Shown: one piece after another, positions 1-64,000 of the stretch
Position numbering within the stretch: position 1 is the first letter of the stretch
Layout of the letters: each line of letters opens with the position of its first letter
Source of the DNA: Dethiosulfovibrio peptidovorans DSM 11002
Lineage (GTDB): Bacteria > Synergistota > Synergistia > Synergistales > Dethiosulfovibrionaceae
Reading direction: 5' to 3'
Assembly (NCBI RefSeq): GCF_000172975.1
Contig: NZ_ABTR02000001.1
Coordinates: 844,501 to 908,500 of the forward strand
Length of the DNA: 64,000 nucleotides
Notes under the pieces: generated by a model
The model's database searches: none
Seen by the model: only the letters and a program-made list of their open reading frames with translations
What the model was told of the DNA's origin: nothing
Program-made: the position numbers and the translations under genes

Positions 1-31
1 GAACAGGCCCTTGGCCGGTCCGCAGATGTAA
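1..31 (-). pseudogene. IS3-family orfB transposase, distal fragment (continues off the window)
   Basis: Read on the minus strand directly after codon TAC at 1332-1330, bases 27-1 continue the orfB frame as I-C-G-P-A-K-G-L-F. This matches the stretch after the first catalytic Asp of the IS3 integrase core (D-I-T-Y...). Bases 28-31 are one copy of the GTAA target duplication of the IS5 element. The rest of orfB and the far IS3 end lie outside the window. The piece is short, but the exact in-frame continuation supports it. Confidence 0.75.
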
Positions 32-1329
32 GGGCACCTCTAGCAACCCCATATTTAGCGGTCTAAGCAGACAAAAAAGCCACAGACCAGAAACAGCGAC
101 AAATTAGGCTAAATCAGCGTTAAGATGATTCTCTATTGTCGCTCCGGTGACCTGAACAACTCGGCTTTTACCGTCATTTGGGCACGGCAGATATCGCCCC
201 TGACTTCATCATCAGGAACGAGAATCGAACGATGTTATAGGCCAGGTTTCTCAGTCCTATAGCGGTTGAAGCTCTGGCTTTCCCGATAGTTCGAACTATC
301 AGGTTGCCGGCCTTCATGGTTTGGGCTCCAAAGACGTGCTCCACTCGGCTTCGGACTTTGGATCTTGTTCTGTTACCCTGTTTTTCCCACCACGTGATGG
401 GTTTGCCTCTGTATCCTTTTCGTTGGATCTTCGGTCTGTAGCCTTGTTCCTCAAGCCAAGAGATTTTCTCATGGCTTCTATAAGCTGAGTCGGCATAGAC
501 GTCTTTGCTGCTGTTACTGGGATCGATGAGTTCCTCGAATACATTGCTGTCGTGGACCGATGCCTCGGTTACGCTGTATTTACGGATGATCTTGTTCTGA
601 GAGTCGATCTCTATGTGGTTCTTGTAGCCGAAGGAGCTTTTGCCGTTTTTCTTCGTCCACCTGGCATCGGTGTCTTTTTGAGATCTCTTGTTGTCGGGCC
701 AGTCTTCCGGTGGTTCTCCATCCTTGATCTTGCGGTTTTCATCCCGTTTGTTCCTCTGGATCGGGACCTTCACTATGGAGGCATCCACTATCTGCCCTTT
801 TTTTGCCTCGAAGCCGCTTTTACGGATGTGACCGTCAAAAAGATCGAACAGAGGCTTCATCAGTTCCGCCTTGGTCAGCTGCTCCCGAAAAAGCCATATA
901 GTCTTGGCATCAGGGACTTTGGCTTCCAGGGAGAGGCCGAGAAAACGTCTGAAGGAAAGCCTGTCCCTTACCTGAAACTCCATTGCGTCGTCCGACAGGT
1001 TGTACAGTGCCTGAAGCACCAGGATCTTGAACATGAGAAGAGGAGGGAAGGGCTTTCTTCCTCCCAGAGAATCCTTCTGTCTGAGCCCTTCGCGGAAGTC
1101 CTTCAACGGCTGCTCGAAGATGGACCAGTCCACCGCTTTCTCTATTCGTACCAGTGGATCGTTCACCTTTTCAAGGCTATCGTAGGCTATTTCTTCCGCA
1201 AAGAGGCTCCGCTGTTTCAAGGGGATCCCATCCCTTCTCGAGAATTTTTGGTTACAACCGGTATTTTAACATCCCAGCCTAAACAGGGGTTTTTCTCCCT
1301 GCCAGTTAGGGGAGTTTTTAGAGATGCCC
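32..1329. mobile_element. IS5-family insertion sequence, apparently intact
   Basis: The 1298-bp element has imperfect terminal inverted repeats: GGGCACCTCTAGCAAC at 32-47 and GGGCATCTCTAAAAAC on the minus strand from 1329. It is flanked by a perfect 4-bp direct repeat GTAA (28-31 and 1330-1333), as expected of IS5-type transposition. It carries one transposase gene with no visible disruption. It sits in orfB of an IS3 element, and its terminal sequence creates an in-frame stop there. The 250-bp MITE at 44616-44865 has closely similar ends. Confidence 0.93.
174..1220 (-). CDS. IS5-family transposase
   Basis: This 348-aa DDE transposase catalyses cut-and-paste movement of the surrounding IS. 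An N-terminal DUF772-type region (about 50-115, with FPPLLMFKILVLQALYNLSD) precedes the catalytic DDE_Tnp_1 core. Visible core motifs are GQIVDASIV (first Asp, about 145), VYADSAYRS (second Asp, about 243) and RSRVEHVFG (Glu, about 291). Length and layout are normal for the family, with no frameshift. The ORF lies fully inside the 32-1329 inverted repeats, so the element is probably functional. Confidence 0.95.
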   Translation of the reverse strand: MKQRSLFAEEIAYDSLEKVNDPLVRIEKAVDWSIFEQPLKDFREGLRQKDSLGGRKPFPPLLMFKILVLQALYNLSDDAMEFQVRDRLSFRRFLGLSLEAKVPDAKTIWLFREQLTKAELMKPLFDLFDGHIRKSGFEAKKGQIVDASIVKVPIQRNKRDENRKIKDGEPPEDWPDNKRSQKDTDARWTKKNGKSSFGYKNHIEIDSQNKIIRKYSVTEASVHDSNVFEELIDPSNSSKDVYADSAYRSHEKISWLEEQGYRPKIQRKGYRGKPITWWEKQGNRTRSKVRSRVEHVFGAQTMKAGNLIVRTIGKARASTAIGLRNLAYNIVRFSFLMMKSGAISAVPK

Positions 1330-1770
1330 GTAAGTTATATCCCAGGACCACAGCTGGTTAGGACCGTCGGCTTTATGGGTTGTTATAGGTTTTTTTACCG
1401 GAGCCGCCGTTCTGCCTCTATGGTTGATCTGTCTGTGTTTCCTGAGTATCCTGTAGAATGTCGATTCAGAGGCGATGTATATGCCTTTTTCCAGTAGATC
1501 GTTCACTATCTGGGCTGGCGGTGCGCTGGCGTATTCCGGGCTGTTGGCTATCTCTAGTACCTTTCGTTCTTCCTCTTGCGATAGCTTCTGAGGCGTCTTT
1601 CTGGGAGCGTGAGGTCTTTGGTCCTCTTTTACCTGGCCCTCTTTGCACCATCTCTGGAAGGTTCTCTCAGTGATGCCGACCTCTCTACAGGCTTTAGCCT
1701 GGGTAGCTCCGCTCGATACGGCTTCTTCGATCAGTTCTACTGCTTTACGGCGATCCGAGGCACCGATCAG
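1330..1770 (-). pseudogene. IS3-family orfB transposase, proximal part, interrupted by IS5
   Basis: In the -1 frame relative to orfA and overlapping its stop, this region encodes a helix-turn-helix (about ITERTFQRWC), an HTH_21-like segment (ASESTFYRILRKHRQ) and the start of the rve integrase core (PNQLWSWDITY). There is no ATG at the 5' end. Expression as an OrfAB fusion by -1 frameshifting is usual for IS3 elements, and a GGGGGGAAAA run near the end of orfA is a possible slip site. The IS5 insertion after the TAC codon at 1332-1330 adds three codons and a stop. The frame resumes at position 27. Confidence 0.85.
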
Positions 1771-2264
1771 TCGTCCTCGTTTTCCCCCCAGATCGCCTGG
1801 ACTTTTTTTCTCAATACCAGCAGGGCAGCCGCTTCAGCCAGGGCTTTGTCCTTACGTCTGAGCTCCTGTGCCAGCTTCTTGTGATCCTTCTTTACCTGGC
1901 TTACCTCATGCATAAGCTCCCTGACCTTGAGGCTCTGGCCATCGTTTGCCTCCTCGCAGGAGTTTCGCCAGCTTATAACCTGTTCGACGTACAGTCCTTT
2001 TTCCCTGCAGTACCGGGCCAGCTCCTCCTCGTTCATGGTGTAGGTCTCGTGGACTATGAGGAACTTGTCTCTGGAACTCCAGCTATCCGGTCTATCTTCG
2101 TCGCAGGGAGCTGCTTTGCCGGACGCACGGAGCTCTTTTCTCCAGTTGTAGAGGGTTGTCACCGTTATGCCAGTCTCTTTCGATAATTTAGGTATGGACA
2201 TGTTCTCCGGCGGCATCATTCTCTTTTTGATTGCCTCTTTTTGTTCTTTGCTGTACCTCGCCAT
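1767..2264 (-). CDS. IS3-family transposase OrfA
   Basis: This 165-aa helix-turn-helix protein begins MARYSKEQKEAI. The HTH region (about 24-45, SIPKLSKETGITVTTLYNWR) is followed by a coiled-coil/leucine-zipper-like C-terminal segment (about 115-155) typical of IS3 OrfA proteins, which bind the IS ends. The ATG at 2264 was preferred over an upstream GTG because GGAGGTG lies six bases before it. OrfB overlaps its end in the -1 frame. Since orfB is interrupted, OrfA alone may only act as a DNA-binding regulator. Confidence 0.85.
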   Translation of the reverse strand: MARYSKEQKEAIKKRMMPPENMSIPKLSKETGITVTTLYNWRKELRASGKAAPCDEDRPDSWSSRDKFLIVHETYTMNEEELARYCREKGLYVEQVISWRNSCEEANDGQSLKVRELMHEVSQVKKDHKKLAQELRRKDKALAEAAALLVLRKKVQAIWGENEDD

Positions 2265-2310
2265 GTGTCGCACCTCCAGGGAGCCTCTCTCGACTCGCTA
2301 AACTAGTCTA

Positions 2311-2658
2311 TCATGCGACACCTATTTTGGCAGGTAGGGGTATGTAATCGTTGTAGTTACAGACCTGTATTGGAAATTCACTTCCTGTTTTAGGCGATAC
2401 ATAGGGGCTTTTGATTCGATGCTGGATATATCCTGCGATGGTTTTTCTCGGCACAGCTTTCTGTATATCGGATAGATTTTCGTCTCCTTGGTTGACGATT
2501 CCCCCGAGGAAAGTCAGAGAAGAGTTAGACTGAGGGCACAGGTCTATCACGAGTACCTTTTTAGCCCGATGGTTTTTAGCGTATTCCGAGGCTAGCTGGA
2601 ATGTCAGGTAGCTTTTTCCAACCCCACCTTTGTTGTTCCACACAGCATATACGATCAT
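2311..2658 (-). pseudogene. ParA/Soj-type ATPase, 3' end lost to IS3 insertion
   Basis: It encodes the N-terminal ~112 residues of a ParA-family ATPase. Visible are the deviant Walker A motif NKGGVGKSYLT near residue 10 and the VLVIDLCPQSNSS box (Walker A', about 36-48). ParA proteins are normally 250 residues or more. This one ends a few codons after IYIPLPAK-like sequence, where the IS3 end (about 2320) begins; the last residues GVA come from the IS. AGGAGGGGG precedes the ATG. It could be plasmid- or phage-type partition DNA; no parB is visible in the window. Confidence 0.8.
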
Positions 2659-2740
2659 AACGCAATTCCCCCTCCTGTTTTAAGGAAATTGTAGCAGGGA
2701 AAGCCTCTTTACTGTTAATAGACCTGAAAGCCGGTAGAAC

Positions 2741-2770
2741 AAAAAGGACCCGGCCTTTCGGCCGGGTCTT
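2741..2770 (-). terminator. Rho-independent terminator after the sigma-factor gene
   Basis: A perfect 9-bp stem GACCCGGCC/GGCCGGGTC with a four-base loop (arms 2747-2755 and 2760-2768) is followed on the minus strand by CTTTTTG. It closes the minus-strand operon running from 4342 to 2777. Confidence 0.9.
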
Positions 2771-2776
2771 TGGGGG

Positions 2777-3351
2777 TTACAGCAGGTCTTTCAGAAAATC
2801 CTCCAGCTTTTTTCTCAGCTTTCTGACCATGACGCTGACGTTCTGCTGGGAGCATCCCAGGTCTTTCGCTATTTCCTTTTGCCTCAGGCCTCGAAGAAGG
2901 CCTTCAACCAGCAGAAATTCCTGGGGATCTATGGGTATTCCCGCAAGCAGAAGCTTGGGGTCTTGGGGTTGTATAGTGGGTTTGGATCCTCCGGCTCGTA
3001 GCCGGTCTCGGCCATTTCCTCGAAGCTGCCGTGGTCGGCCTGACGACGGAGCTTTTTCGCGGCGTCTCTTACCCTGCCGGGGAGCATGTTGGACAGGTAG
3101 AGGGGCAGAGGTTGTTCGTCCGGACACTGTATTATGAGCTCCAGAGCGTGACAGGCGGCCTCGCCCAGGAGTTCCTCGAAGTCGGCGCCCCGCCCGGCAT
3201 AGCGTTTCGCCAGGGTTTTTATGAGGGGCAGGAATCGAAGCACCAGTTCCTCCAGATCGAGTATGTCGTCGGTTCCGTCGCAGGGGCAGTCCCCTCCGAT
3301 GATTTTGCTTTCGTCTATGGGTTTTATGGTTTTCTTTTTTTCCTGGTGCAT
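2777..3351 (-). pseudogene. Sigma-70-family factor split by an 8-bp tandem duplication
   Basis: The first frame (3351 down to about 2960) encodes a region-2-like segment with LVLRFLPLIKTLAKRYAG and DFEELLGEA. The second frame (to 2777) encodes a region-4 HTH, RQKEIAKDLGCSQQNVSVM. The break lies at a tandem ACCCCAAG repeat (2954-2969). Removing one copy joins the frames as Y-N-P-K-L-L-L-A-G and gives a 188-aa protein, with the total divisible by three. AAGGAGG precedes the ATG. As read, it is either inactive or switched off. In Bacillus, YvrJ lies beside the split sigma factor SigO/RsoA, a context resembling this one. Confidence 0.8.
2954..2969 (-). repeat. 8-bp tandem duplication ACCCCAAG x2 inside the sigma gene
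   Basis: Two adjacent identical 8-bp units on the minus strand shift the reading frame between sigma regions 2 and 4. Deleting one unit restores a continuous frame. Slipped-strand mispairing could gain or lose a unit. Confidence 0.9.
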
Positions 3352-3373
3352 CTTATATAAACCTCCTTCGGTT

Positions 3374-3709
3374 TTATACAGCTAGATGGACGAATCCCCT
3401 GTCTCGATAAGGCAGGATCGACTCGAAGCCTTCTTCTCTCGCTACGGCGCAGAAGAGTTCCTGACGGTTTCTCGAGACCACCACGTCCGCCGCCGCACCT
3501 TTCATGTGTCGGCTGCGAGGCACTCCTCCGACCTCGGAGTTATGCCTTGGGCATCTGTAGCCGCTGGTTATCCTCAGTGGACCCCAGCGGCCCCGGAGGG
3601 CCTCCAACCGGCTCAGAAGCTCCGGTTGGAGACGCACCGTGAGGCAGCAGGGACACTGAAACTCTCGAAGCGAGAAGTGGGGCGCTATTCGGATGTCGTT
3701 GTCATCCAC
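3374..3709 (-). CDS. Peptidase M15 family protein (phage-endolysin-like)
   Basis: This 111-aa protein fits the Peptidase_M15_3 family, zinc L,D- or D,D-carboxypeptidases that cut peptidoglycan peptides. Zn-site motifs are visible: YRCPRHN, SRHMKGAAADV (His and Asp ligands, about 67-77) and a terminal GFVHLAV with the third His. No signal peptide or cell-wall-binding domain is seen, as in small phage-type enzymes. Translation starts at GTG and overlaps the YvrJ stop by 8 bp, so coupling is likely. It probably acts with the phage-like genes of the same operon, though the substrate is unproven. Confidence 0.8.
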   Translation of the reverse strand: MDDNDIRIAPHFSLREFQCPCCLTVRLQPELLSRLEALRGRWGPLRITSGYRCPRHNSEVGGVPRSRHMKGAAADVVVSRNRQELFCAVAREEGFESILPYRDRGFVHLAV

Positions 3710-3854
3710 GGCGACCTTCCTCGACTATGGCCAGTTTCAGTTCCTGTATGGCCTGGCTGAGCCCTTCCAGCCTGCTTTCCATGCGGATCAGCAGGTAGGC
3801 TGCCACCGCTATGGAGAAGCCGTTCTGGGCTATGCCGGCCAGTAAGTCTTCCAT
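3702..3854 (-). CDS. YvrJ family small protein
   Basis: The 50-aa peptide begins MEDLLAGIAQNGFSIAVAAY, continues LLIRMESRLEGL, and ends in a charged, helical tail. One hydrophobic segment (about 4-24) followed by a short amphipathic coil is the YvrJ pattern and recalls small holin-like phage proteins. Function is unknown. In Bacillus subtilis yvrJ belongs to the SigO/RsoA locus. It lies between the DUF2922 gene and the M15 peptidase, overlapping the latter by 8 bp. Confidence 0.8.
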   Translation of the reverse strand: MEDLLAGIAQNGFSIAVAAYLLIRMESRLEGLSQAIQELKLAIVEEGRRG

Positions 3855-3872
3855 TTATCTCTATCCTCCTCG

Positions 3873-4079
3873 CTACTGGGTTATGATCTCCTCCACGGTG
3901 CGGTCGATAAGCTCGGCCTCTACTATGGTGGTTACCGCCGGAAGAACCGCTCCGTTGTCTATGACGGACTGCATGGCCGTCCTGACCTCGGTTTCCGTGA
4001 GGGTTTCCTTGGCGTGCTTCAGGGAGATGCTCTTTTTTGTTCCGTCCGATCTCCCGAAGGTCATCTTAACGGTTTTCAT
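3873..4079 (-). CDS. DUF2922 domain protein
   Basis: The 68-aa protein begins MKTVKMTFGRSDGTKKSISL, followed by an LTETEVRTAMQSVIDNG segment and a C-terminal strand (VEAELIDRTVEEI). This is the usual compact DUF2922 layout. DUF2922 genes commonly sit beside DUF1659 and YvrJ genes, as here, and their role is not established. GAGGAGGTG precedes the ATG. It is the second gene of the minus-strand operon starting at 4342. Confidence 0.85.
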   Translation of the reverse strand: MKTVKMTFGRSDGTKKSISLKHAKETLTETEVRTAMQSVIDNGAVLPAVTTIVEAELIDRTVEEIITQ

Positions 4080-4123
4080 TTTTTCACCTCCTCTCCTGTG
4101 CGCTTAAGGTCCGAACGGTCCGG

Positions 4124-4342
4124 TTAGTCCGAGACTATGTCGGTGTCGATTTTGTGGACTTCCACGACCGGGACGTCCAGAAGGGTTCCCATGGCGGCAG
4201 CCACGGCGTCCAGCTGGTCGGCGGTCATGGCGGGGTTGGCCCTGGAGATGGACAGACTCCCGAGCTTGGGAGCGCCGTCCGCCGAGGTTCCCACCTGGCA
4301 GCGAAGCACTACTCTGCTGCTTGACGGTACGAAGGATGCCAT
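4124..4342 (-). CDS. DUF1659 domain protein
   Basis: The 72-aa protein begins MASFVPSSSRVVLRCQ and contains LGSLSISRANPAMTADQLDAV. It shows the DUF1659 pattern of a beta hairpin followed by an acidic helix (about 45-62). The frame stays open further upstream, but the ATG at 4342 was chosen for its ideal AAAGGAGGTG ribosome site. It is the first gene of the DUF1659-DUF2922-YvrJ-M15-sigma operon. The biochemical role is unknown. Confidence 0.85.
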   Translation of the reverse strand: MASFVPSSSRVVLRCQVGTSADGAPKLGSLSISRANPAMTADQLDAVAAAMGTLLDVPVVEVHKIDTDIVSD

Positions 4343-4451
4343 TCGAGCACCTCCTTTCTTCTTGGGGTCTATTATGTAAAGTGGGCTCGAGAGGGGTTTT
4401 ATACAAACAGATTCATAAACGACTTTCTCCAGGGCGTTTACTCTATCCTTG

Positions 4452-4480
4452 ATTATAGTAAATCGAGCAAAATTTAACAA
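4452..4480 (-). promoter_or_regulatory. Sigma-70-type promoter for the DUF1659 operon
   Basis: On the minus strand, TTGTTA (4480-4475), a 17-bp spacer and a consensus TATAAT (4457-4452) lie about 110 bp upstream of the DUF1659 start. Confidence 0.75.
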
Positions 4481-4527
4481 GATCTTGATTATAAATAGTT
4501 TATAATCAATAATGGGGAGTAGCAATA

Positions 4528-4571
4528 CAAAAAAAGCAGTCTTGACTTTGTCTGAAAAGTCAAGACTGCTC
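4528..4571 (-). terminator. Terminator after the SecB-like gene
   Basis: A long stem AGCAGTCTTGACTTT/AAAGTCAAGACTGCT with a short loop is followed on the minus strand by seven T residues. It ends the DUF6883-DUF4926-SecB operon and separates it from the DUF1659 operon promoter. Confidence 0.9.
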
Positions 4572-4602
4572 CATTAATGAATCTAATCGTTCGGTCTGGC
4601 TA

Positions 4603-5043
4603 TCATTCCGAGGTTTTTTTCGTTTCCTCTGACCTTAGCATTTCCACAAAGTTGACGGGGGGGAGGATCAAGGTGCTATCGGTATTCGCCATCAATGTGA
4701 TCTGAGAGATTATAGATCTTACGTATGGGAACAGAATCGCAGCGGCGTTTGTTTCTATAAGCTTGTTTTTTAGATCTAGACCGACGCTGTCGTCCACTTG
4801 AAAAAAGCCTGAAACGGTAACACCGACGGAAAAAGGATAATTATTTTCTCTTGGTTTTTCAAATACATCGACGGAGATCGATAGAGAAAAACTATTTTCG
4901 CTTATGCTTTTCATCTCACGGTTTAAGCTTAAATCTAGAGGAATCATCCCTTCTATTTTTTCATAGTTTGGATTCCTCTCAAAGCAAGCCCGTTCAAGCT
5001 TATAATCCGTAAATTTAAGAACACAACCGGTCGAAATCGTCAT
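4603..5043 (-). CDS. SecB-like chaperone (possible TAC-system chaperone)
   Basis: The 146-aa protein resembles the SecB fold: strands with YPFSVGVTVSGFFQVDD (about 81-97), then NAAAILFPYVRSIISQITLM (about 109-128) and the terminal LILPPVNFVEM. The last two segments match the SecB helix and its L-P-P-x-N/D-F signature. SecB holds nascent or unfolded proteins open. Here it lies one base after a DUF4926 gene that follows a DUF6883 gene, rather than in a housekeeping context. This is the arrangement of toxin-antitoxin-chaperone loci. The ATG at 5043 was preferred because the longer frame overlaps DUF4926 entirely out of register. Confidence 0.75.
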   Translation of the reverse strand: MTISTGCVLKFTDYKLERACFERNPNYEKIEGMIPLDLSLNREMKSISENSFSLSISVDVFEKPRENNYPFSVGVTVSGFFQVDDSVGLDLKNKLIETNAAAILFPYVRSIISQITLMANTDSTLILPPVNFVEMLRSEETKKTSE

Positions 5044-5044
5044 T

Positions 5045-5338
5045 TTACGAAGCAAGAGCAATCTGATCGCATCCGTCGACCAAGGTTCCTTTGAGGGAAA
5101 AGGACGTGTCCGACAGTGCATATTTCAGGGAAGTTCCATGAAGAGGGACATCGCTATCCGGATTTTTCCAGATAACCGATTCGATCTTATCTATTAGTAC
5201 ATCGAAAAGTTCCCAGTCTCCATCGGAGGATTCAACCTCTACGGTGTAAAAAGAGCCCCCCGAACCTACATGGACAACGGTTCCTTCAGTACCGTCCCTC
5301 AGCTTAACCATGTCAAGCTCATCTATTTTTGCATACAT
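5045..5338 (-). CDS. DUF4926-like protein with C-terminal extension (candidate antitoxin)
   Basis: The 97-aa protein has an N-terminal small beta-barrel-like region (about 5-60: DELDMVKLRDGTEGTVVHVG and YTVEVESSDGDWELFDV) typical of DUF4926. It is followed by about 35 extra residues (NPDSDVPLHGTSLKY onward) that DUF4926 proteins usually lack. In known chaperone-dependent systems such as Mycobacterium HigBA-SecB, the antitoxin carries a C-terminal chaperone-addiction tail, so the extension fits a SecB-bound antitoxin. It overlaps the DUF6883 gene by 20 bp and precedes secB-like by one base. The antitoxin role is inferred. Confidence 0.65.
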   Translation of the reverse strand: MYAKIDELDMVKLRDGTEGTVVHVGSGGSFYTVEVESSDGDWELFDVLIDKIESVIWKNPDSDVPLHGTSLKYALSDTSFSLKGTLVDGCDQIALAS

Positions 5339-5666
5339 GTATCGTCACCAACCTTAAAGTACTGCCTATTTTTTGCCAAGCTGTTAGCACCTTAGCTACT
5401 CGACCGTTTTCTCCCTCAATTTCGAGTATCAATTCATAACGCAAAGATCCATCCGGAGTACGACCCTTTTCCGTTAGTCTGTCTACATTTTGCAACACGG
5501 CAGCCTTTATTTTTTCTATCAGCTTATCTCCATTAGACGAATTAAAGCCTAATACCGATTCGAAAACAAAAGCCTTATGTTTCCCCGAAGGGTGCTGCTC
5601 GTTCAGAGCATACCTGAAAATCTTAGCCTCAGGTATCTCTATGGTCAGATTATTTAAACTAGCCAA
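5319..5666 (-). CDS. DUF6883-like protein (candidate toxin)
   Basis: The 115-aa protein carries the DUF6883 pattern: PEAKIFRYALNEQHPSGKHKAFVFESVLGF (cited in pieces: AKIFRYALNEQHPSGKHKA, then FVFESVLGF), YELILEIEGENGR and VLTAWQKI...LRLVTIHV. DUF6883 genes are frequently adjacent to DUF4926 genes; a toxin or nuclease role has been suspected but I know of no proof. Translation probably starts at TTG (5666) behind a GGGGGAGG site. It is first in a tight three-gene operon with DUF4926 and a SecB-like chaperone, behind a good promoter at 5710-5738. Confidence 0.65.
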   Translation of the reverse strand: MASLNNLTIEIPEAKIFRYALNEQHPSGKHKAFVFESVLGFNSSNGDKLIEKIKAAVLQNVDRLTEKGRTPDGSLRYELILEIEGENGRVAKVLTAWQKIGSTLRLVTIHVCKNR

Positions 5667-5709
5667 AACGCCTCCCCCTCAGGAGATCTCCACCGTCTCT
5701 ATATTCTAG

Positions 5710-5738
5710 ATCCTATTACCCACCGCCGATCCCGTCAA
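5710..5738 (-). promoter_or_regulatory. Promoter of the DUF6883-DUF4926-SecB operon
   Basis: On the minus strand, TTGACG (5738-5733), a 17-bp spacer and TAGGAT (5715-5710) lie 45 bp upstream of the TTG start. Confidence 0.6.
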
Positions 5739-5772
5739 GAGAGGTCAGACAACTCGATCTGTCTCGGTGATC

Positions 5773-6753
5773 CTATGCTCGTCGTTCCTCCAGCTGACCA
5801 GCGTAGTGGCAGGCTACCCAGCGGCCGGGTTCCATCTGACGAAGTTCCGGGGTCTCCACTGTGCACCGTTCCTGGCGAAAGCGGCATCGTCCGGCGAAGC
5901 GGCATCCCGCCGGGGGCTCTATGGGGCTGGGAACGTCTCCCTCCAGGAGGATTCTGTCTCTGTCGACGTCGACCTTGGCTATCGGTATGGCCGAGAGCAG
6001 GGCCTGAGTGTAGGGATGGAGGGGGTTCTTGAATATGGATCTGTAGTCGGTGAGCTCCACCATCGACCCGAGGTACATGACGGCGATTCTGTCAGAGACG
6101 TGTTTGACCACCGAGAGGTCGTGGGATATGAAGAGATAGGTCAGTCCCAGCTCTTTCTGGAGGTTTTTCATCAGGTTGAGTATCTGTGCCTGGATGCACA
6201 CGTCCAGAGCGGAGACCGGCTCGTCCTGAACTATGAATTCCGGGTTCAGAGCGAGGGCCCTGGCTATGCCCACCCTCTGGCGCCGCCCTCCGTCGAGCTC
6301 GTGGGGGTAGGCGTTGGTGAGTCTGGTGGCCAGTCCGACTATGTCCATGAGCTCCCTGATTCTGGCGGGTCGCTCGGTTTTTCCGGTGTAGCGGTTGTTG
6401 ACCTCCAGGGGCTCGGATATGAGCTCCGAGACGGTCATTCTGGGGTTGAGGCAGGAGTACGGGTCCTGAAAGACCATCTGCATCTTGGTCCTGAGGTTGG
6501 CCAGCCTTTTTCCCGAGGCGGAGAGAACGTCTTCTCCGTCCATGAGGACCTGTCCCGCCGTGGCCTCCAGCAGCCTTATGAGGACCCGGCCGGTGGTGGA
6601 TTTACCGCAGCCCGACTCTCCCACCAGGCCCAGGGTTTCGCCTTTGTCTATGTGAAAGCTGAGGTCGTCCACGGCGTGGAGCATCCCTCTTTTGGTTTTG
6701 AAGTATTTCTTGAGGTTGTTTACCTCTATGAGTTTGTTTCCTACTGCGACCAT
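5773..6753 (-). CDS. Oligopeptide/dipeptide ABC transporter ATP-binding protein (DppF/OppF type)
   Basis: The 326-aa ATPase energises peptide import with the partner ATPase immediately upstream. Walker A is GESGCGKST (45-53), Walker B is FIVQDEP with the D-loop SALD, and the H-loop is FISHDLSVV. The C-terminal oligo_HPY extension is present ([16 protein letters not shown], with Cys residues). The ABC signature reads LDGGRRQR rather than the usual LSGGQRQR; since other motifs are intact it is probably still active. It is last in a five-gene minus-strand operon starting with the binding protein at 11222. Confidence 0.92.
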
Positions 6754-6765
6754 GACGGGCCCTCC

Positions 6766-7737
6766 TCAGTCTTTCTGGTGCAGGAAACAGGCCACGAAGT
6801 GGCCCGGCCTGGCCTCGGTCCAGCGGGGACGCTCGGTGCGGCACCGCTCCATGGCATGGGTGCACCGGGGGTGGAAGGGGCATCCCGACGGAAGGTTCGT
6901 GGGGTCCGGTGTCAGTCCCGGTATGACCTTGAGGAATTCCTCGTCGTCGTCCACGTCCGGTATGGAGTTGAACAGTCCCACCGTGTAGGGGTGAAGAGGC
7001 TCGGTGTAGAGAGGCCTCTTCTCGGCGTATTCCACCACCGAACCAGCGTACATTATGGCGACCTTTTCGCATATGTCGGCGACCACCCCCAGGTCATGGG
7101 TTATCATGATTAGGGCGGTGTTGAATTTGCGCTTGAGGTCTTTCATGAGCTCCAGCACCTGGGCCTGGATGGTTACGTCCAGGGCGGTGGTGGGCTCGTC
7201 CGCTATCAGCAGAGCCGGGTTGCAGGCCAGGGCTATGGCTATGACGACCCTCTGTTTCATGCCCCCGGAGAACTGATGGGGATATTCGTGGGCCCTTTCG
7301 GAACGGATTCCGACGACCTCGAGCATTTCCACAGCTATCTTGAGGGCCTCTTTCTTGCTGACGTCGTTGTGGAGCAGCACCATTTCGGCTATCTGTTCGT
7401 CCACCGTTATTACCGGGTTGAGGGAGGTCATCGGGTCCTGGAAGATCATGGCGATCTTTCCTCCCCTGACGGAGCGCATTTCCTCTTCTGAGGCCTTGAG
7501 CAGGTCTTTTCCCTGAAAGATTATCTTTCCGTCGGTTATCTTTCCAGGCGGTTCGGAGATGAGGCCCATTATGGAGAGGGCGGTGGTGGTTTTTCCCGCT
7601 CCGGTCTCTCCGACGAAGCCCAGGGATTCGCCCGGGGCCAGCTTCAGTTGCAGGTCCTCCACAGCCCGGACGATTCCGTCCTCGGTGGTGTAGCGAACCG
7701 AGAGGCCCTGTATGTCCAGCAGCATTTTATCGTTCAT
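6766..7737 (-). CDS. Oligopeptide/dipeptide ABC transporter ATP-binding protein (DppD/OppD type)
   Basis: The 323-aa ATPase has Walker A GETGAGKTT (43-51), signature FSGGMKQRV, Walker B ALLIADEP and switch MITHDLGVV. A C-terminal oligo_HPY region follows (GLTPDPTNLPSGCPFHPRC). It is the second nucleotide-binding subunit of the importer and probably forms a heterodimer with the product of the following gene, 12 bp downstream. Length is normal for the family. Confidence 0.93.
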   Translation of the reverse strand: MNDKMLLDIQGLSVRYTTEDGIVRAVEDLQLKLAPGESLGFVGETGAGKTTTALSIMGLISEPPGKITDGKIIFQGKDLLKASEEEMRSVRGGKIAMIFQDPMTSLNPVITVDEQIAEMVLLHNDVSKKEALKIAVEMLEVVGIRSERAHEYPHQFSGGMKQRVVIAIALACNPALLIADEPTTALDVTIQAQVLELMKDLKRKFNTALIMITHDLGVVADICEKVAIMYAGSVVEYAEKRPLYTEPLHPYTVGLFNSIPDVDDDEEFLKVIPGLTPDPTNLPSGCPFHPRCTHAMERCRTERPRWTEARPGHFVACFLHQKD

Positions 7738-7752
7738 TTCCGGTCCCCCGTT

Positions 7753-8640
7753 CTAGTTCTTCAGCTTGGGGTCCAGGGCGTCTCTTAGTCCGTCGCCCAG
7801 GAAGTTGAGAGCCAGTATGGTTATCATGATCGCCAGTCCGGGGAACATGGTCATGTAGGCATGATCCCGGATGTATTCCCGTCCGCCGGAGAGCATGGCT
7901 CCCCATTCGGGGATGGGAGGCTGTATGCCCAGGCCGATGAAGCTGAGCCCAGCGGCAGTGAGTATGGCGAAGGCGACCCCCAGGGTGCCCTGTACTATGA
8001 TGGGGGCCATGCAGTTGGGCAGTATGTGTCTGAAGATTATCTTGAGATCCTTGGCTCCCACCGATCTGGCCGCCTCTATGAATTCCTGCTCTCTTATGGA
8101 GAGCACCGAGGCCCGGACCAGTCTGGCGTACTGAGGCACGGAGGATATGCCGACGGCTATCATGAGGTTGAAGAGTCCCGGTCCCAGCGAGGCCGCCACG
8201 GATATGGCCAACAGGAGCTGGGGAACGGAGAACAGGACGTCCATGAACCTCATTATTACGTTGTCTATCCATCCTCCGTAGTATCCGGCTAGGGCTCCCA
8301 GGAAGCCTCCGATCAGTATGGAGAAGCTGACCGCGACGAATCCCACCTGTAGGGAGATTCGGCTTCCGTAGACTATGCGGCTGAAGATGTCTCGGCCGAA
8401 TTCGTCCGTTCCGAACCAGTGGGTCGCCGATGGGCTCTCGAAGGCCGCCATGAGGTCCTGTTCCTCGTAGGTGTAGGGGGCTATGAAGTCGGCGAAGATG
8501 GCGGTGAAGGCCAGCACTATTACCACGAACAGGCCGATCATTGCCAATCTGTTCTTTTTGAGCCTTCGGAATACCTCGGCCCAGGGGTTTTTTCTCTTGG
8601 TCTCTTTGATTACGGTTTCGCTCATTACGGGTTCGCTCAT
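7753..8640 (-). CDS. Peptide ABC transporter permease (DppC/OppC type)
   Basis: The 295-aa inner-membrane permease begins with a cytoplasmic tail and the DppC-type segment KNRLAMIGLFVVIVLAFTAI (first membrane helix, about 30-50). The FGTDEFGRDIFSRI box precedes the BPD_transp_1 domain, whose EAA-like loop reads EAARSVGAKDLKIIFRHILP. The ATG at 8640 (MSEPVMSE) was chosen because AGGAGGTG lies eight bases upstream; longer frames run into the dppB end. It pairs with the DppB-type permease. Confidence 0.92.
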   Translation of the reverse strand: MSEPVMSETVIKETKRKNPWAEVFRRLKKNRLAMIGLFVVIVLAFTAIFADFIAPYTYEEQDLMAAFESPSATHWFGTDEFGRDIFSRIVYGSRISLQVGFVAVSFSILIGGFLGALAGYYGGWIDNVIMRFMDVLFSVPQLLLAISVAASLGPGLFNLMIAVGISSVPQYARLVRASVLSIREQEFIEAARSVGAKDLKIIFRHILPNCMAPIIVQGTLGVAFAILTAAGLSFIGLGIQPPIPEWGAMLSGGREYIRDHAYMTMFPGLAIMITILALNFLGDGLRDALDPKLKN

Positions 8641-8653
8641 TCCGATGCACCTC

Positions 8654-9586
8654 CTAGGAGACGTACTGGGCCTTGATTCTCGGGTCCAGCCAGGCGTAGA
8701 CGAGGTCCACCAGGAGGTTGACCACACAGAAGGCCACGGCAATGAAGAGGACGCCGCCCTGTACCACAGGGAAGTCCCTCATCTTGATGGATTCGACCAT
8801 AAGCCTTCCGACTCCAGGGATGGAGAAGATCAGCTCTGTGAGGACGGCCCCACCCAGAAGAATGCCGAACTGTATTCCGCTTATGGTTACGACAGGTATG
8901 AGGGCGTTACCCAGGGCGTGTTTCCAGATGACCACTCTTTCCCTCTGTCCCTTGGCTCTGACGGTGCGGATGTAGTCCTGCCTTATGACCTCGAGCATGC
9001 TGGATCGGGTCATCCTGGTGATGATGGCCACGGACTGGGCTCCCAGGGTCAGGGCCGGTAGGATCATGGTGGAGACGCTGTCGAAGCCCGACGGGGGAAC
9101 CCATCCGAGCCTGACGGAGAAGAGCAGTATGAGCAGTATTCCCAGCCAGAAGACCGGCATGGATATGCCGATCATGGCGAAGACGGTGACTACGTTGTCG
9201 AACAGGGAGTACTGCTTTATGGCCGACACTATGCCGCAGGGTATTCCCACTATCATGGCTATGACCATGGCCATGGCGGAGAGTTTCAGGGTTACGGGGA
9301 AGGCGGCCCAGATTTCCTGGACCACCGGCCTCTTGGTGATGTAGGACCGGCCTATGTCTCCGTGGACGACCGCTTTATAGACGTAGCGTCCGAACTGTAC
9401 GAAGAAGGGGTCGTTCAGACCCATCTCCTGTCTCAGCTCGTCCACCGATTCCTGCGGGGCCTGCTCTCCCAGGACCATCCTTGCCGGGTCTCCCGGGGTT
9501 ATGTAGAGCATGGAGAAGACTATAAAGGTCACCCCTATGAGCACCGGAACGAGCATGAGTACCCGTTTGAAGATATATTTGAACAT
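8654..9586 (-). CDS. Peptide ABC transporter permease (DppB/OppB type)
   Basis: The 310-aa permease begins MFKYIFKRVLMLVPVLIGVT, typical of DppB. The PGDPARMVLGEQA periplasmic motif follows and the EAA loop is near IRTVRAKGQRERVVIWKHAL. About six membrane helices are evident. The ATG at 9586, behind GGGAGG, was preferred over the start five codons upstream. It lies 13 bp before dppC and about 90 bp after the binding-protein gene, with a hairpin between. Confidence 0.92.
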   Translation of the reverse strand: MFKYIFKRVLMLVPVLIGVTFIVFSMLYITPGDPARMVLGEQAPQESVDELRQEMGLNDPFFVQFGRYVYKAVVHGDIGRSYITKRPVVQEIWAAFPVTLKLSAMAMVIAMIVGIPCGIVSAIKQYSLFDNVVTVFAMIGISMPVFWLGILLILLFSVRLGWVPPSGFDSVSTMILPALTLGAQSVAIITRMTRSSMLEVIRQDYIRTVRAKGQRERVVIWKHALGNALIPVVTISGIQFGILLGGAVLTELIFSIPGVGRLMVESIKMRDFPVVQGGVLFIAVAFCVVNLLVDLVYAWLDPRIKAQYVS

Positions 9587-9615
9587 TCCGTTACCTCCCA
9601 ATGCAGAATGGAAAG

Positions 9616-9642
9616 CAGGAGCACGGACGAGCCATGCTCCTG
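9616..9642 (-). other. Intercistronic hairpin between binding-protein and permease genes
   Basis: A perfect 8-bp inverted repeat CAGGAGCA/TGCTCCTG with an 11-base loop has no T-run after it on the minus strand. Hairpins in this position in ABC importer operons often stabilise or attenuate mRNA so that the binding protein is made in excess; here that is inferred. Confidence 0.55.
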
Positions 9643-9674
9643 CGTCGGGTGCTTAGGTGCTTGAGGTCTTCAGG

Positions 9675-11222
9675 CTATTTGCCGTCGAAGGTCACCTTGC
9701 TGAGATCGTGGAAGCCGAAGGGGCTGACGGTGAATCCCTTGACGTAGTCCTGGGTCCCGATGATCTGCTCGTCGTTGTACAGGAACACCCAGGGTCCCTT
9801 GTTCCTGAGGGCGTCCTGAATGTCGTAGTAGATCTGCTGGCGCTCCGGGCCGTCGGGGGTGACTCTGCCCTTTTCGAGAAGGGCGTCTACCTCATCGTCG
9901 CCGAAGAAGGTGAAGTTGTTGTTGCCCTTCATGGACGAGTGGAAGGGAGCGAAGACCGCCATGTCCGGGTCGGGAGTCTGGCAGGTCCAGCCAACGATGA
10001 ACATGTCGTGCTTCTTCTGGGTGAGTCCCTCAAGATAGGCGCCCCACTCGAGAACCTGGATGTCCACATCGACGCCGATTTTCTTGAGCTGGTTCTGGGC
10101 GATGGTGGCTATGTCGATTCTGGCCTTCTTATCGTTGGTCCAGATGGAGGCCTTGAAGCCATCGGGATACCCCGCCTCGGCGAGGAGGGCCTTGGCCTTC
10201 TCCACGTCGTAGGGCATGGGCTTGAGGTCCGGGTTGGCGTATTTTACGTTGGGAGCGATGGGGCCGACCGCAGTGGCTCCGACTCCTCTGAGGACCGCCT
10301 TGATGATCTGGGGTGTGGGCAGAGCCATGGTGATGGCCTGACGGACCCTGACGTCGTCGAAGGGGGCCTTCTCGCAGTTGAAGCCGAGATAGGTGGTGGA
10401 GTTGTCGATGAGCCTGAGAAGCTTGAGCTCCTTGTTGGCCTCCACCCTGCTGACGTCGTTGGTGGTTATCTGATAGGCGATGTCGACGTTGCCGCTCTCG
10501 AGCTCGATGGTGCGGTTGGTCCCCTCCGGGATGGCCCTGATTATGAGGGTCTTATAGGCCGGTTTGTCGCCGAAGTAGTCCTCGAAGCGCTCCATGACCA
10601 TCTTGTCGCCGCGGTTCCACTCGACAAGCTTGAAGGGACCGGTGCCCACCGGGTTCATGCCGTAGTTGTCTCCCGCCTCGGTGACTGCCTTCTCGTTGAG
10701 GATAGCTCCTCCGCCCATGTGGGTCATGGAGGGCAGGAAGGCGGCGAAGGGGAACAGGGTCTTGACCTCGACGGTGTAGTCGTCCAGGGCCACTATGCTG
10801 TCCGGGTCGATGGCTCCGACGATGTGCTTGACGGCACCGCTGGAGGGCGACAGGGATCTCTTGAGGCTGAAGACAACGTCGGAGGCCTTGAGCTCCTCGC
10901 CGTTGTGGAATTTGACGCCCTTACGCAGATAGAACCTGTAGGTAAGGTCGTCCACCTGCTCGAATTTCTCGGCCAGGTCTCCTACCACTTCGTCCTTGTC
11001 GTTGAGCTTTACCAGACGGTTGTAGATGTGGAGCATGGCTCCTGAGGAGGCCACGTCGTTGGTCCCGAATGGATCCAGGGTCTTGGCGTCGTAGACGTTG
11101 GCCACCGTCAAGGTGTCCGGGTCTTTCTTTTCCCTGGCGATGGCGGGATTTCCCGCCAGTAGTCCGGCGGAAAGAGCGGCTGCGCAGAATGCCGCGCAGA
11201 GTTTGATGCCTTTTGCTTTCAT
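9675..11222 (-). CDS. Peptide ABC transporter substrate-binding protein (SBP family 5)
   Basis: The 515-aa protein has a signal peptide MKAKGIKLCAAFCAAALSAG ending near AIA-REKK. The mature SBP_bac_5 domain contains DPFGTNDVASSGAMLHIYNRL, KFHNGEELKASDVVFSLKRS and NPVGTGPFKLVEWNRGD, all family hallmarks. It binds peptides (or nickel or other small ligands in some relatives) in the periplasm and delivers them to the permeases encoded downstream. The ATG at 11222 has a GGGAGGG site. Amino-acid/peptide fermentation fits peptide uptake as the role. Confidence 0.92.
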   Translation of the reverse strand: MKAKGIKLCAAFCAAALSAGLLAGNPAIAREKKDPDTLTVANVYDAKTLDPFGTNDVASSGAMLHIYNRLVKLNDKDEVVGDLAEKFEQVDDLTYRFYLRKGVKFHNGEELKASDVVFSLKRSLSPSSGAVKHIVGAIDPDSIVALDDYTVEVKTLFPFAAFLPSMTHMGGGAILNEKAVTEAGDNYGMNPVGTGPFKLVEWNRGDKMVMERFEDYFGDKPAYKTLIIRAIPEGTNRTIELESGNVDIAYQITTNDVSRVEANKELKLLRLIDNSTTYLGFNCEKAPFDDVRVRQAITMALPTPQIIKAVLRGVGATAVGPIAPNVKYANPDLKPMPYDVEKAKALLAEAGYPDGFKASIWTNDKKARIDIATIAQNQLKKIGVDVDIQVLEWGAYLEGLTQKKHDMFIVGWTCQTPDPDMAVFAPFHSSMKGNNNFTFFGDDEVDALLEKGRVTPDGPERQQIYYDIQDALRNKGPWVFLYNDEQIIGTQDYVKGFTVSPFGFHDLSKVTFDGK

Positions 11223-11276
11223 TGTATTCCCTCCCGTATTCAAATTGGTATCCGTTTTAACGCACCCTGCTGACAC

Positions 11277-11303
11277 TTTATAGGGCCTGCTTGAATTCGT
11301 CAA
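11277..11303 (-). promoter_or_regulatory. Possible promoter of the peptide transporter operon
   Basis: The minus strand reads TTGACG (11303-11298), a 15-bp spacer and TATAAA (11282-11277), 55 bp upstream of the binding-protein start. The spacer is short, so activity may be weak or activator-dependent. Confidence 0.4.
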
Positions 11304-11320
11304 CTGTTCTTTATTTACCT

Positions 11321-12469
11321 CTACAGTGCCGACTCTCCATTCACGAGAACCAATTCGGGGGCGTTCCTTACGTCGAAGGGGTCGCCGCCCCAGAGAACCA
11401 GGTCGGCGTCCTTGCCCGGCTCGATGGAGCCCATTCTGTCGTCCACCTCCAGGTGTCTGGCCGGAGCTATGGTGAGGGCTTCCAGGGCCGTCTCGGCGTC
11501 CAGTCCGGCCCTTATGGCAAGTGCCGCTGCGACGGGGAGGGTCTCTATGGGGATTACCGGATGGTCCGTTATGAGGCAGAAGGATACACCCGCCTTTTTG
11601 AGGGCCAGAAGGGTTTCCCAGCCCTTGTTTTTGACCTCTTCCTTGGTCTTGCTGGTGGCGGTTGGTCCGACCGCTGCCCGGACTTTTTTCTCCGCCAGGT
11701 AGTCCGCTATGAACTGTCCCTCGGTGCAGTGCTCTATGGTATAGCGAAGGTCGAATTCGTCGCAGATTCTTATGGCGGTGCAGATATCGTCGGCCCTATG
11801 GCTGTGGATTCTCATGGGCACGGTGCGGTTCAATACGGGAAGGAAGTGCTCCATTCCCTGGTCGACGGAGAAGTGTTCCCCTTTTTCCTCCGCCCGTTTC
11901 TTTTTGTCCCTGTAGTCGAAGGCGTCCTGTATGGCTTTTCTCATACAGGCGGCGTTACCCATTCTGGTGGAAGGGAAACGTCCCTTGCCTCCCTGCCAGT
12001 TGACCGGGTTTTCGCCCAGGGCGGCCTTCATTCCCGAGTGGGCCCGGACGACCATTTTGTCCACTATGTGCCCCACCGGTTTCAGGATGGTCCCGATTCC
12101 TCCTATTATGTTGGCGCTGCCCGGGAGTATCTGCATGCAGGTGATCCCTGCGGACAGGGCGTTGCGGAAGGCTTCGTCGGACGGGTTGATTCCGTCGATT
12201 GCCCGCACCGACGGTGTGACCGCCCCGGTGTCTTCGTTGACTGCGTTCATCGCCCCGGGAACGGCCTCCTCGCATATTCCCGCATGGACGTGGGCGTCGA
12301 TGAAGCCCGGGGTGAGTATCTTGCCGGTTCCGTCGATGACCTCGGCCCCCTCCGGCACCGCTCCCCCGGCCTGGACGGAGACGATTTTGCCGCCGTCGAC
12401 GACTACCGTCGCGTTTTCCACGATTCCACCTGTAACGGTCCAAGCCTGGACCTTCGTTATCGCTTTCAA
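11321..12469 (-). CDS. Imidazolonepropionase-like metal-dependent amidohydrolase
   Basis: The 382-aa protein belongs to the COG1228-type amidohydrolases. Metal-ligand motifs are TPGFIDAHVHAG (HxH, about 60), RIHSHRADD, YTIEHCTEG and the catalytic Asp in LITDHPVIP. The C-terminal composite-domain strand SIEPGKDADLVLWGGDPF is typical. No signal peptide is present, so it is cytoplasmic. Start is a TTG with AGGAGGGG seven bases upstream. It follows panE and precedes the peptide transporter, which suggests hydrolysis of an imported peptide-like or cyclic amide substrate; the substrate cannot be read from sequence. Confidence 0.8.
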   Translation of the reverse strand: MKAITKVQAWTVTGGIVENATVVVDGGKIVSVQAGGAVPEGAEVIDGTGKILTPGFIDAHVHAGICEEAVPGAMNAVNEDTGAVTPSVRAIDGINPSDEAFRNALSAGITCMQILPGSANIIGGIGTILKPVGHIVDKMVVRAHSGMKAALGENPVNWQGGKGRFPSTRMGNAACMRKAIQDAFDYRDKKKRAEEKGEHFSVDQGMEHFLPVLNRTVPMRIHSHRADDICTAIRICDEFDLRYTIEHCTEGQFIADYLAEKKVRAAVGPTATSKTKEEVKNKGWETLLALKKAGVSFCLITDHPVIPIETLPVAAALAIRAGLDAETALEALTIAPARHLEVDDRMGSIEPGKDADLVLWGGDPFDVRNAPELVLVNGESAL

Positions 12470-12534
12470 CTGTGATCCCCTCCTGTTTTTGGATACCTTG
12501 CCTAGGAGACCATTGTATAACAGATGGTATGAAC

Positions 12535-13449
12535 TTACATCGCCTGTAAGGTTTTCACCAGCTTGAACAGCACCAGATTGACCGGGGCGGACAGCCCCAG
12601 TTTTTCCGCCTCGGCGACCACCGCCCCGTTTATGGCGTCTATCTCTGTTCGCCGCCGGTTCATGACGTCCTGAAGCATGGAGGAACGGTTCTCCGCCGTG
12701 GACCGGCACACCTCTTCGACGTGTCTTGCCGGATCGGGATCGTTCAGCACGATGCCCTTTCGCCGGACCACCTCGAGGACCTCTTCCACCGCCATCCTCA
12801 TGAGCTCCTTCGTGTCGGGAAAGTCTAGCAGGCGACCGTTTCTAAGGCCGGTTATCGCGGTGAGGGCGTTTATGCCGACGTTCACGATGAGTTTTCCCCA
12901 TATGAGACCCATGACGTTTTCGGAGATCTGAACGGAGAACCCCGCCTTTTCTAGGATTGCTGCCAGATCTTCCAAAAAGGGATCGGTCTTCCCCGAGAGG
13001 TTTCCGATCACTGTGAGGCCCTCTCCTGCGTGTTTTATCGATCCCGGGCCGAGAAGGGTGGATCCGTGGGCGGTGGTGCCTGCGATAAGGCGGTCGGGAC
13101 CTACTATGTCGCTCAGGGCCTCCACGTTTCCCAGGCCGTTTTGCAGCGTCAGGACCCTGGTGCTATCCCCCACCAATCGGAGGGCTCCCTCCATGGCGGT
13201 TTTGGTGAGGGTGGCCTTGACGAACACCACCACCAGATCGACCTGCCCCGCCCGGTTTGGATCGGTGACGGCCTTTATGCCCTTTACTATCCGCTTTCCT
13301 CCTATACCTTCGATACTGAGTCCGTCGGAGTTTATGCCTTCGACGTGTTCTTTCCAGACGTCTACGATGGTTACGTCGAATCCAGCCTCGGCGAGTCTGC
13401 CGCCATAGAGGCAACCCATGGCTCCCGATCCGAGTATGGCTATCTTCAT
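12535..13449 (-). CDS. panE: 2-dehydropantoate 2-reductase
   Basis: The 304-aa ketopantoate reductase uses NADPH to reduce 2-dehydropantoate to pantoate in vitamin B5/CoA synthesis. The N-terminal Rossmann motif ILGSGAMGCLYGGRL is at 4-18. The catalytic Lys region is near NVMGLIWGKLIVNVGINAL, and a C-terminal ApbA_C segment has NRSSMLQDVMNRRRTEIDAI. It lies 17 bp downstream of panB, forming a pantoate-making pair. No panC is seen in the window. Confidence 0.92.
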   Translation of the reverse strand: MKIAILGSGAMGCLYGGRLAEAGFDVTIVDVWKEHVEGINSDGLSIEGIGGKRIVKGIKAVTDPNRAGQVDLVVVFVKATLTKTAMEGALRLVGDSTRVLTLQNGLGNVEALSDIVGPDRLIAGTTAHGSTLLGPGSIKHAGEGLTVIGNLSGKTDPFLEDLAAILEKAGFSVQISENVMGLIWGKLIVNVGINALTAITGLRNGRLLDFPDTKELMRMAVEEVLEVVRRKGIVLNDPDPARHVEEVCRSTAENRSSMLQDVMNRRRTEIDAINGAVVAEAEKLGLSAPVNLVLFKLVKTLQAM

Positions 13450-13466
13450 GGCTTCGGCCTCCTGGC

Positions 13467-14297
13467 TCAGAGGATGAGACCGTCCAGGTCTTCCCGGGTT
13501 ATCCCTCCGAACGCGTGTTCCTTCGCCGGGAAGGCTCCGGACTTTATCTCGTCTCTGTATTTCTCCAGTCCCTCCACTATCTGATCGCCGATGTTGGCGT
13601 ACCTTTTTACGAATTTGGGGACGAATTTGTCGAACATTCCCAGCATGTCGTGATATACCAAAACCTGTCCGTCAGTGTGGGCTCCAGCCCCTATTCCTAT
13701 GGTCGGTATGGAGACCGCCTGGGTGATGGCCCTTCCCAGCTCTTCCGGAACGCACTCCACCACTATGGAGAAGGCTCCGGCCGCCTCCAGGGCCTTGGCG
13801 TCGTTCACTATTTTTTGAGCGGCTTCGAGGCTTTTGCCCTGGACCTTGAAGCCTCCGAGAAGAGAGGAGGTCTGAGGGGTGAGCCCTATATGGCCCTGTA
13901 CGGGGATTCCCGCCTCGACTATGGCTCCGACTATGTCCGGACGGCCGCCCTCCAGTTTGATCGCGTCGCAACCTCCCTCTTTCATGAGACGGTTGGCGTT
14001 GTGAATGGCCTGCTCACGGCTTTCGTTGTAGGATCCGAAGACCATGTCCCCCACTATCATCGGGGTAGGGGCTCCCTTGACGACCGGCTTTATGTGGGCG
14101 ATCATCTCGTCGGTGGTCAGGGGTACGGTTCCCTCGTTGCCCAGAACGGTCATGGACAGCGAGTCTCCCACCAGAATTATCTCTATGCCCGCCTTTTCGA
14201 CGAAGCAGGCCTGGGGATAGTCGTAGGCGGTTACCATGGAGATTTTCTCTTCCTTTTGCTTCATTTCCCGCAGTTTCTGGATCGTTACCTTAGTCAT
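13467..14297 (-). CDS. panB: 3-methyl-2-oxobutanoate hydroxymethyltransferase
   Basis: The 276-aa TIM-barrel enzyme transfers a hydroxymethyl group from methylene-tetrahydrofolate to 2-oxoisovalerate, giving ketopantoate. Conserved motifs include MVTAYDYPQACFVEKAGIE, LVGDSLSMTVLG (Mg-binding Asp), GCDAIKLEGG, GHIGLTPQT, VVECVPEELG (catalytic Glu) and TIGIGAGAHTDGQVLVYHDMLG (cited as GIGAGAHTDGQVLV and YHDMLG). The ATG at 14297 starts the canonical MTKVTIQKLREMK. It heads the panB-panE-amidohydrolase string after a terminator at 14337-14363. Confidence 0.95.
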   Translation of the reverse strand: MTKVTIQKLREMKQKEEKISMVTAYDYPQACFVEKAGIEIILVGDSLSMTVLGNEGTVPLTTDEMIAHIKPVVKGAPTPMIVGDMVFGSYNESREQAIHNANRLMKEGGCDAIKLEGGRPDIVGAIVEAGIPVQGHIGLTPQTSSLLGGFKVQGKSLEAAQKIVNDAKALEAAGAFSIVVECVPEELGRAITQAVSIPTIGIGAGAHTDGQVLVYHDMLGMFDKFVPKFVKRYANIGDQIVEGLEKYRDEIKSGAFPAKEHAFGGITREDLDGLIL

Positions 14298-14336
14298 GTC
14301 GTTCCCCCCCGTTTGTCTTTTAAAGAATGGATCACG

Positions 14337-14363
14337 AAAAAAGAGAGCCCGAGGGCTCTCTTT
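14337..14363 (-). terminator. Terminator between the protease gene and panB
   Basis: The stem AGAGAGCCC/GGGCTCTCT with a two-base loop is followed on the minus strand by TTTTTTCG. It lies about 95 bp downstream of the protease stop codon. Confidence 0.85.
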
Positions 14364-14454
14364 GAGTATAAGGCTAAATCCTTCCGTCATGCGGAAACTC
14401 GTCTAACAAGAAGGCGATTCAGGCTACGAAATAGGAGGTTCTTTTCGGGTTTAT

Positions 14455-16332
14455 CTATTTCCTGACGAACAGGGCCAACATGGGAAGGCCGAGGAGGAGG
14501 GCCGCCGGAGCGAAGCCTACGGAGCATCCGCCGCCGCTCCCGAAGAGAGACCGTTCTTCCTCCGCGGTGGAGCTGTAGGAGTTGCTCACCCCGGTTACGA
14601 CCGGGTAGGTTTCGGGGGTCTTCTCCTCCCAGCCGGAGGGCATGTCGAAGGTGACGGTGTATTCACCGGGATCGAGAGAGAGGCTCCGTCCCGAGGCATA
14701 CCAAGTCGTTCCTCCGTCTACGCTCCAGCGAGCTCCGGCGTCGGCGGCATCTTTAGGGGTTATGGTTATCGTCAAGGACCCCTTCGCGGTGGTCCCCGTG
14801 ACGGTTCCCAGCGCCTTCAGACACACGTTGGCGGTATCGTTAACCGACGTCATGTCCTCCCAGTATGTTCCGTTCGAGGAGAAGTAACTCTGGCCTGCCC
14901 TGGTGGAGGCCTTATCCGAGTACCCCTTCACAAGGCTCTCTGAAGCTATGGGATAGTCGTATCCAGGCGTTTTGACCTTGACCACGACGGAGAACTTGGT
15001 TCCGGCCTTTACCGAGACGGCGGAGGACAGGGGAACGGTATGATAACCCGGCTCCGGGAGGGTTCCAGTTTGGGACGATATGGCCGCGGTTCCCGTCGTC
15101 GGGCCACCGGTGACGCCGGTGTAGACAGATATCTCGTAGGTGTTGCCCACACCTCCGACGTAGAGGGAGACCGCCTTTATGTCGGTGTCCACCGTGGCGG
15201 TGAATACGTTGGCCATCCATGCGGTGTTGTCGACCATGCCGGCAGGTGAGTAGGAATCACACCATCCGAAGGGGTCGTACTGGTATACCCTGTCGTACCT
15301 GGCAGGATCGCCTCCTACGTAGGCGGCACCGGTGTCCAGTACTGCGTCCTCGTAAGACAGGTAGAAGTAGCCTCCGTCGCCCCAGCTGGAGCCCCATGAG
15401 TTTTTCACTATCCAGGCTCCGTCGGAGGACGGCTGGTTGGCCGGATTGAAGTTGGTCCTGGAGTAGCTGTCGTCCCAGCCGACCACCGTGACGGCGTGAT
15501 TGGCCGACCCCACTGAAAGCCCGTCGGGGTTGCCAGAGGGGATATAGGACGCGTAGGTGGAGGGGTTATAGTAGGAAGAGTCGTCCCAGTTTCCACCCTG
15601 AGGGTCTCCGGCGTACATTCCCACCGACACGGCCCCGTGGTCCATGAGGGCGGTCTTTATGTTCTCCACGCTGGCCTTCTGATATCTGGTTGAACTGTCG
15701 TAATAGAAGTAGTAGACGTCCCTGAGAGCCCTGGACACGGGAGCGTCGGAGCTGGGGGCGGTCGAACCGTAGGGTGCGTCCGCCTCGTTTACCGCTCCGG
15801 TTCCACGGGCCAGCAGGGCTATGGCTCTGAAGTCGTCTCCGCCGTTGTCCATAATGCCGGGGAAGTCGGAGGCGGTGTAGTTTCCGAATCCCACCAGCTC
15901 GGAGGACTGATCGACGTAGCCGTAATAGGCTATGAACTGCTCGGCGTAGTCCGGACTGACTACCCCGGCCTTTAGGGCGATGGACTCCATGGAGGCCATG
16001 GCGCTGAAGGTCCAGCAGGCTCCGTAGGGGCTCTGGTCTCTAACAGGGGAGACCAGACCAAGTGTTCTAAGGTCGTAGCTTACCGGAAAGGACGGAGCGG
16101 TTTTTCCGTCCGACCGAAGCACCGATACCCCGGCCAGGTGGCTGAGGTCTACCGGAGAGGGTATACGCCCTCCTAACACAGCTCCGGAACCGGCTCCATC
16201 GTTGTTTTTCTGGTGTATGCGCTCCATGTAACTTTCGAAAGCGGGATTCAACGGAGCCATTTCGGCCCATCCCGCCGCCGCGACCAACGTTACGATCACG
16301 GCACACAGAAGGATCTTTCCCCAATTCTTCAT
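14455..16332 (-). CDS. Secreted papain-like (C1A) cysteine protease with Synerg-CTERM anchor
   Basis: The 625-aa precursor has an N-terminal signal peptide (about 1-23). A C1 peptidase domain follows, with nucleophile Cys106 in QSPYGACWTFSAMASME, the His in SANHAVTVVGWDDS and the Asn in WIVKNSWGSSWGDGG. A lectin-like beta domain (about 350-500) and a PKD/PEGA-like strand region come next. The C-terminus is SGGGCSVGFAPAALLLG plus a hydrophobic helix and RK: the Synerg-CTERM sorting signal known from Synergistota. It is likely exported, processed and envelope-anchored, supplying peptides to the uptake systems. Confidence 0.93.
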   Translation of the reverse strand: MKNWGKILLCAVIVTLVAAAGWAEMAPLNPAFESYMERIHQKNNDGAGSGAVLGGRIPSPVDLSHLAGVSVLRSDGKTAPSFPVSYDLRTLGLVSPVRDQSPYGACWTFSAMASMESIALKAGVVSPDYAEQFIAYYGYVDQSSELVGFGNYTASDFPGIMDNGGDDFRAIALLARGTGAVNEADAPYGSTAPSSDAPVSRALRDVYYFYYDSSTRYQKASVENIKTALMDHGAVSVGMYAGDPQGGNWDDSSYYNPSTYASYIPSGNPDGLSVGSANHAVTVVGWDDSYSRTNFNPANQPSSDGAWIVKNSWGSSWGDGGYFYLSYEDAVLDTGAAYVGGDPARYDRVYQYDPFGWCDSYSPAGMVDNTAWMANVFTATVDTDIKAVSLYVGGVGNTYEISVYTGVTGGPTTGTAAISSQTGTLPEPGYHTVPLSSAVSVKAGTKFSVVVKVKTPGYDYPIASESLVKGYSDKASTRAGQSYFSSNGTYWEDMTSVNDTANVCLKALGTVTGTTAKGSLTITITPKDAADAGARWSVDGGTTWYASGRSLSLDPGEYTVTFDMPSGWEEKTPETYPVVTGVSNSYSSTAEEERSLFGSGGGCSVGFAPAALLLGLPMLALFVRK

Positions 16333-16386
16333 GTATCCACTCCCTTTTCTCGTTCTCTTCGAATAACTCTCGTCACCTTAAAGACG

Positions 16387-16413
16387 AAGGGCCTCCGACA
16401 TCGGAAGAGGCCC
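16387..16413 (-). terminator. Terminator-like hairpin after the RelE-type toxin gene
   Basis: The stem AGGGCCTC/GAGGCCCT with an 11-base loop is followed on the minus strand by a mixed pyrimidine run TTCGTCTTT. It separates the toxin-antitoxin pair from the protease gene. Confidence 0.6.
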
Positions 16414-16485
16414 TCCTTCCTCATTTAACAACGACACCTAGGAAAGTGTCAAGAAAAATACGACATCTCGCCTGGTCACCACGGT

Positions 16486-16788
16486 TCATTTACCATATCG
16501 ACCTCTAATTCTTCGAGGCAAGGAACGTCGGTAGACTTGGCTTCGGCGATCGATACGCAAAGCGATAATTATAAAACGCTCGTCCTCTATATCACAGATT
16601 ACACGTATATCTCCGATTCGATACCGCCAGTAACCTCTAAAATTACCCGTCAAGGCCCGTCCCCGATCACGAGGGGTCTCCAATGTGAGGAGTTCGTCCA
16701 GATAGCTCCCTACTCGTTTACGATCTTCATTAGATAGGGCTTCAAGTTCCTTTCGCGCTTTTGACGAGAGCTCAATCGTCCAGGCCAA
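16486..16788 (-). CDS. RelE/ParE-family toxin
   Basis: The 100-aa protein has the compact RelE fold signature: MAWTIELSSKARKELEALS, then RGRALTGNFRGYWRYRIGDIRVICDIED (read as ALTGNFRGYWRYRIGD and IRVICDIED) and a basic C-terminal region with Arg-rich strands. RelE members cut ribosome-bound mRNA, whereas ParE members block gyrase; the G-x-W-R-Y-R-x-G-D-x-R pattern favours the RelE/YafQ side. It overlaps the antitoxin gene by 17 bp, which implies translational coupling. Confidence 0.9.
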   Translation of the reverse strand: MAWTIELSSKARKELEALSNEDRKRVGSYLDELLTLETPRDRGRALTGNFRGYWRYRIGDIRVICDIEDERFIIIALRIDRRSQVYRRSLPRRIRGRYGK

Positions 16789-17005
16789 GACGGGACCTCA
16801 CGTCCTCCCATCTATGGGTCTTAAAGTTATCTGCCGCCCAATCTTTATATCCCGCTTCGGCGGCCTCTATGTCTTCAAGATCCTCCAGGTACTGGATCAA
16901 TCCTTCCCGGACGTAAAAACTTTTGCTTCTGCCTTCACGGGCCGCCCGTTCGGAAAGCATACGGTTTAACTCTTCATCGAGCTTTACGGTGATCACGCTT
17001 TTCAT
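16772..17005 (-). CDS. RelB/DinJ-type ribbon-helix-helix antitoxin
   Basis: The 77-aa protein begins MKSVITVKLDEELNRMLSER, an RHH DNA-binding strand and helix. KSFYVREGLIQYLEDLEDIE (second helix) and a disordered, Trp-containing C-terminal tail (about 52-77) that should wrap the toxin follow. It represses its own operon in related systems; a perfect 7-bp-arm palindrome 22 bp upstream is the likely operator. Confidence 0.9.
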   Translation of the reverse strand: MKSVITVKLDEELNRMLSERAAREGRSKSFYVREGLIQYLEDLEDIEAAEAGYKDWAADNFKTHRWEDVRSRLGLDD

Positions 17006-17026
17006 CTACGACACCTCCAAGTCATC

Positions 17027-17050
17027 CGTGGTATTACCTATACTACCACG
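17027..17050. promoter_or_regulatory. Inverted-repeat operator of the toxin-antitoxin operon
   Basis: Perfect arms CGTGGTA (17027-17033) and TACCACG (17044-17050) are separated by 10 bp just upstream of the antitoxin start. This is the expected position for RHH antitoxin binding and autoregulation. Confidence 0.7.
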
Positions 17051-17074
17051 GCGATATATCCTTGAATAGGCTCG

Positions 17075-18682
17075 TCACCAGGTAGCCACGGTTCCGTCCG
17101 CTCTGGGCTCTGTGGCTCCCACCAGGCTACCTTTGTCGGTTTTCAGTATTATCTGTCCTCTGCCGAAAGAGTCCGGTTCGAGGACCACCGTTATGTGGTG
17201 ACCCATCCGGGAGAGGGCCCTAGCCATGTCGGACGGGAAGGATTGCTCCACCGAGACGTCCAGCCCGCCGGTCCACTGCCATCTGGGGGCGTCAAGAGCC
17301 TCCTGAGGGTTCATCCCCCTCCGGACCAGGTTGGTTACGACCTGAAGGTGCCCCTGAGGCTGCATGTAGCCTCCCATTACACCGAAGGGCCCCAGGGGTT
17401 CGCCGCCCTTCGTGAGAAAGCCGGGAATTATGGTGTGGTAGGGCCTTTTTCCCGGCATGATCTCGTTGGGATGGCCCGGCTCCATCGAGAAGCCCAGCCC
17501 CCTGTTGTTTAGGGCTATTCCCGTTCCGGGGACGACGACGCCGGAACCGAAGCCGGTGTAGTTGCTCTGTATCATGGAGACCATGTTGCCGAAACCGTCG
17601 GCCGTCGCCAGGTAGACGGTGCCGCCCGAGTGGGGATCGCCGGGCTCGGGCCGAGCGGCCCTGTCTCCCAGCAGGCGACGCCGTTCGGCAAGATAGCCGT
17701 CGGATAGCAGACGATCCACCGGGACATCCGCCATGTGGGGGTCGCATATGTAGCGGTGTCCGTCAGCGAAGGCCAGCTTCAGGGCCTCTATGGAGCGGTG
17801 GACCGACTCGGGCGAGTTAGGATCGGAGGATTCCAGGCCCTCCAGTATCCCCAGGGCCATCAGGGCGACCATGCCCTGGCCGTTCGGCGGCAGTTCCCAT
17901 ACGGTAAGGCCTCCGTAGTCCACGGAAAGGGGCTCCACCCATTCGGGAGAGTATCCCTCCAGGTCCTCGGAGGCGAGGAGACCGCCTGTTTCGGAGGCGA
18001 AGGTCACGATTTTATCGGCCAGCTCGCCTCGGTAAAGGTCTCTGCCGTCTGAACTGGCTATCAGCTCCAAGGTTCTGCCGTGGTGCACCAGACGGACGAT
18101 ATCTCCCGGCTCGGGGGTTTTTCCGTCGAACACGAAGGTATCTTTCCACGGCGAAAGGGCGGGGTCGCCGGAGGTTCCGTATTTTTCCAGGGCCAATCTC
18201 CAGTTTTTCGACACTGTGGGAGGCACGGCCACGCCCTGTTTCGCCAGATCCACCGCCGGGGCCAGAACCTCCGATAGGGGCAGACGGCCCATCCTCTTGG
18301 ACATGGCCGCCCAGGTTGCGACGGCTCCGGGAACACATACGGGAAGCCACCCCATAGAGGGCAACCGGGAAAGTCCCTTCCTATTTAATAGGTCTCTCGT
18401 CAGGGCCCTGGGGGAAGGTCCGCTGCCGTTTATGCCGTAGAGCCTTCCGTCTTTGCATATTATGGCGAAGGCGTCGCTGCCCAGGCCGTTGCTGGTGGGC
18501 TCCACCACCGTCAAGGCCGCAGCTGTGGCGATTGCCGCGTCGACTGCGTTTCCCCCTTTTTTGAGTGTATCCAGACCGGCCTGGGCGGCCTGAGGGTGGG
18601 AGGTAGCCACCATTCCACGGGAACCATAGACCAGAGCCCGTCTGGACGGATATCTGTAGCGCTGAGGATCGAAAGTCTTCAT
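17075..18682 (-). CDS. ggt: Gamma-glutamyltranspeptidase
   Basis: The 535-aa Ntn-hydrolase precursor transfers or hydrolyses gamma-glutamyl groups (glutathione, gamma-glutamyl amides). N-terminal motifs are SHPQAAQAGLDTLKKGGNAVDAAIA and EPTSNGLGSDAFA. The autocleavage/catalytic Thr lies in HSGGTVYLATAD, followed by MIQSNYTGFGSG and GIALNNRGLGF. No signal peptide is visible, so it may act in the cytoplasm, unlike E. coli Ggt. AAGGAGGG precedes the ATG. It is monocistronic in this window and divergent from the ATPase gene at 18801. Confidence 0.93.
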   Translation of the reverse strand: MKTFDPQRYRYPSRRALVYGSRGMVATSHPQAAQAGLDTLKKGGNAVDAAIATAAALTVVEPTSNGLGSDAFAIICKDGRLYGINGSGPSPRALTRDLLNRKGLSRLPSMGWLPVCVPGAVATWAAMSKRMGRLPLSEVLAPAVDLAKQGVAVPPTVSKNWRLALEKYGTSGDPALSPWKDTFVFDGKTPEPGDIVRLVHHGRTLELIASSDGRDLYRGELADKIVTFASETGGLLASEDLEGYSPEWVEPLSVDYGGLTVWELPPNGQGMVALMALGILEGLESSDPNSPESVHRSIEALKLAFADGHRYICDPHMADVPVDRLLSDGYLAERRRLLGDRAARPEPGDPHSGGTVYLATADGFGNMVSMIQSNYTGFGSGVVVPGTGIALNNRGLGFSMEPGHPNEIMPGKRPYHTIIPGFLTKGGEPLGPFGVMGGYMQPQGHLQVVTNLVRRGMNPQEALDAPRWQWTGGLDVSVEQSFPSDMARALSRMGHHITVVLEPDSFGRGQIILKTDKGSLVGATEPRADGTVATW

Positions 18683-18800
18683 TCCTTATCTCCCTCCTTG
18701 TCTCAATCTCCGACTTCATCTTTCATTATACGATGGAGGCAGAATATCGATAGGAAATCGTAAGGTTTTTGTCTTACAATAGCCCAAAGGGGTGATGGAC

Positions 18801-19844
18801 ATGAACAAGGGTTACCTTTCGTCGGTGACGTTGAAAAACCTGACCGCCTTCTCCTCCGTCACGGGACGTTTTTCGCCGGGACTGAACGTGCTGGTGGGAG
18901 AGGGAGGTTCGGGTAAGTCTCACATGATGAAGTTTCTCTACGGAGCCTGCGAGGCTTCGCTGGGCCAGAGGAGTTTTCCCGAGAAACTGACCAGGCTGTT
19001 CATGCCCCTGGGCGGACGTATCGGACGTCTGGTGCGGCGGGGAGAGGAGCTCTCCTCCGGTGCCATAGAGATCAGGAAGACGAGAGACGGCGGAGAGGAC
19101 CACATTCTATGTTCCTTCGACGATAGCACGGATAGCCCCGGCGAGGTGGAGATGGTGGGAGAGAGGGAGTGGCTGGCCCACCCCCTCGAGAGCGTTTTTC
19201 TGCCCGTTAAGGAGATGCTGGTCCACGCTCCGAACTTCACGGCGCTTCATCGGGCGGGACGGCTGGCCTTCGACGATACCTATGCCGACGTAATAGAGAG
19301 GGCGATGGCCCAACCGGCCGCACCTCTGGACGAGGATATGGCGGAGCTGGCCCTGGATCTGGAGCGGCGTATAGGCGGCCAGGTGGTGGAGAGAGAGGGA
19401 GGCTTTTTCCTTCAGTCCGAATACGACGACCTGGAGTTCCCCCTGATGGCGGAGGGGCTCAGAAAGCTCGGCGTTCTCTGGAGGCTGATACGAAACGGAA
19501 CCCTTACGGGAGGGAGCGTCCTCTTCTGGGACGAGCCGGAGGCGAACGTAAATCCGTCAGCCATAGGGCCGATGATGGAGGTCGTCCTGGCGATACAGAG
19601 AAGGGGGGTCCAGGTTTTTCTGGCCACCCACGATTACGTGGTGCTCAAGGAGCTGGACCTCAGGTCGAAGGAGGAAGACGACGTCCGTTTCCACGCCCTG
19701 TTCCGAAACGGCAGGGGGATAGACATTTCCTCCACGGAGGATTATCCGTCGCTTCACCCCAACGTAATCTCCCAGGTATTCATGGACCTCTACCACAGGG
19801 ACGCCACCAGGGCCCTTCTGGAATCGGAGGGGGGAGAAAGTTGA
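18801..19844 (+). CDS. AAA-type ATPase of a two-gene cassette, copy 1
   Basis: The 347-aa SMC/ABC-like AAA ATPase has Walker A GEGGSGKSH (33-40) and a long insert with VFLPVKEMLVHAP. AEGLRKLGVLWRLI, Walker B SVLFWDEPEANVNP and the H-motif VFLATHDYVVLKEL follow. These match the OLD/RecF-type AAA_15/AAA_21 ATPases common in defence and restriction modules. Its stop overlaps the start of a PD-(D/E)XK-like gene (TTGA). A clear paralogue with the same layout lies at 25125-26141. Start: the ATG at 18801 fits the AAAGGGG site better than the two earlier in-frame starts. Confidence 0.8.
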   Translation: MNKGYLSSVTLKNLTAFSSVTGRFSPGLNVLVGEGGSGKSHMMKFLYGACEASLGQRSFPEKLTRLFMPLGGRIGRLVRRGEELSSGAIEIRKTRDGGEDHILCSFDDSTDSPGEVEMVGEREWLAHPLESVFLPVKEMLVHAPNFTALHRAGRLAFDDTYADVIERAMAQPAAPLDEDMAELALDLERRIGGQVVEREGGFFLQSEYDDLEFPLMAEGLRKLGVLWRLIRNGTLTGGSVLFWDEPEANVNPSAIGPMMEVVLAIQRRGVQVFLATHDYVVLKELDLRSKEEDDVRFHALFRNGRGIDISSTEDYPSLHPNVISQVFMDLYHRDATRALLESEGGES

Positions 19845-20359
19845 GCTGGACCAGGGAGAAGGAGCTGTTCCTAAACCTCTCGGCGGCGGAGAGCTGGATA
19901 AAGCTGGACGAGCCGGGAGAGGCCCGTCCCATAGGAATGGCTCTGGTGGACTTCGTCATAGTGGAAAGGGAACGGACCATAATGGTGGAGGTGAAGGATC
20001 CGTCGGACCAGGGTGCCCCGGAGAGGGAGAGGCATTCCTTCGTGAGACGACTTTCGGGAGACGAGTATCTGGCGGGAAGGCTGATCCCCAAGGCCAGGGA
20101 CAGCTACTGCTACCTGCACCTCATGGGACTGGATGATAAGCCCATCCTTTTCGTGCTTCTTCTGGGTCTGGAGAGGACCCCTGTGGAGGCGGCCCAGCTT
20201 CTGGCCACCAAGGAGAGGATCCTCTCCAAGCTGAGATGGGAATCCGACCGGCCCTGGAGCCATCCCTACGTGAAGGACTGCGCCGTTGTGACGGTGGACG
20301 GCTGGAGGCGCTATCTGCCGAAATACCCCATAAAGAGGTGCGCCCCTAGAGGACGATGA
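19841..20359 (+). CDS. PD-(D/E)XK-like nuclease partner, copy 1
   Basis: The 172-aa protein has Glu17 in the first helix, Asp37 in GMALVDFVIVE and Glu50-Val-Lys52 in TIMVEVKDPSD. This is the classic E...D...ExK spacing of PD-(D/E)XK phosphodiesterases. The C-terminal half ends with a beta strand/Trp region (VTVDGWRRYLPKY). Translation starts at TTG, overlapping the ATPase stop, so the two are coupled and probably form a complex. Its 3' end overlaps the convergent chrA by 14 bp. Nuclease activity and a defence role are inferred. Confidence 0.65.
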   Translation: MSWTREKELFLNLSAAESWIKLDEPGEARPIGMALVDFVIVERERTIMVEVKDPSDQGAPERERHSFVRRLSGDEYLAGRLIPKARDSYCYLHLMGLDDKPILFVLLLGLERTPVEAAQLLATKERILSKLRWESDRPWSHPYVKDCAVVTVDGWRRYLPKYPIKRCAPRGR

Positions 20360-21803
20360 CCCCGTAGGCCACGGCGGCCAGTATCAAGAGGGGGTCGGGT
20401 ATCCTGCGCAGGCGGGTCTGTAGCCACAGGAAGAGGCAGAAGAGCCAGACACACTGCAACCCCGACGATATAGCCGATTGTCCCGGGAAGGAGGCTACGG
20501 TATGAAAGGTGGTCTCCATAAAGGAGATGAAGACCGACAGGAATATGGCCATGAGAACGGGAAGGATAAACTTGGTCATGGCCTTCATACCCGGAGATCT
20601 CTTTATCCTGTCGAGACAGGAGAAGGCGACCAGCGAGTTCGTGACCGCCGGGAGCACCATGGCGACCACCAGGATGGCCCCTCCCGCCGACGCCCAAAGC
20701 CAAAGGGGACCGGAATAGGCTGTTCCCGAATCGGCCACCCTCCGCACCATGTCCCAGCCGGAGACGGCGGAGAGCTTGGATATTATGGGAGACGGCAGGG
20801 CGTTTACTATAGCTATGTATTGCATGAGTCTTTCCTTGGTGTAGAGGAATATCTGAGACGACGGCCCGGCCAGAAGCCCTATGGCAAGTGGGATGAACAC
20901 CGGCCCGCCTCCGAAGGTCATGAGTCCGGTAAAGGTCATCCCGGCCAGCAGTGCCAGATAGGCGGAGGATCGAAGAAGGGGACAGAACATCACCAACGGC
21001 ACGCAGACCGCCAGAACCACCGCCCAGATCCGCCCGAGGTCTCCTAGAACCGGACGTAGCCCAGCCTCGCCGGTCGAGTCTGGAAGCCCGTTTTCCGCAG
21101 GGGTGGTCCAAAGCCCGACGGCCCCGGCTACCAGAAGCCCCAGCACCACCGACCATTCCAGGTAATCCGGAACGGTCATGCTCAACGTCGAAACGAGGTC
21201 GCTGTGGACGAAAAGCAGAGTCGCAACCGGCACCACCATGATGTAGCAGAACCACCTGGGCCAGGGAGCAGCCGAGGTGATCGCCAGGGAGATCATGGCC
21301 AATATGACGAAGCCGTTGTCCACCCCCAGGTAGAGAAGAGCCAGACATACCAGAGAGAACAGCACCGTCCTGACGGGACCTATGGCCTCCGACCCCTGAC
21401 GGTAGAACTTGAGCATCAGCCGACAGAGCATGGCCGACACCAGGGGGAACACGGCCACGGTGCTCCTCTTCAGGAGCAACATCTTGTCGGCGCTCTCCCC
21501 CACGGCGGAGAAGATCCAGGATATGAGGACCACAACCAGCACAGCCATGGGGACCACCAGAGCGGAGACGGCCGCAAGCATTCCGCCGATCCCCGCCGCC
21601 CTGTAGCCTATGACCGCCGACATCTGAGGGGCCGCCGGCCCCGGCAGGGTGTTCGACAACGCCAGTACGTCGTTGAAGGTGCCGTCGTCCACCCAGCCGT
21701 ATCTATCGACAGCCTCTTTATGTATTGCCGGGGCTATGGCGGCCCCTCCTCCGAATCCCAGAAAACCGGCCCTCAGAAAAGCCGCAAAAACCTTGAATAA
21801 CAA
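20346..21803 (-). CDS. Chromate-transporter (ChrA/CHR) family protein
   Basis: The 485-aa protein has two homologous halves, each with about six membrane helices. The first begins FLRAGFLGFGGGAAIAPAIH and carries LSNTLPGPAAPQMSA. The second has GLMTFGGGPVFIPLA and IVNALPSPIISKLSA. These FGGG...P boxes are the CHR signature. Family members export chromate in some bacteria; the native substrate in anaerobes is uncertain. Start is TTG behind GGAGGCGAGG. Residue variants (APAI for the usual VAMI) are seen in many CHR homologues. Confidence 0.85.
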   Translation of the reverse strand: MLFKVFAAFLRAGFLGFGGGAAIAPAIHKEAVDRYGWVDDGTFNDVLALSNTLPGPAAPQMSAVIGYRAAGIGGMLAAVSALVVPMAVLVVVLISWIFSAVGESADKMLLLKRSTVAVFPLVSAMLCRLMLKFYRQGSEAIGPVRTVLFSLVCLALLYLGVDNGFVILAMISLAITSAAPWPRWFCYIMVVPVATLLFVHSDLVSTLSMTVPDYLEWSVVLGLLVAGAVGLWTTPAENGLPDSTGEAGLRPVLGDLGRIWAVVLAVCVPLVMFCPLLRSSAYLALLAGMTFTGLMTFGGGPVFIPLAIGLLAGPSSQIFLYTKERLMQYIAIVNALPSPIISKLSAVSGWDMVRRVADSGTAYSGPLWLWASAGGAILVVAMVLPAVTNSLVAFSCLDRIKRSPGMKAMTKFILPVLMAIFLSVFISFMETTFHTVASFPGQSAISSGLQCVWLFCLFLWLQTRLRRIPDPLLILAAVAYGVIVL

Positions 21804-21827
21804 AAACCTCGCCTCCTCGTTCGTCGA

Positions 21828-21911
21828 TTATTCGTCTGTGACCCCGTGAAACACCGAGTATAGCACCGGCACGACTATGAGGGTCAGGAAGGTGCCGACG
21901 AAGAGGAGGCT
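21828..21911 (-). pseudogene. C-terminal remnant of an RND efflux permease
   Basis: Between kdnA and chrA, an open minus-strand frame reads TSLLFVGTFLTLIVVPVLYS and then VFHGVTDE before a stop. The LLFxxTxLTLxVVPVLYS pattern is the last transmembrane helix of AcrB/MdtB-type RND transporters. No start and no upstream RND sequence remain; the homology begins three bases after the kdnA stop codon. It is a deletion relic rather than a functional gene. Confidence 0.6.
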
Positions 21912-21913
21912 CG

Positions 21914-23098
21914 TTAAAGGGCCGCGGCGGCTCCGGCCTTTATGGCCTTCGCCATGGTCTCCAGCGATTCGTCCGAGGCGGTCACTCCTATGCCGTAGAC
22001 CACCGCCCTGGAGAGGATTCCCTCTGTGACCGCCATATCCTCCGGAAGATACTCGGGAGCGTCTATGCCCCGGGCCCTCGTCCTTTCGGCCCAGTCCCTC
22101 AGGGAATCCCAATGCCTGGCGTAGTGCCAGGTGTTGCCCGAGAGGATACCGCACCCCACTCCGGCCTCGCCGGAGGCGGCCTGGAATCTCTTCGCCGACT
22201 CTCCGTCCGGAAGGATGTAGACCAGCTGAGTGGCTATCTCACCATCCTGGTCCGCGAAGGACCGACGGACAAGGCCGGGGATGTCTCCCACCGATTTCAG
22301 GACTTTGGCCTTGTTCTCCCTGAGGGCCTTTACGGCCCCCGGCATTTTGTCCACCTGGACTAATCCGATGGCACCCTGGATCTCGCTCATCCTGAAGTTC
22401 ATTCCCAGACCGCTTTTGCGCTCGGCGCCGCGATCGATCGATTTGTCGTGGACGTGACCGTGGTCGTGGGCGTATTCCATTGTCCGGTAAAGCTCCTCGT
22501 CGTCCGTGACCACGAGTCCTCCCTCTCCCACGGTGAGAAGCTTGTAGGGATCGAGGCTGTAGGGCCCCCAGGCTCCGATAGTTCCGACGTATCTGCCCTT
22601 GTAGGTGGCCCCCATGGCCTGGCACGAGTCCTCCAGGAGGGTCAGGCCGTGGGCGGAACATATTTTCGCTATTGGGTCCATGTCCGCCGCGGAGCCGAAC
22701 ATGTGGACCGGCATCACAGCCTTGGTCCTGTCGTCTATGAGGGGCTCGACAGACCGGGGATCCATGTTCAGGCTTTCATCCACGTCGGCGAAGACAGGCA
22801 CGGCGCCGCACTCGGTTATGGCCTCCACCGTGGCTATGAAGGTGAAGGGAGAGGTGATTATCCGGTCTCCCGGCTCTATTCCCATGGCCTTGAGTCCGAC
22901 GTAAAGGGCGGCAGTTCCACTGCTGACCGCGAGGCAGAAGCGGGATCCGACCATTTCGGCCACGGCGTTCTCGAACTCCTCAACCCTGTATATGCCGTCA
23001 CGGCAGTCGTTGAAGGAGTAGCGATGGACCATCTTTCTGCCGATGACGTCCGCTACCGCGTCTATTTCTCTGTGATCGAAAAGCTCGAAACCGGGCAT
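21914..23098 (-). CDS. kdnA: DegT/DnrJ/EryC1/StrS aminotransferase, probable 8-amino-3,8-dideoxy-manno-octulosonate transaminase
   Basis: The 394-aa PLP enzyme is proposed to aminate 8-oxo-Kdo to 8-amino-8-deoxy-Kdo (Kdo8N). Motifs are AVSSGTAALYVGLKAMGI, TSPFTFIATVEAITECGA, LLEDSCQAMGA and the PLP-lysine region SLDPYKLLTVGEGG. The assignment rests on the operon: kdsB-kdnB-kdnA with 4-bp and zero-base junctions is the arrangement for CMP-Kdo8N synthesis described in Shewanella. Alternative: an aminotransferase for another nucleotide sugar, but the KdsB and Fe-ADH neighbours argue against that. Confidence 0.8.
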   Translation of the reverse strand: MPGFELFDHREIDAVADVIGRKMVHRYSFNDCRDGIYRVEEFENAVAEMVGSRFCLAVSSGTAALYVGLKAMGIEPGDRIITSPFTFIATVEAITECGAVPVFADVDESLNMDPRSVEPLIDDRTKAVMPVHMFGSAADMDPIAKICSAHGLTLLEDSCQAMGATYKGRYVGTIGAWGPYSLDPYKLLTVGEGGLVVTDDEELYRTMEYAHDHGHVHDKSIDRGAERKSGLGMNFRMSEIQGAIGLVQVDKMPGAVKALRENKAKVLKSVGDIPGLVRRSFADQDGEIATQLVYILPDGESAKRFQAASGEAGVGCGILSGNTWHYARHWDSLRDWAERTRARGIDAPEYLPEDMAVTEGILSRAVVYGIGVTASDESLETMAKAIKAGAAAAL

Positions 23099-24256
23099 TT
23101 AAAAGGCCTCCTCGTAGATAGATATGACTTGCTCCAGAGTTATGTCCCTGGGGTTGTTCTCCATAGGTCTGGCGACGGCCATGGCCCTTTTCGCCATGTC
23201 TTCGAAGTTCTCCGGGGCTATGCCGACCTCCAGCTCTCTCAGGTTCGTCGGCAGATCCAGGTCGTGGACCAGCTCGTCCAGCCTATCGGCACAGTCGACG
23301 GCCCTGTCGAAGAGCCCCTCCGAGTAGTTAGTTCCGCCCAGGAGTTCCGCGGCCCTGGCGAATTTCTCCGGCGCCGCCATGGCGTTGAAACGAACCACAT
23401 AGGGAAGGAGCAGTGCGTTGGAAAGACCGTGCCCCACCCCGAAGACCGCGCCCAGAGGGTAGGCCATGGAGTGGCAGGCGGTGACTCCGGCGTTGGCCAG
23501 GGCGACCCCTCCGAAGAGAGCGGCAAGCATCATCTCGCTCCTGGCCTCGATATCGTTCCCATTCAAGGCTGCGACCCTGAGGTATCTGCCGATCCTGGCT
23601 ATTGCAGCCTCGGCCATCGTATCGCTGAAGGGAGATGCCTGGCGGCTGGTGTAGGCCTCCAGGGCGTGGGCCAGGGCGTCCATGCCGGTCTCGGTTGTGA
23701 CCTTTTTGGGCATGGATAGGGTGAGCTCCGGGTCCAACAGACTACAGTCCGGATATAGGTAGTCCGAGTTTATTCCGCCCTTGACTCCGTCGCTCTTGCG
23801 AATCAACACGGCGGTAAAGGTGACCTCCGAACCGGTTCCGGCGGTTGTCGGTATGGTTATCTTGGGGATGCCGGGCTTCTCGACCAGACCCAGTCCCTGA
23901 TAGGCCCCGGCGGAGCCCTCGTTGGTGGCCAGGACGCTGACCGCCTTGGCAACGTCCATAGAGCTTCCTCCTCCCAGCCCCACGACGAGGTCGCATCCTG
24001 TGGCCTTGAGCCGGTCCGCCGCCAGGTCTACCGTCTCCACCGACGGCTCGGGCTCCACTTGGGAGAACGTCTCTACGGAAAGGCCCGCCTCCTCCAGATA
24101 GGAGGTTATACGTTCAGCCGTTCCTATGGAGACCATGGTCTCGTCGGTCACCAACATGACCTTGGAGGCTCCTAGAGCCTTCGCCTTTTCTCCTACCGTA
24201 GCCGACACTCCGGCACCGAAGGAGATCCTTCCAGCCATGAACATATCGAAATTCAT
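23099..24256 (-). CDS. kdnB: Iron-containing alcohol dehydrogenase, probable 3-deoxy-manno-octulosonate 8-oxidase
   Basis: The 385-aa Fe-ADH-family enzyme is proposed to oxidise Kdo at C8 for the following transamination. NAD-binding motif GLGGGSSMDVAKAVSVLA, IPTTAGTGSEVTFTAV, the metal-ligand region TETGMDALAHALEAY and CHSMAYPLGAVFGVGHGLSNA are all visible. The ATG at 24256 (MNFDMFMAG) overlaps the kdsB stop as ATGA. The stop is directly followed by the kdnA ATG. Fe-ADH specificity cannot be read from sequence alone; the gene order gives the assignment. Confidence 0.8.
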   Translation of the reverse strand: MNFDMFMAGRISFGAGVSATVGEKAKALGASKVMLVTDETMVSIGTAERITSYLEEAGLSVETFSQVEPEPSVETVDLAADRLKATGCDLVVGLGGGSSMDVAKAVSVLATNEGSAGAYQGLGLVEKPGIPKITIPTTAGTGSEVTFTAVLIRKSDGVKGGINSDYLYPDCSLLDPELTLSMPKKVTTETGMDALAHALEAYTSRQASPFSDTMAEAAIARIGRYLRVAALNGNDIEARSEMMLAALFGGVALANAGVTACHSMAYPLGAVFGVGHGLSNALLLPYVVRFNAMAAPEKFARAAELLGGTNYSEGLFDRAVDCADRLDELVHDLDLPTNLRELEVGIAPENFEDMAKRAMAVARPMENNPRDITLEQVISIYEEAF

Positions 24257-25002
24257 TCGTCCTCTACCTCCTGAAGATATCTCTCTAGGGACTTTACGTC
24301 CTCCATGGTGTCTATCTCTATAGTGTCCCTGTAGGTCTCCACGCACCTGATGGGGTATCCCCTCTCGAGGACCCGGAGCATCTCCAGGCTCTCTGAGCGC
24401 TCCAGTTCGGTCTGATCCCAGCTGGAAAAACGCAACAGAAAGTCTCTCCTATATGCGTAGGGCCCTATGTGCTTATAGCAGGCAGCCTCTCCTACTCTGC
24501 GGTACGGTATAGGGGAACGACTGAAATATAGGGCGTTTCCCCTTTTATCGAAGACCATCTTCACTATGTCGGGCGAGTCGATCTCCTCGGGCCGCTCTAT
24601 CCTCTTGGCCAGCACGGCGAGGGGCACCGAGGGATCGCTCTTAAGGGCTTCCATCAGGGGATCCACCATCTCCGGACCGACCAGGGGGTCGTCTCCCTGG
24701 ATGTTCAGCACGTATCTGGACTCTATTCGCTCCGCCACGTAGGCCACCCGATCCCCTCCGGATGGAAGGTCCTTCGGAGTCATCATGGCCTCTCCTCCCC
24801 AGTCCTCGACGACCGAGGCGATCCTATCGTCGTCGGTGGCCACCAGGGTCCTGTCCACGCCACGGCACCTCAGAGCGTTGCGAAGCACCCTGATCACCAG
24901 AGGGACCCCTCCTATTTCCATCAAGGGCTTGGCCGGAAGCCTCGTGCTGCCGTACCGAGCGGGTATCACCGCCAGGGTCTCGATCAAGTCTTTCACCTCC
25001 AT
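24253..25002 (-). CDS. kdsB: 3-deoxy-manno-octulosonate (Kdo/Kdo8N) cytidylyltransferase
   Basis: The 249-aa enzyme activates Kdo or 8-amino-Kdo with CTP for lipid A core assembly. Signature segments are AVIPARYGSTRLPAKPLMEI (nucleotide site), LVATDDDRIASVVEDWGGEA, LNIQGDDPLVGPEMVDPL and CYKHIGPYAYRRDFLLRF. The ATG at 25002 (MEVKDLIETL) was chosen for the AAAGGA site. Being first in an operon with kdnB and kdnA suggests it is the CMP-Kdo8N-forming homologue. Confidence 0.9.
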   Translation of the reverse strand: MEVKDLIETLAVIPARYGSTRLPAKPLMEIGGVPLVIRVLRNALRCRGVDRTLVATDDDRIASVVEDWGGEAMMTPKDLPSGGDRVAYVAERIESRYVLNIQGDDPLVGPEMVDPLMEALKSDPSVPLAVLAKRIERPEEIDSPDIVKMVFDKRGNALYFSRSPIPYRRVGEAACYKHIGPYAYRRDFLLRFSSWDQTELERSESLEMLRVLERGYPIRCVETYRDTIEIDTMEDVKSLERYLQEVEDE

Positions 25003-25124
25003 CTTTTTTCCTTTCACGTAGAAGTATCACAGACTAGGGGCGATAGTGGCACGAATAAAACGTTTGAGATGGGTTACAATGACTCGGTAGGGAGAGAAAT
25101 TACGTTGAAGAAGGAGCGAGGATT

Positions 25125-26141
25125 ATGATAGAGAAAGTCGACCTGAATAATTTTGGCCCTCTGAAACACCTGCATTGGCCCGATCTAGGAAAGATAAACC
25201 TGGTCATAGGCGAAAACGGCAGGGGGAAGACCTTCCTCTTGAAGGCCCTTTACAGCGCCGTCCGCTCCATAGAGATGTCCGGACGAGGCGACGACAGACA
25301 GTCCTCACTGGCGGATCTGCTTGCCCGCAAACTACACTGGACGTTTCAGGCCGAAAAGATCGGCGATCTGGTGACGAAGGGAAGCGACGAAAAACTTCGG
25401 ATGAGAGCCGTCATAGACGGGGACGAGCTGGAATATTCCTTCGGCAAGGACACCACCAAACAGATAACTAAGATAGGCTGGGAAGGCTCCTTCAGAAAGG
25501 ACAATTCAATATTCATCCCGGCGAAGGAGCTCCTGTCCATCCATCACGTCGTTCTCAGGTCTAGAGAGGTAGACCAGGTTTTCGGTTTCGACGATACCTA
25601 TTTCGATCTGGCCAAGGTCCTCTCGATAAAACCGACTAGGGGAAAAAACTTCACCGAATTCGCCCAATCTAGAGAAAACCTGAAAGGTCTATTGGGGGGA
25701 CGGGTTGAATACGACGACGAGGCTCGACGCTGGTCGTTCAAGGTCGGCAACGAGAAGTTCGCCATAGGAACGACAGCGGAGGGGATAAAAAAGATAGCCA
25801 TTTTGGACACCCTTTTGGGAAATCGTTATCTCTCTCCAGGATCGGTGGTCTTCATAGACGAGGTTGAGGCCGCCCTGCATCCTAAAGCCATATCTGATTT
25901 CTTGGATATCTTGGCCGTTTTGGCCGATCGAGGTATTCAGTTTTTTCTCGCAACCCATTCGTACTTCGTGCTTAAAAAGGCACTTCTGATGAGTAGAAAG
26001 AAGGAGATGTCGATTCCGGTCATGTCCATATCCGAATCCGACTGTAGCTCGGCAAACCTAATCGATGGCATGCCGGACAACCCGATAGTGAACGAATCCA
26101 TCCAGCTGTATCAGGAACAGGTGGAAATGAGCCTATCATGA
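25125..26141 (+). CDS. AAA-type ATPase of a two-gene cassette, copy 2
   Basis: The 338-aa paralogue of the 18801 gene has Walker A GENGRGKTF (29-36), SIFIPAKELLSIHH and FGFDDTYFDLAKVL (matching AFDDTYADVIERAM in copy 1). TAEGIKKIAILDTLL, Walker B SVVFIDEVEAALHP and FFLATHSYFVLKKA follow. The shared order of motifs shows common descent, although overall identity looks low. AAGGAG precedes the ATG, and the stop overlaps the next start as ATGA. It probably uses ATP to control the partner nuclease-like protein, a role inferred from related modules. Confidence 0.8.
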   Translation: MIEKVDLNNFGPLKHLHWPDLGKINLVIGENGRGKTFLLKALYSAVRSIEMSGRGDDRQSSLADLLARKLHWTFQAEKIGDLVTKGSDEKLRMRAVIDGDELEYSFGKDTTKQITKIGWEGSFRKDNSIFIPAKELLSIHHVVLRSREVDQVFGFDDTYFDLAKVLSIKPTRGKNFTEFAQSRENLKGLLGGRVEYDDEARRWSFKVGNEKFAIGTTAEGIKKIAILDTLLGNRYLSPGSVVFIDEVEAALHPKAISDFLDILAVLADRGIQFFLATHSYFVLKKALLMSRKKEMSIPVMSISESDCSSANLIDGMPDNPIVNESIQLYQEQVEMSLS

Positions 26142-26706
26142 CCGCCTCCAACGACACCCTGACGATAGAGGAATCGGGCATATCGTTTGGGCCTTTCGAT
26201 CCGAAGCTCGTTTACCCGATAGAGAATAGCACCCTCTACGAGAAGACAAACCAAAAAACGGGAAAGTCCAAATAGCGGAGTTCATACTGCTTAAGGACGT
26301 GGATAAGTCGACATCGAAAGCCAGATTTATGTGGATGGTGGAGCCTAAATCCTCAAGCCCCGCCCCGAAGGACAAGACATCAAAAAGACTGGAAAACCCT
26401 TTTGAGGTTTACATGGAGAAGGTGACGAGTAAACTCAGCAATACCCTCCAGCTTTTGATCTCCGGGGCAATAGGACGGCACGGAGAAAGCTACGACGCCC
26501 CCTCTTTCTTTAAGAGACAGGATTACGGGGCGATAGAGATCAAGATAGTTTTAGTCATCAAAGACCATCCTCTGGAATGGCTCGAGCCCATCAGCGACAG
26601 TTTAAAGAAAAAACTAGCCCCTTTCACCCGGATATGGCGGGTAAAGAGTGAGAACGTGGTCGTCATCAACGAAGAGATGGCTAAAAAATTCGGTCTAGCG
26701 AGCTGA
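26138..26706 (+). pseudogene. PD-(D/E)XK-like partner, copy 2, frameshifted at an A6 run
   Basis: The first frame starts ATG at 26138 and stops at 26275; the downstream frame runs to 26706. Adding one A to the A6 run at about 26262-26267 joins them through NGKVQIAEFILLKDVDK and gives a 189-aa protein. It aligns with copy 1: IAEFILL...WMVEPKSS against LVDFVIV...MVEVKDPS, and a similar C-terminal region ending in VVVINEEMAKKF. Glu69-Pro-Lys71 would be the ExK pair. Possible explanations are a real mutation, phase variation in the A-run, or a sequencing error. Confidence 0.7.
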
Positions 26707-26727
26707 GTTCCTTAAGATTAAACTAAA

Positions 26728-26762
26728 CAGGACGGTTACCCATTATTTGAGTAGCCGTCCTG
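26728..26762. terminator. Hairpin between convergent genes
   Basis: Arms CAGGACGG (26728-26735) and CCGTCCTG (26755-26762) with a 19-base loop lie between the copy-2 nuclease frame and the PEP-hydrolase-family stop. There is no T-run on either side, so efficiency is uncertain. Confidence 0.45.
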
Positions 26763-26814
26763 GTATAACAACACTCTACATACAGTTCGGTATATGGCGG
26801 TTAGAGTCCCAAAA

Positions 26815-27648
26815 TCAGAACGTCAGTTTCTTGAACTTCTCTATCTGTTCCTTTATGGCTACCTCGGTGGGCAGTCGCTCCATGCTGCTGGCTCCGTAGA
26901 AACCGTTGATGCCGGTGCATTTTTCTAGAACGTACTGGGCGTCGTCGGGCATGGCTATAGGACCTCCGTGACAAAGCACGATGACGTCCTCACGGACCTC
27001 TCTGGCGGCTGCGGCCCACTGGTCGATCAGCCCTACACAGTCGTCCAGGGTCTTGGAGGTCTTTGCGCCTATGGATCCCTTGGTGGTCAACCCCATGTGA
27101 CAGACTATTATGTCCGCCCCGGCCTCGGTCATAGCCGCGGCGTCCTCGGCGCTGAACACGTAGGGAGTGGTCAGGAAGCCCGCCTGAGAGGCCTTACGGA
27201 TAGCCTCCACCTCCAAGGCGTAGCCCATGCCGGTCTCCTCCAGGTTCTGGCGGAAGACGCCGTCTATGAGTCCTACGGTCGGAAAGTTCTGTACCCCTAC
27301 GAACCCCAGCTCCTCCAGCTCACGGAAGAACATATCCCATATGACGAAGGGATCGGTGCCGTTGATGCCGGCCAAGACCGGGGTGGATCGAACCACCGGG
27401 AGAACCTCGTAGGCCATCTCCTTGACTATCTCGTTGGCGTTGCCGTAGGCCATGAGCCCCGCCAGGGAGCCTCGACCCGCCATGCGGTATCGTCCGGAGT
27501 TGTATATGACTATGAGGTCGATTCCTCCGGCCTCCTCCCACTTGGCGGAGATCCCCGTTCCAGCGCCACCTCCCACTATGGGCTTGCCCTCGGCGATCAT
27601 GTTACGGAAATTTCTGATGAGCTCTTCCCTTTTCTCGACAAGTTTCAC
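26815..27648 (-). CDS. Phosphoenolpyruvate hydrolase family TIM-barrel protein
   Basis: The 277-aa protein contains [51 protein letters not shown] and [18 protein letters not shown]. It matches the PEP-hydrolase/TIM-barrel domain family (PF09370). This domain forms the C-terminal half of the plant Tm-1 resistance protein. The neighbouring gene encodes the other half (Tm-1-like ATP-binding). Its reaction in bacteria is not settled. A 15-bp gap implies co-transcription and probable complex formation. Confidence 0.85.
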
Positions 27649-27663
27649 CGTAAAACCTCCTCT

Positions 27664-28860
27664 TTATTCGGATATTTCCCTAAAGTTATCCACAAGTGCC
27701 TGGGCGAACTCCCTGTCGTTGACGTGATAGGGAAGCCTCAGGAGTTTTTTGGCCTCGGTCTGGACGAAGGTATCCTCCAAGGCGGAGAAAAGCGCCTCAT
27801 CCGCCTCCGGATCGTAGAAGGGCATTCCCGGGGCGTCTATCATGGAGACTCCCTTCTCTGGTAATAGGAAGCGGACCGGCCCGGTTAGGCGGTTGAGCTT
27901 TTCGCCTATCCATCTTCCCATGGTCCGGTTTTCCTCATCGGTTGTCCGCATCAAGGTTACCTGAGGATTGTGGACGTACAGGTTGCGCTCCGAGTATCTC
28001 TCCGGAACGGTGTCCATAGGACCGAAGTTGACCATGTCCTGGGCCCCTACGGAACCGACGTAGGGTATGCCGGTCCTTATGAAGGCACCCAGGCGATCCT
28101 CTCCGGCGGAGAGGACTCCTCCCATGAGGTGGTCGCATATCTCCGTCAAGGTGACGTCTATAACCGAGGTCATCATTCCCGAGTCGACCAGCTTCTCGAG
28201 CGACATGCCGCCCGTTCCGGTTGCGTGGAAGACCATGCATTCGTATTCGTCGCCTATTATCTCCCTTATGGTCTCGACGCAGGGGGTGGTGACCCCGAAC
28301 ATGGACAGCCCCAAGAGCGGTCTCTCTCCGGCGACCTCCGGAATAGGCCGAGTCATCATCCCCGCCAGGCCGTGAGCCGCGTTGCCTATGACCCTTCGGG
28401 AGATCGAGTTCAGACCTGCTATGTCGGTTACGGAATATACCATGCAGATGTCGTTGGGACCCACGTAGGGAGACACATCTCCCGATCCCATGGTGGAGAC
28501 CATCATCCTGGGAGTTCCTATGGGCAGTACCCTCATACCCTGGGTGACCAGGGAGGTATTGCCGCTTCCTCCCATTCCCAACACCCCTCCGACGTCGTCC
28601 CGACTGAGCAGAAATCTTTCCAGAGCGACTCCCATGGCGGACACGGTTTTACCCCGATCGGTAGGATCTGCGAGAAAATCCGCTCCCTCCGGATGGAACG
28701 ACGCTACCTCCCGATTCGTGATATCCACCGGAAAAGCGTGTTCCATGCTGCCGACGTCCACTAGAACGGTCTCGATTCCGGCCTGGTCTATCAACCTCCG
28801 GCCATAGTCAAGTTCGGCGAACTTGGTGTCGCAGGTACCGATGATGAAGGCTTTCTTCAA
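27664..28860 (-). CDS. Tm-1-like ATP-binding (UPF0261) protein
   Basis: The 398-aa protein shows KKAFIIGTCDTKFAELDYGR at the start, then GVLGMGGSGNTSLVTQGM, GSGDVSPYVGPNDICMVYSVTDIAGLN (in part) and MVFHATGTGGMSLEKLVDSG. These are hallmarks of the UPF0261/Tm-1 N-terminal family, which binds ATP. Start is TTG behind GGAGGG. It is the first of a two-gene operon with the PEP-hydrolase-family protein, the bacterial split form of plant Tm-1. The substrate is unknown. Confidence 0.85.
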   Translation of the reverse strand: MKKAFIIGTCDTKFAELDYGRRLIDQAGIETVLVDVGSMEHAFPVDITNREVASFHPEGADFLADPTDRGKTVSAMGVALERFLLSRDDVGGVLGMGGSGNTSLVTQGMRVLPIGTPRMMVSTMGSGDVSPYVGPNDICMVYSVTDIAGLNSISRRVIGNAAHGLAGMMTRPIPEVAGERPLLGLSMFGVTTPCVETIREIIGDEYECMVFHATGTGGMSLEKLVDSGMMTSVIDVTLTEICDHLMGGVLSAGEDRLGAFIRTGIPYVGSVGAQDMVNFGPMDTVPERYSERNLYVHNPQVTLMRTTDEENRTMGRWIGEKLNRLTGPVRFLLPEKGVSMIDAPGMPFYDPEADEALFSALEDTFVQTEAKKLLRLPYHVNDREFAQALVDNFREISE

Positions 28861-29049
28861 TCTCTATCCCTCCTTCTACACATAGGAAACATGGCTGAAT
28901 AAACGCAATGGACCTTTATATTCCACTATCATGATACCACCAAACCCGCCGGGGTCGTCCGAGGTAAACCATGACATTTCTTTACGGACCGAGAGTTCCT
29001 TTACGAGTATTATATGAGTCGAATACGGACAAGAGGAGATGATCCCTTC

Positions 29050-30294
29050 ATGATCGATAGAGTGACCGGATATCTGATCGCCGCTCTGGCGACGGTGACG
29101 ATAGCGACGGGGGCCGCATCGGCGGAGGCCAGGATACTTACGCTGGAGGACTGTCTCAAGATGGCCTCCACCCACCCGGATCTCATTTCCGCGGAGGGCG
29201 ACCTGGACGCAGCCAGAGCCAGGGTATCCGGCTCCGGCTCCAGCTGGAGAACCACCATATCGGCCTCGGACCAGTACAGCCGCTCCGAGGGAGACGACGG
29301 AGGCCACTCCGGCTCGGTGGGGCTGACCCAGCGTATATTCGACTCAGGTCAGACCAGGCTCTCGGTACAGGCCAGCAGGGAGGGAATGATGTCCACCGAG
29401 GCCGACGGCATCTCCACCCTTCAGGGACTCAGATATTCCATAGTCGAGGCCTACTGCGACCTGCTGGACTCTCTGGAGGCCCGGTCGATCGCCGAGGAGA
29501 TAGTCAAGCAGGACGTCAAGCATCTGGAGATAGCCAAGGGGTTCTACGACGTCGGGGAAAAGGCCCTGATAGACGTCACCCAGGCCAGGGTCAACCTGAG
29601 CAAGGCTCAGCTCGACCTGGTAAAGGCCCAACACGCCGTGGAGCTGGCTAGGCATCAGCTGAACCACTCGATGGGCCGTCCGGACATGGAGCCATACGAG
29701 ATAGCGGACCTTGCTCCGGAACGCCGTCCGGTGGAGACCCTAGCCGAGGCCATATCGACGGCCATGGCGGAACATCCGGACCTCAAGTCCTACGGCCACT
29801 CTGTGGCCAAGGCCAAAAGCTCTCTGAAGCTGGCCGCCAGAGGGCTGTCCCCCACGATAAGCGCGACCGGAGGCTTTTCCTGGAACGGAGACGCTCCCTT
29901 CGAGGACGGGGAATGGTCCGTAAGCGTCAAGGGGACCGTTCCCATATCGGACGGAGGCCAGACCGCGGCGGATACCGACGAGGCCAGAGGAAACCTCAAG
30001 TCCGCCAAGGCGAAGGCAGAGTCGGAGCGTCAGAAGGTGGAGCTGGCTGTTAGAAAGGCCTGGCTGGCACTGGACGAGGCGGACCAGAGCGTGATGGTGG
30101 CAAAAGAGACGGTGAAACAGGCCGAGGCCAACCTGAAGCTGGCCAACGGACGGTACGAGGTGGGAGAGGGAAGCCCAACCGAGGTGGCCGATGCAGTGAC
30201 GACCTACGGAGAGGCGAGGCTCTCCCTCTCTCAATCCAGATACGACAGGGAGACAGCTCTGGCCGCTCTGAAACAGGCCATGGGAAGGATGTAG
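29050..30294 (+). CDS. TolC-family outer-membrane efflux protein
   Basis: The 414-aa protein starts with signal peptide MIDRVTGYLIAALATVTIAT ending near AEA. Two OEP repeats of heptad-rich helices follow (about 60-230 and 250-410), with ISASDQYSRS-type strands, VEAYCDLLDS, GEKALIDVTQARVNLSKAQL and GRYEVGEGSPTEVADAVTTYGEA. It should form a trimeric outer-membrane tunnel used by the MacA/MacB-like pump encoded directly downstream. The ATG at 29050 was preferred because the earlier in-frame ATG at 29014 lies next to a TATTAT -10-like box. Confidence 0.9.
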   Translation: MIDRVTGYLIAALATVTIATGAASAEARILTLEDCLKMASTHPDLISAEGDLDAARARVSGSGSSWRTTISASDQYSRSEGDDGGHSGSVGLTQRIFDSGQTRLSVQASREGMMSTEADGISTLQGLRYSIVEAYCDLLDSLEARSIAEEIVKQDVKHLEIAKGFYDVGEKALIDVTQARVNLSKAQLDLVKAQHAVELARHQLNHSMGRPDMEPYEIADLAPERRPVETLAEAISTAMAEHPDLKSYGHSVAKAKSSLKLAARGLSPTISATGGFSWNGDAPFEDGEWSVSVKGTVPISDGGQTAADTDEARGNLKSAKAKAESERQKVELAVRKAWLALDEADQSVMVAKETVKQAEANLKLANGRYEVGEGSPTEVADAVTTYGEARLSLSQSRYDRETALAALKQAMGRM

Positions 30295-30298
30295 GATC

Positions 30299-31480
30299 AT
30301 GAAGAAGCTATTTGCACTGATTCTGATCGCGACGATCGGAGCGGGGATCTGGTGGTATCGGGGCGACGGAGAAAAGCAGAGGATTTCCTACAGGACCGAG
30401 TCGCTTCGAAGGGGCGACATGGTGAAGACGGTGTCCGCCACCGGGACGCTGGAGGCGATAAACACCGTTCTGGTCGGAAGCCAGGTGTCGGGCAACCTCT
30501 CGGAGGTGCTGGTGGACTACAACGACGAGGTGACCAAGGGACAGCTCCTGGCCAGGATAGACCCCACTCTGTTTCAGGCGAACGTGGACAAGGCAGAAGC
30601 GGCGCTTCTGACCGCCCAGGCCGACCTGGCCGAGGGCAAAGCCTCTCTGGCACACGCAAACAGGGCCCTGGCGAGAAAGAAAGAGCTGGTAGGGCGGAAC
30701 CTTATAGCCAAGGTGGATCTGGACGACGCGGAGCTCTCGGTTGCGACGGCCAGGGCCACTCTGAGGGCTCTGGAGGGCAAGGTAGCCCAGGCCAGGGCGG
30801 CACTGAGCAGTTCAGAGATAGATCTGGCCCACACGGAGATAGTGTCCCCCATAAACGGGGTGGTGACTGCCAAGGAGGTGGACGAGGGACAGACGGTGGC
30901 GGCCAGTTTGTCCGCCCCGGAACTCTTCACCATAGCGGAGGACCTGAGACGCATGAGGGTCGAGGCCGACATAGACGAGGCCGACATCGGATCGGTGAAG
31001 GAAGGTCAGGACGTCTCCTTCACCGTGGACGCCTACCCAAACAGAACCTTCTCCGGCAAGGTGGACAGGATAAGGCTGGCTCCTACGGAGACGGACAACG
31101 TCGTCACCTACACGGTGGAGATAGGGGTCTCCAACGACGACCTGTCCCTCTACCCCGGCATGACGGCGGAGGTGGCGGTGGTGACGGACCGTCGAGAGGA
31201 CGTGCTCATGGCCCCGTCCGCCGCCCTCAGGGTGGATATACCAACACAGGAAGGAGAGCCCCACGGCGGATCCCTCAACGGCAACGGGATCCTATTCACA
31301 CTGTCCGGCGACAGTCCCGTTCCCATACCGGTGAAGACCGGTCTGGCCGAGAACAGATGGGTTCAGGTTTCCGGAGAGGTGTCCGAGGAGACCCAGGTGG
31401 TGGTCGAGGTATCCTCCGACGGATCGTCGGAGAAGAAGGGGGGCGGACTCTTTGGACCAAGCCCTGGTAGACGTCCGTGA
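30299..31480 (+). CDS. MacA/HlyD-type periplasmic adaptor
   Basis: The 393-aa membrane-fusion protein has an N-terminal anchor helix (about 3-17), then lipoyl half-motifs flanking a coiled coil (about 80-190: GSQVSGNLSEVLVDYNDEVTKGQL and IVSPINGVVTAKEVDEGQTV). A beta-barrel (FTVDAYPNRTFSGKVDRIRL) and a membrane-proximal domain follow. It links the MacB-type transporter to the TolC-family channel; the genes are contiguous. The C-terminal tail is Gly/Pro-rich and overlaps the ATPase gene start by 29 bp. Confidence 0.92.
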   Translation: MKKLFALILIATIGAGIWWYRGDGEKQRISYRTESLRRGDMVKTVSATGTLEAINTVLVGSQVSGNLSEVLVDYNDEVTKGQLLARIDPTLFQANVDKAEAALLTAQADLAEGKASLAHANRALARKKELVGRNLIAKVDLDDAELSVATARATLRALEGKVAQARAALSSSEIDLAHTEIVSPINGVVTAKEVDEGQTVAASLSAPELFTIAEDLRRMRVEADIDEADIGSVKEGQDVSFTVDAYPNRTFSGKVDRIRLAPTETDNVVTYTVEIGVSNDDLSLYPGMTAEVAVVTDRREDVLMAPSAALRVDIPTQEGEPHGGSLNGNGILFTLSGDSPVPIPVKTGLAENRWVQVSGEVSEETQVVVEVSSDGSSEKKGGGLFGPSPGRRP

Positions 31481-32147
31481 TCTGCGGAAAAGCTACGTCC
31501 TTGGAAGCCAGGAGGTCCACGCCCTTCAGGGGGTCAGCTTCGAGATAGACCGGGGCGAGTTCGCCGCCATAATGGGGCCCTCCGGCTCGGGAAAGTCCAC
31601 CATGATGAACATGCTGGGATGTCTGGACGTGCCCACATCAGGAAGCTACGTTCTGGACGGCAGGGACGTTGCGGAGATGAAGCCGGACGAGCTGGCTCAC
31701 GTCAGGCGTGACTCCATAGGCTTCGTCTTCCAGGGCTTCAACCTGCTCTCACGAACCAGCGCCCTGGAGAATGTGGAGCTGCCCATGGTCTACGCCGGGG
31801 TGTCCCCTTCGGAACGCCACAGGAGGGCCGCCGAGTCGCTGGACCTGGTGGGACTGGGAGACAGGATGGATCACATGCCGCACCAGATGTCCGGAGGACA
31901 GCAGCAGAGGGTGGCCATAGCCAGGGCCCTGGTAAACCGGGCTCCTCTGATACTGGCCGACGAGCCCACGGGGAACCTGGACAGCGCCAACAGCGAGGAG
32001 ATAATGAGGCTTTTCAGGACCCTCAACGACGAGCAGGGGATCACGGTAATACTGATAACCCACGAGCCCGACATGGCGGTGTTCGCTAGGAGGGTGATAA
32101 CCTTCAGAGACGGCAGACTCGTCGAGGACAGGAGGCAGGAATCGTGA
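31452..32147 (+). CDS. MacB/LolD-type ABC ATPase
   Basis: The 231-aa ATPase has Walker A GPSGSGKST (42-50), Q-loop VFQGFNLLSRTSA, signature MSGGQQQRVAIARAL, Walker B LILADEPTGNLD and switch LITHEPDMA. Start is TTG inside the 3' end of the adaptor gene, behind a G-rich Shine-Dalgarno. Together with the separate permease it is equivalent to a split MacB. Likely exports a peptide, lipoprotein or antibiotic; substrate unknown. Confidence 0.92.
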   Translation: MDQALVDVRDLRKSYVLGSQEVHALQGVSFEIDRGEFAAIMGPSGSGKSTMMNMLGCLDVPTSGSYVLDGRDVAEMKPDELAHVRRDSIGFVFQGFNLLSRTSALENVELPMVYAGVSPSERHRRAAESLDLVGLGDRMDHMPHQMSGGQQQRVAIARALVNRAPLILADEPTGNLDSANSEEIMRLFRTLNDEQGITVILITHEPDMAVFARRVITFRDGRLVEDRRQES

Positions 32148-33364
32148 TATCCCCTATCCAGACCGCCCATATAGCCACCAAGGCCCTGTGGGCCAACAAG
32201 ATGAGGTCAGCCCTGACCGTGCTGGGCATAGTGATAGGCGTGGTGGCGGTGATCATAATGTTCGCCGTAGGGACGGGGGCCAGGGAGGAGATATCGGCAA
32301 AGATGAACTCCCTGGGGAGCAACATGCTCTTCATACGACCCGACGTGTTCCGTACCGGAGGGGTTCGGTCCGGCTCGGTCCAGACGCTGAACGTCAAGGA
32401 CGCCGAGGCGATAGGGATCGAGTGTCCCTCTGTGACGGCGGTGGCCCCTGTGGTGAACTTCTCCGCCCAGGTGGTACAGGGCAACACGAACTGGTCCACC
32501 AGGATAACCGGGACCACCGGTCCGTTCCTCACGGTCAAGGACTGGGAGATCGAGGACGGACGGAACTTCACCTCCACCGAGGAGAGAGGGGCCGCCAAGG
32601 TGTGCCTTCTCGGAGAGACCGTGGCGGACGAGCTTTTCGGTTCGGCTGACCCCATAGGTGCGTCGGTCCGAATAGGGAAGGTTCCCTTCAATGTGATAGG
32701 CCTGCTGAAGAGCAAGGGAGAGTCCATGATGGGAGACGAGGACGACATAGTCCTGGTTCCCTTCACCACCGCCAGGAAGAGGCTGTCCCCCTCCAGGACA
32801 CCCGGTCGGGTGGGGTCGATATTCGTGAAATCGTCCTCTCCCGAAAGGCTCAACGCCGCCCAGAATGAGATAGAGGCGCTGCTCCGGCAGAGGCACAGGA
32901 TAAAGGAGGGCGAAGAGGACGATTTCAGGGTGCAGAACGTCACTCAGATGGTCGAGGCTACCAAGTCCGCCACGGGTGTTATGACCATGCTATTAACCGC
33001 TGTGGCGTCTGTCTCTCTTTTGGTGGGAGGCATAGGTATAATGAATATAATGCTGGTCTCCGTCACCGAGAGGACCAGGGAGGTAGGCATACGGATGGCG
33101 GTAGGAGCCACCGCCACGGACATAAGGATCCAGTTCATGACGGAGGCGCTGCTTCTGTCTCTGATAGGCGGTCTGGTAGGGGTTGCCCTGGGCTGGGGAG
33201 GGGCCCTCTCCATAACCAAGGTCACCGGCTGGAACACCTCCGTGCCGGTCTTCGCGGTGGTTCTGGCTGTAGGGGTGTCCGCCGCGACGGGGATGTTCTT
33301 CGGCTACTACCCGGCGGCCAAGGCAGCAAGGCTGAACCCCATAGACGCTCTGAGACACGAATAA
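32144..33364 (+). CDS. MacB/FtsX-type ABC permease
   Basis: The 406-aa permease has an N-terminal membrane helix (ALTVLGIVIGVVAVIIMFAV), a large MacB_PCD periplasmic domain (about 50-240) and a C-terminal FtsX domain. The latter shows SVSLLVGGIGIMNIMLVSVTERTREVGIRMAVGA (in part) and two further helices, ending AARLNPIDALRHE. This is the canonical MacB layout. GTG start overlaps the ATPase stop by four bases (GTGA). Confidence 0.92.
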   Translation: MISPIQTAHIATKALWANKMRSALTVLGIVIGVVAVIIMFAVGTGAREEISAKMNSLGSNMLFIRPDVFRTGGVRSGSVQTLNVKDAEAIGIECPSVTAVAPVVNFSAQVVQGNTNWSTRITGTTGPFLTVKDWEIEDGRNFTSTEERGAAKVCLLGETVADELFGSADPIGASVRIGKVPFNVIGLLKSKGESMMGDEDDIVLVPFTTARKRLSPSRTPGRVGSIFVKSSSPERLNAAQNEIEALLRQRHRIKEGEEDDFRVQNVTQMVEATKSATGVMTMLLTAVASVSLLVGGIGIMNIMLVSVTERTREVGIRMAVGATATDIRIQFMTEALLLSLIGGLVGVALGWGGALSITKVTGWNTSVPVFAVVLAVGVSAATGMFFGYYPAAKAARLNPIDALRHE

Positions 33365-33400
33365 AACCAGCTCCGTAGAAAAGGAAGGGAGGTCCATGTC

Positions 33401-34243
33401 ATGACGCTCGACCGAGATGAAAAAGACGGCGATACCGCCCATGGAAAAATCGCCGTCGGCCAGGTATGGACCAAAAGCCTGATCTCCGTCTCGAAAATTC
33501 CCGGCGTGGACTTCACGGTGAACCCCTACGTGGGATGCCCCCACAAATGTATATACTGCTACGCCGAGTTCATAAAGCAGCACACCGACCACACCGAGGA
33601 TTGGGGCGACTTCGTGGACCTCAAGAGGTGTCACGCCAGGCTCCCCTACAAGAAGATGCAGGGAAAGACCGTGGTGATGTGTTCCTCCACCGACGGCTAC
33701 AACCCGCTGGAACTTCGCTTCGAGGCCACCAGAGAGATACTGGAGGACATGGTCTTCAGCCAGTGCGATTTCGACCTTATGATACTGACCAAGGGATACG
33801 CGGTGGTCCGAGACATAGATCTGCTTTTGAAGCTGAAGGCCAAGGTGGGAATCTCGATGAACTCTCTGGACGAATCGTTCAGAGTTAAGGCGGAGCCCAG
33901 GGCCTCCTCGGTAAGGAAAAGACTGGAGGCCCTCAGGCTGCTGAGAGAGGCGGGGCTCGAGACCTGGATCTTCATGTCCCCCATCTTTCCGGGAATAACC
34001 GACTTCAGGGCGGTGATCGATGCGACCAGACCCTGGACCTGCGAGTACGGTTTCGAGAACCTGAAGTTGAACGGCCCCTTCAGGCCCAGGGTGCTGGAGA
34101 TGATACGGAGGGAATATCCCGAACTGATCCCGCTGTATCGCCGAATCTTCGTGGAAAAAGACTACGGCTACTGGGACGAGCTCTCATGGGAGATCCGCTC
34201 CCACTGCAGAAAACTGGGACTCAGGTTCGGGGTGTATTTCTGA
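33401..34243 (+). CDS. Radical SAM protein, SplB-like
   Basis: The 280-aa protein has the [4Fe-4S] motif CPHKCIYC (Cys46, Cys50, Cys53). VVMCSSTDGYNPLELRFEATREILE, LMILTKGYAVVRDIDLL and IFMSPIFPGITDF follow in the barrel. It resembles the SplB/Rv2578c group of uncharacterised radical SAM enzymes; true spore photoproduct lyases have a longer N-terminal region. It uses SAM to make a 5'-deoxyadenosyl radical; the substrate is unknown. GGGAGG precedes the ATG. It is convergent with the ABC exporter downstream. Confidence 0.82.
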   Translation: MTLDRDEKDGDTAHGKIAVGQVWTKSLISVSKIPGVDFTVNPYVGCPHKCIYCYAEFIKQHTDHTEDWGDFVDLKRCHARLPYKKMQGKTVVMCSSTDGYNPLELRFEATREILEDMVFSQCDFDLMILTKGYAVVRDIDLLLKLKAKVGISMNSLDESFRVKAEPRASSVRKRLEALRLLREAGLETWIFMSPIFPGITDFRAVIDATRPWTCEYGFENLKLNGPFRPRVLEMIRREYPELIPLYRRIFVEKDYGYWDELSWEIRSHCRKLGLRFGVYF

Positions 34244-34284
34244 AAACCATAAAACACATCGGATTTTTTCGTCAGTAAAACGAC

Positions 34285-36012
34285 CTACACGGCGCACTCC
34301 CAGTCCTGCGCCTTCTCCTGGGCCTCCCACAATTCGCTGTAGAGACCACCCTTTTTGAGCAGATCGTCGTGTTTTCCCGTCTCAACTATCCTGCCGTCCT
34401 TCAACACCACTATTCTGTCGGCGTTTCGGATCGTCTTGAGATGATGGGCTATTACCACCACCGTCTTGCTGGCGGTCAGGTTGTCTATAGCCCTCTGTAT
34501 CTTGACCTCGTTTATCGGGTCCAGGCCGCTTGTCATCTCGTCCAGAATCACCAGAGGAGCGTCCCTGAGCAGTGCCCGGGCTATGGAGATCCTCTGTCTC
34601 TGTCCACCGGAGAGACCCACTCCGTTCTCCCCCACCGGGGTATCGTAGCCCTTGGGCAGTCCAGCTATGAAGTCGTGTATCATGGCCTTCTTGGCGGCCT
34701 CTACGACTTCCTCCCTAGAGGCGTTTCTTCTGCCTATCCGGATGTTCTCGAAGATGGTGTCCTCGAAGAGAATCACGTTCTGCATCACGACGCTGACGTT
34801 GGACAGAAAGTCGTCGTAGTCGATTTCCCTTATGTCCACTCCTCCCGCCAGTATCCGACCCTTCCTCACGTCCCAGAACCGGAGGATGAGGTTGGCGATG
34901 GTGCTCTTACCCCCTCCGGACGGACCTACCAGGGCGATCAGAGAGTTGCCCTCCACGTCCAGGTCCACGTTCTTTAACTCGAAGTCCTCCTTGCCGTAGG
35001 AAAAGTCGACATTTTGAAAACGAAGGTCCATGCCGACGGGGCTTTTTCTACGGGATGCCGGTTTTATGGTGGGAGCGTTCAGCACCTTGGAGATTCTGCC
35101 GTAACTGTCCTTTCCCTTTATGAAATTGATCCAGTAGTTCTCAAGCTCCGCAAAGGGCCGGTAGAACTCTCGGCTGAGGACGACGAACAGGATGTAGTCG
35201 AAGACCTCCGCCTTGCCTCCGAAGACCAGCAGGGCCCCCACCGTCACCATAACGCCGTAGGACAGGTCCAAAAAGAGAAAATATCTGCCCATATATCCTG
35301 CAACCGATCGGGATATGGCTTTGCTGCTTTCGCCGAATTTCAACATGCTATTTCCGAGCTTCTTCTCGAAGGACGAGCTTGCACCGAAGGCCTTAACCAG
35401 AGGGATCCCCTTGGTGTACTCGACGAAGAGACTGACCATGTCGGCCAGGTCGTTCTGGGTCTCTTTCTGCAATCTGCCGCTGGACTCGATACCGGAATAC
35501 ATCACGAACAAAGCGACGGGGATCAGTGACACCATGGCCAACCCCATTCTCCAGTCCACGTAGAAGAGTCCGCCTCCCACGATCGCCGCTACGACGATGC
35601 TGCTGACCGTCTTGGACCAGAAGTGGACCACCACCGGCTGAAGGTTCCCCACGTCTTTCTGGATAACCGTGTTAAGCTCTCCTATTCTTTCATCTGTGTA
35701 GAACCCAAGATAGATCCTCTTCATGGTGCGGATGAGCCTCTCCCTGACTGTCGCGACCGTGTCGAAACCGGCCTGATGCTGGGCTATCTCCGCCACCAGG
35801 TTGGCGACTCCCTTGGCCACGAACAACCCGACGAGCTCGAAGGCGAAACGCCACAAATCCAAGGGCATTCCCATGCCTACCTGTCTGAGTCCGTCCAGGG
35901 CTGCCATGGTTATCCCCACGTTTAAAAGGGATCCCACTGTGAAGGACGCCATGGCCAGCGACATACACAGTTTAGACTCCCCGGTCAGATCCTTTATCAA
36001 AGCCGCTAACAT
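34285..36012 (-). CDS. ABC exporter half-transporter (membrane + ATPase domains)
   Basis: The 575-aa protein has a six-helix ABC membrane domain (about 15-310) and a C-terminal ATPase. Walker A is GPSGGGKST, the signature is VGLSGGQRQRISIARAL, Walker B is LVILDEMTSGLDP and the H-loop is VIAHHLKTI. The D-loop region reads DEMTSG rather than DEATSA, a variation seen in exporters of the siderophore/lipid group. The ATG at 36012 has GAGGAGG upstream. Its neighbour at 36006-36372 is only a fragment of a second exporter, so a heterodimeric partner may be lost. Confidence 0.88.
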   Translation of the reverse strand: MLAALIKDLTGESKLCMSLAMASFTVGSLLNVGITMAALDGLRQVGMGMPLDLWRFAFELVGLFVAKGVANLVAEIAQHQAGFDTVATVRERLIRTMKRIYLGFYTDERIGELNTVIQKDVGNLQPVVVHFWSKTVSSIVVAAIVGGGLFYVDWRMGLAMVSLIPVALFVMYSGIESSGRLQKETQNDLADMVSLFVEYTKGIPLVKAFGASSSFEKKLGNSMLKFGESSKAISRSVAGYMGRYFLFLDLSYGVMVTVGALLVFGGKAEVFDYILFVVLSREFYRPFAELENYWINFIKGKDSYGRISKVLNAPTIKPASRRKSPVGMDLRFQNVDFSYGKEDFELKNVDLDVEGNSLIALVGPSGGGKSTIANLILRFWDVRKGRILAGGVDIREIDYDDFLSNVSVVMQNVILFEDTIFENIRIGRRNASREEVVEAAKKAMIHDFIAGLPKGYDTPVGENGVGLSGGQRQRISIARALLRDAPLVILDEMTSGLDPINEVKIQRAIDNLTASKTVVVIAHHLKTIRNADRIVVLKDGRIVETGKHDDLLKKGGLYSELWEAQEKAQDWECAV

Positions 36013-36372
36013 GCCTTCGCCTCCTCTTTCAATCTCCACCGATCAGCATCGATCCGGGAGTCGAACATCTCCCGGTAGAGACGGCTGGTCTTCAGCAGAT
36101 CGTCGTGGGAGCCTCTGCACTCCACTCTGCCGTCCTCCATCACAACTATCGAATCGGCGTTCCTGATGGCCTTCAGGTTATGGGCTATTACTATGACCGT
36201 TTTCTCCTTCGTCAGGCTGTCCAAGGCCATCTGAATAAGGTGTTCGTTGTAAGGATCTATGGCGGCGGTGGCCTCGTCCAGGATGACGATGGGGGTGTCC
36301 TTCAATATCATTCTGGCGATGGAAATCCTCTGCTTCTCCCCGCCGGACAGCCTGGATCCTCCCTCTGCTAAA
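36006..36372 (-). pseudogene. 5'-truncated ABC exporter, ATPase C-terminus only
   Basis: From about 36372 the minus strand encodes EGGSRLSGGEKQRISIARMI, then ILDEATAAIDP and VIAHNLKAIRNAD, finishing with a normal exporter tail. The signature, Walker B and H-loop are intact, but Walker A and the whole membrane domain are missing. A stop codon lies seven codons upstream. Its end overlaps the start of the intact exporter by 7 bp, as expected of an original two-gene operon. A short piece might be translated from an internal ATG but could not transport. Confidence 0.8.
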
Positions 36373-36392
36373 TAGAAAAGTAATCACATAAG

Positions 36393-36428
36393 GAATACCC
36401 CCTTGTCGTAGAGTCAGAGGGGGTATTC
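36393..36428 (-). terminator. Terminator-like hairpin after the transglutaminase-like gene
   Basis: A 10-bp perfect stem GAATACCCCC/GGGGGTATTC with a 16-base loop lies 11 bp past the stop codon at 36439. Downstream on the minus strand is CTTATGTG, so the T-run is weak. Confidence 0.6.
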
Positions 36429-36438
36429 ACCGCAGAAA

Positions 36439-37071
36439 TCAGGAACGAACTTTTTCTCTCACCCATTTACTGGAGATATCGCAGAGGTAGGGGACCATCT
36501 CGGCAAGCCAATCGGGAACTTCTTCCAGATGCCTTTTCAGAGGAAGCAGATCATCGGCAAAGATAGGCTCGGCTCCCTCTACCGCCGTGCCCTGTTGAGC
36601 TCCTACAACGCCTTTGGAGGAAAACTCTATGCTGTTATTCCTTCGTTCTTCGTGTTTGCCGAAGTTCAACCGCTTTTCCAGAAGTTTTTCGTGCAGAGGA
36701 GCGTCGAAGGTGGCCTCCATGGACACCCATTCATCCGAAAGTCGAACCTCCGGATAGGTGTGCAGGAAGCTATCGGGCCACAGTTTATAGGCTCCCGGAT
36801 GAAGAAGATCCTCCAAGGCCTCCTTCCGAACCTCCATGAAGTGCAGTCTGGATGGGATACCCGCGGCTTTCGCCATATCCTTCAGGAGAACCGCCTTGTT
36901 CATGCAGGAACCACGACCCATCGTAAGGACCTCATCGGAGGACACCAGCATTCCGGACATCATGTCGAAGACTATCTCGTCTCTCACGAAAAGATATATT
37001 TTTTCCATCTTCTCGATGTCCGTAGAGCAATCCTTCACCAAATTCTCCGTTATAGTAGTTACCTTGTTCAA
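36439..37071 (-). CDS. Transglutaminase-like superfamily protein
   Basis: The 210-aa cytoplasmic protein has the papain-fold triad of microbial transglutaminase-like proteins: Cys in MGRGSCMNKAVLLKDMAKAAG (about 55), His in DSFLHTYPEVRLSDEWVSM (about 103) and Asp in EATFDAPLH. No signal peptide is seen. Members are mostly proteases or deamidases; substrate unknown. It lies 24 bp downstream of the RND permease gene in the same direction and may be co-transcribed. Confidence 0.8.
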   Translation of the reverse strand: MNKVTTITENLVKDCSTDIEKMEKIYLFVRDEIVFDMMSGMLVSSDEVLTMGRGSCMNKAVLLKDMAKAAGIPSRLHFMEVRKEALEDLLHPGAYKLWPDSFLHTYPEVRLSDEWVSMEATFDAPLHEKLLEKRLNFGKHEERRNNSIEFSSKGVVGAQQGTAVEGAEPIFADDLLPLKRHLEEVPDWLAEMVPYLCDISSKWVREKVRS

Positions 37072-37095
37072 GATAAAAACCCCTTTCTTTAGCTG

Positions 37096-40000
37096 CTATA
37101 TTTGATCGTTTCGAACCGCCTTCGTGCCGACAAGAACTCTGATCAGCCCGAGGAGTCGGGCGAAAACGCTTTTTTCCGGATAGAGGACCCTGTACATGGC
37201 GGGAATCACGAAGAGGGTCAGTGCGGTCGAGGCACACAGACCGGATATCATGGCCCAGGCCATGGGAGGCCAGAGGTTGGACGAGGAGAAGGCCAGAGGG
37301 AACAGCCCGGCCGCGGTGGTTCCGCTGGTCAGCAGTATGGGACGGATCCGTTCCTCCACCGCCTTCGTGAGAGCTTCATGAACCGAAAGACCTTTTTTAC
37401 GCCGAAGCTCCACCACGTCCAACAGCACTATGGCGTTGTTCACCACTATTCCGGCCAGGGCTATCACCCCAAGCAGGGACATCAGGCCGAAGGGTTCCCC
37501 GGACAACAGAAGCCCCGGTATGACCCCCAAAGACGCCAGCGGGATAGTTGCCAGGACCATGCCGACCTTGCGGAACGAGCGGAACCCCGCCAGAAGTATG
37601 CCTACGAGGACTATCAGTCCGAAAGGAGCGGCCAGGCTGAAGGAGCCCTGAGCCTCTCCGGAGGCCTCCGCCTCACCTCCTATCTCGAAACGGACTCCTT
37701 CGGGGAGATCCGTCTCAGAAAGAATCGGCAGCAGCCGAGTCATTACGTCGCTGTAGACGTAACCGTCTTCCAGATTGGACTGAACCGCCACGTATCGTTC
37801 CCTGTTCCTTCGGGATATAGCCGAGGGATGCCAGGCGATTTCAGTGGGAGCCACGGTCTGAAGAGGAACACCGGTGGAAGAATCCATCAAGACCGAGGAG
37901 ACACGATCGGCACCGAAAAACACCCCCTTCTCGGAGCGTAGGACTATAGGCACCGGCTCCTCTTCCTGGCGATATTCACCGGCGGGCAGTCCCAGCGTCC
38001 GCCCCGAAAGAACCTGAGCCACCTGATCCCTGTACAGGCCGTAGCGAAACGCCGCCCCGGAGGAAACGTCGAACTCCAAAGACGGGTTTCCGTTTCCCAA
38101 CGTATGCCTCAAGTCCACCATTCCAGGGATCCGTTTCATCGCCTCCATGACCCTCTCCGCTCCGAATCTCAGGTCTTTAAGGGAGTTTCCGTACAGCCGG
38201 ATCTCCACCGGAGCGTCCACAGGGGTTCCCAAAACCAGTTCCTGGACCACCGAGTTCACCTGAGGAATTTCCTCTCCCAGGTAGGAGCGTATCTCACCTA
38301 CGACCGAGTGGTTTTGCGACTGAGACGTCGTGAAAAGTATCATCTGGGCCCTGTGTGGATTTCTGGGGGCCGGTACGATGTTGGCGTAGAATCTGGGAGC
38401 CCCTCTGCCTATGAAAGAGGCCACCCGTGAGACCGACGGGACCTCGTTTTTCAGATGTCGTTCCACCTTCCCCACTATGCCGTCTATGGCGTGGATGTCC
38501 GCACCTTCCGGAAGAAACAGGTCTACCATGACCACGTTGCGGTCGGCGCCGGGGAAGAAATTCTTGCGGACGTGCTTGCCGTAACCTCCGACTACCAGCA
38601 AAAGGGAGAGACTCATCAACAGGATCAGTACGGCGTGCTTGGAGGAGAAAGCCCCTATGGCCCTGCCGAGATTGAACCGTCCACCGTAGTCGGCCGTGTT
38701 TCCTCGGCTTTTTCTGAAGGCCAGTGCCGCCAGAGTAGGGGTGACGATCATCGCCGCCAGCAGACTCAGGAAAAGGGTCAGGGTAACGACCTGAGGAATG
38801 GCTCGAAGAAACTCGGCGGCCTGACCGTGAGCCATCCAGAGAGGAAGAAATGCCGCGACGGTCGTTCCAGTAGCGGCGAGAAGCGGCGATCCCAGCTCTC
38901 TTACAGAATCCACCGCCGCGTCCATTCCGCCGCTGCCGTTTTTCATCCTCACCTCAACGCTCTCGGCCATAACTATGGCGTTATCCACCAACATGCCAAG
39001 GGCTATCACGAAGGCGGCTATGGAGATCTGGTTCAGCACCCCTCCGCAGAGTGCGTAGAAACCCAGAGAGGAGAGGACTATCAGTGGAATCACCGAGCTG
39101 ACCACCATTCCCATTCGAAACCCGACGGAGAAGCACAGTATCCCTCCGACCAGGACCATGCTCATCAAAAGGGAGTTGGACAGACCCTTGAGCCTCAGAT
39201 CGACGTAGTGAGGCTGAAAGGACACCTCCTCTATCTCCAGGGGAGAAAGTTTTTCCCTCATCCTCTCCAGGATTTTTCTTACGTCCTTGCCGAACTCGAT
39301 GGAGTTGACCGGCGTAACCGGAACTATACCCAGACCTACCGCCGGATTACCCATATATCTCATACGATCCCGAGCGGGCTCGGAGGGACCGTGTATGACC
39401 TTGGCTATGGTTTTCAGAGGAACGGTTTCTCCCGACGGAAGTCTGACCGGGGTGTCCTCTATCTCGACGATGCTCTTGAACTCCGTATGGGCCTGAAGTG
39501 CGGCGCTCTTTTCTCCCATTACCAGGCTTCCTCCCGGCATGGTCCTGTTCTGCATGGACAGAGCCTGACGAAGATTCCGAGGGCTCAGCCCCATACGTTC
39601 GGCTGTGGAGTCGTCGTAGGCCACGGTTATCTGTTCACCCGGATCGGCGATCCTCAGCACCCGAGACACCGACGGAAGCCTCAGAAGCTCCTTTTCCAGG
39701 GCTATGGCGCCGTTTCGAAGCTCGAGTAGATCGGACGTTCCGCCTATAGCCACCACGATGGACTCGTAATCCATCATGCGGTCGTCCAGAACCAGACCGG
39801 TAACCTCCGACGGAAGATCGGGCCTGGCCTTTTCCATAGCCCGACGGACCTCGTCCCAGGCGGCGATGCTGTCCATCACTTCGTCGTGAAGGTGAATGAG
39901 AAAAAGAGCGCTGCCCCGACGGGCGGTCACCTTGACCCTCTTTACCTCCTTCACCTGAGAAAGCCGACGTTCCAGCGGGATCACCACCAGTCGTTCCACC

Positions 40001-40173
40001 GACTCGGCATCGGCCCCGGGAAAGACCGCCTGGATCATGCCGGCCCTGTAGGAGAGAGGAGGATCCTCTTCTCTCGGCATGGAGACCCAGGCCAAAACCC
40101 CCAACAAGGCGGCCCCCAGAAACAGGCTGTAGACGACCTTGCGCTGCCGTAGAATCCTTACGATCCATTCCAT
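37096..40173 (-). CDS. RND-family efflux permease (AcrB/MdtC type)
   Basis: The 1025-aa inner-membrane proton-driven pump has 12 membrane helices with two large periplasmic loops. Helix 4 has VIALGMLVDNAIVMAESVEV (proton-relay Asp pair). Other features are EDPPLSYRAGMIQAVFPGAD near the start and GVIALAGIVVNNAIVLLDVVEL in the second half. Full length for the family. The upstream adaptor gene overlaps by 16 bp. With the adaptor and TetR it forms a regulated three-gene unit; the outer-membrane channel is presumably the TolC-family protein at 29050 or another elsewhere. Confidence 0.92.
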   Translation of the reverse strand: MEWIVRILRQRKVVYSLFLGAALLGVLAWVSMPREEDPPLSYRAGMIQAVFPGADAESVERLVVIPLERRLSQVKEVKRVKVTARRGSALFLIHLHDEVMDSIAAWDEVRRAMEKARPDLPSEVTGLVLDDRMMDYESIVVAIGGTSDLLELRNGAIALEKELLRLPSVSRVLRIADPGEQITVAYDDSTAERMGLSPRNLRQALSMQNRTMPGGSLVMGEKSAALQAHTEFKSIVEIEDTPVRLPSGETVPLKTIAKVIHGPSEPARDRMRYMGNPAVGLGIVPVTPVNSIEFGKDVRKILERMREKLSPLEIEEVSFQPHYVDLRLKGLSNSLLMSMVLVGGILCFSVGFRMGMVVSSVIPLIVLSSLGFYALCGGVLNQISIAAFVIALGMLVDNAIVMAESVEVRMKNGSGGMDAAVDSVRELGSPLLAATGTTVAAFLPLWMAHGQAAEFLRAIPQVVTLTLFLSLLAAMIVTPTLAALAFRKSRGNTADYGGRFNLGRAIGAFSSKHAVLILLMSLSLLLVVGGYGKHVRKNFFPGADRNVVMVDLFLPEGADIHAIDGIVGKVERHLKNEVPSVSRVASFIGRGAPRFYANIVPAPRNPHRAQMILFTTSQSQNHSVVGEIRSYLGEEIPQVNSVVQELVLGTPVDAPVEIRLYGNSLKDLRFGAERVMEAMKRIPGMVDLRHTLGNGNPSLEFDVSSGAAFRYGLYRDQVAQVLSGRTLGLPAGEYRQEEEPVPIVLRSEKGVFFGADRVSSVLMDSSTGVPLQTVAPTEIAWHPSAISRRNRERYVAVQSNLEDGYVYSDVMTRLLPILSETDLPEGVRFEIGGEAEASGEAQGSFSLAAPFGLIVLVGILLAGFRSFRKVGMVLATIPLASLGVIPGLLLSGEPFGLMSLLGVIALAGIVVNNAIVLLDVVELRRKKGLSVHEALTKAVEERIRPILLTSGTTAAGLFPLAFSSSNLWPPMAWAMISGLCASTALTLFVIPAMYRVLYPEKSVFARLLGLIRVLVGTKAVRNDQI

Positions 40174-41321
40174 AGCCGAACCGCCACGATATCGCCGTCG
40201 GAGAGAAAGGCGTGTCCGCCTATTATCACGAGCTCTCCTTCTTTCATGTCGCCCTCTACCGTCACCGAATCACCTATCGCCTCCTCGGGCCGAACCGGAA
40301 CCCTTACGGCGACTCCGTCTCTGACCACGAAGACCGAGTTGCTCTCGCCGTCTCCGTTGCATACGGCCGCCACAGGAACGAGGAAACGCCCTTTAACCGG
40401 TAGCTCGAAGATCGCCTCGGCTGTCATGCCCGAACGAAGCCATTCCACCTGAGAGAGCCCTATCTTCACCGGAAAGAGGACCCCTTTCTGGTCGTCTCCC
40501 AAAGCATCTCCCACTGAAAGGACCTTTCCGGAGATCTCCTTCTCGCCGAGCATCGGGAAATTGATCTTTAGGGTTACCCCCTTTTTCACCGAGCCCAACA
40601 TGGTCTCTGGAACGGATATCTGTAACTCGACGTCTCTATTTGCCAGCTCGACTACCGGGGTTCCCGGAGTCAGATATTCTCCCGGCTCGGAACAGACCCT
40701 TGTCACCACTCCGTCGAAGGGGGCTCGGATATGGGTCTCCTTCAGCTTTCTCTCCGCCTCCTTCAACTGGCTTTTCAGGACCTCGCAGTTGGCCCGGAGC
40801 CTGCTAACCGAGGTGCTCTGTCTCTCCATATTCTGGGTGGAGACGACTTTTTCCCGATATAGCCCACTGGTCCTCTCGAGATCGGCCTCTCCCTGATTCA
40901 AAGCGGCCATCCCCTCGGAAAGAGCCGCCTTTTTCATCGCCACTAGATGGGAATACTCGCTCGAGTCGATCCTGGCGATCTCCTCTTTGGAACGAACGGC
41001 GTCTCCCACCTCGACCGATCGGCTATCGAGCCTTCCGGACACGAGAGGAGCTATGACCGCCTGCTTCAGAGAGCGGGTGACCCCGAAAAAACGCACCTCC
41101 CTGAACGGCGGAGCCGCCTCGATCGATATAGCCATGACAGAAACGGCCTTCGTGCCTTCCTTTCCCTCCGCCGAGAGGGTCTCCAGGGCATTTCCGTTCT
41201 TATACAGGACGAAGAGACCCCCTATCCACAGGCAGAAACCGCATGCGACACCGAACTTTCTCAGCAGGGAGCCGACGACGGACCGCCTTTTTTCATCAGA
41301 AGAAATCCTCCTGAAAAACAT
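40158..41321 (-). CDS. RND efflux periplasmic adaptor
   Basis: The 387-aa membrane-fusion protein has an N-terminal membrane anchor (about 20-38). Lipoyl halves (VSGRLDSRSVEVGDAVRSKE and THIRAPFDGVVTRVCSEPGEY) surround a short coiled-coil hairpin. The beta-barrel and membrane-proximal domains follow (GRFLVPVAAVCNGDGES). The ATG at 41321 was chosen for the GGAGG eight bases upstream; this start lies inside the 3' end of tetR. It couples the RND permease to an outer-membrane channel. Confidence 0.9.
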   Translation of the reverse strand: MFFRRISSDEKRRSVVGSLLRKFGVACGFCLWIGGLFVLYKNGNALETLSAEGKEGTKAVSVMAISIEAAPPFREVRFFGVTRSLKQAVIAPLVSGRLDSRSVEVGDAVRSKEEIARIDSSEYSHLVAMKKAALSEGMAALNQGEADLERTSGLYREKVVSTQNMERQSTSVSRLRANCEVLKSQLKEAERKLKETHIRAPFDGVVTRVCSEPGEYLTPGTPVVELANRDVELQISVPETMLGSVKKGVTLKINFPMLGEKEISGKVLSVGDALGDDQKGVLFPVKIGLSQVEWLRSGMTAEAIFELPVKGRFLVPVAAVCNGDGESNSVFVVRDGVAVRVPVRPEEAIGDSVTVEGDMKEGELVIIGGHAFLSDGDIVAVRLWNGS

Positions 41322-41913
41322 GTTCATCACCTCCGATGGTGCGTATCAAAAGCTCTCTAAGGGCCTCGGAGGCCCTTTTACGGGCCTCTTCACCCTCCCA
41401 TTGGTCGACGCTGTGCTCAAGCTCCGCCACCAAAAGGACCAGATAGGTGGCGGTCTCTCTGGGCCGGGATATATTCATCTGGCCCGCCTCAACTCCCTCC
41501 TCTACCAGCGAGGTAATCAGAGGAAGAAAAAGCTCTATCGCGTCATCCTTCAACTTGTCGTGTATCTTTCGATGGATCACGTCGTGCAGGTCCATCCGAA
41601 ACTCTTGGCCTTCGTGAATGGTCAGAAGGTATTTGACTATCCTAAACAGACGTTCCTGAGGAGAAAGCTCCTTCATCGCAGCTATTTCCCTTGATCCGGA
41701 CAGCATCTCCTCCTGTACATCCTCCCCTAGATAGCGAAGGATATCCTCTTTCGACGAGAAATAAAGGTAGAAGGTTCCATGGGATACCCCGGCCCTATCG
41801 GTCATGTCGTCTATGGTGGTGCCGTCGAAACCCTTTTCCCCGAAGAGCTCCCAGGCTGCCTTGACGATCTCCCTCCTGCGTCTAGTCTTTTTGTCCTCTT
41901 TCTTCCCCTGCAT
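41296..41913 (-). CDS. TetR-family repressor of the RND operon
   Basis: The 205-aa regulator has an N-terminal HTH: RRREIVKAAWELFGEKGFDG, then TTIDDMTDRAGVSHGTFYLYFSSKEDIL (standard TetR_N, cited in part). A ligand-binding helical domain follows. It is first in the tetR-adaptor-permease operon. A 21-bp palindrome lies exactly between the -35 and -10 of the promoter in front of it (41960-41988), so autorepression lifted by a pump substrate is likely. Confidence 0.92.
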   Translation of the reverse strand: MQGKKEDKKTRRRREIVKAAWELFGEKGFDGTTIDDMTDRAGVSHGTFYLYFSSKEDILRYLGEDVQEEMLSGSREIAAMKELSPQERLFRIVKYLLTIHEGQEFRMDLHDVIHRKIHDKLKDDAIELFLPLITSLVEEGVEAGQMNISRPRETATYLVLLVAELEHSVDQWEGEEARKRASEALRELLIRTIGGDEHVFQEDFF

Positions 41914-41959
41914 GATGTCTCACTCCCAAAAAGTATTATTCATCAAACTCTCGAGCCGA

Positions 41960-41988
41960 ATTATGACTGACTGTCAGTCATATGTCAA
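41960..41988 (-). promoter_or_regulatory. tetR-RND operon promoter with palindromic operator in the spacer
   Basis: On the minus strand, TTGACA (41988-41983), a 17-bp spacer and CATAAT (41965-41960) form a strong promoter. The palindrome TATGACTGAC-T-GTCAGTCATA (41962-41982) fills the spacer. It resembles TGACTGAC-type TetR operators, so repressor binding would exclude RNA polymerase. Confidence 0.88.
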
Positions 41989-41992
41989 ACAC

Positions 41993-42035
41993 AAAAAAAG
42001 AGATCCACCGAATTTAATTCGGCAAACCTCTATTT
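41993..42035 (-). terminator. Terminator after corA
   Basis: The minus strand shows a stem centred on CCGAATT/AATTCGG, extended by outer GAG/CTC pairs, and then seven T residues. It isolates corA from the tetR promoter. Confidence 0.75.
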
Positions 42036-42090
42036 TTGCCTCGCTATATGATACATTTGGAAACTCTCGTCCGAGCGTTTTAAAGGTGTC

Positions 42091-43170
42091 CTATAGCCAC
42101 TTTTTCCTCCTGAAGTAGGCCACCATCCCGGCTCCGACGGCTATCATAACGATCCAGACCACCGGATAGGAAAAACGCCAGTCCAGCTCTGGCATGTACT
42201 TGAAGTTCATGCCGTAGACCCCGGCTATGAAGGTAAGGGGAATGAATATGGTGGCTATCACCGTCAGTACCTTCATTACCTCGTTCATCCTGTTACTGAC
42301 GCTGGATAGATATGTATCGTGCATTCCGGTCAGAAGCTCCCGGGAGGACTCGACCATGTCTATAACCTGGATCGTGTGGTCGTAGAGATCCCGAAGAAAC
42401 GCGTCGAGGTCGTTTCCAAAAAACGATGCATCCGATTTCTGGAGTTTTCCCACCGCCTCCCTGAGAGGCCAGACCGCCTTTCTGAGGGTCATGACGTCTC
42501 TCTTGAGTTCGTGTATCCTCTGGAGATCGTCGGACCTGGGGTCGCTAAGCAGCCTGTCGTCCATGTCCTCTATGACATCTCCGATACGCTCCACCGAAAG
42601 GAAGTAATGGTCCACCACCGCGTCCATAAGGGCGTAGGCCAGGTAGTCCGATCCGTTGCCCCTCAACCTCCCCCTGGAGGCCCTCAGCCTCTCCCGAACC
42701 GGCTCGAACACGTCTCCCTCTTTTTCCTGAAAGGAGAGTACATATCCCTCTCCTAGGATCAGGCTGACGTGCTCGACGTCCACCGAGTTGGTCTCGTCGT
42801 TGTAGTTCATCATCTTCATAACCAGAAAAAGGTAGTCGGGAAAAACCTCTGCCTTGGGCCTCTGAGACGTGTTCATCAAGTCCTCTATCGTCAGAGGATG
42901 AAGGCCGAACCTTTTGCCCAGAGCATCCATCACCTTCAGGTCGTGAATGCCGTCCACGTTGATCCATGTGACCCCTTCCGATCGGTATGGCCTATGAACA
43001 TCGTCGAGGGAGAGGGCACCCTTCTCGACCAGATCTCCCCTATCGTAACTGATCGATCCTATTCGGACGGCCTCGGACCTGGATTCTCCGATGAAGACCG
43101 GAGTTCCCGGAACGGTTCCTCTTTTGGAGCTCTGACGGGCAGACCACTTTTTTCTCTTTCTTTTATTCAT
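42091..43170 (-). CDS. corA: CorA-type magnesium/cobalt transporter
   Basis: The 359-aa protein has a long N-terminal cytoplasmic domain (about 1-290, alpha/beta with the long stalk helix ending SNRMNEVMKVLTVIATIFIP). Two C-terminal membrane helices are joined by the conserved GMN motif (YGMNFKYMPELDW). The tail is basic (RRKKW). This is the standard pentameric CorA layout for Mg2+ uptake. Divergent from the flavoprotein gene downstream. Confidence 0.93.
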   Translation of the reverse strand: MNKRKRKKWSARQSSKRGTVPGTPVFIGESRSEAVRIGSISYDRGDLVEKGALSLDDVHRPYRSEGVTWINVDGIHDLKVMDALGKRFGLHPLTIEDLMNTSQRPKAEVFPDYLFLVMKMMNYNDETNSVDVEHVSLILGEGYVLSFQEKEGDVFEPVRERLRASRGRLRGNGSDYLAYALMDAVVDHYFLSVERIGDVIEDMDDRLLSDPRSDDLQRIHELKRDVMTLRKAVWPLREAVGKLQKSDASFFGNDLDAFLRDLYDHTIQVIDMVESSRELLTGMHDTYLSSVSNRMNEVMKVLTVIATIFIPLTFIAGVYGMNFKYMPELDWRFSYPVVWIVMIAVGAGMVAYFRRKKWL

Positions 43171-43210
43171 CGTTCATTCCCCCCTAGATCATTTTATGTT
43201 ATCCGGCACT

Positions 43211-43239
43211 TGTGCAATATACCCCATGGTGGTATATTG
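43211..43239 (+). promoter_or_regulatory. Promoter and overlapping inverted repeat for the flavoprotein gene
   Basis: TTGTGC (43211-43216 region), a 17-bp spacer and TATATT form a likely promoter. The 9-bp arms CAATATACC (43215-43223) and GGTATATTG (43231-43239), with a 7-base centre, overlap the spacer and -10, suggesting repressor control by an unidentified regulator. Confidence 0.55.
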
Positions 43240-43268
43240 CCTCCAGATATTCTGGAAGGAGAGTGGTC

Positions 43269-44615
43269 TTGGTGGAGAAGATCGTTATTTTAGGAGGAGG
43301 CCCGGCTGGTATAACCGCCTCCAAGATGTTGAGGAAGAACAAGCCGGATTGGGACGTCACCATGGTGAGGCCCGAGCCCTCCAGCCTGATCTATTGCGCC
43401 ATTCCCTACGTGGTCGAGGGGCTTTTGGAGGCCGACGGGGTGTGCAAGTCGGACGACATAGTCACAGAGACCGGGACCAAGCTGATAAAGGACAGTGCCA
43501 CCGAGGTGGATTTCGACAAGAAGACGGTGAAGGTCTCCTCCGGCGACGAACTGCCCTACGACAAGCTTCTCATCGCCCTGGGAGCCAGGCCGGTTATGCC
43601 CCCTCTGGAGGGAATGGCAGGGGCTAAAAACACCTTTCCCGTAAAGACCGAGGAGGATCTAAGGGCCATACTGAAGGCAATAACCCCCGGCTCTCGGAAG
43701 GCTTTAGTTATAGGGGCCGGAAACATCGGCATAGAGATGGCCCAGGCCCTCAAAAAGAGGGGGCTGGACACCTACATGGTGGAGATGGCGAAGCACGTTC
43801 TTCCCGCCATGATGGACGGAGATATGGTCTCGGAGGTCGAGGCAGGGCTGAGGGATAAGGGAATAGATCTGATCACCGGAGTGGGGGTAGATTCCCTCGA
43901 GAGAAGAGGCGAGGTCGTATCCAAGGCCGTTTTGTCCGACGAAAGGGAGATCGTTCTCAACGACGAAGGGGAGGACGATCTGATCATAGTCTCCGTAGGA
44001 GTAAGGCCCGAGGTGGACATATTGAAGGGAACGGAGATCCCCATAGGGCCTATGGGGATACTGGTCAACGAGAGGATGGAGACAGGAGTTCCCGACGTAT
44101 GGGCCGCCGGGGACGTGTGTCAGTATCGATCCTTCCTGGACGAGGAGATCATCGGAGGCAAGCTGGCGACCAACGCTGTTCCCATGGCCAAGGTGGCGGC
44201 CAGAAACATGATGGGAACGAACTGGACCTACGACGGCTTCGTCAACGGAGCAGCCACCGTCGTCGATCCCCTGAGAATCGGAGGAGTGGGCTTTTCCGAG
44301 GAGACCTGCGTAAAGAAGGGGATGAAGGTGGTTACGGGAAAGGGTAAGACCACCACCAGGTTCCCCATGATGCCCGGAGCCACCGAGGTGACGGTGAAGT
44401 TGATATTCACCGAGGAGGGCAAACTGGTGGGGGGCCAGGTTGTCGGAGGCGAGGCGGTAGCGGAGAGGATCGACACTCTGACCATGGCAATAAAGGCCGG
44501 TTTCTCCGTGAAGGATCTGATGTCTTTCGACTACTGCTCCCAGCCCTGGCAGACCTTTTTCCCAGCCTCCAACGCCATAGTGGCGGCGGCAGAGGACGGA
44601 TGGAGCAAGCTTTAA
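43269..44615 (+). CDS. FAD-dependent pyridine nucleotide-disulfide oxidoreductase (NADH oxidase/CoA-disulfide reductase-like)
   Basis: The roughly 448-aa flavoprotein has an N-terminal FAD motif (KIVILGGGPAGITASKMLRK), a redox Cys region SLIYCAIPYVVEG and an NAD motif (ALVIGAGNIGIEMAQALKKRG). The FAD-closing GVPDVWAAGDVCQY and a C-terminal dimerisation domain (FDYCSQPWQTFFPASNAI) follow. The single Cys in the S-x-x-x-C-A-x-P-Y context fits the CoADR/Nox group. Start is TTG (43269) or GTG (43272); AAGGAG at 43256 favours these over longer forms. Its stop codon lies in the TTAA where a MITE inserted. Confidence 0.85.
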   Translation: MVEKIVILGGGPAGITASKMLRKNKPDWDVTMVRPEPSSLIYCAIPYVVEGLLEADGVCKSDDIVTETGTKLIKDSATEVDFDKKTVKVSSGDELPYDKLLIALGARPVMPPLEGMAGAKNTFPVKTEEDLRAILKAITPGSRKALVIGAGNIGIEMAQALKKRGLDTYMVEMAKHVLPAMMDGDMVSEVEAGLRDKGIDLITGVGVDSLERRGEVVSKAVLSDEREIVLNDEGEDDLIIVSVGVRPEVDILKGTEIPIGPMGILVNERMETGVPDVWAAGDVCQYRSFLDEEIIGGKLATNAVPMAKVAARNMMGTNWTYDGFVNGAATVVDPLRIGGVGFSEETCVKKGMKVVTGKGKTTTRFPMMPGATEVTVKLIFTEEGKLVGGQVVGGEAVAERIDTLTMAIKAGFSVKDLMSFDYCSQPWQTFFPASNAIVAAAEDGWSKL

Positions 44616-44865
44616 AGGCACCTCTAAAAACTAACATCCGAGTCACCTCGTAGAGGTCGTCCCGCCTGCGCCCTGTCTCGCCCGAGCGTCTTTTCGACCT
44701 GCCTGTTTCGTACGGACCGCCTCGGAGGGCACGTCCTGTGCCCCCTCGGCTTGGGGCGACGTCCTGTCGCCCCATTCGTACTACACGACGGCAGGTCGAA
44801 AAGACGGGCTCGAACGGGCTCCGTCGGAACGACCTCTACGAGGATCAGCGTTTTTAGATATGCCC
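44616..44865. mobile_element. 250-bp IS5-related MITE between convergent stop codons
   Basis: Terminal repeats AGGCACCTCTAAAAAC (44616-44631) and GGGCATATCTAAAAAC (minus strand from 44865) resemble the ends of the IS5 at 32-1329. Both sides carry TTAA (44612-44615 and 44866-44869), a 4-bp target duplication. Inside are perfect inverted arms of 15 bp (44646-44660/44829-44843) and 16 bp (44688-44703/44790-44805). Two hairpins share the loop GTCCT (44727-44743, 44753-44773). No coding capacity. Each TTAA supplies the stop codon of the adjacent gene, so the insertion damaged neither gene. Confidence 0.88.
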
Positions 44866-45927
44866 TTAAAGCAAGACCTTGGTGACGTAGGAACTGGTAC
44901 TGGCGGCCAGAACCCCTCCGTAGGACAGGTCGAACTCAATCACGTCGCCTATCTTCAGGTCCCTCTCGCCGTCGGTCACGTCAAGTATCATGTGGTCGCT
45001 GCTGGCTCCGAGGATATCGGTCTTCTTGTCCCTCGGAGAGATGGCGTCGAGCCTCATGTCCTGCTGACCCACCGCGACGATGGCCCTCTTTCTGAGACCT
45101 CTGTCCTCGAAGACCGGCTCGTGACCGAAGGCGTCCAGTCCCTTTTTACCTATGGGGATCGATGGCTTGGTCTTGAGCTCTATGACCTCGGCGGCGAAGG
45201 TGAAGACGTCGCTGTGTAGCCCGGGAATCACGGTGCAGTCGGCGGTCTCCTTGCCTATGGTCATGGACTCGCCCAGGCGGAGCATGTTGATCCTCTCCGG
45301 GATGCCCCCTGAGAGAAGCAGTCTTATGGAGGACGAGTTTCCTCCGGAGACTATGTCGAGATGGATTCCGCATTCGGACTCTATGGAGTCGGCGACCGAG
45401 ACAAGCTGTCCCAGGTTTTCCGGACTGGGAAGCACCGCTCCGTAGCAGCTGAGGTTGGTCCCGATTCCCTTCAGGATCAGCCCCGGCATGGACGCTATTT
45501 CCCGGGCGGTATCCACAGCCCTGTCGGGCCAAACCCCTTCCCGGAGGTCTCCTACATCCACCATGAGCAGCACCTGGTGTTCCTTTTTCATAGCCACTGC
45601 GGCCTTCGACAGGGCCCGGCAGGTGTCCACCTCGGAGACGAAGCTCATGTCGGCGAGCTCTACCGTCTCTCGGGCCTGGGAGATCATGGGAAGCCGGAGG
45701 AGTATCTTTGGTATGTCGATATCCCTCATCTTGGCCAGGTTCTCCAGACGACTGTCGGCGATCCAGTCGACTCCCGACTCTGCCTGGACCGAGGCTATCT
45801 CAGGCATTCCGCAGTACACCTTGCTGACCGCGGCGACCTTGATCCCCCGATCGTGGCACTCCTTGGCGAGCTTCGAGGTGTTCTCCTTAAGCTTCTCCCT
45901 GTCCACTATAAGCGCGGGATATCTCAT
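44866..45927 (-). CDS. orr: Ornithine racemase (alanine racemase family, PLP fold type III)
   Basis: The 353-aa enzyme converts L- to D-ornithine, the substrate of the D-ornithine aminomutase encoded upstream. The PLP-lysine region reads VAAVSKVYCGMPEIASV (Lys near 35). TNLSCYGAVLPSPENLGQL and IVSGGNSSSIRLLLSGGI (phosphate-binding) follow. It lies 18 bp after the GlmL-like gene, last in the ornithine cluster. The stop codon TAA falls in the TTAA duplicated by the adjacent MITE. Confidence 0.9.
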   Translation of the reverse strand: MRYPALIVDREKLKENTSKLAKECHDRGIKVAAVSKVYCGMPEIASVQAESGVDWIADSRLENLAKMRDIDIPKILLRLPMISQARETVELADMSFVSEVDTCRALSKAAVAMKKEHQVLLMVDVGDLREGVWPDRAVDTAREIASMPGLILKGIGTNLSCYGAVLPSPENLGQLVSVADSIESECGIHLDIVSGGNSSSIRLLLSGGIPERINMLRLGESMTIGKETADCTVIPGLHSDVFTFAAEVIELKTKPSIPIGKKGLDAFGHEPVFEDRGLRKRAIVAVGQQDMRLDAISPRDKKTDILGASSDHMILDVTDGERDLKIGDVIEFDLSYGGVLAASTSSYVTKVLL

Positions 45928-45945
45928 TACCTTTCCCTCCTCGGT

Positions 45946-47310
45946 TCAGTCTTTCTCGTCCCAGTGCAGGCTCGAAAGCATGAGCTTCAGGGCGTCCTCG
46001 GGATAGCGTTTTGACAGCACTCCCAGGGATGCCATTATGTAGTCGTTGTCCACCAGTATCTTAGCGTCCGATTTGGGGAACAACTCCAGTCCCTTGCCGT
46101 GGGTGGTGGCGGTGGAGAGTATCTTTCTGTGCTGAGGGAGTCTGGTGAGGGCCCCTCCCGTTCCTATGACGTATTTTACCGCGGTGAGGTCCTTGCCCTC
46201 GGCGATGGTCCTCTTGCCGGAGGCACCGTAGAGCTGGCGAAGCCTTCCGGCGTGTCTCTCCATGGCGGTCAACATGGCTTCCTGAGCCAGCCTCTCGACG
46301 AACACCTTGGCCCGATCCGTGTCCGGTATGGCCTTGGCGCTCTCCAGGAGTTCGTCCAGGTCGGGGAAGTCCTTGATCAGCTCGTCTCGACCCATGGTCT
46401 CGACTATGTGTCTCATGTTGACGTAGACTCCCAGGTCTCCCTCGACGGTCCTCTTGGCCTCGGGCTCGGGGCTCACCAGAAGCCGGGAGATCTCCTCGCT
46501 TCCCTCTGTGACCGAGTGGACGTCGGTGGTGGCTCCGCCGACGTCGAAGATGACCAGGTCGCCTATGGCTTCCTTGAGCACCTTGGCGGCCTCCATGACC
46601 GCCCCGGGGGTCGGCAGGATGGGGCCGTCTATCATGTCTCGAACGGTGGTCATTCCGGGAGCGTGGATGATGTGCTCCTCGAAGACCTGCTGAATGACCG
46701 CTCTGGTGGGCTCGACGTTGAGCTGGTCGACCCTGGGATAGACGTTCTCCACCACGTAGAGTCTGATTCCCTTTTCCTCGGCGATCTCTTTTACCTCTTC
46801 CTGGTTTTCGACGTTTCCAGCGTATATGACCGGGATCTCCAGTCCGAGCTCCGCTACCAGCTCGAAATTATGAAGCGCCGTGTCCCTTTCGCCGTAGTCG
46901 ACCCCTCCGGCCACAAGTATTATGTTGGGCTTTATCTCGGAGATCTTTTTCAGGTCGGTACGACGCATCTTTCCCGCCGTGACGTGCTTGAGTATACCTC
47001 CCGCACCGAGGGCCGCCTCCTTGGCGGCTCTCACCGTCATGTCGTAGACCAGGCCGTGGACGCTCATTCTGAGACCCCCGGCGGCGCTGGAGGTGGCAAG
47101 CATCTCGTCCCAGGATAGATCTTCGATCCCCAGATTGGATTTCAGGTCTTCTACGGCGCCTCTCAGGCCGACGGTGACATCGCCTTCCAGTACCGACGTG
47201 TAGGACTGTCCCTGCCCGATGAAACTGGGGCAGGGACCGCCGATACCGTCGAAGGCGTTGACCACCGTGGTGGTGCTCCCTATTTCCGCGACCAACACGG
47301 CTACTTTCAT
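45946..47310 (-). CDS. GlmL/MutL-family accessory protein for the B12 aminomutase
   Basis: The 454-aa protein is of the ASKHA-ATPase-like MutL/GlmL family: VLVAEIGSTTTVVNAF (phosphate-1 loop), MLATSSAAGGLRMSVHGLV, ILVAGGVDYGERDTAL, VIFDVGGATTDVHSV and YVIGTGGALTRLP. Genes of this type accompany glutamate and ornithine mutases and are thought to reactivate or load the adenosylcobalamin enzyme. It lies 4 bp after oraE and before orr, which supports a role in D-ornithine aminomutase maintenance. Confidence 0.85.
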   Translation of the reverse strand: MKVAVLVAEIGSTTTVVNAFDGIGGPCPSFIGQGQSYTSVLEGDVTVGLRGAVEDLKSNLGIEDLSWDEMLATSSAAGGLRMSVHGLVYDMTVRAAKEAALGAGGILKHVTAGKMRRTDLKKISEIKPNIILVAGGVDYGERDTALHNFELVAELGLEIPVIYAGNVENQEEVKEIAEEKGIRLYVVENVYPRVDQLNVEPTRAVIQQVFEEHIIHAPGMTTVRDMIDGPILPTPGAVMEAAKVLKEAIGDLVIFDVGGATTDVHSVTEGSEEISRLLVSPEPEAKRTVEGDLGVYVNMRHIVETMGRDELIKDFPDLDELLESAKAIPDTDRAKVFVERLAQEAMLTAMERHAGRLRQLYGASGKRTIAEGKDLTAVKYVIGTGGALTRLPQHRKILSTATTHGKGLELFPKSDAKILVDNDYIMASLGVLSKRYPEDALKLMLSSLHWDEKD

Positions 47311-47314
47311 CTTT

Positions 47315-49519
47315 TTAGTCCACCTGTCCTCTACGGTACTTGATAAGGAAGCTGGCTACGTCGATGCCCTTGGATCCCCGGCCGAAACCGGCGTCCATTC
47401 CGGCGTCCTTGGCTATCTCGTTGGTAACCTGGGTTCCGCCGCAGGCCAGTATCACCTTATCCCGGATGCCCTTCTCCACGCAGAGCTCGTGAAGCTTGCG
47501 CATGTTCTTGATGTGAACGTCGTCGTGGGTGATTATGGTCGAGGCCAGTATGGCGTCGGCGTTGGTCTCTATGGCGGCGTCCACCAGTTTCTCCACCGGA
47601 CAGGAGGTGCCGAGGTAGAGGTACTTTATGCCGTATCCCTCGATTCCACCGTGTTTTATGTCCAGGGTTTCCTTCAGTCCGACCGAGTGCTCGTCCTGAC
47701 CGACCGTGGCGGCTACGACGAAGATCGGGTTCTCGGCTATGTCCGCCCGGATCTCCTCCTCCGACAGGGTCTCCTCCTTCTCGGGGATGACCAGTTCGTT
47801 TATGTCTATGTCGAACTTGACCTTGCCCTTGAACTCGACATAGGTTCCCTCGGAGGGGTGCATGGCCAATTTATGGACGACCGTGACGTCCTCCAGGCCC
47901 ATCTTCTCGCCGCACTTTATGGCAGCGAACTCGGCGGTGCGCTCGTCCACCGGCAGGAAGAGGTTGACGGCGATTATTCCATCCGCCCTCCACTCGACCT
48001 CGGGCTTGATGAGGTTGGTCTCGTAGTATTTCTCCAGATCGGCGAGACGGACGTTGACGTTGTCGTGTTCGTCCAGCTCGTCTATGAAGATTATCTTGGA
48101 GGGATCCTCGAAGGTGTCTCCCCCTATGGCGGCGGAGGCCTTGCCGTCGAACTCCTCGGGGATGCAGTTGTAGCCGTAGTGAACCGACACTGGGGCGAAG
48201 TAGTCAGGATCGCGCTGGAAGAGCATTCCCGCTCCGACTCCGCCGTCGGCCTGGCGGGCTATTCCGTCGCCGTTACGCTCGGGATAATAGCCGCTGTCGA
48301 CGAAGAAGCCGTCCTCGACAGCCTTGAAGTAGCCTCCGACCTCCAGGATCTCCTCCATGAAGAGGACCGCCCTCTCTTTCAGCTCACGGACGACGTCGCC
48401 CAGAGGTCCCTCTCTGTCGAGCTTGACCATCTCTCTGAATCCGTCGAGACCGTTGAGGGCGTGTCTGGCCGTGTTGACCCCCGCCACGTTGTTGTAATGC
48501 CACGGCACGTTACGGCCTTCGTCGGGGGTTATGGTGGACTGGATGTCGGCGCTGGTGAGCCTGGAGATGACCAGGTTCAGAGTGTGGGTGACAGAGGCCT
48601 CCCTGAGGTCCGACTCCATGTACTTGGTGTTCTGCTGGGCTCTCATCTTGTAGTCGCTGAAAAAGTCCCTGAGAGCCACGGCATAGGGCAGGTCGAGCCT
48701 CATGCAGGGGGCCGGAGGAGCGGTCGGAGGAACGGTGGAGAGAGCGATATTCTCCGGTTTCAGCCCCACCTTACGGGAGAAGATGCTGTTTATGGCATGC
48801 TGCACCATGAGTTCCGGACGGACCTTCCAGGCCTTCATGGCGGTGGCGTTGGCGTTGTGGGCTCCGTCGATCTGGAGGATGTCCGCCCAGGCCATAATCT
48901 TCTTGGCCTCGCAGGCGTCCACGAAGCTCCTGACCATGTTGACGTTTCTGTAGAGGATGTTGTATTGGGGATCCTGATGGGCTCCGTTGACCCCTTCCTC
49001 GGCGAACATGACGGCTATGTCAGGTCCCGCGACGCCGGAGATATAGGAGTGGAAGTTTATGAGACGCCCCACCTCTTCCTCGACTGCGTCGAGGGCCTTT
49101 CTGGTGGCTCTAACCTGCTTCCTGGTAACGGCTATTCCGCCGATACCCTGGGTGGTTCCCTCTATGAGGGAGTCTATGTGAGACTGTCCGGCGGTACGGA
49201 TGACCATGAGGTGGTCCGCTCCGTGCCAGGCGGCCATACGCATCCTGCGGATGTCGTCCTCGAAACGACCGGAAGCGATCTCCGTGGTGATGACGCAGTC
49301 CGGCTGGGGGTCGATGTAGCCGAATCCCCGGCTGCCGGGAAGAGGGATCGAGTTCTTGAGTCCCTCGGAGGTCTCATGATACTCGAAATCTCCCACGGTA
49401 CGGGGCTCGTTTCTGCCCTCTCTCCAGTGCCATCCACGACGCTTCGGTCTGTAATTCTCCAGGTCCTTGAGGATTTCCTTTACGTCCAGCCTCTTGTTGG
49501 GATCGAGATTCATGGTCAT
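47315..49519 (-). CDS. oraE: D-ornithine 4,5-aminomutase large subunit
   Basis: The 734-aa adenosylcobalamin/PLP enzyme moves the C5 amino group of D-ornithine to C4, giving 2,4-diaminopentanoate. A TIM-barrel (about 1-400) is followed by a C-terminal Rossmann-like B12 domain. The latter has the base-off motif DEHSVGL (D-x-H-x-x-G) and LACGGTQVTNEIAKDAGMDA. PVDERTAEFAAIKCGEKMGL lies between them. Length matches OraE of Clostridium sticklandii. OraS is encoded 4 bp upstream. Confidence 0.95.
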   Translation of the reverse strand: MTMNLDPNKRLDVKEILKDLENYRPKRRGWHWREGRNEPRTVGDFEYHETSEGLKNSIPLPGSRGFGYIDPQPDCVITTEIASGRFEDDIRRMRMAAWHGADHLMVIRTAGQSHIDSLIEGTTQGIGGIAVTRKQVRATRKALDAVEEEVGRLINFHSYISGVAGPDIAVMFAEEGVNGAHQDPQYNILYRNVNMVRSFVDACEAKKIMAWADILQIDGAHNANATAMKAWKVRPELMVQHAINSIFSRKVGLKPENIALSTVPPTAPPAPCMRLDLPYAVALRDFFSDYKMRAQQNTKYMESDLREASVTHTLNLVISRLTSADIQSTITPDEGRNVPWHYNNVAGVNTARHALNGLDGFREMVKLDREGPLGDVVRELKERAVLFMEEILEVGGYFKAVEDGFFVDSGYYPERNGDGIARQADGGVGAGMLFQRDPDYFAPVSVHYGYNCIPEEFDGKASAAIGGDTFEDPSKIIFIDELDEHDNVNVRLADLEKYYETNLIKPEVEWRADGIIAVNLFLPVDERTAEFAAIKCGEKMGLEDVTVVHKLAMHPSEGTYVEFKGKVKFDIDINELVIPEKEETLSEEEIRADIAENPIFVVAATVGQDEHSVGLKETLDIKHGGIEGYGIKYLYLGTSCPVEKLVDAAIETNADAILASTIITHDDVHIKNMRKLHELCVEKGIRDKVILACGGTQVTNEIAKDAGMDAGFGRGSKGIDVASFLIKYRRGQVD

Positions 49520-49523
49520 GGTC

Positions 49524-49886
49524 CTATCCCCTTTCCTCGAAGAGGGTTTCCGCTTCGTCCCAGTGCTTACCCTCTGCCAGAGCCAATCCAGCCTCTCTCG
49601 GCGACACTCCGAGCTTCTTGGATAGACGCCAGACCACGTTGCCCGCTCCCTTGGGCATGAGCCCCTTGGCTATGACTCCCTCGACTATGGGTTTTGCCTC
49701 CAGGCTGGAGAAACCCATCCTGAGGAGGATACTACGCTCAACCGCAGGGGTGGTGTGGGTCCTTCCCATCTCCAACATGGGATCGACCATCTTCTCGGCC
49801 AGCTCCCAAAAACGGGCCTTAAGTTCTTCTTCGGTCAGGTTCGCCAGGTGTTTACGCCTGGTCTCAAAATCATCGGTTCTTTTCAT
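49524..49886 (-). CDS. oraS: D-ornithine 4,5-aminomutase small subunit
   Basis: The 120-aa partner of OraE has a mostly helical sequence beginning MKRTDDFETRRKHLANL, with ELAEKMVDPMLEMGRTHTTP and VWRLSKKLGVSPREAGLALA. The length and motifs match OraS. The ATG at 49886 was chosen; the longer frame upstream is not conserved-looking and crosses the hairpin at 49930. It must assemble with OraE for activity. Confidence 0.93.
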   Translation of the reverse strand: MKRTDDFETRRKHLANLTEEELKARFWELAEKMVDPMLEMGRTHTTPAVERSILLRMGFSSLEAKPIVEGVIAKGLMPKGAGNVVWRLSKKLGVSPREAGLALAEGKHWDEAETLFEERG

Positions 49887-49929
49887 GTTTTCTCTTTCCC
49901 CCCATACTACGAAATAGAAATACCAAAAC

Positions 49930-49963
49930 GGGCCACGGGGCTCCGTCGAGACTCCCGTGGCCC
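49930..49963 (-). terminator. Intercistronic terminator/attenuating hairpin between ortB and oraS
   Basis: A 10-bp stem GGGCCACGGG/CCCGTGGCCC with a 14-base loop is followed on the minus strand by GTTTTGG, immediately after the ortB stop. It may partially terminate, or set the ratio of thiolase to mutase mRNA. Confidence 0.65.
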
Positions 49964-49969
49964 ATGTCA

Positions 49970-51379
49970 TCAAAGATCGGTCAGAACGGAACGGACGAAG
50001 CCCTCGTCGGTTTTGGTCTCGACGGCCAGGAACGAGACGTCCTCGGCCGATACCTCGCCGGTAACTCCGCACTTAACGACGGAGTTGCGGATGTAGGATC
50101 TGCGGGCCTTCTCCAGGTCGAACTCCCTGAGCTTGATGGAGCCGGGGTCGTCGGGGAAGACTATGTTCTTGCCCGGAACCTCGCTGTCGGGATCGCCGAA
50201 GAGTACCTCCACGCCGTTTTGCTTGGCGAAGCTTATCTGAGGCATAGGGTGCTTGCCCGCTCCGGTGTACTCGGTCTCCTGGACCACGATGGTCTGATCC
50301 ATGTCCATCTCCTGGGCCAACACGAAGGCGGCGGTCAGGGACGTGTTGCCTGCCGGTCCCCTCTCCAGCCCTTCCAGCACGGCTAGAGCCTCGGTCATGT
50401 AGAAGACCTCGCCCTGCTTGACCAGCAGATAGCGGTCCATATAGCGCAGAGGACGGGCGGCGTTTCTCGGCACATCCGCCCGATCGGGCCATGTGGCGAA
50501 GGGTATGCCGAAGCCGGTGTGGCCGGTGGTGAAGGACTTGCGGTTGAAGTCGTGATCCGAGGCCATGTGAAGCCCGGAGAGATCCACCGAAGCACCGATT
50601 ATCCTGGTCCCCTCCGACTTGGCCTTGATCAGCCCTCTGGCCGTTCCGGTAAGGTTGCCGCCTCCGGCGTTGGTGACAACCACGGCGTCGGGATCGGAAC
50701 CTATTCTGTCCCTGAACTGCTGGGCTATCTCGTATCCCAGGGTCTCCACTCCGGCTATCCCGAAGGGAGTATAGAGGGATGCGTTGAAGTAGCCCGTCTC
50801 CTCCAGAAGACAGAGAAAGGTATAGAACAGCTCGGGACCTACCGTGAGCTGGACGACCTCGGCACCGTATGCCTCGCAGGCCCTCTGCTTCTCCAGTATC
50901 TCCGGCTGACCTATCATCCTACTATCATAACATTCCTGAATTATTATGCATTCCAGACCATGCATGGCGGCCTGAGAGGCCACGGCGGCTCCGTAGTTGC
51001 CGCTGGTGGCGGCTATGACGCCCTTGTAGCCGTGCTTCTTGGCGTGATAAACGGCGGTGGCGGCCCTGCGGGCCTTGAAACTGCCGGAGGGGTTAGCCGC
51101 CTCGTCCTTGACGAAGATCCTGGCTCCCTTGCCCTTCGGGGCGTATTTCCTCGCCAGGGCCGTGATGTTCTTCATCTCCAGCAGAGGAGTGTTCCCGACA
51201 CCCGTCTCTCCCTGAATATCCTGGATCTCTTCGAGGGAGTAACCGGCCTCCTTCATCATCCTTTCGTAGTCGAAGGAGATGCCGCCGCTCTCGAAGCCGG
51301 TATAGTCTATGCCGATGGCCTTCTTCATTATTTCGTTCTTGCGGCCCATTACGGCCTCATAGGACATGTCAAGGGTCAT
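49970..51379 (-). CDS. ortB: 2-amino-4-oxopentanoate thiolase, beta (PLP) subunit
   Basis: The 469-aa fold-II PLP protein, with OrtA, cleaves 2-amino-4-oxopentanoate with CoA to alanine and acetyl-CoA. The PLP lysine lies in AANPSGSFKARRAATAVYHA and the phosphate loop in VVTNAGGGNLTGTARGLI. ATSGNYGAAVASQAAMHGLE is typical of the threonine-synthase-like group. The ATG overlaps the ortA stop (ATGA). Position in the ord-ortA-ortB order fixes the function. Confidence 0.94.
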   Translation of the reverse strand: MTLDMSYEAVMGRKNEIMKKAIGIDYTGFESGGISFDYERMMKEAGYSLEEIQDIQGETGVGNTPLLEMKNITALARKYAPKGKGARIFVKDEAANPSGSFKARRAATAVYHAKKHGYKGVIAATSGNYGAAVASQAAMHGLECIIIQECYDSRMIGQPEILEKQRACEAYGAEVVQLTVGPELFYTFLCLLEETGYFNASLYTPFGIAGVETLGYEIAQQFRDRIGSDPDAVVVTNAGGGNLTGTARGLIKAKSEGTRIIGASVDLSGLHMASDHDFNRKSFTTGHTGFGIPFATWPDRADVPRNAARPLRYMDRYLLVKQGEVFYMTEALAVLEGLERGPAGNTSLTAAFVLAQEMDMDQTIVVQETEYTGAGKHPMPQISFAKQNGVEVLFGDPDSEVPGKNIVFPDDPGSIKLREFDLEKARRSYIRNSVVKCGVTGEVSAEDVSFLAVETKTDEGFVRSVLTDL

Positions 51380-51684
51380 CTCGCCACCTCCCCCTTCATG
51401 AGCTTCTTGAGCTGGACGTCCACCTTGAGGAACTCGGGAACGAAGTCGCCGAAGTCGTGGACGTAGCGGGGATCGATGGCGCAGAGCTCTCCCGTTACCT
51501 TCCTGCCGGTCATGGTCTCGACGGTTATATCGTCTCCGATCTTGCCGTCGGACTGGGCGAATCCCTTCACCCAGAGCAGAAGAGGGGTCTTCTTCGTGTC
51601 GTCCGGCACCTGAGGCGCCCTACCTTCGGGGGTCAGGACCGTCTGGCGGACCTGGACCCAGTCTCCTTTTCTTGCCTGTTCCAT
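51376..51684 (-). CDS. ortA: 2-amino-4-oxopentanoate thiolase, alpha subunit
   Basis: The 102-aa small subunit contains KGDWVQVRQTVLTPEGRAPQ, LLLWVKGFAQSDGKIGD and IDPRYVHDFGDFVPEFLKV. It is unique to the ornithine pathway and partners OrtB. The ATG at 51684 was chosen over a GTG four codons upstream, because the AAGGAG site abuts that GTG directly. A 4-bp overlap joins it to ortB. Confidence 0.92.
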   Translation of the reverse strand: MEQARKGDWVQVRQTVLTPEGRAPQVPDDTKKTPLLLWVKGFAQSDGKIGDDITVETMTGRKVTGELCAIDPRYVHDFGDFVPEFLKVDVQLKKLMKGEVAR

Positions 51685-51721
51685 GGTTGCCTTCACTCCT
51701 TCCGAACTTAGCGAGGAGTAG

Positions 51722-52771
51722 CTAATCCTCCTCGATCATGGCCCTGACGTCGCCCATTATTGCTCTGGGCACCGGCAGGTCCAGCATGGTCTTGAGACCC
51801 GGACGGGAGTTGATGACGTGAGGGATCATGTTGACGCACATAGCGATGGTGCCAATTCCACCAGGGATCTCCGGCTTGTTGGCCATGTTGACGTCCGGGG
51901 TGCCCTTTATGATGACGTAGTCTCCGGTGTCGACTCCGCCGAGCTGGGGCTCTATCTGCTGGGGGTGATCCATCTCTATTTTGACCTCGCCGTCGACAGT
52001 TCCGAAGCCCTTCATGGAACATCCGGCCACGTCTCCGGCCTTGGCGAAGCCGTAGGGAGACTTGCGGTCCACATGGGTGACGATTGGCTCCATGGTCTGG
52101 GAGAACTTCTCGACCTTCCAGCCGATGGCGTCGGCGATCATGTTGATCGATTCGGAGAAACCGACGTGTCCGGCCAGCTCGCCGTTGGCGCTCTTGGTAC
52201 GGAACTCGTCCTCAGTGATGCCTATGCCCTGTTCCTCCATAACGGCCGGACCGAAGGGGGACAGGCTGTTGACCCTGCGGGCTATGATGTGGTCGACCGA
52301 TTCGCAGGCACCGGTGAAGAGGACGACCAGCAGGTCCATCATCAGGCCGGGGTTGATGCCGGTGCCGAGGACGGTGACTCCGTTGGCCTTGGCCAGCTTG
52401 TCTATTTCTGCGGCCAGCTCCGGCTCCTGAGCCTTGGGATAGGCCATCTCCTCGGCGCTGGAGACCACGTTGATCTTCCTCTCGACGACGAACTTTATCT
52501 TGTCGAAGGCACCCTTGACGAAGGAATCGGTGCAGAGAAGCACCACATCGGCGGCTCCGGGAACGATGACGTCCTCGGCGGCTCCGATAAGGACGTCGGG
52601 GCGGTCCCCTCTGGGCATATCGAGGAAATCGTACATGCTCTTGCCCAACTTGGCACCGCGGCCTACGACGCCGACTATCTCGAATCCGGTCTTCTTGAGC
52701 ATCATCTCCGCCATACCTCTGCCCATCGCACCAAGACCCCAAATGATTACCTTAACGTTCTCCTTACGCAT
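51722..52771 (-). CDS. ord: 2,4-diaminopentanoate dehydrogenase
   Basis: The 349-aa NAD(P)-dependent enzyme oxidatively deaminates 2,4-diaminopentanoate to 2-amino-4-oxopentanoate. The Rossmann motif KVIIWGLGAMGRGMAEMML is at about 7-25. VLLCTDSFVKGAFDKI, LGTGINPGLMMDLLVVL and VDTGDYVIIKGTPDVNMA follow. It resembles dihydrodipicolinate-reductase-type proteins. The ATG at 52771 has GGGAGG upstream. It is first in the minus-strand ornithine cluster. Confidence 0.94.
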   Translation of the reverse strand: MRKENVKVIIWGLGAMGRGMAEMMLKKTGFEIVGVVGRGAKLGKSMYDFLDMPRGDRPDVLIGAAEDVIVPGAADVVLLCTDSFVKGAFDKIKFVVERKINVVSSAEEMAYPKAQEPELAAEIDKLAKANGVTVLGTGINPGLMMDLLVVLFTGACESVDHIIARRVNSLSPFGPAVMEEQGIGITEDEFRTKSANGELAGHVGFSESINMIADAIGWKVEKFSQTMEPIVTHVDRKSPYGFAKAGDVAGCSMKGFGTVDGEVKIEMDHPQQIEPQLGGVDTGDYVIIKGTPDVNMANKPEIPGGIGTIAMCVNMIPHVINSRPGLKTMLDLPVPRAIMGDVRAMIEED

Positions 52772-52933
52772 CTCGTGAACCTCCCCTGAAAATTGTGTCC
52801 CCATCGCAGCGACGATCCGCTGTCTCCATAGACCATGGCCTCAACTTAAAACCCTAAAAATGAACTTTAGATCAAAAAAAGTACAATCTCTAGGCACAAC
52901 ATACACCGAATTATCGAAACTGTCCAGCCCCTT

Positions 52934-52968
52934 AAAAAAGGTCTATTCAAAGTTTTTTTCCAGACCTT
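52934..52968 (-). terminator. Terminator-like hairpin in the leader of the ord operon
   Basis: On the minus strand the 7-bp stem AAGGTCT/AGACCTT with a 17-base loop runs into TTTTTT, about 165 bp before the ord start. No minus-strand gene lies upstream, so if real it would act as an attenuator. The short stem leaves doubt. Confidence 0.4.
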
Positions 52969-53024
52969 CAGCCTTCCCCGATCCCTTGCCCCATGGGAGC
53001 TCGAAAAAAAACGATCTCTGTCAT

Positions 53025-53054
53025 TTCACAATAATGGGTCTATTGTGCTATTAT
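53025..53054 (+). promoter_or_regulatory. Likely nhaC promoter with an inverted repeat in the spacer
   Basis: TTCACA (53025-53030), an 18-bp spacer and TATTAT (53049-53054). The 7-bp arms CACAATA (53027-53033) and TATTGTG (53041-53047) overlap the -35 and spacer, as an operator would. Confidence 0.5.
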
Positions 53055-53060
53055 GAATAT

Positions 53061-53304
53061 ACGTCGCGAAACTAGGCTTTTCCGGGCCGGCCTATCTCCG
53101 AATCTCCGAGAGATAAGCGAAACCCCTAGAGAAGATGAGGTCATGTTTCACACTACGGCGAAGGTCCCGGAAAAAACCTACCGTCTGGAGGTGTTAATCT
53201 CGAGAGACAGAACGACAAAAGATCCATAAAAGACGCTAAGAACGCTTTTGAAAAGGGGAAAGGAAAGGGTATCTCTATATATCGAAAGGAGGCATTACAT
53301 TCAA
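53061..53304 (+). other. Long structured 5' leader of nhaC, class not recognised
   Basis: About 240 nt separate the predicted start of transcription from the nhaC ATG. The hairpin TATCTC-CGAATCTCC-GAGATA sits inside a longer CTAGG/CCTAG pairing at about 53070-53130. A 28-codon frame (53143-53229) is open behind a weak AGATGAGG site but shows no telling residue bias. I could not match the leader to a known riboswitch consensus. Confidence 0.35.
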
Positions 53305-54804
53305 ATGAATGCATCTGAAGGCCGAAGACCCAGCTTTATGGAGGCGGCGGTACTGCTGATCATCTGCGCCGGTCTCATAAGCTACGGGGTTCTGAAACTG
53401 GGGGCGGACGCCCATATTCCCATCATACTGTCCGCCGTACTGGTGTCGCTCTGGGGCGCTTTCGTTCTCAAGTTTCCCTGGCAGTCCATAGAGGAAGGCA
53501 TCATTCAGGGAATAACCATGGCCCTGCAGGCCATTTTGATACTTATGATGGTAGGTCTGGTCATAGGCTCCTGGATACAGAGCGGAGTCGTTCCCAGCCT
53601 GATCTACTACGGGCTTGATATTCTATCTCCCAAGATATTCCTTCTCGCCACCCTGGTTATCTGTGCCGTGGTCGCCCTGGCCACCGGTACGTCCTGGGGC
53701 ACCTCCGGAACCGTCGGCATAGCCCTCATGGGGGTCGGAGCCGGACTGGGCATACCGGCACCGGTTACCGCCGGTATCATCATCTCCGGAGCCTACTTCG
53801 GAGACAAGATGTCCCCTCTGTCCGACACGACCAACCTGGCTCCCGCCGTCGCAGGGACCGACCTCTTCACCCACATAAGGGCCATGATCTGGACCACCGG
53901 CCCGACCTTCCTCATAGTGGCAGCCATAACCATCTTCCTGGGCAACAAATATTCCGGCGGAACCCTGGACATAAGCAAGATCCAGGCCATCCAGGCAGTC
54001 ATGGCCGGAGAGTTCCACATAAGCCTGATGGGACTGGTTCCGCCTCTTATCGTCATAGGTCTCGCTGTAGCTAAGATCCCCGCTCTGCCGGGACTTTTCG
54101 CCGGAATCCTCTTCGCCTGCGGTATGTCCCTCTTCCAGGGATTCGGCTTCGGCGACGTAATAGGAGCCCTTCACTACGGCTACGAGGCCACAGTTTCCGG
54201 CCAGATAGCGGCGGCGGAGACAATCGACGCCGTATCCCAGCTCATGGCCCAGGGCAGCATCACCGGGGTAAGCCCCGAACTGGCCAAGGACGCAGGGGTT
54301 ATGCTGTCCGACCTGCTCACCAGAGGCGGCCTGGATTCCATGATGTGGACCATCTCTCTAATACTCTCCGCCCTTTCCTTCGGCGGTATCATGGAACGCT
54401 GCGGCTTCCTCGAGGTCCTTCTCCAGACCATCCTCAAGGGCGTCAAGAGCGTCGGCGGAATGGTTACCTCGGTTCTGGCCTCCTGCTTCATCTGCAACCT
54501 GTTCCTTGGAGACCAGTATCTCTCCATAGTCATGCCAGGACGTATGTTCAAAAACGCATTCGAAGAAAAGGGACTCCACGCTAAAATGCTCTCCAGGACG
54601 TTGGAGGACGCCGGTACTCTGACATCGGTCCTCATTCCGTGGAACACCTGCGGGGCCTACAACGCTTCCGTCCTTGGAGTTCCCACGCTGGAGTACCTTC
54701 CCTACGCCTTCATGAACTACCTCAACCCCATCGTGGCCATAGTCATGACCTACCTGAACATCGGGGTTTTCTGGCAGGAAGGCAAGGAGCCCAAGAAGGC
54801 CTGA
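53305..54804 (+). CDS. nhaC: Na+/H+ antiporter NhaC family
   Basis: The 499-aa inner-membrane protein has about 11-12 helices. Family motifs include ATGTSWGTSGTVGIALMGVG, GAYFGDKMSPLSDTTNLAP (acidic residue in a membrane segment) and LIPWNTCGAYNASVLGVPTL. GAAAGGAGG precedes the ATG. nhaC-type genes accompany ornithine clusters in clostridia and may exchange Na+/H+ or an ornithine-pathway amino acid; here it is divergent from ord. Followed by a small membrane protein gene. Confidence 0.9.
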   Translation: MNASEGRRPSFMEAAVLLIICAGLISYGVLKLGADAHIPIILSAVLVSLWGAFVLKFPWQSIEEGIIQGITMALQAILILMMVGLVIGSWIQSGVVPSLIYYGLDILSPKIFLLATLVICAVVALATGTSWGTSGTVGIALMGVGAGLGIPAPVTAGIIISGAYFGDKMSPLSDTTNLAPAVAGTDLFTHIRAMIWTTGPTFLIVAAITIFLGNKYSGGTLDISKIQAIQAVMAGEFHISLMGLVPPLIVIGLAVAKIPALPGLFAGILFACGMSLFQGFGFGDVIGALHYGYEATVSGQIAAAETIDAVSQLMAQGSITGVSPELAKDAGVMLSDLLTRGGLDSMMWTISLILSALSFGGIMERCGFLEVLLQTILKGVKSVGGMVTSVLASCFICNLFLGDQYLSIVMPGRMFKNAFEEKGLHAKMLSRTLEDAGTLTSVLIPWNTCGAYNASVLGVPTLEYLPYAFMNYLNPIVAIVMTYLNIGVFWQEGKEPKKA

Positions 54805-54807
54805 TCT

Positions 54808-55272
54808 ATGCCGGAAAGGGATAGCTCAGAGGTGTTCTGCCTGTCCAAATCCGGATACTATCCGGGCTGGATGAAGAAGTCCGCCTTCGCAACGGGATTG
54901 CTGCTGACGTCGGCGGGGCTCTGGAGGCTTTTCGGTCCCTCCGCCGGCGGCTTCGGCAGGATCTACCCTTACGTCTTCGTCGGGCTGGGACTGGTGTACT
55001 TCTCCGGCACGACCAAGAGGATCTACCTTTCCGAGGAGGGGGTGATCCGGGAGACCGGAAGCTTTCTGTCCAAGGGGAAGCAGGTTTTGCCCTGGAACAG
55101 GGTGGTCCACGTGACCTTGGTCACCAGGAAAAAGCAGTTCATGGCCTTCTTCGAGAAGGCTGGGGAGATAAAGGGGCTCAAGGTGCTCTTCGACATAGAC
55201 CAGGAGCCTCAGGTAAGGGCCATCCTCAAGAACAGCTGTCCCAGAACGAAGATAAACACGATAACTCAATGA
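54808..55272 (+). CDS. Small membrane protein with bacterial PH-like domain
   Basis: The 154-aa protein has two hydrophobic helices near residues 20-65 (FATGLLLTSAGLWRLFG and YPYVFVGLGLVYFS). A beta-rich domain follows (KRIYLSEEGVIRETGSFLSK, VLPWNRVVHVTLVTRKKQFM) resembling bPH_2/YdbS-type domains. Function unknown. It starts 3 bp after the nhaC stop, so it is co-transcribed, and it ends before a strong terminator. Confidence 0.6.
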   Translation: MPERDSSEVFCLSKSGYYPGWMKKSAFATGLLLTSAGLWRLFGPSAGGFGRIYPYVFVGLGLVYFSGTTKRIYLSEEGVIRETGSFLSKGKQVLPWNRVVHVTLVTRKKQFMAFFEKAGEIKGLKVLFDIDQEPQVRAILKNSCPRTKINTITQ

Positions 55273-55273
55273 T

Positions 55274-55307
55274 AAAAGCACCCCGGACCAATGTCCGGGG
55301 TGCTTTT
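55274..55307. terminator. Bidirectional terminator between convergent operons
   Basis: A 15-bp stem AAAGCACCCCGGAC/GTCCGGGGTGCTTT with a four-base loop has A and T flanks in both directions. It serves the nhaC operon and the larA operon. Confidence 0.93.
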
Positions 55308-55326
55308 ATACGTCTCTTTTAGAATT

Positions 55327-56616
55327 TCACCGTTTTACGAAGGGAAAGACCGATCCTCCGTGAGGTATGACGTAGGCAGATCCTCCTTCGGGATGGAGCC
55401 TTGAGACCTCGGCCATGGCCTCCTCGACGGAGTTCACGGCGATTATCCCCGACCCCTCCAGGTCCGACCGTCTCAGCTCGGACACCAGAACGATGTTCGC
55501 CTTCAGGGCCTGATCGGCCAGCAGATAGCCCACGTAGCGAGGTATGGAGAACCTCTCTCTGAGCACCTTTTCCCTCGCCACCTGGTCGGGATAGCCGGTC
55601 AGTATCTCGAAGCACTCGTCGCTGCCCGATCCCTCGTCGCACATGGCCAGGACCACCAAGGTGCCCCCGTCTCTGACGGCCTCTATGGAGTTGAACACCG
55701 TCTTGGACGACTGATACAGGACCATGTCCTTTGGATATCCTCCGGCCGATGCCACCACCACGTCGGCCTTTCGATTCACCGTCACGCCGTTCAGGTCGTT
55801 CACCAGCTCGGTGCCTTTCAGATGTGCGGACCTCCACTGTCCCGACACGGCGGCGGCGATCCTTCCGTTTCCTCCCATTACCACGTTGAAGACGAAATCA
55901 GGATTCACCATGGAACAGGCCTCGTCCATGTCCAGGTGGAGGGGGTTGTCCTCCATGAAGGCGCAGCGGCATCTCATGTCCCTGCCCGTCTCGGGAGCCG
56001 ATTTCAGCGCCAGAACGTGGTTGGCCTGTATGGCTTCGTATGAGGCCACCCCGGGAAGTATGGACTTTCTGCCCCCTCCCCATCCGGCCATGACGTGGTA
56101 GGTGACGGCACCGGTCAGAATCAATCTGTCGCACTCCGTAACCATGCGGTTGACCTCTACAGGGGTTCCTCTTGAGGTGGTCCCCAGAGAAACCAGCGAG
56201 TCTACGTCCCTGCAATCGTGGTCCACCACCTGAAAGCGGTCCGCCAGGTCTCCCAGAAGCAATCCGTGTTCCTCCGGCGTCTGGGATCTGTGGGTTCCGG
56301 TCGCGGAGATAAACTTTACGTCCTCCTCCTTAACCCCTCCCGCCAGTATCTCGTCCACCAGAAAGGGAAGGTAGACCGACATCCTCTGCCAGGCCCTTGT
56401 GACGTCGGAGACCACCACGCAGACGGTCTCGCCCGGAGAGAGCAGGTCCCTCAACCTGGGCGAGTCTATTGGATTTTCAAGGCCATCCAGGATGATTTCC
56501 TCCTCGGATACATCCCGAGGCGTCGGAGGTTCCAGCACCGATTCGAGTTTCAGATTTTCCGGAAGGCCCAGGGGAAGCTCCCCTTTTCCGTAGGCGAGAG
56601 TGAACTCCAAACTCAT
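55327..56616 (-). CDS. LarA-family nickel-dependent 2-hydroxyacid racemase
   Basis: The 429-aa protein of the lactate-racemase (DUF2088) family has SATGTHRSQTPEEH (catalytic His), LTGAVTYHVMAGWGGGRKSI (catalytic His and the Lys that binds the pincer cofactor) and ANHVLALKSAPETG (Ni-ligand His). LarA needs a nickel-pincer nucleotide made by LarB/C/E, none of which are in the window. LarA paralogues act on various 2-hydroxyacids. The aromatic leader peptide of this operon suggests an aryl-lactate substrate. It overlaps the Ldh2 gene by 4 bp. Confidence 0.85.
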   Translation of the reverse strand: MSLEFTLAYGKGELPLGLPENLKLESVLEPPTPRDVSEEEIILDGLENPIDSPRLRDLLSPGETVCVVVSDVTRAWQRMSVYLPFLVDEILAGGVKEEDVKFISATGTHRSQTPEEHGLLLGDLADRFQVVDHDCRDVDSLVSLGTTSRGTPVEVNRMVTECDRLILTGAVTYHVMAGWGGGRKSILPGVASYEAIQANHVLALKSAPETGRDMRCRCAFMEDNPLHLDMDEACSMVNPDFVFNVVMGGNGRIAAAVSGQWRSAHLKGTELVNDLNGVTVNRKADVVVASAGGYPKDMVLYQSSKTVFNSIEAVRDGGTLVVLAMCDEGSGSDECFEILTGYPDQVAREKVLRERFSIPRYVGYLLADQALKANIVLVSELRRSDLEGSGIIAVNSVEEAMAEVSRLHPEGGSAYVIPHGGSVFPFVKR

Positions 56617-57701
56617 TTTAGTTCCTCCAATTGAGTCAGGCCGAACTCGTCGGAATAGCGCCTGAGCATGTCCTCCGTGGCCCGATCCAGCTCTATTCCC
56701 TCTCGGACGGCCCTCTCTCTGGCCTCTCTCTCCTTCTCGCCGTGGATGAATATCCTGTCGTGGCCGTCGGCCTTCTCGCTGCGCCGGACCGATTCCAATA
56801 TGGAGGATACGCTGTCTTTTATGGCCGACTCGTCTCCGAAGACATCCAGCCTGGTGGCGGCGAAATAGTGGGTTATACCGCTTCCGCTACCGGGTTCCTG
56901 GAACGTCTCGGGGCTCCACCGTCCCAGAGATAGAGCGGAACATAGAAGCTCGACCATCAGCCCGAGCCCGTACCCCTTATGGCCTCCCAGCTCCTCGCCC
57001 TCTCCTCCTAAAAAGAGATGCCCTCCCAGAGATGATTCGCTCTTGAAGAGGTCCTCTATGTGGGACGCGTCGTCCGTGACGCTGCCGGTCTCGTCGACCA
57101 CCCATCCCAGAGGCATGGGCTTTTTCCTCCTGTCGTAGACCTCCACCTTGCCGTGGGCCACCACCGGTGTCGCCATGTCGAGGAGAAACATCTCCTCTCC
57201 CGATCCAGGGATGGCCACCGCTATGGGGTTGGTTCCCAGCAAACGCTCCTTGCCGAAGGTCACTATGCAGCATTTCCTGGTGTTGGTCATGGCCACTGCC
57301 ATACAGCCCCGCTTTGCCGCCCGTTCCGCCCAAAGCCCGGCCATTCCGTAGTGGTTCGAGTCGCGGACCACGCAGGAACAGGTTCCTATCTCCAGCGCCT
57401 TGTCCACGCAGCGGTCCATGGAGAAAGCCGCCACGGAGGGACCTATGCCGGATTTGCCGTCGACCACCAGGGAGACCGGCGTCTCGCGGACCACCTGAGG
57501 CTCCCTGTCGGTGAAGGCGAATCCCCCCTCCAGGTTTTTCCTGTAGAAGGCCAGCCTGGCCACCCCGTGGGACGGGACGGCCCTAGCGTCCGCCTCCACA
57601 AGCACCTCGGCGGTTATTCGGGCCTGAGATTCGGTATAACCCAGCCCTTTTTCAAGTATGTCCATAACATGTCTAGTCAGTCCGTCGTACGAAACTATCA
57701 C
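56613..57701 (-). CDS. Ldh2/malate-L-lactate dehydrogenase-family oxidoreductase
   Basis: The 362-aa NAD(P)-dependent 2-hydroxyacid dehydrogenase of the AllD/YlbC/ComC family has VEADARAVPSHGVARLAFYR (catalytic His), VRDSNHYGMAGLWAERAAKRGCM, LLGTNPIAVAIPGSGEEMFLLD (in part) and LGGHKGYGLGLMVELL. Family substrates include malate, ureidoglycolate, sulfolactate and aryl-lactates. Being between a symporter and a LarA-type racemase, it probably interconverts a 2-oxo acid and 2-hydroxy acid. Confidence 0.87.
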   Translation of the reverse strand: MIVSYDGLTRHVMDILEKGLGYTESQARITAEVLVEADARAVPSHGVARLAFYRKNLEGGFAFTDREPQVVRETPVSLVVDGKSGIGPSVAAFSMDRCVDKALEIGTCSCVVRDSNHYGMAGLWAERAAKRGCMAVAMTNTRKCCIVTFGKERLLGTNPIAVAIPGSGEEMFLLDMATPVVAHGKVEVYDRRKKPMPLGWVVDETGSVTDDASHIEDLFKSESSLGGHLFLGGEGEELGGHKGYGLGLMVELLCSALSLGRWSPETFQEPGSGSGITHYFAATRLDVFGDESAIKDSVSSILESVRRSEKADGHDRIFIHGEKEREARERAVREGIELDRATEDMLRRYSDEFGLTQLEELK

Positions 57702-57717
57702 TGTCGTATCTCCTTTC

Positions 57718-59148
57718 CTATGCCCTGTCTTCTCCGATTATCCTTCCGGCGGGCCGTCTGTCGATCAGTGCTACCAGCAGGAACACCGCTATGCACACCG
57801 GCCACTCCAGGTATATCACGTGGGAGACCACGTGGGTAGCGGGAAAGAAGGTCCATCCGGCCCATACGATCAGAGATGCCAGTATAGTCCAGAAGCCCGA
57901 CCCCCTGCGGCACAGGGAGGGAATGAAGAGATCGGCAAGGATCAGAAGGGTGAAGGACGCCGTGACAGCCAGTGCGGAGGTAAGGGTCTTGAGGATGCCC
58001 ACCACGGAGAGGGCCAGAAAAAAGGTCAGCACGCTGACGATCACAACGCAGATCCGGGAGAGAAATACCTCCCGTTCGGGATCAAGCTCCTTCTTCTGAA
58101 AGAAAAGGGGCTTCACCAGGTCCTCCAGGGTGAGGGTGGCGCTTCCCAGCAGAAGGCCTACCGCTGTGGATATGTCGGCGGCCCAGAGACCGGCCAGAAG
58201 CAATCCTCCTATGGCGGGGCTTATGGAGGTCACAAGGGCGGGCAGAGCCATGGCGGAGTTCTCCAGTCCGGGAAACTTGGCGGCTGCCATGACGCCGAAG
58301 AGGGCGCAGAGAAAGCCCACCGGAAGGATTATTATTCCTCCGAGGATGAAGCCGTTTCTGGCAGACCTGCCGTCTCTGGCGGCGAAGGCGATCTGGTTTA
58401 TGGCCTGCACCGAGAACGCCTGGGTTATCATGACCGCCATCCAGGCACACACCATGGCGGTTCCCATGCCGGAGGTCCAGTCCAACCAGATATCCGAGGG
58501 AGGAAGCTCGGCCATTATGGGGCCGAAACCTCCAAAGGTTCCGGAGGCGCTGACCAGAGCGGCGATTATCCCTCCGTAGATGACCACCACGTTTATGACG
58601 TTGACCAGACCTCCAGCCAGATATCCGCCTATGAGGGTGACCCCGATGAAGATGGCGGCGGTGGCCATCATTCCGGTCTGGAAGGTGAATATGTCCGGAA
58701 GCAGAGCAGTGAGGACCGCTCCTCCCGCCACGTACTGAAGGGAGGTTATGACCATCTGGATGACCAGCTGGGCCACAGCTCCGAGAACCCTAGCTCCGGG
58801 GCCGAACATACGCCCCATCATCTCAGGCACGGTACGGACGTTCATCTTGCGGAAAAAACCCGCCGCCACGAGGCCTACGACGATTCCCGCCACACCCCAG
58901 GCGGCGTTGTACCAGCCGGCGGACAGGCCTTTGGTGTAGGCGTTTTGGGCCACTCCGACGGTGGAGGCCCCTCCGATGGCGAGACCGGCCAGCATGGCGG
59001 CCACCACGACGGGAGGCAGGTTGCGTCCGGCCAGGAGATACCCCATGGCCCCTTCGATATGGCTCCGTCTCTGTATCTGAAGGGCCTTGAGAGACACCCC
59101 GAAGAGAAGCGCTATGTAAGCTATCAAGATAATAAGTTGAACGTTCAT
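57718..59148 (-). CDS. Sodium:solute symporter (SSS family)
   Basis: The 476-aa permease has about 13 membrane helices: NVQLIILIAYIALLFGVSLK (first helix), GYLLAGRNLPPVVVAAMLAGLAIGGAST (in part, typical SSS), GYLAGGLVNVINVVVIYGGI, SVQAINQIAFAARDG and LWAADISTAVGLLLGSATL. The ATG at 59148 was chosen because AAAGGA is eight bases upstream. It is the first structural gene of a three-gene operon whose leader contains an aromatic-rich peptide and terminator, suggesting an amino acid or aryl acid as substrate. Confidence 0.87.
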   Translation of the reverse strand: MNVQLIILIAYIALLFGVSLKALQIQRRSHIEGAMGYLLAGRNLPPVVVAAMLAGLAIGGASTVGVAQNAYTKGLSAGWYNAAWGVAGIVVGLVAAGFFRKMNVRTVPEMMGRMFGPGARVLGAVAQLVIQMVITSLQYVAGGAVLTALLPDIFTFQTGMMATAAIFIGVTLIGGYLAGGLVNVINVVVIYGGIIAALVSASGTFGGFGPIMAELPPSDIWLDWTSGMGTAMVCAWMAVMITQAFSVQAINQIAFAARDGRSARNGFILGGIIILPVGFLCALFGVMAAAKFPGLENSAMALPALVTSISPAIGGLLLAGLWAADISTAVGLLLGSATLTLEDLVKPLFFQKKELDPEREVFLSRICVVIVSVLTFFLALSVVGILKTLTSALAVTASFTLLILADLFIPSLCRRGSGFWTILASLIVWAGWTFFPATHVVSHVIYLEWPVCIAVFLLVALIDRRPAGRIIGEDRA

Positions 59149-59280
59149 TTTCGACATCCTTTCGCCGCTTTCAGGCTTCCCTCTAGGGTTCCACCCGTCC
59201 TCTTCCACCAAACGCCTTTTTTCTATATCCCCTCTCCTCTCTGTCGCTTCGCAGTTGTGCTGAAATAAAACAGGAAGCAT

Positions 59281-59318
59281 AAAAAAAGGGACCGATCCCA
59301 GAATGGGACCGGTCCCGG
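59281..59318 (-). terminator. Attenuator terminator upstream of the symporter operon
   Basis: On the minus strand, GGGACCGGTCCC (59316-59305), a 5-base loop and GGGATCGGTCCC (59299-59288, one G-U pair) form a 12-bp stem followed by seven T. The 5' arm can alternatively pair, through GGTCCCA (59310-59304), with TGGGACC (59362-59356) inside the leader-peptide gene: an antiterminator. Confidence 0.88.
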
Positions 59319-59333
59319 AGATTCCAACGACGT

Positions 59334-59423
59334 CTAGACGTCGGTCCTCCCGAGAGGTCCCACGCATCTAAAGTAATAGCCGTACCAAAAAAGGCGATTG
59401 TTCGATACAGACGTCGAAATCAT
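59334..59423 (-). CDS. Aromatic-rich leader peptide (attenuator control)
   Basis: A 29-codon frame starts at ATG 59423 behind a GGAAAGGA site. It reads MISTSVSNNRL, then FWYGYYF (residues 12-18: Phe, Trp, Tyr, Gly, Tyr, Tyr, Phe), then RCVGPLGRTDV and TAG at 59336-59334. It lies between a strong promoter and the 59281-59318 terminator. Six aromatic residues in seven codons are the hallmark of translational attenuation by charged tRNA-Phe/Trp/Tyr, as in trp and phe leaders. Low charged aromatic tRNA would stall the ribosome and favour the antiterminator, raising expression of the symporter, Ldh2 and LarA genes. Confidence 0.8.
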   Translation of the reverse strand: MISTSVSNNRLFWYGYYFRCVGPLGRTDV

Positions 59424-59470
59424 GGTTTTTCCTTTCCGCGGCTCGCAGCCGCAAAAAACGGTTGAGATGA

Positions 59471-59500
59471 TATATACCACCTATCGGGGGGTTTTGTCAA
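59471..59500 (-). promoter_or_regulatory. Promoter of the symporter-Ldh2-LarA operon
   Basis: The minus strand has consensus TTGACA (59500-59495), an 18-bp spacer and TATATA (59476-59471). Transcription should start near 59464, leaving about 315 nt of leader before the symporter ATG. Confidence 0.75.
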
Positions 59501-59649
59501 CGATAAAAAACATAACCCTCCGGTGGAAAGCTCTCCGATACTATCTTTCACCCATTTAGTAACACGATGAGGCTTTTTTGAGGCAAAAAACGCCAAATCG
59601 TGCTACCATACCCTAGTTAGCTAAAGCAAACAAAGGAGAGCGATAAAAG

Positions 59650-60537
59650 ATGAAAAACGTAATAGAGGTATCGAACCTCTGTCATAGTTATGGATCCCGT
59701 TGGATATACAGAGGGCTCGATGTATCGATTTCCCCCGGCAAGGTCTACGGACTTCTTGGTAAAAACGGGGTCGGCAAGACCACCCTCATAAAGATCCTCA
59801 TGGGATTTCTCCGTCCATCCTCGGGAAGATGTACCGTATTCGGCGAGGACTCCCACGACCTGAAACCGGCCACCAGAGCCAGGATAGGGCTTCTTTTCGA
59901 GGGACATCTGGCCTACGATTTTATGACCATATCCCAGATAGAGAGATTCTACGCACCTCATTATCCCCTATGGGACAAATCGAGATACTACGATCTGGTC
60001 GACCTGCTGGGGCTAAAGCCTAATCACAGAATAGGCGATATGTCCTGCGGCCAGAGGTCCCAGGTGGTCCTTGGTCTGATAATGGCCCAGCAGCCGGAAC
60101 TGCTGATACTGGACGACTATTCCATGGGACTCGACGCCGGATACAGAAGGCTTTTTCTGGACTATATGTCCGAATATCTGAGAGGGACGGGACGGACGGT
60201 GTTCCTCACGTCCCACGTGATACAGGACATGGAGGGTTTCGTGGACCAGGTGATCTTTCTCGAGAGAGGCGGAGCCGTCAGGTCCACCTCGATAGAATCG
60301 TTCAAGGAGACCTTCCGATGTTACGAGCTTCCCAGAGACGAAGGATCCAGAGCACCCGAACCGAGAGGTCCGGTGAAGAACGTCGAGACCCACGGTGATC
60401 GGTGGGAGCTATTCGGATTCGCCGGTCCGGAGGAGATGGAGACGGGGCTCGACGCCCAGGGAGTGGACCCCTTCGGCCTGACTCCCCGGGATATGACCTT
60501 GGAAGACGCTTTCATAGGCTATACCGGGAGGTATTGA
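59650..60537 (+). CDS. ABC transporter ATP-binding protein
   Basis: The 295-aa ATPase has Walker A GKNGVGKTT (about 36-44) and signature DMSCGQRSQVVLGLIM (S-C-G-Q instead of S-G-G-Q). Walker B is LLILDDYSMGLD (Asp-Asp rather than Asp-Glu at the catalytic position) and the H-loop is FLTSHVIQD. The altered signature and catalytic Glu position suggest slowed hydrolysis, though YtrB/BcrA-type ATPases do vary here. It is the first gene of a three-gene operon with a permease and a large anchored protein. Confidence 0.85.
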   Translation: MKNVIEVSNLCHSYGSRWIYRGLDVSISPGKVYGLLGKNGVGKTTLIKILMGFLRPSSGRCTVFGEDSHDLKPATRARIGLLFEGHLAYDFMTISQIERFYAPHYPLWDKSRYYDLVDLLGLKPNHRIGDMSCGQRSQVVLGLIMAQQPELLILDDYSMGLDAGYRRLFLDYMSEYLRGTGRTVFLTSHVIQDMEGFVDQVIFLERGGAVRSTSIESFKETFRCYELPRDEGSRAPEPRGPVKNVETHGDRWELFGFAGPEEMETGLDAQGVDPFGLTPRDMTLEDAFIGYTGRY

Positions 60538-60538
60538 T

Positions 60539-61210
60539 ATGCTTCGATCGATAATATACAAGGAGCTTCTGAAGACCTGGAGAGGTTGGACGGCCCTGAT
60601 GTTTCTGAATATGGCCGTCATTGCCTATATAGCCGCCGAGACCCGTAGTATGTTCGTGATGGACCATCCCGAAATAGTCTGGTACAGAGTGATGTATTTA
60701 GGATCCGTCCACTTCGGGAGCCTAAGATCCATTCCCCTTTTAACGGGAGCTCTCCTCGGAGCGGCCCAGTTTCTGCCGGAGATGAGAGACGAGAGGTTCC
60801 GGCTGTCCCTTCACCTTCCGGTGGAGCTTCACAAGGTCGTAACCGCACACGTGGCATTCGGGTTGTTCGCCCTCGGAGCCATCCTGCTGACCGACATGGG
60901 AATACTGGCTGTCCTGACAGCCAGCTACTTTCCCCTAGAGGCCGTTACGATGTCTCTCTGGACCGCCGCCCCCTGGTGCCTGGCCGGTTTCGTGGCCTAC
61001 CTCGGGACGGCCCTGGCTTTGCTGGAACCAAAGTACCATTTGAAAGCGGCCCTTATAGCTGTGGCGATAGCCCTTTCGGAACTGTACATGTATAGGCCCT
61101 CTCCGGGGTCCTATCGAACGATTCTATCGACACTGGCCCTGTTCTCCGCGTTACTCGTTCCGGGAGTTCTTCTTTCGGCCTACAGATTCCGCTTCAGGAG
61201 GCTTTCTTGA
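60539..61210 (+). CDS. ABC-2-like membrane permease
   Basis: The 223-aa protein has about six hydrophobic helices: WTALMFLNMAVIAYIAA near the N-terminus, SIPLLTGALLGAAQFLPEM, VAFGLFALGAILLTDMGILA and a C-terminal LFSALLVPGVLLSAY. The ERFRLSLHLPVELHKVV loop is typical of ABC-2-type subunits. It starts one base after the ATPase stop and overlaps the next gene at TGATG. Substrate unknown. Confidence 0.75.
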   Translation: MLRSIIYKELLKTWRGWTALMFLNMAVIAYIAAETRSMFVMDHPEIVWYRVMYLGSVHFGSLRSIPLLTGALLGAAQFLPEMRDERFRLSLHLPVELHKVVTAHVAFGLFALGAILLTDMGILAVLTASYFPLEAVTMSLWTAAPWCLAGFVAYLGTALALLEPKYHLKAALIAVAIALSELYMYRPSPGSYRTILSTLALFSALLVPGVLLSAYRFRFRRLS

Positions 61211-62490
61211 TGAGAAGGATATCCGCCGCGTCTCTGATCCTCCTCATAATCTCGGTCTCGTCCATATATCTTCCCATGGGGTACAGAAAGCTCTTCATAC
61301 CGGATACGGAGAAGACCCATCTGCTCTTCAGCCCCATGACTAAGAATTTCGTCTACCGGGAGCAGCTGATAGGGGATATACCTGAGGAGGTGAGGTCTAA
61401 AGCGGACGATCACCATTCGGAGATCGCCTACGGAGACCAGGACGGCAACTACTACGGCAGGCTCGATTTCGAGAGGATGCTGCCTTTCATATATTCGAAG
61501 AACATGGATATGCTGGGGCTTCTGCCGATAGAGATAGACAGCCGATCTTTCGACATCGAGGAGATAAAGAGGGGCAGACAGGTGATGGAGATGACCCCGG
61601 AGAAACTTCGGAAACACAGCACCAGGCCGTCGGTGTGGCCCCTTCTGGAGACAGACTCGGGACAGGCGAGACTTGTCCTTCCCGACGACGTTTTCAGGAT
61701 GACCGACGACAGGATGGAGTTCGTCAACGCCGACAGCAACCAGGTGGACCGGGAGCTTACGGAGAAATTCACCCGGGCACTGCTGAAGGAGGGATTCTCC
61801 TTCCCCGCCCGTTCCGTAAATTCCAGGGTGACGGTGCTGAAACCATTCGACGACGGCGTGTTCATAGTGGACCACGACTACGACGTGTTTCACGTCAAGA
61901 GGATGAAGGGAGAGCCTTTCGTCAGGAAAACCTCTATCGACCGGGACATAAAGACGAGGTACGTTCTCGTCTCGGAAAACCTGAGGAAGGTATATCACGG
62001 CCTCCTCATAGGGCAAGACGGCCGAGCCTGGCTGCTGGGATTCGACGATTACGAGACCATCCCCCTTCCGCTAGAGGGCTACAACCCGGACGAGATGGAC
62101 TTGAAGATACTGACCGACCCTCTTTACGTGACCGCCACCTGGTCCGACGAGACGACCATACACGGCCTGGCGATGGATCGCTCCTACCGGCCCGTGGCTT
62201 CCTTCGACCATACCATGTCCAGGGCAGCGGACACGAGGGCGAAGAAGATCTACAGAGCCCTCTTTCCCTTTTCCTTAGACCTCGGACACAGACGGAGAGG
62301 AAATATGGAGATATCCTTCCGACTTGGAGATAGGACTGCCGTAGTAGGGATAGTTGCAGCTCTGACGGCGCTTCTTACCGTCGGTTCGTCGATCCGGAAG
62401 AGACGTCCCAAACCCTACGAGATCATCTTGGTGGCCCTGACCGGCCTGTACGGCCTGATAGCGGTCTTTCTGGTGGACCCGGAGAGATAG
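61210..62490 (+). CDS. DUF4857-like membrane-anchored protein
   Basis: The 426-aa protein has an N-terminal helix (ISAASLILLIISVSSIYLPM) and a large extracytoplasmic domain (about 25-365). The domain contains SPMTKNFVYREQLIGD and the repeated beta-strand pattern YYGRLDFERMLPF. Two C-terminal helices (TAVVGIVAALTALLTVG and IILVALTGLYGLIAVFLV) follow. The layout and position after an ABC ATPase and permease match DUF4857 proteins. It probably forms part of the ABC complex; function unknown. The ATG at 61210 overlaps the permease stop. Confidence 0.6.
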   Translation: MRRISAASLILLIISVSSIYLPMGYRKLFIPDTEKTHLLFSPMTKNFVYREQLIGDIPEEVRSKADDHHSEIAYGDQDGNYYGRLDFERMLPFIYSKNMDMLGLLPIEIDSRSFDIEEIKRGRQVMEMTPEKLRKHSTRPSVWPLLETDSGQARLVLPDDVFRMTDDRMEFVNADSNQVDRELTEKFTRALLKEGFSFPARSVNSRVTVLKPFDDGVFIVDHDYDVFHVKRMKGEPFVRKTSIDRDIKTRYVLVSENLRKVYHGLLIGQDGRAWLLGFDDYETIPLPLEGYNPDEMDLKILTDPLYVTATWSDETTIHGLAMDRSYRPVASFDHTMSRAADTRAKKIYRALFPFSLDLGHRRRGNMEISFRLGDRTAVVGIVAALTALLTVGSSIRKRRPKPYEIILVALTGLYGLIAVFLVDPER

Positions 62491-62509
62491 GACCGGAAAT
62501 ACTTGATCG

Positions 62510-62559
62510 ATTGGAAGCCCCCGAGGAAAAACATCCTCGGGGGCTTCCAATCTTCTTTT
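62510..62559 (+). terminator. Strong terminator between convergent genes
   Basis: An 18-bp perfect stem ATTGGAAGCCCCCGAGGA/TCCTCGGGGGCTTCCAAT with a 6-base loop is followed on the plus strand by CTTCTTTTA. Confidence 0.92.
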
Positions 62560-62576
62560 ATCGGCGAAAGCAATTA

Positions 62577-63572
62577 TTACTCGAGCCTTTTTATACCGAA
62601 ATCGCTCGGAGAAAACTTCGCCCCTCCAGCATCGTAAAGAAGCCAAGCGCTGACGGATTTATTCTGCTCTATGTACCTTTCGGCCTCTTCTCCCGTAAGT
62701 CCCAACTTCACACCTCCCATATTCTTCGCCAACTCGTCGAAACGAGGATCCTCGTACGCTTTTTCAAAAGCATCACGCAAAATTTTGACTCTGTCTTCCG
62801 GCGTACCTTTTCTGACGAAAGCGCCAAAAAAAGCACCCCATGGAAGATAGTTCCTATAATCATCGTAGAATTCGGTAACGGCAGGAACAGACTCCACGCT
62901 GGGAAGTCTCTTGGAGGAGATAACGGCCAAACCTTTCAAAGACCCTGACTTGATAAAGCTCTCTCCTGCGAGCAAGCCGACCACGACCGCATCTATGTGC
63001 CCTCCCATCAAAGCCGTTATACAGGGACCCTCCCCATCGAAACGAACTTTATTGAACGATTTTATCCCATGAATTTTCTCTATCATGGTGTTCGCAACGA
63101 AAGGCAATCCTCCAGGACCGGTAGAGCCCATCTTTATGCTCTTGCCGGAGAGGGCGGCATCTATGAAGTCCTCATAGCTCTGATATGGGGACTCCTGTCC
63201 CACCAGGACCACCCCGACATTTGCCATCATCAATAAAACGGGATCGAACTGATCGTAATCTATTTTCGACAATCCCGTCACCTTATAAAGATTGGGGTTT
63301 TCCGCTCCATAAAGGATACTGTATCCGTCGGCACGTTGATTAGCGACAAACGTAGTCGCCACGGCTCCGGTAGCTCCAGTACGATTTTGAAGAATGATCT
63401 TTTTATTCAGGTATTCCTCCGCTATGGGGGAAATAGCGCGGGCTACGTTGTCCATAGCGCCCCCGGCACCCCACATTATGTAGCCATGGAGGTTCTTTTC
63501 CGGGTAGGCGGACAAACCGACCCGAGCGTTCACGACCAAAAACAAAAACGCTAAGAAAATCCTTTTCTTCAT
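62577..63572 (-). CDS. Tripartite tricarboxylate transporter (TctC/Bug) substrate-binding protein
   Basis: The 331-aa periplasmic protein has a signal peptide (MKKRIFLAFLFLVVNARVGL, cleaved near LSA). Bug-family motifs are GYIMWGAGGAMDNVARAISP, RTGATGAVATTFVANQRADG, MGSTGPGGLPFVANTMIE and RFDGEGPCITALMGGHIDAV. Such proteins bind carboxylates or amino acids for TctAB-type transporters; no tctA or tctB is present in the window, so it may serve a distant permease. Confidence 0.85.
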   Translation of the reverse strand: MKKRIFLAFLFLVVNARVGLSAYPEKNLHGYIMWGAGGAMDNVARAISPIAEEYLNKKIILQNRTGATGAVATTFVANQRADGYSILYGAENPNLYKVTGLSKIDYDQFDPVLLMMANVGVVLVGQESPYQSYEDFIDAALSGKSIKMGSTGPGGLPFVANTMIEKIHGIKSFNKVRFDGEGPCITALMGGHIDAVVVGLLAGESFIKSGSLKGLAVISSKRLPSVESVPAVTEFYDDYRNYLPWGAFFGAFVRKGTPEDRVKILRDAFEKAYEDPRFDELAKNMGGVKLGLTGEEAERYIEQNKSVSAWLLYDAGGAKFSPSDFGIKRLE

Positions 63573-63610
63573 AGGGAAACCTCCTCCGATTACTCAGAAA
63601 ATATTACCTG

Positions 63611-63646
63611 TACTCGATGTCCGGAATAAAAACCGGACATCGAGTA
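63611..63646 (-). terminator. Terminator after the TRAP binding-protein gene
   Basis: A 14-bp perfect stem TACTCGATGTCCGG/CCGGACATCGAGTA with an 8-base loop lies 12 bp past the stop at 63659. The T-run on the minus strand is poor. Confidence 0.75.
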
Positions 63647-63658
63647 ATTAAATCATTT

Positions 63659-64000
63659 TTATTTTTTAGCTGACTCGCTAGCCTTAATTATGGAGTCGAC
63701 AACACCGTCTCCCACGTTCTTACGGATCATGTTCTCGACCGTAGCGGCTGCCTTCTTCAGCTCCGCCTTGAGCTCGGCGTTCGGGGTCTCGACGTTCATG
63801 CCAACCTTCTCGAGAGAGGCCAGCATCTCGTCGTTCTTGGACTTGGCCAGGTCGAAGAGAAAGTCGGAGGCCTCTTTCATGCTCTCGTCGATGATGGCCT
63901 TGTAGTCGTCGGGCATGCCGTCGTAAATATCCTTGTTCATCGTGATGCTGAGAATGAACGCTATATGATTGGTGTTCGTAAGATATTTCTGCACTTCGTA
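63659..64000 (-). CDS. TRAP transporter DctP-type substrate-binding protein, C-terminal part
   Basis: The last ~113 residues of a DctP-family periplasmic protein begin at the window edge (YEVQKYLTNTNHIAF). MNKDIYDGMPDDYKAIIDES, DLAKSKNDEMLASLEKVGM and a terminal helix with ENMIRKNVGDGVVDSIIK follow. The YLT..NH and L-P..Y..I...M patterns are standard for the DctP C-terminus. The N-terminal half and any dctQM genes are beyond the right edge. Likely C4-dicarboxylate, oxo-acid or aryl-acid binding. Confidence 0.85.
   Translation of the reverse strand, partial: YEVQKYLTNTNHIAFILSITMNKDIYDGMPDDYKAIIDESMKEASDFLFDLAKSKNDEMLASLEKVGMNVETPNAELKAELKKAAATVENMIRKNVGDGVVDSIIKASESAKK

Follow-up and report, generated by a model that had tools for sequence, protein, structure and literature searches.

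An OLD-type ABC ATPase and putative PD-(D/E)XK nuclease of Dethiosulfovibrio peptidovorans as a member of the candidate phage-defence system HEC-02

The closest tested analogue of the gene pair described here is WonAB of Vibrio cholerae, a two-gene system composed of an OLD-type ABC ATPase and a PD-(D/E)xK nuclease (PMC12137116). The ATPase mutants and the K71A mutant of the nuclease all lose protection, which is exerted by abortive infection with a shut-off of translation; overproduction of WonB leaves the genomic DNA undegraded, and WonB is toxic only in combination with WonA (PMC12137116). Comparable pairings have been described by Rakesh and Krishnan 2026 (PMC12839542), in whose work OLD-ABC ATPases are associated with PD-(D/E)XK nucleases within BREX and related operons and an earlier survey of ABC ATPases (Krishnan et al. 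2020) is cited for these OLD-ABC + PD-(D/E)XK modules. The acronym HEC stands for "Hma-embedded candidate" and derives from the preprint of Payne et al. 2024, as relayed in PMC12988326 and PMC11411939; no experiment on HEC-02 was found in the literature searched, the founding preprint lying outside that search.

The pair analysed here lies on the forward strand of a 64-kb window (the whole stretch of D. peptidovorans DNA under analysis) and is compact, occupying about 1.6 kb. HEC-02A (18801..19844) is an OLD/PtuA-like ABC ATPase of 347 aa, identified by PADLOC, Pfam, and AlphaFold, that reads from an ATG at 18801 to a stop at 19842-19844, with an in-frame GTG at 18792 as a possible alternative start. 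HEC-02B (19841..20359), a putative PD-(D/E)XK-type nuclease of 172 aa recognised by PADLOC, its AlphaFold model, and its motif, starts with a TTG at 19841 and ends at 20357-20359. The TTG overlaps the stop codon of HEC-02A (aaagTTGAgc) and is preceded by a strong purine-rich Shine-Dalgarno stretch; both reading frames and their overlap bear out the original prediction, made from the letters alone, of an ATPase followed by a coupled 172-aa partner at 18801-20359.

Both proteins match the HEC-02 profile HMMs of PADLOC over their full length: HEC-02A matches model PDLC04213 (2.1e-106, positions 3-334 of 337) and HEC-02B matches model PDLC04220 (1.4e-62, positions 1-170 of 172). Judged on these profiles, and with gene order and size alike, the pair is a well-preserved member of HEC-02, a candidate phage-defence system already catalogued in PADLOC-DB 2.0, from which it differs in standing alone among metabolic genes, with no Hma operon around it. 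The sampled loci likewise showed no recognisable Hma operon, and there the pair frequently lies within BREX; Hma matches among the neighbours were discarded, being most simply explained by the BREX helicase cross-matching the HmaA model. The HEC-02B models also recover the partners of related ATPases: of 67 aligned partners, gathered for no other reason than their position behind a related ATPase, 65 are matched by the model that also matches the present partner and 66 by the most widely matched one. The HEC-02 pairs share with the OLD-ABC + PD-(D/E)XK REase modules, likened here by the text description in PMC12839542, both the pairing and the recruitment into BREX. Novelty is low: HEC-02 is catalogued, the pairing is published, and the pair is no new kind of system.

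HEC-02A belongs to the OLD/AAA_21 ABC ATPases, as all four motifs and the ABC head fold are present. In addition to a match to Pfam AAA_21 (1.1e-14), the alignment of 62 relatives shows a Walker A motif, GEGGSGKS (residues 33-40, 18897..18920), with G33, G38, and K39 invariant; an equivalent of the ABC signature, AEGLRK (residues 217-222, 19449..19466), with E218, G219, and K222 invariant, A217 and R221 conserved in at least 90%, and a family consensus AEGxRK; a Walker B motif, LFWDE (residues 241-245, 19521..19535), with W243, D244, and E245 invariant; and an H-loop, ATH (residues 275-277, 19623..19631), with T276 and H277 invariant, all on the forward strand. The AlphaFold model is confident (pLDDT 93.9) and ends in a single helix (322-344), about 70 residues beyond the H-loop; the solved structures nearest to it in fold, at about 1e-14, are PtuA from Septu and from retrons and the heads of SMC and Rad50. 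The Walker motifs and OLD/RecF-like layout originally noticed are thus matched by profile, motif conservation, and predicted fold.

The assignment of HEC-02B depends on a combination of signals, as it has no match in Pfam or NCBIfam. A putative catalytic motif D37-x12-E50-x-K52 (19949..19996, forward strand) emerges from the alignment with the Hjc resolvase 1gef and from conservation in about 80 relatives. In an 82-row alignment that includes L114, probably no true homologue, position 37 is acidic throughout (70 D, 12 E), E50 is retained in 81 rows and K52 in 80, one other row having R at that position; K84, carried by a long helix past the motif (20090..20092, forward strand), is near-invariant (81 of 82). 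D37, E50, and K84 are invariant in the 67-row alignment, and the conservation of D37, E50, K52, and K84 far exceeds chance. Of the active site initially proposed (Glu17, Asp37, and Glu50-x-Lys52), the last three residues stand, while Glu17 varies and the additional conserved acidic residues are E6 and D23. The first acidic residue varies by sub-lineage: it is D in most and E in an "EAKS" group that includes the second copy of this genome.

The AlphaFold model of HEC-02B is likewise confident (pLDDT 94.3, pTM 0.90), with D37 preceding one strand, E50 and K52 in the next, and long helices bearing K84 thereafter. Foldseek against solved structures gave no match at E 0.001 or better, with best TM-scores of about 0.37; the case for the nuclease fold is therefore carried chiefly by the conserved motif and by a profile match below threshold. 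The weak top matches are rich in PD-(D/E)XK nucleases (the R.BspD6I small subunit at 0.041, Hjc, RecU, MUS81, Can2), and a phage endonuclease I ranks first, weakly (0.005), in a viral structure library. A single-protein phmmer search against PDB found nothing; the sole PDB match of the family profile is the Hjc resolvase 1gef, below threshold (E 1.9), whose D33/E46/K48, which we take to be its catalytic residues, align with D37/E50/K52 with identical spacing. Weak matches and conservation, taken together, make a PD-(D/E)XK nuclease the clear favourite for HEC-02B. Structure prediction of both proteins, proposed at the outset as a check, has accordingly returned confident models, an ABC head for the ATPase and weak matches rich in PD-(D/E)XK nucleases for the partner, and a non-nuclease domain did not emerge.

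The comparison with other ATPase-nuclease systems turns on the partner gene. The solved structures closest in fold to HEC-02A include PtuA of Septu and of the retron PtuAB, but PtuB is an HNH protein, whereas HEC-02B is PD-(D/E)XK-like and has no PtuB or HNH match. PARIS (AriA-AriB) also encodes an OLD-type ATPase and a nuclease on separate genes, and the AriA models of PADLOC match HEC-02A at 2.5e-16; AriB, in contrast, is a TOPRIM/DUF4435 protein and HEC-02B matches neither AriB nor DUF4435. Gabija, OLD, and PD-T4-4 are related through the ATPase superfamily; however, in OLD and Gabija a TOPRIM domain is fused to the ATPase, while the 347 aa of HEC-02A contain none, no helicase adjoins the pair as a counterpart of the UvrD-like GajB, and HEC-02A matches PD-T4-4_A at just 8.6e-6 with no PD-T4-4_B match for HEC-02B. 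Membership of PARIS, Septu, Gabija, and PD-T4-4 was rejected on the partner gene, and the early impression that the pair fits neither Septu, PARIS, nor Gabija is upheld by the absence of HNH, TOPRIM/DUF4435, and TOPRIM-fused or UvrD-like features in Pfam and PADLOC searches. The likeness to WonAB is one of architecture and residues: those reported as critical in WonA (K34, E300, and H333) and in WonB (K71; PMC12137116) probably correspond to K39, E245, H277, and K52. WonA carries a C-terminal extension that is its predicted WonB-binding surface (PMC12137116); HEC-02A (347 aa) lacks it and must therefore meet its nuclease in another way than WonA does.

A scan of the genome collection with HEC-02B alone found no relatives, and no pattern in a diverse HEC-02B alignment was sufficiently conserved; homologues were accordingly gathered through the ATPase, by collecting loci on ATPase similarity alone and then reading the next gene. 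A full-length partner adjoins HEC-02A in 72 of 80 genome loci, the others having a contig end, a broken partner, or none. In one locus without the usual nuclease (L035:8001-9603), the next ORF, 314 nt on, is TIR-like by eye and has no Pfam match. The sampled ATPase loci cover 17 named phyla, and the ATPase tree intermixes phyla; the pair has spread horizontally. Within Synergistota, HEC-02A occurs in 25 of 188 genomes and the HEC-02B model in 14 of 188, and HEC-02A was found in none of seven sampled sister-genus genomes. Selection on the pair is strongly purifying: dN/dS against congeners is 0.055-0.063 for HEC-02A and 0.066-0.118 for HEC-02B, and these low values indicate that the pair is maintained.

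In the present genome (G000) the pair is surrounded by metabolic genes rather than by a defence island. The interval between ggt and a chromate transporter gene harbours the pair in this genome and in congeners G108 and G110, is empty in G111 and G113, and retains a short homologous stretch only in G109. A conserved core locus of housekeeping distribution, which had been named as the finding that would speak against defence, was not encountered, the distribution being patchy and the home site empty in congeners. As to known defence genes nearby, PADLOC recognised nothing further of BREX, restriction, or CRISPR systems in the window, in which the mad3 matches are taken to be ABC transporters, and the PglZ gene of this genome is located about 1.6 Mb from the pair.

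Other features of the neighbourhood include, on the reverse strand, three small genes at 4603-5666 (the SecB domain of the last one matches PD-T4-9_C at 3.8e-16), which resemble a toxin-antitoxin-chaperone module, and a ParE-family toxin with a ribbon-helix-helix antitoxin at 16489-17005, about 1.8 kb off the pair. The region 21914-25017, also on the reverse strand, encodes a DegT-type aminotransferase, an iron alcohol dehydrogenase, and a CMP-Kdo synthetase-like protein, resembling an 8-amino-Kdo pathway; next to it, at about 21830-21910, are what seem to be the remains of an RND efflux pump gene, of which congeners G108 and G110 have an intact version.

The second diverged copy reported some 6 kb away does exist (25125-26706), although with a broken nuclease gene and in a separate lineage, and is no duplicate. 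It consists of an ATPase of 338 aa (25125..26141, forward strand; PADLOC PDLC04214, 3.6e-147, and tree) and of a HEC-02B gene recognised by PADLOC (26138..26706, forward strand) that is frameshifted near 26253, the C-terminal ORF at 26299-26706 matching PDLC04221 over positions 48-169. The frameshift falls in an A-run and is possibly a sequencing error; the copy-2 nuclease gene of congener G110 has a one-base difference in the A-run and a 63-bp in-frame deletion, and this differing deletion suggests continued decay of the gene. In congener G108 the entire 3.9-kb block bearing copy 2 is missing. A third, apparently intact pair (L002; G000:C1:235410-239381), about 0.63 Mb away, sits between GDP-mannose dehydratase-like and GDP-fucose synthase-like genes and has the nuclease motif D...EAKD; congener G109 carries a copy related to it, adjoining similar sugar-nucleotide genes. 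Each of the three ATPases belongs to a different lineage of the tree, copy 2 on a very long branch whose exact place is unsure, and because of these different lineages separate acquisition is favoured over duplication; copy 2 as a duplicate of copy 1 was rejected on the same ground, with the same reservation on its placement.

Elsewhere, about 16 distinct HEC-02 loci, on plasmids (two), viral-labelled contigs, and genome contigs, have a BREX operon of type 1 or 3 as their setting, with the pair inserted at one of three kinds of gene junction; ten of them belong to the set of 80 genome loci, whose choice took no account of context. The brxC-pglX junction is occupied in the Methylomonas plasmid pLM6, the Sphingobium plasmid pTomMM15c, and the viral-labelled contigs L107, L108, and L110, and the pglX-pglZ junction in L083, L087, and L104. 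In type-3 BREX the pair lies past pglXI and ahead of brxHI or pglZ (L044, L053, L055, L105), the type-3 context being less complete in L036, L039, L043, and L065. The suggested search for co-occurrence, both within the pair and with known defence genes, has thus been answered by the partner adjoining 72 of 80 ATPases and by these BREX operons. BREX embedding, patchy distribution, and local turnover support HEC-02 as a probable defence pair, and the candidate defence module originally proposed gains from profiles, conservation, structure prediction, and BREX embedding, but was already catalogued as HEC-02.

HEC-02 is probably a two-gene anti-phage module in which the ATPase senses infection and licenses a PD-(D/E)XK nuclease. 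As an OLD/PtuA-type ABC ATPase, HEC-02A should dimerise around ATP; by analogy with WonAB, it may sense an infection-linked signal and then license HEC-02B, which would cut by means of D37, E50, K52, and probably K84. Infection sensing, ATP gating, formation of the A-B complex, the trigger, and the target are parts of the mechanism that we infer. The nuclease would most likely damage host nucleic acid in an abortive infection, as in WonAB and PARIS, direct cutting of incoming DNA being less likely. In the latter case HEC-02B would be a restriction-like nuclease for invading plasmid or phage DNA, the ATPase would serve as a Rad50/SMC-style DNA-binding sensor or clamp, and the host would survive; Rad50 and SMC heads stand beside PtuA among the nearest solved folds, the motif aligns with that of a DNA resolvase, and the BREX operons in which the pair is embedded are restriction-like. 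Nevertheless, the pair has neither a DNA-specificity domain nor a methyltransferase, and its nearest validated analogue, WonAB, blocks translation with genomic DNA intact (PMC12137116), so that this alternative appears unlikely. Further removed is an addiction pair with the ATPase as antitoxin: the two small coupled genes, patchy and in places plasmid-borne, recall a toxin-antitoxin system, but their order and size are unlike the usual ones and the dependence of WonB toxicity on WonA argues against an antitoxin role in WonAB (PMC12137116), which makes this reading very improbable. Even less credible is a housekeeping pair for DNA repair or recombination, despite an ATPase similar to RecF/Rad50-type heads and a motif like that of a Holliday-junction resolvase: most genomes of the phylum and all seven sampled sister-genus genomes lack the pair, G111 and G113 have nothing at its site, phyla are intermingled in the ATPase tree, and the pair occurs inside BREX operons. 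A housekeeping locus was rejected on the patchy distribution and the empty sites.

The recurrent placement at the brxC|pglX, pglX|pglZ, and pglXI|brxHI or pglZ junctions raises another alternative, namely that HEC-02 is a guard that fires when a phage protein inhibits BREX or restriction, as PARIS does against Ocr. A backup role of OLD-ABC modules in BREX is proposed by Rakesh and Krishnan (PMC12839542); on the other hand, most HEC-02 loci, this one included, are outside BREX, and the PglZ gene of this genome is remote (about 1.6 Mb), so that a guard function is a tentative and rather doubtful proposal. In its fuller form, held to be equally speculative, the guard would have entered different gene junctions of BREX types 1 and 3 on several independent occasions; there it would sense inhibition of BREX by a phage and unleash a lethal nuclease, and stand-alone copies, the present one among them, would guard other systems of their own cell.

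The anti-phage module favoured here belongs to the ATPase-nuclease pairs, which form an extensive layer of bacterial immunity, most of it untested. HEC-02 offers evident targets for mutation and natural versions both embedded in BREX and standing alone, so that the idea of a backup or guard role behind its repeated insertion into BREX operons is directly testable.
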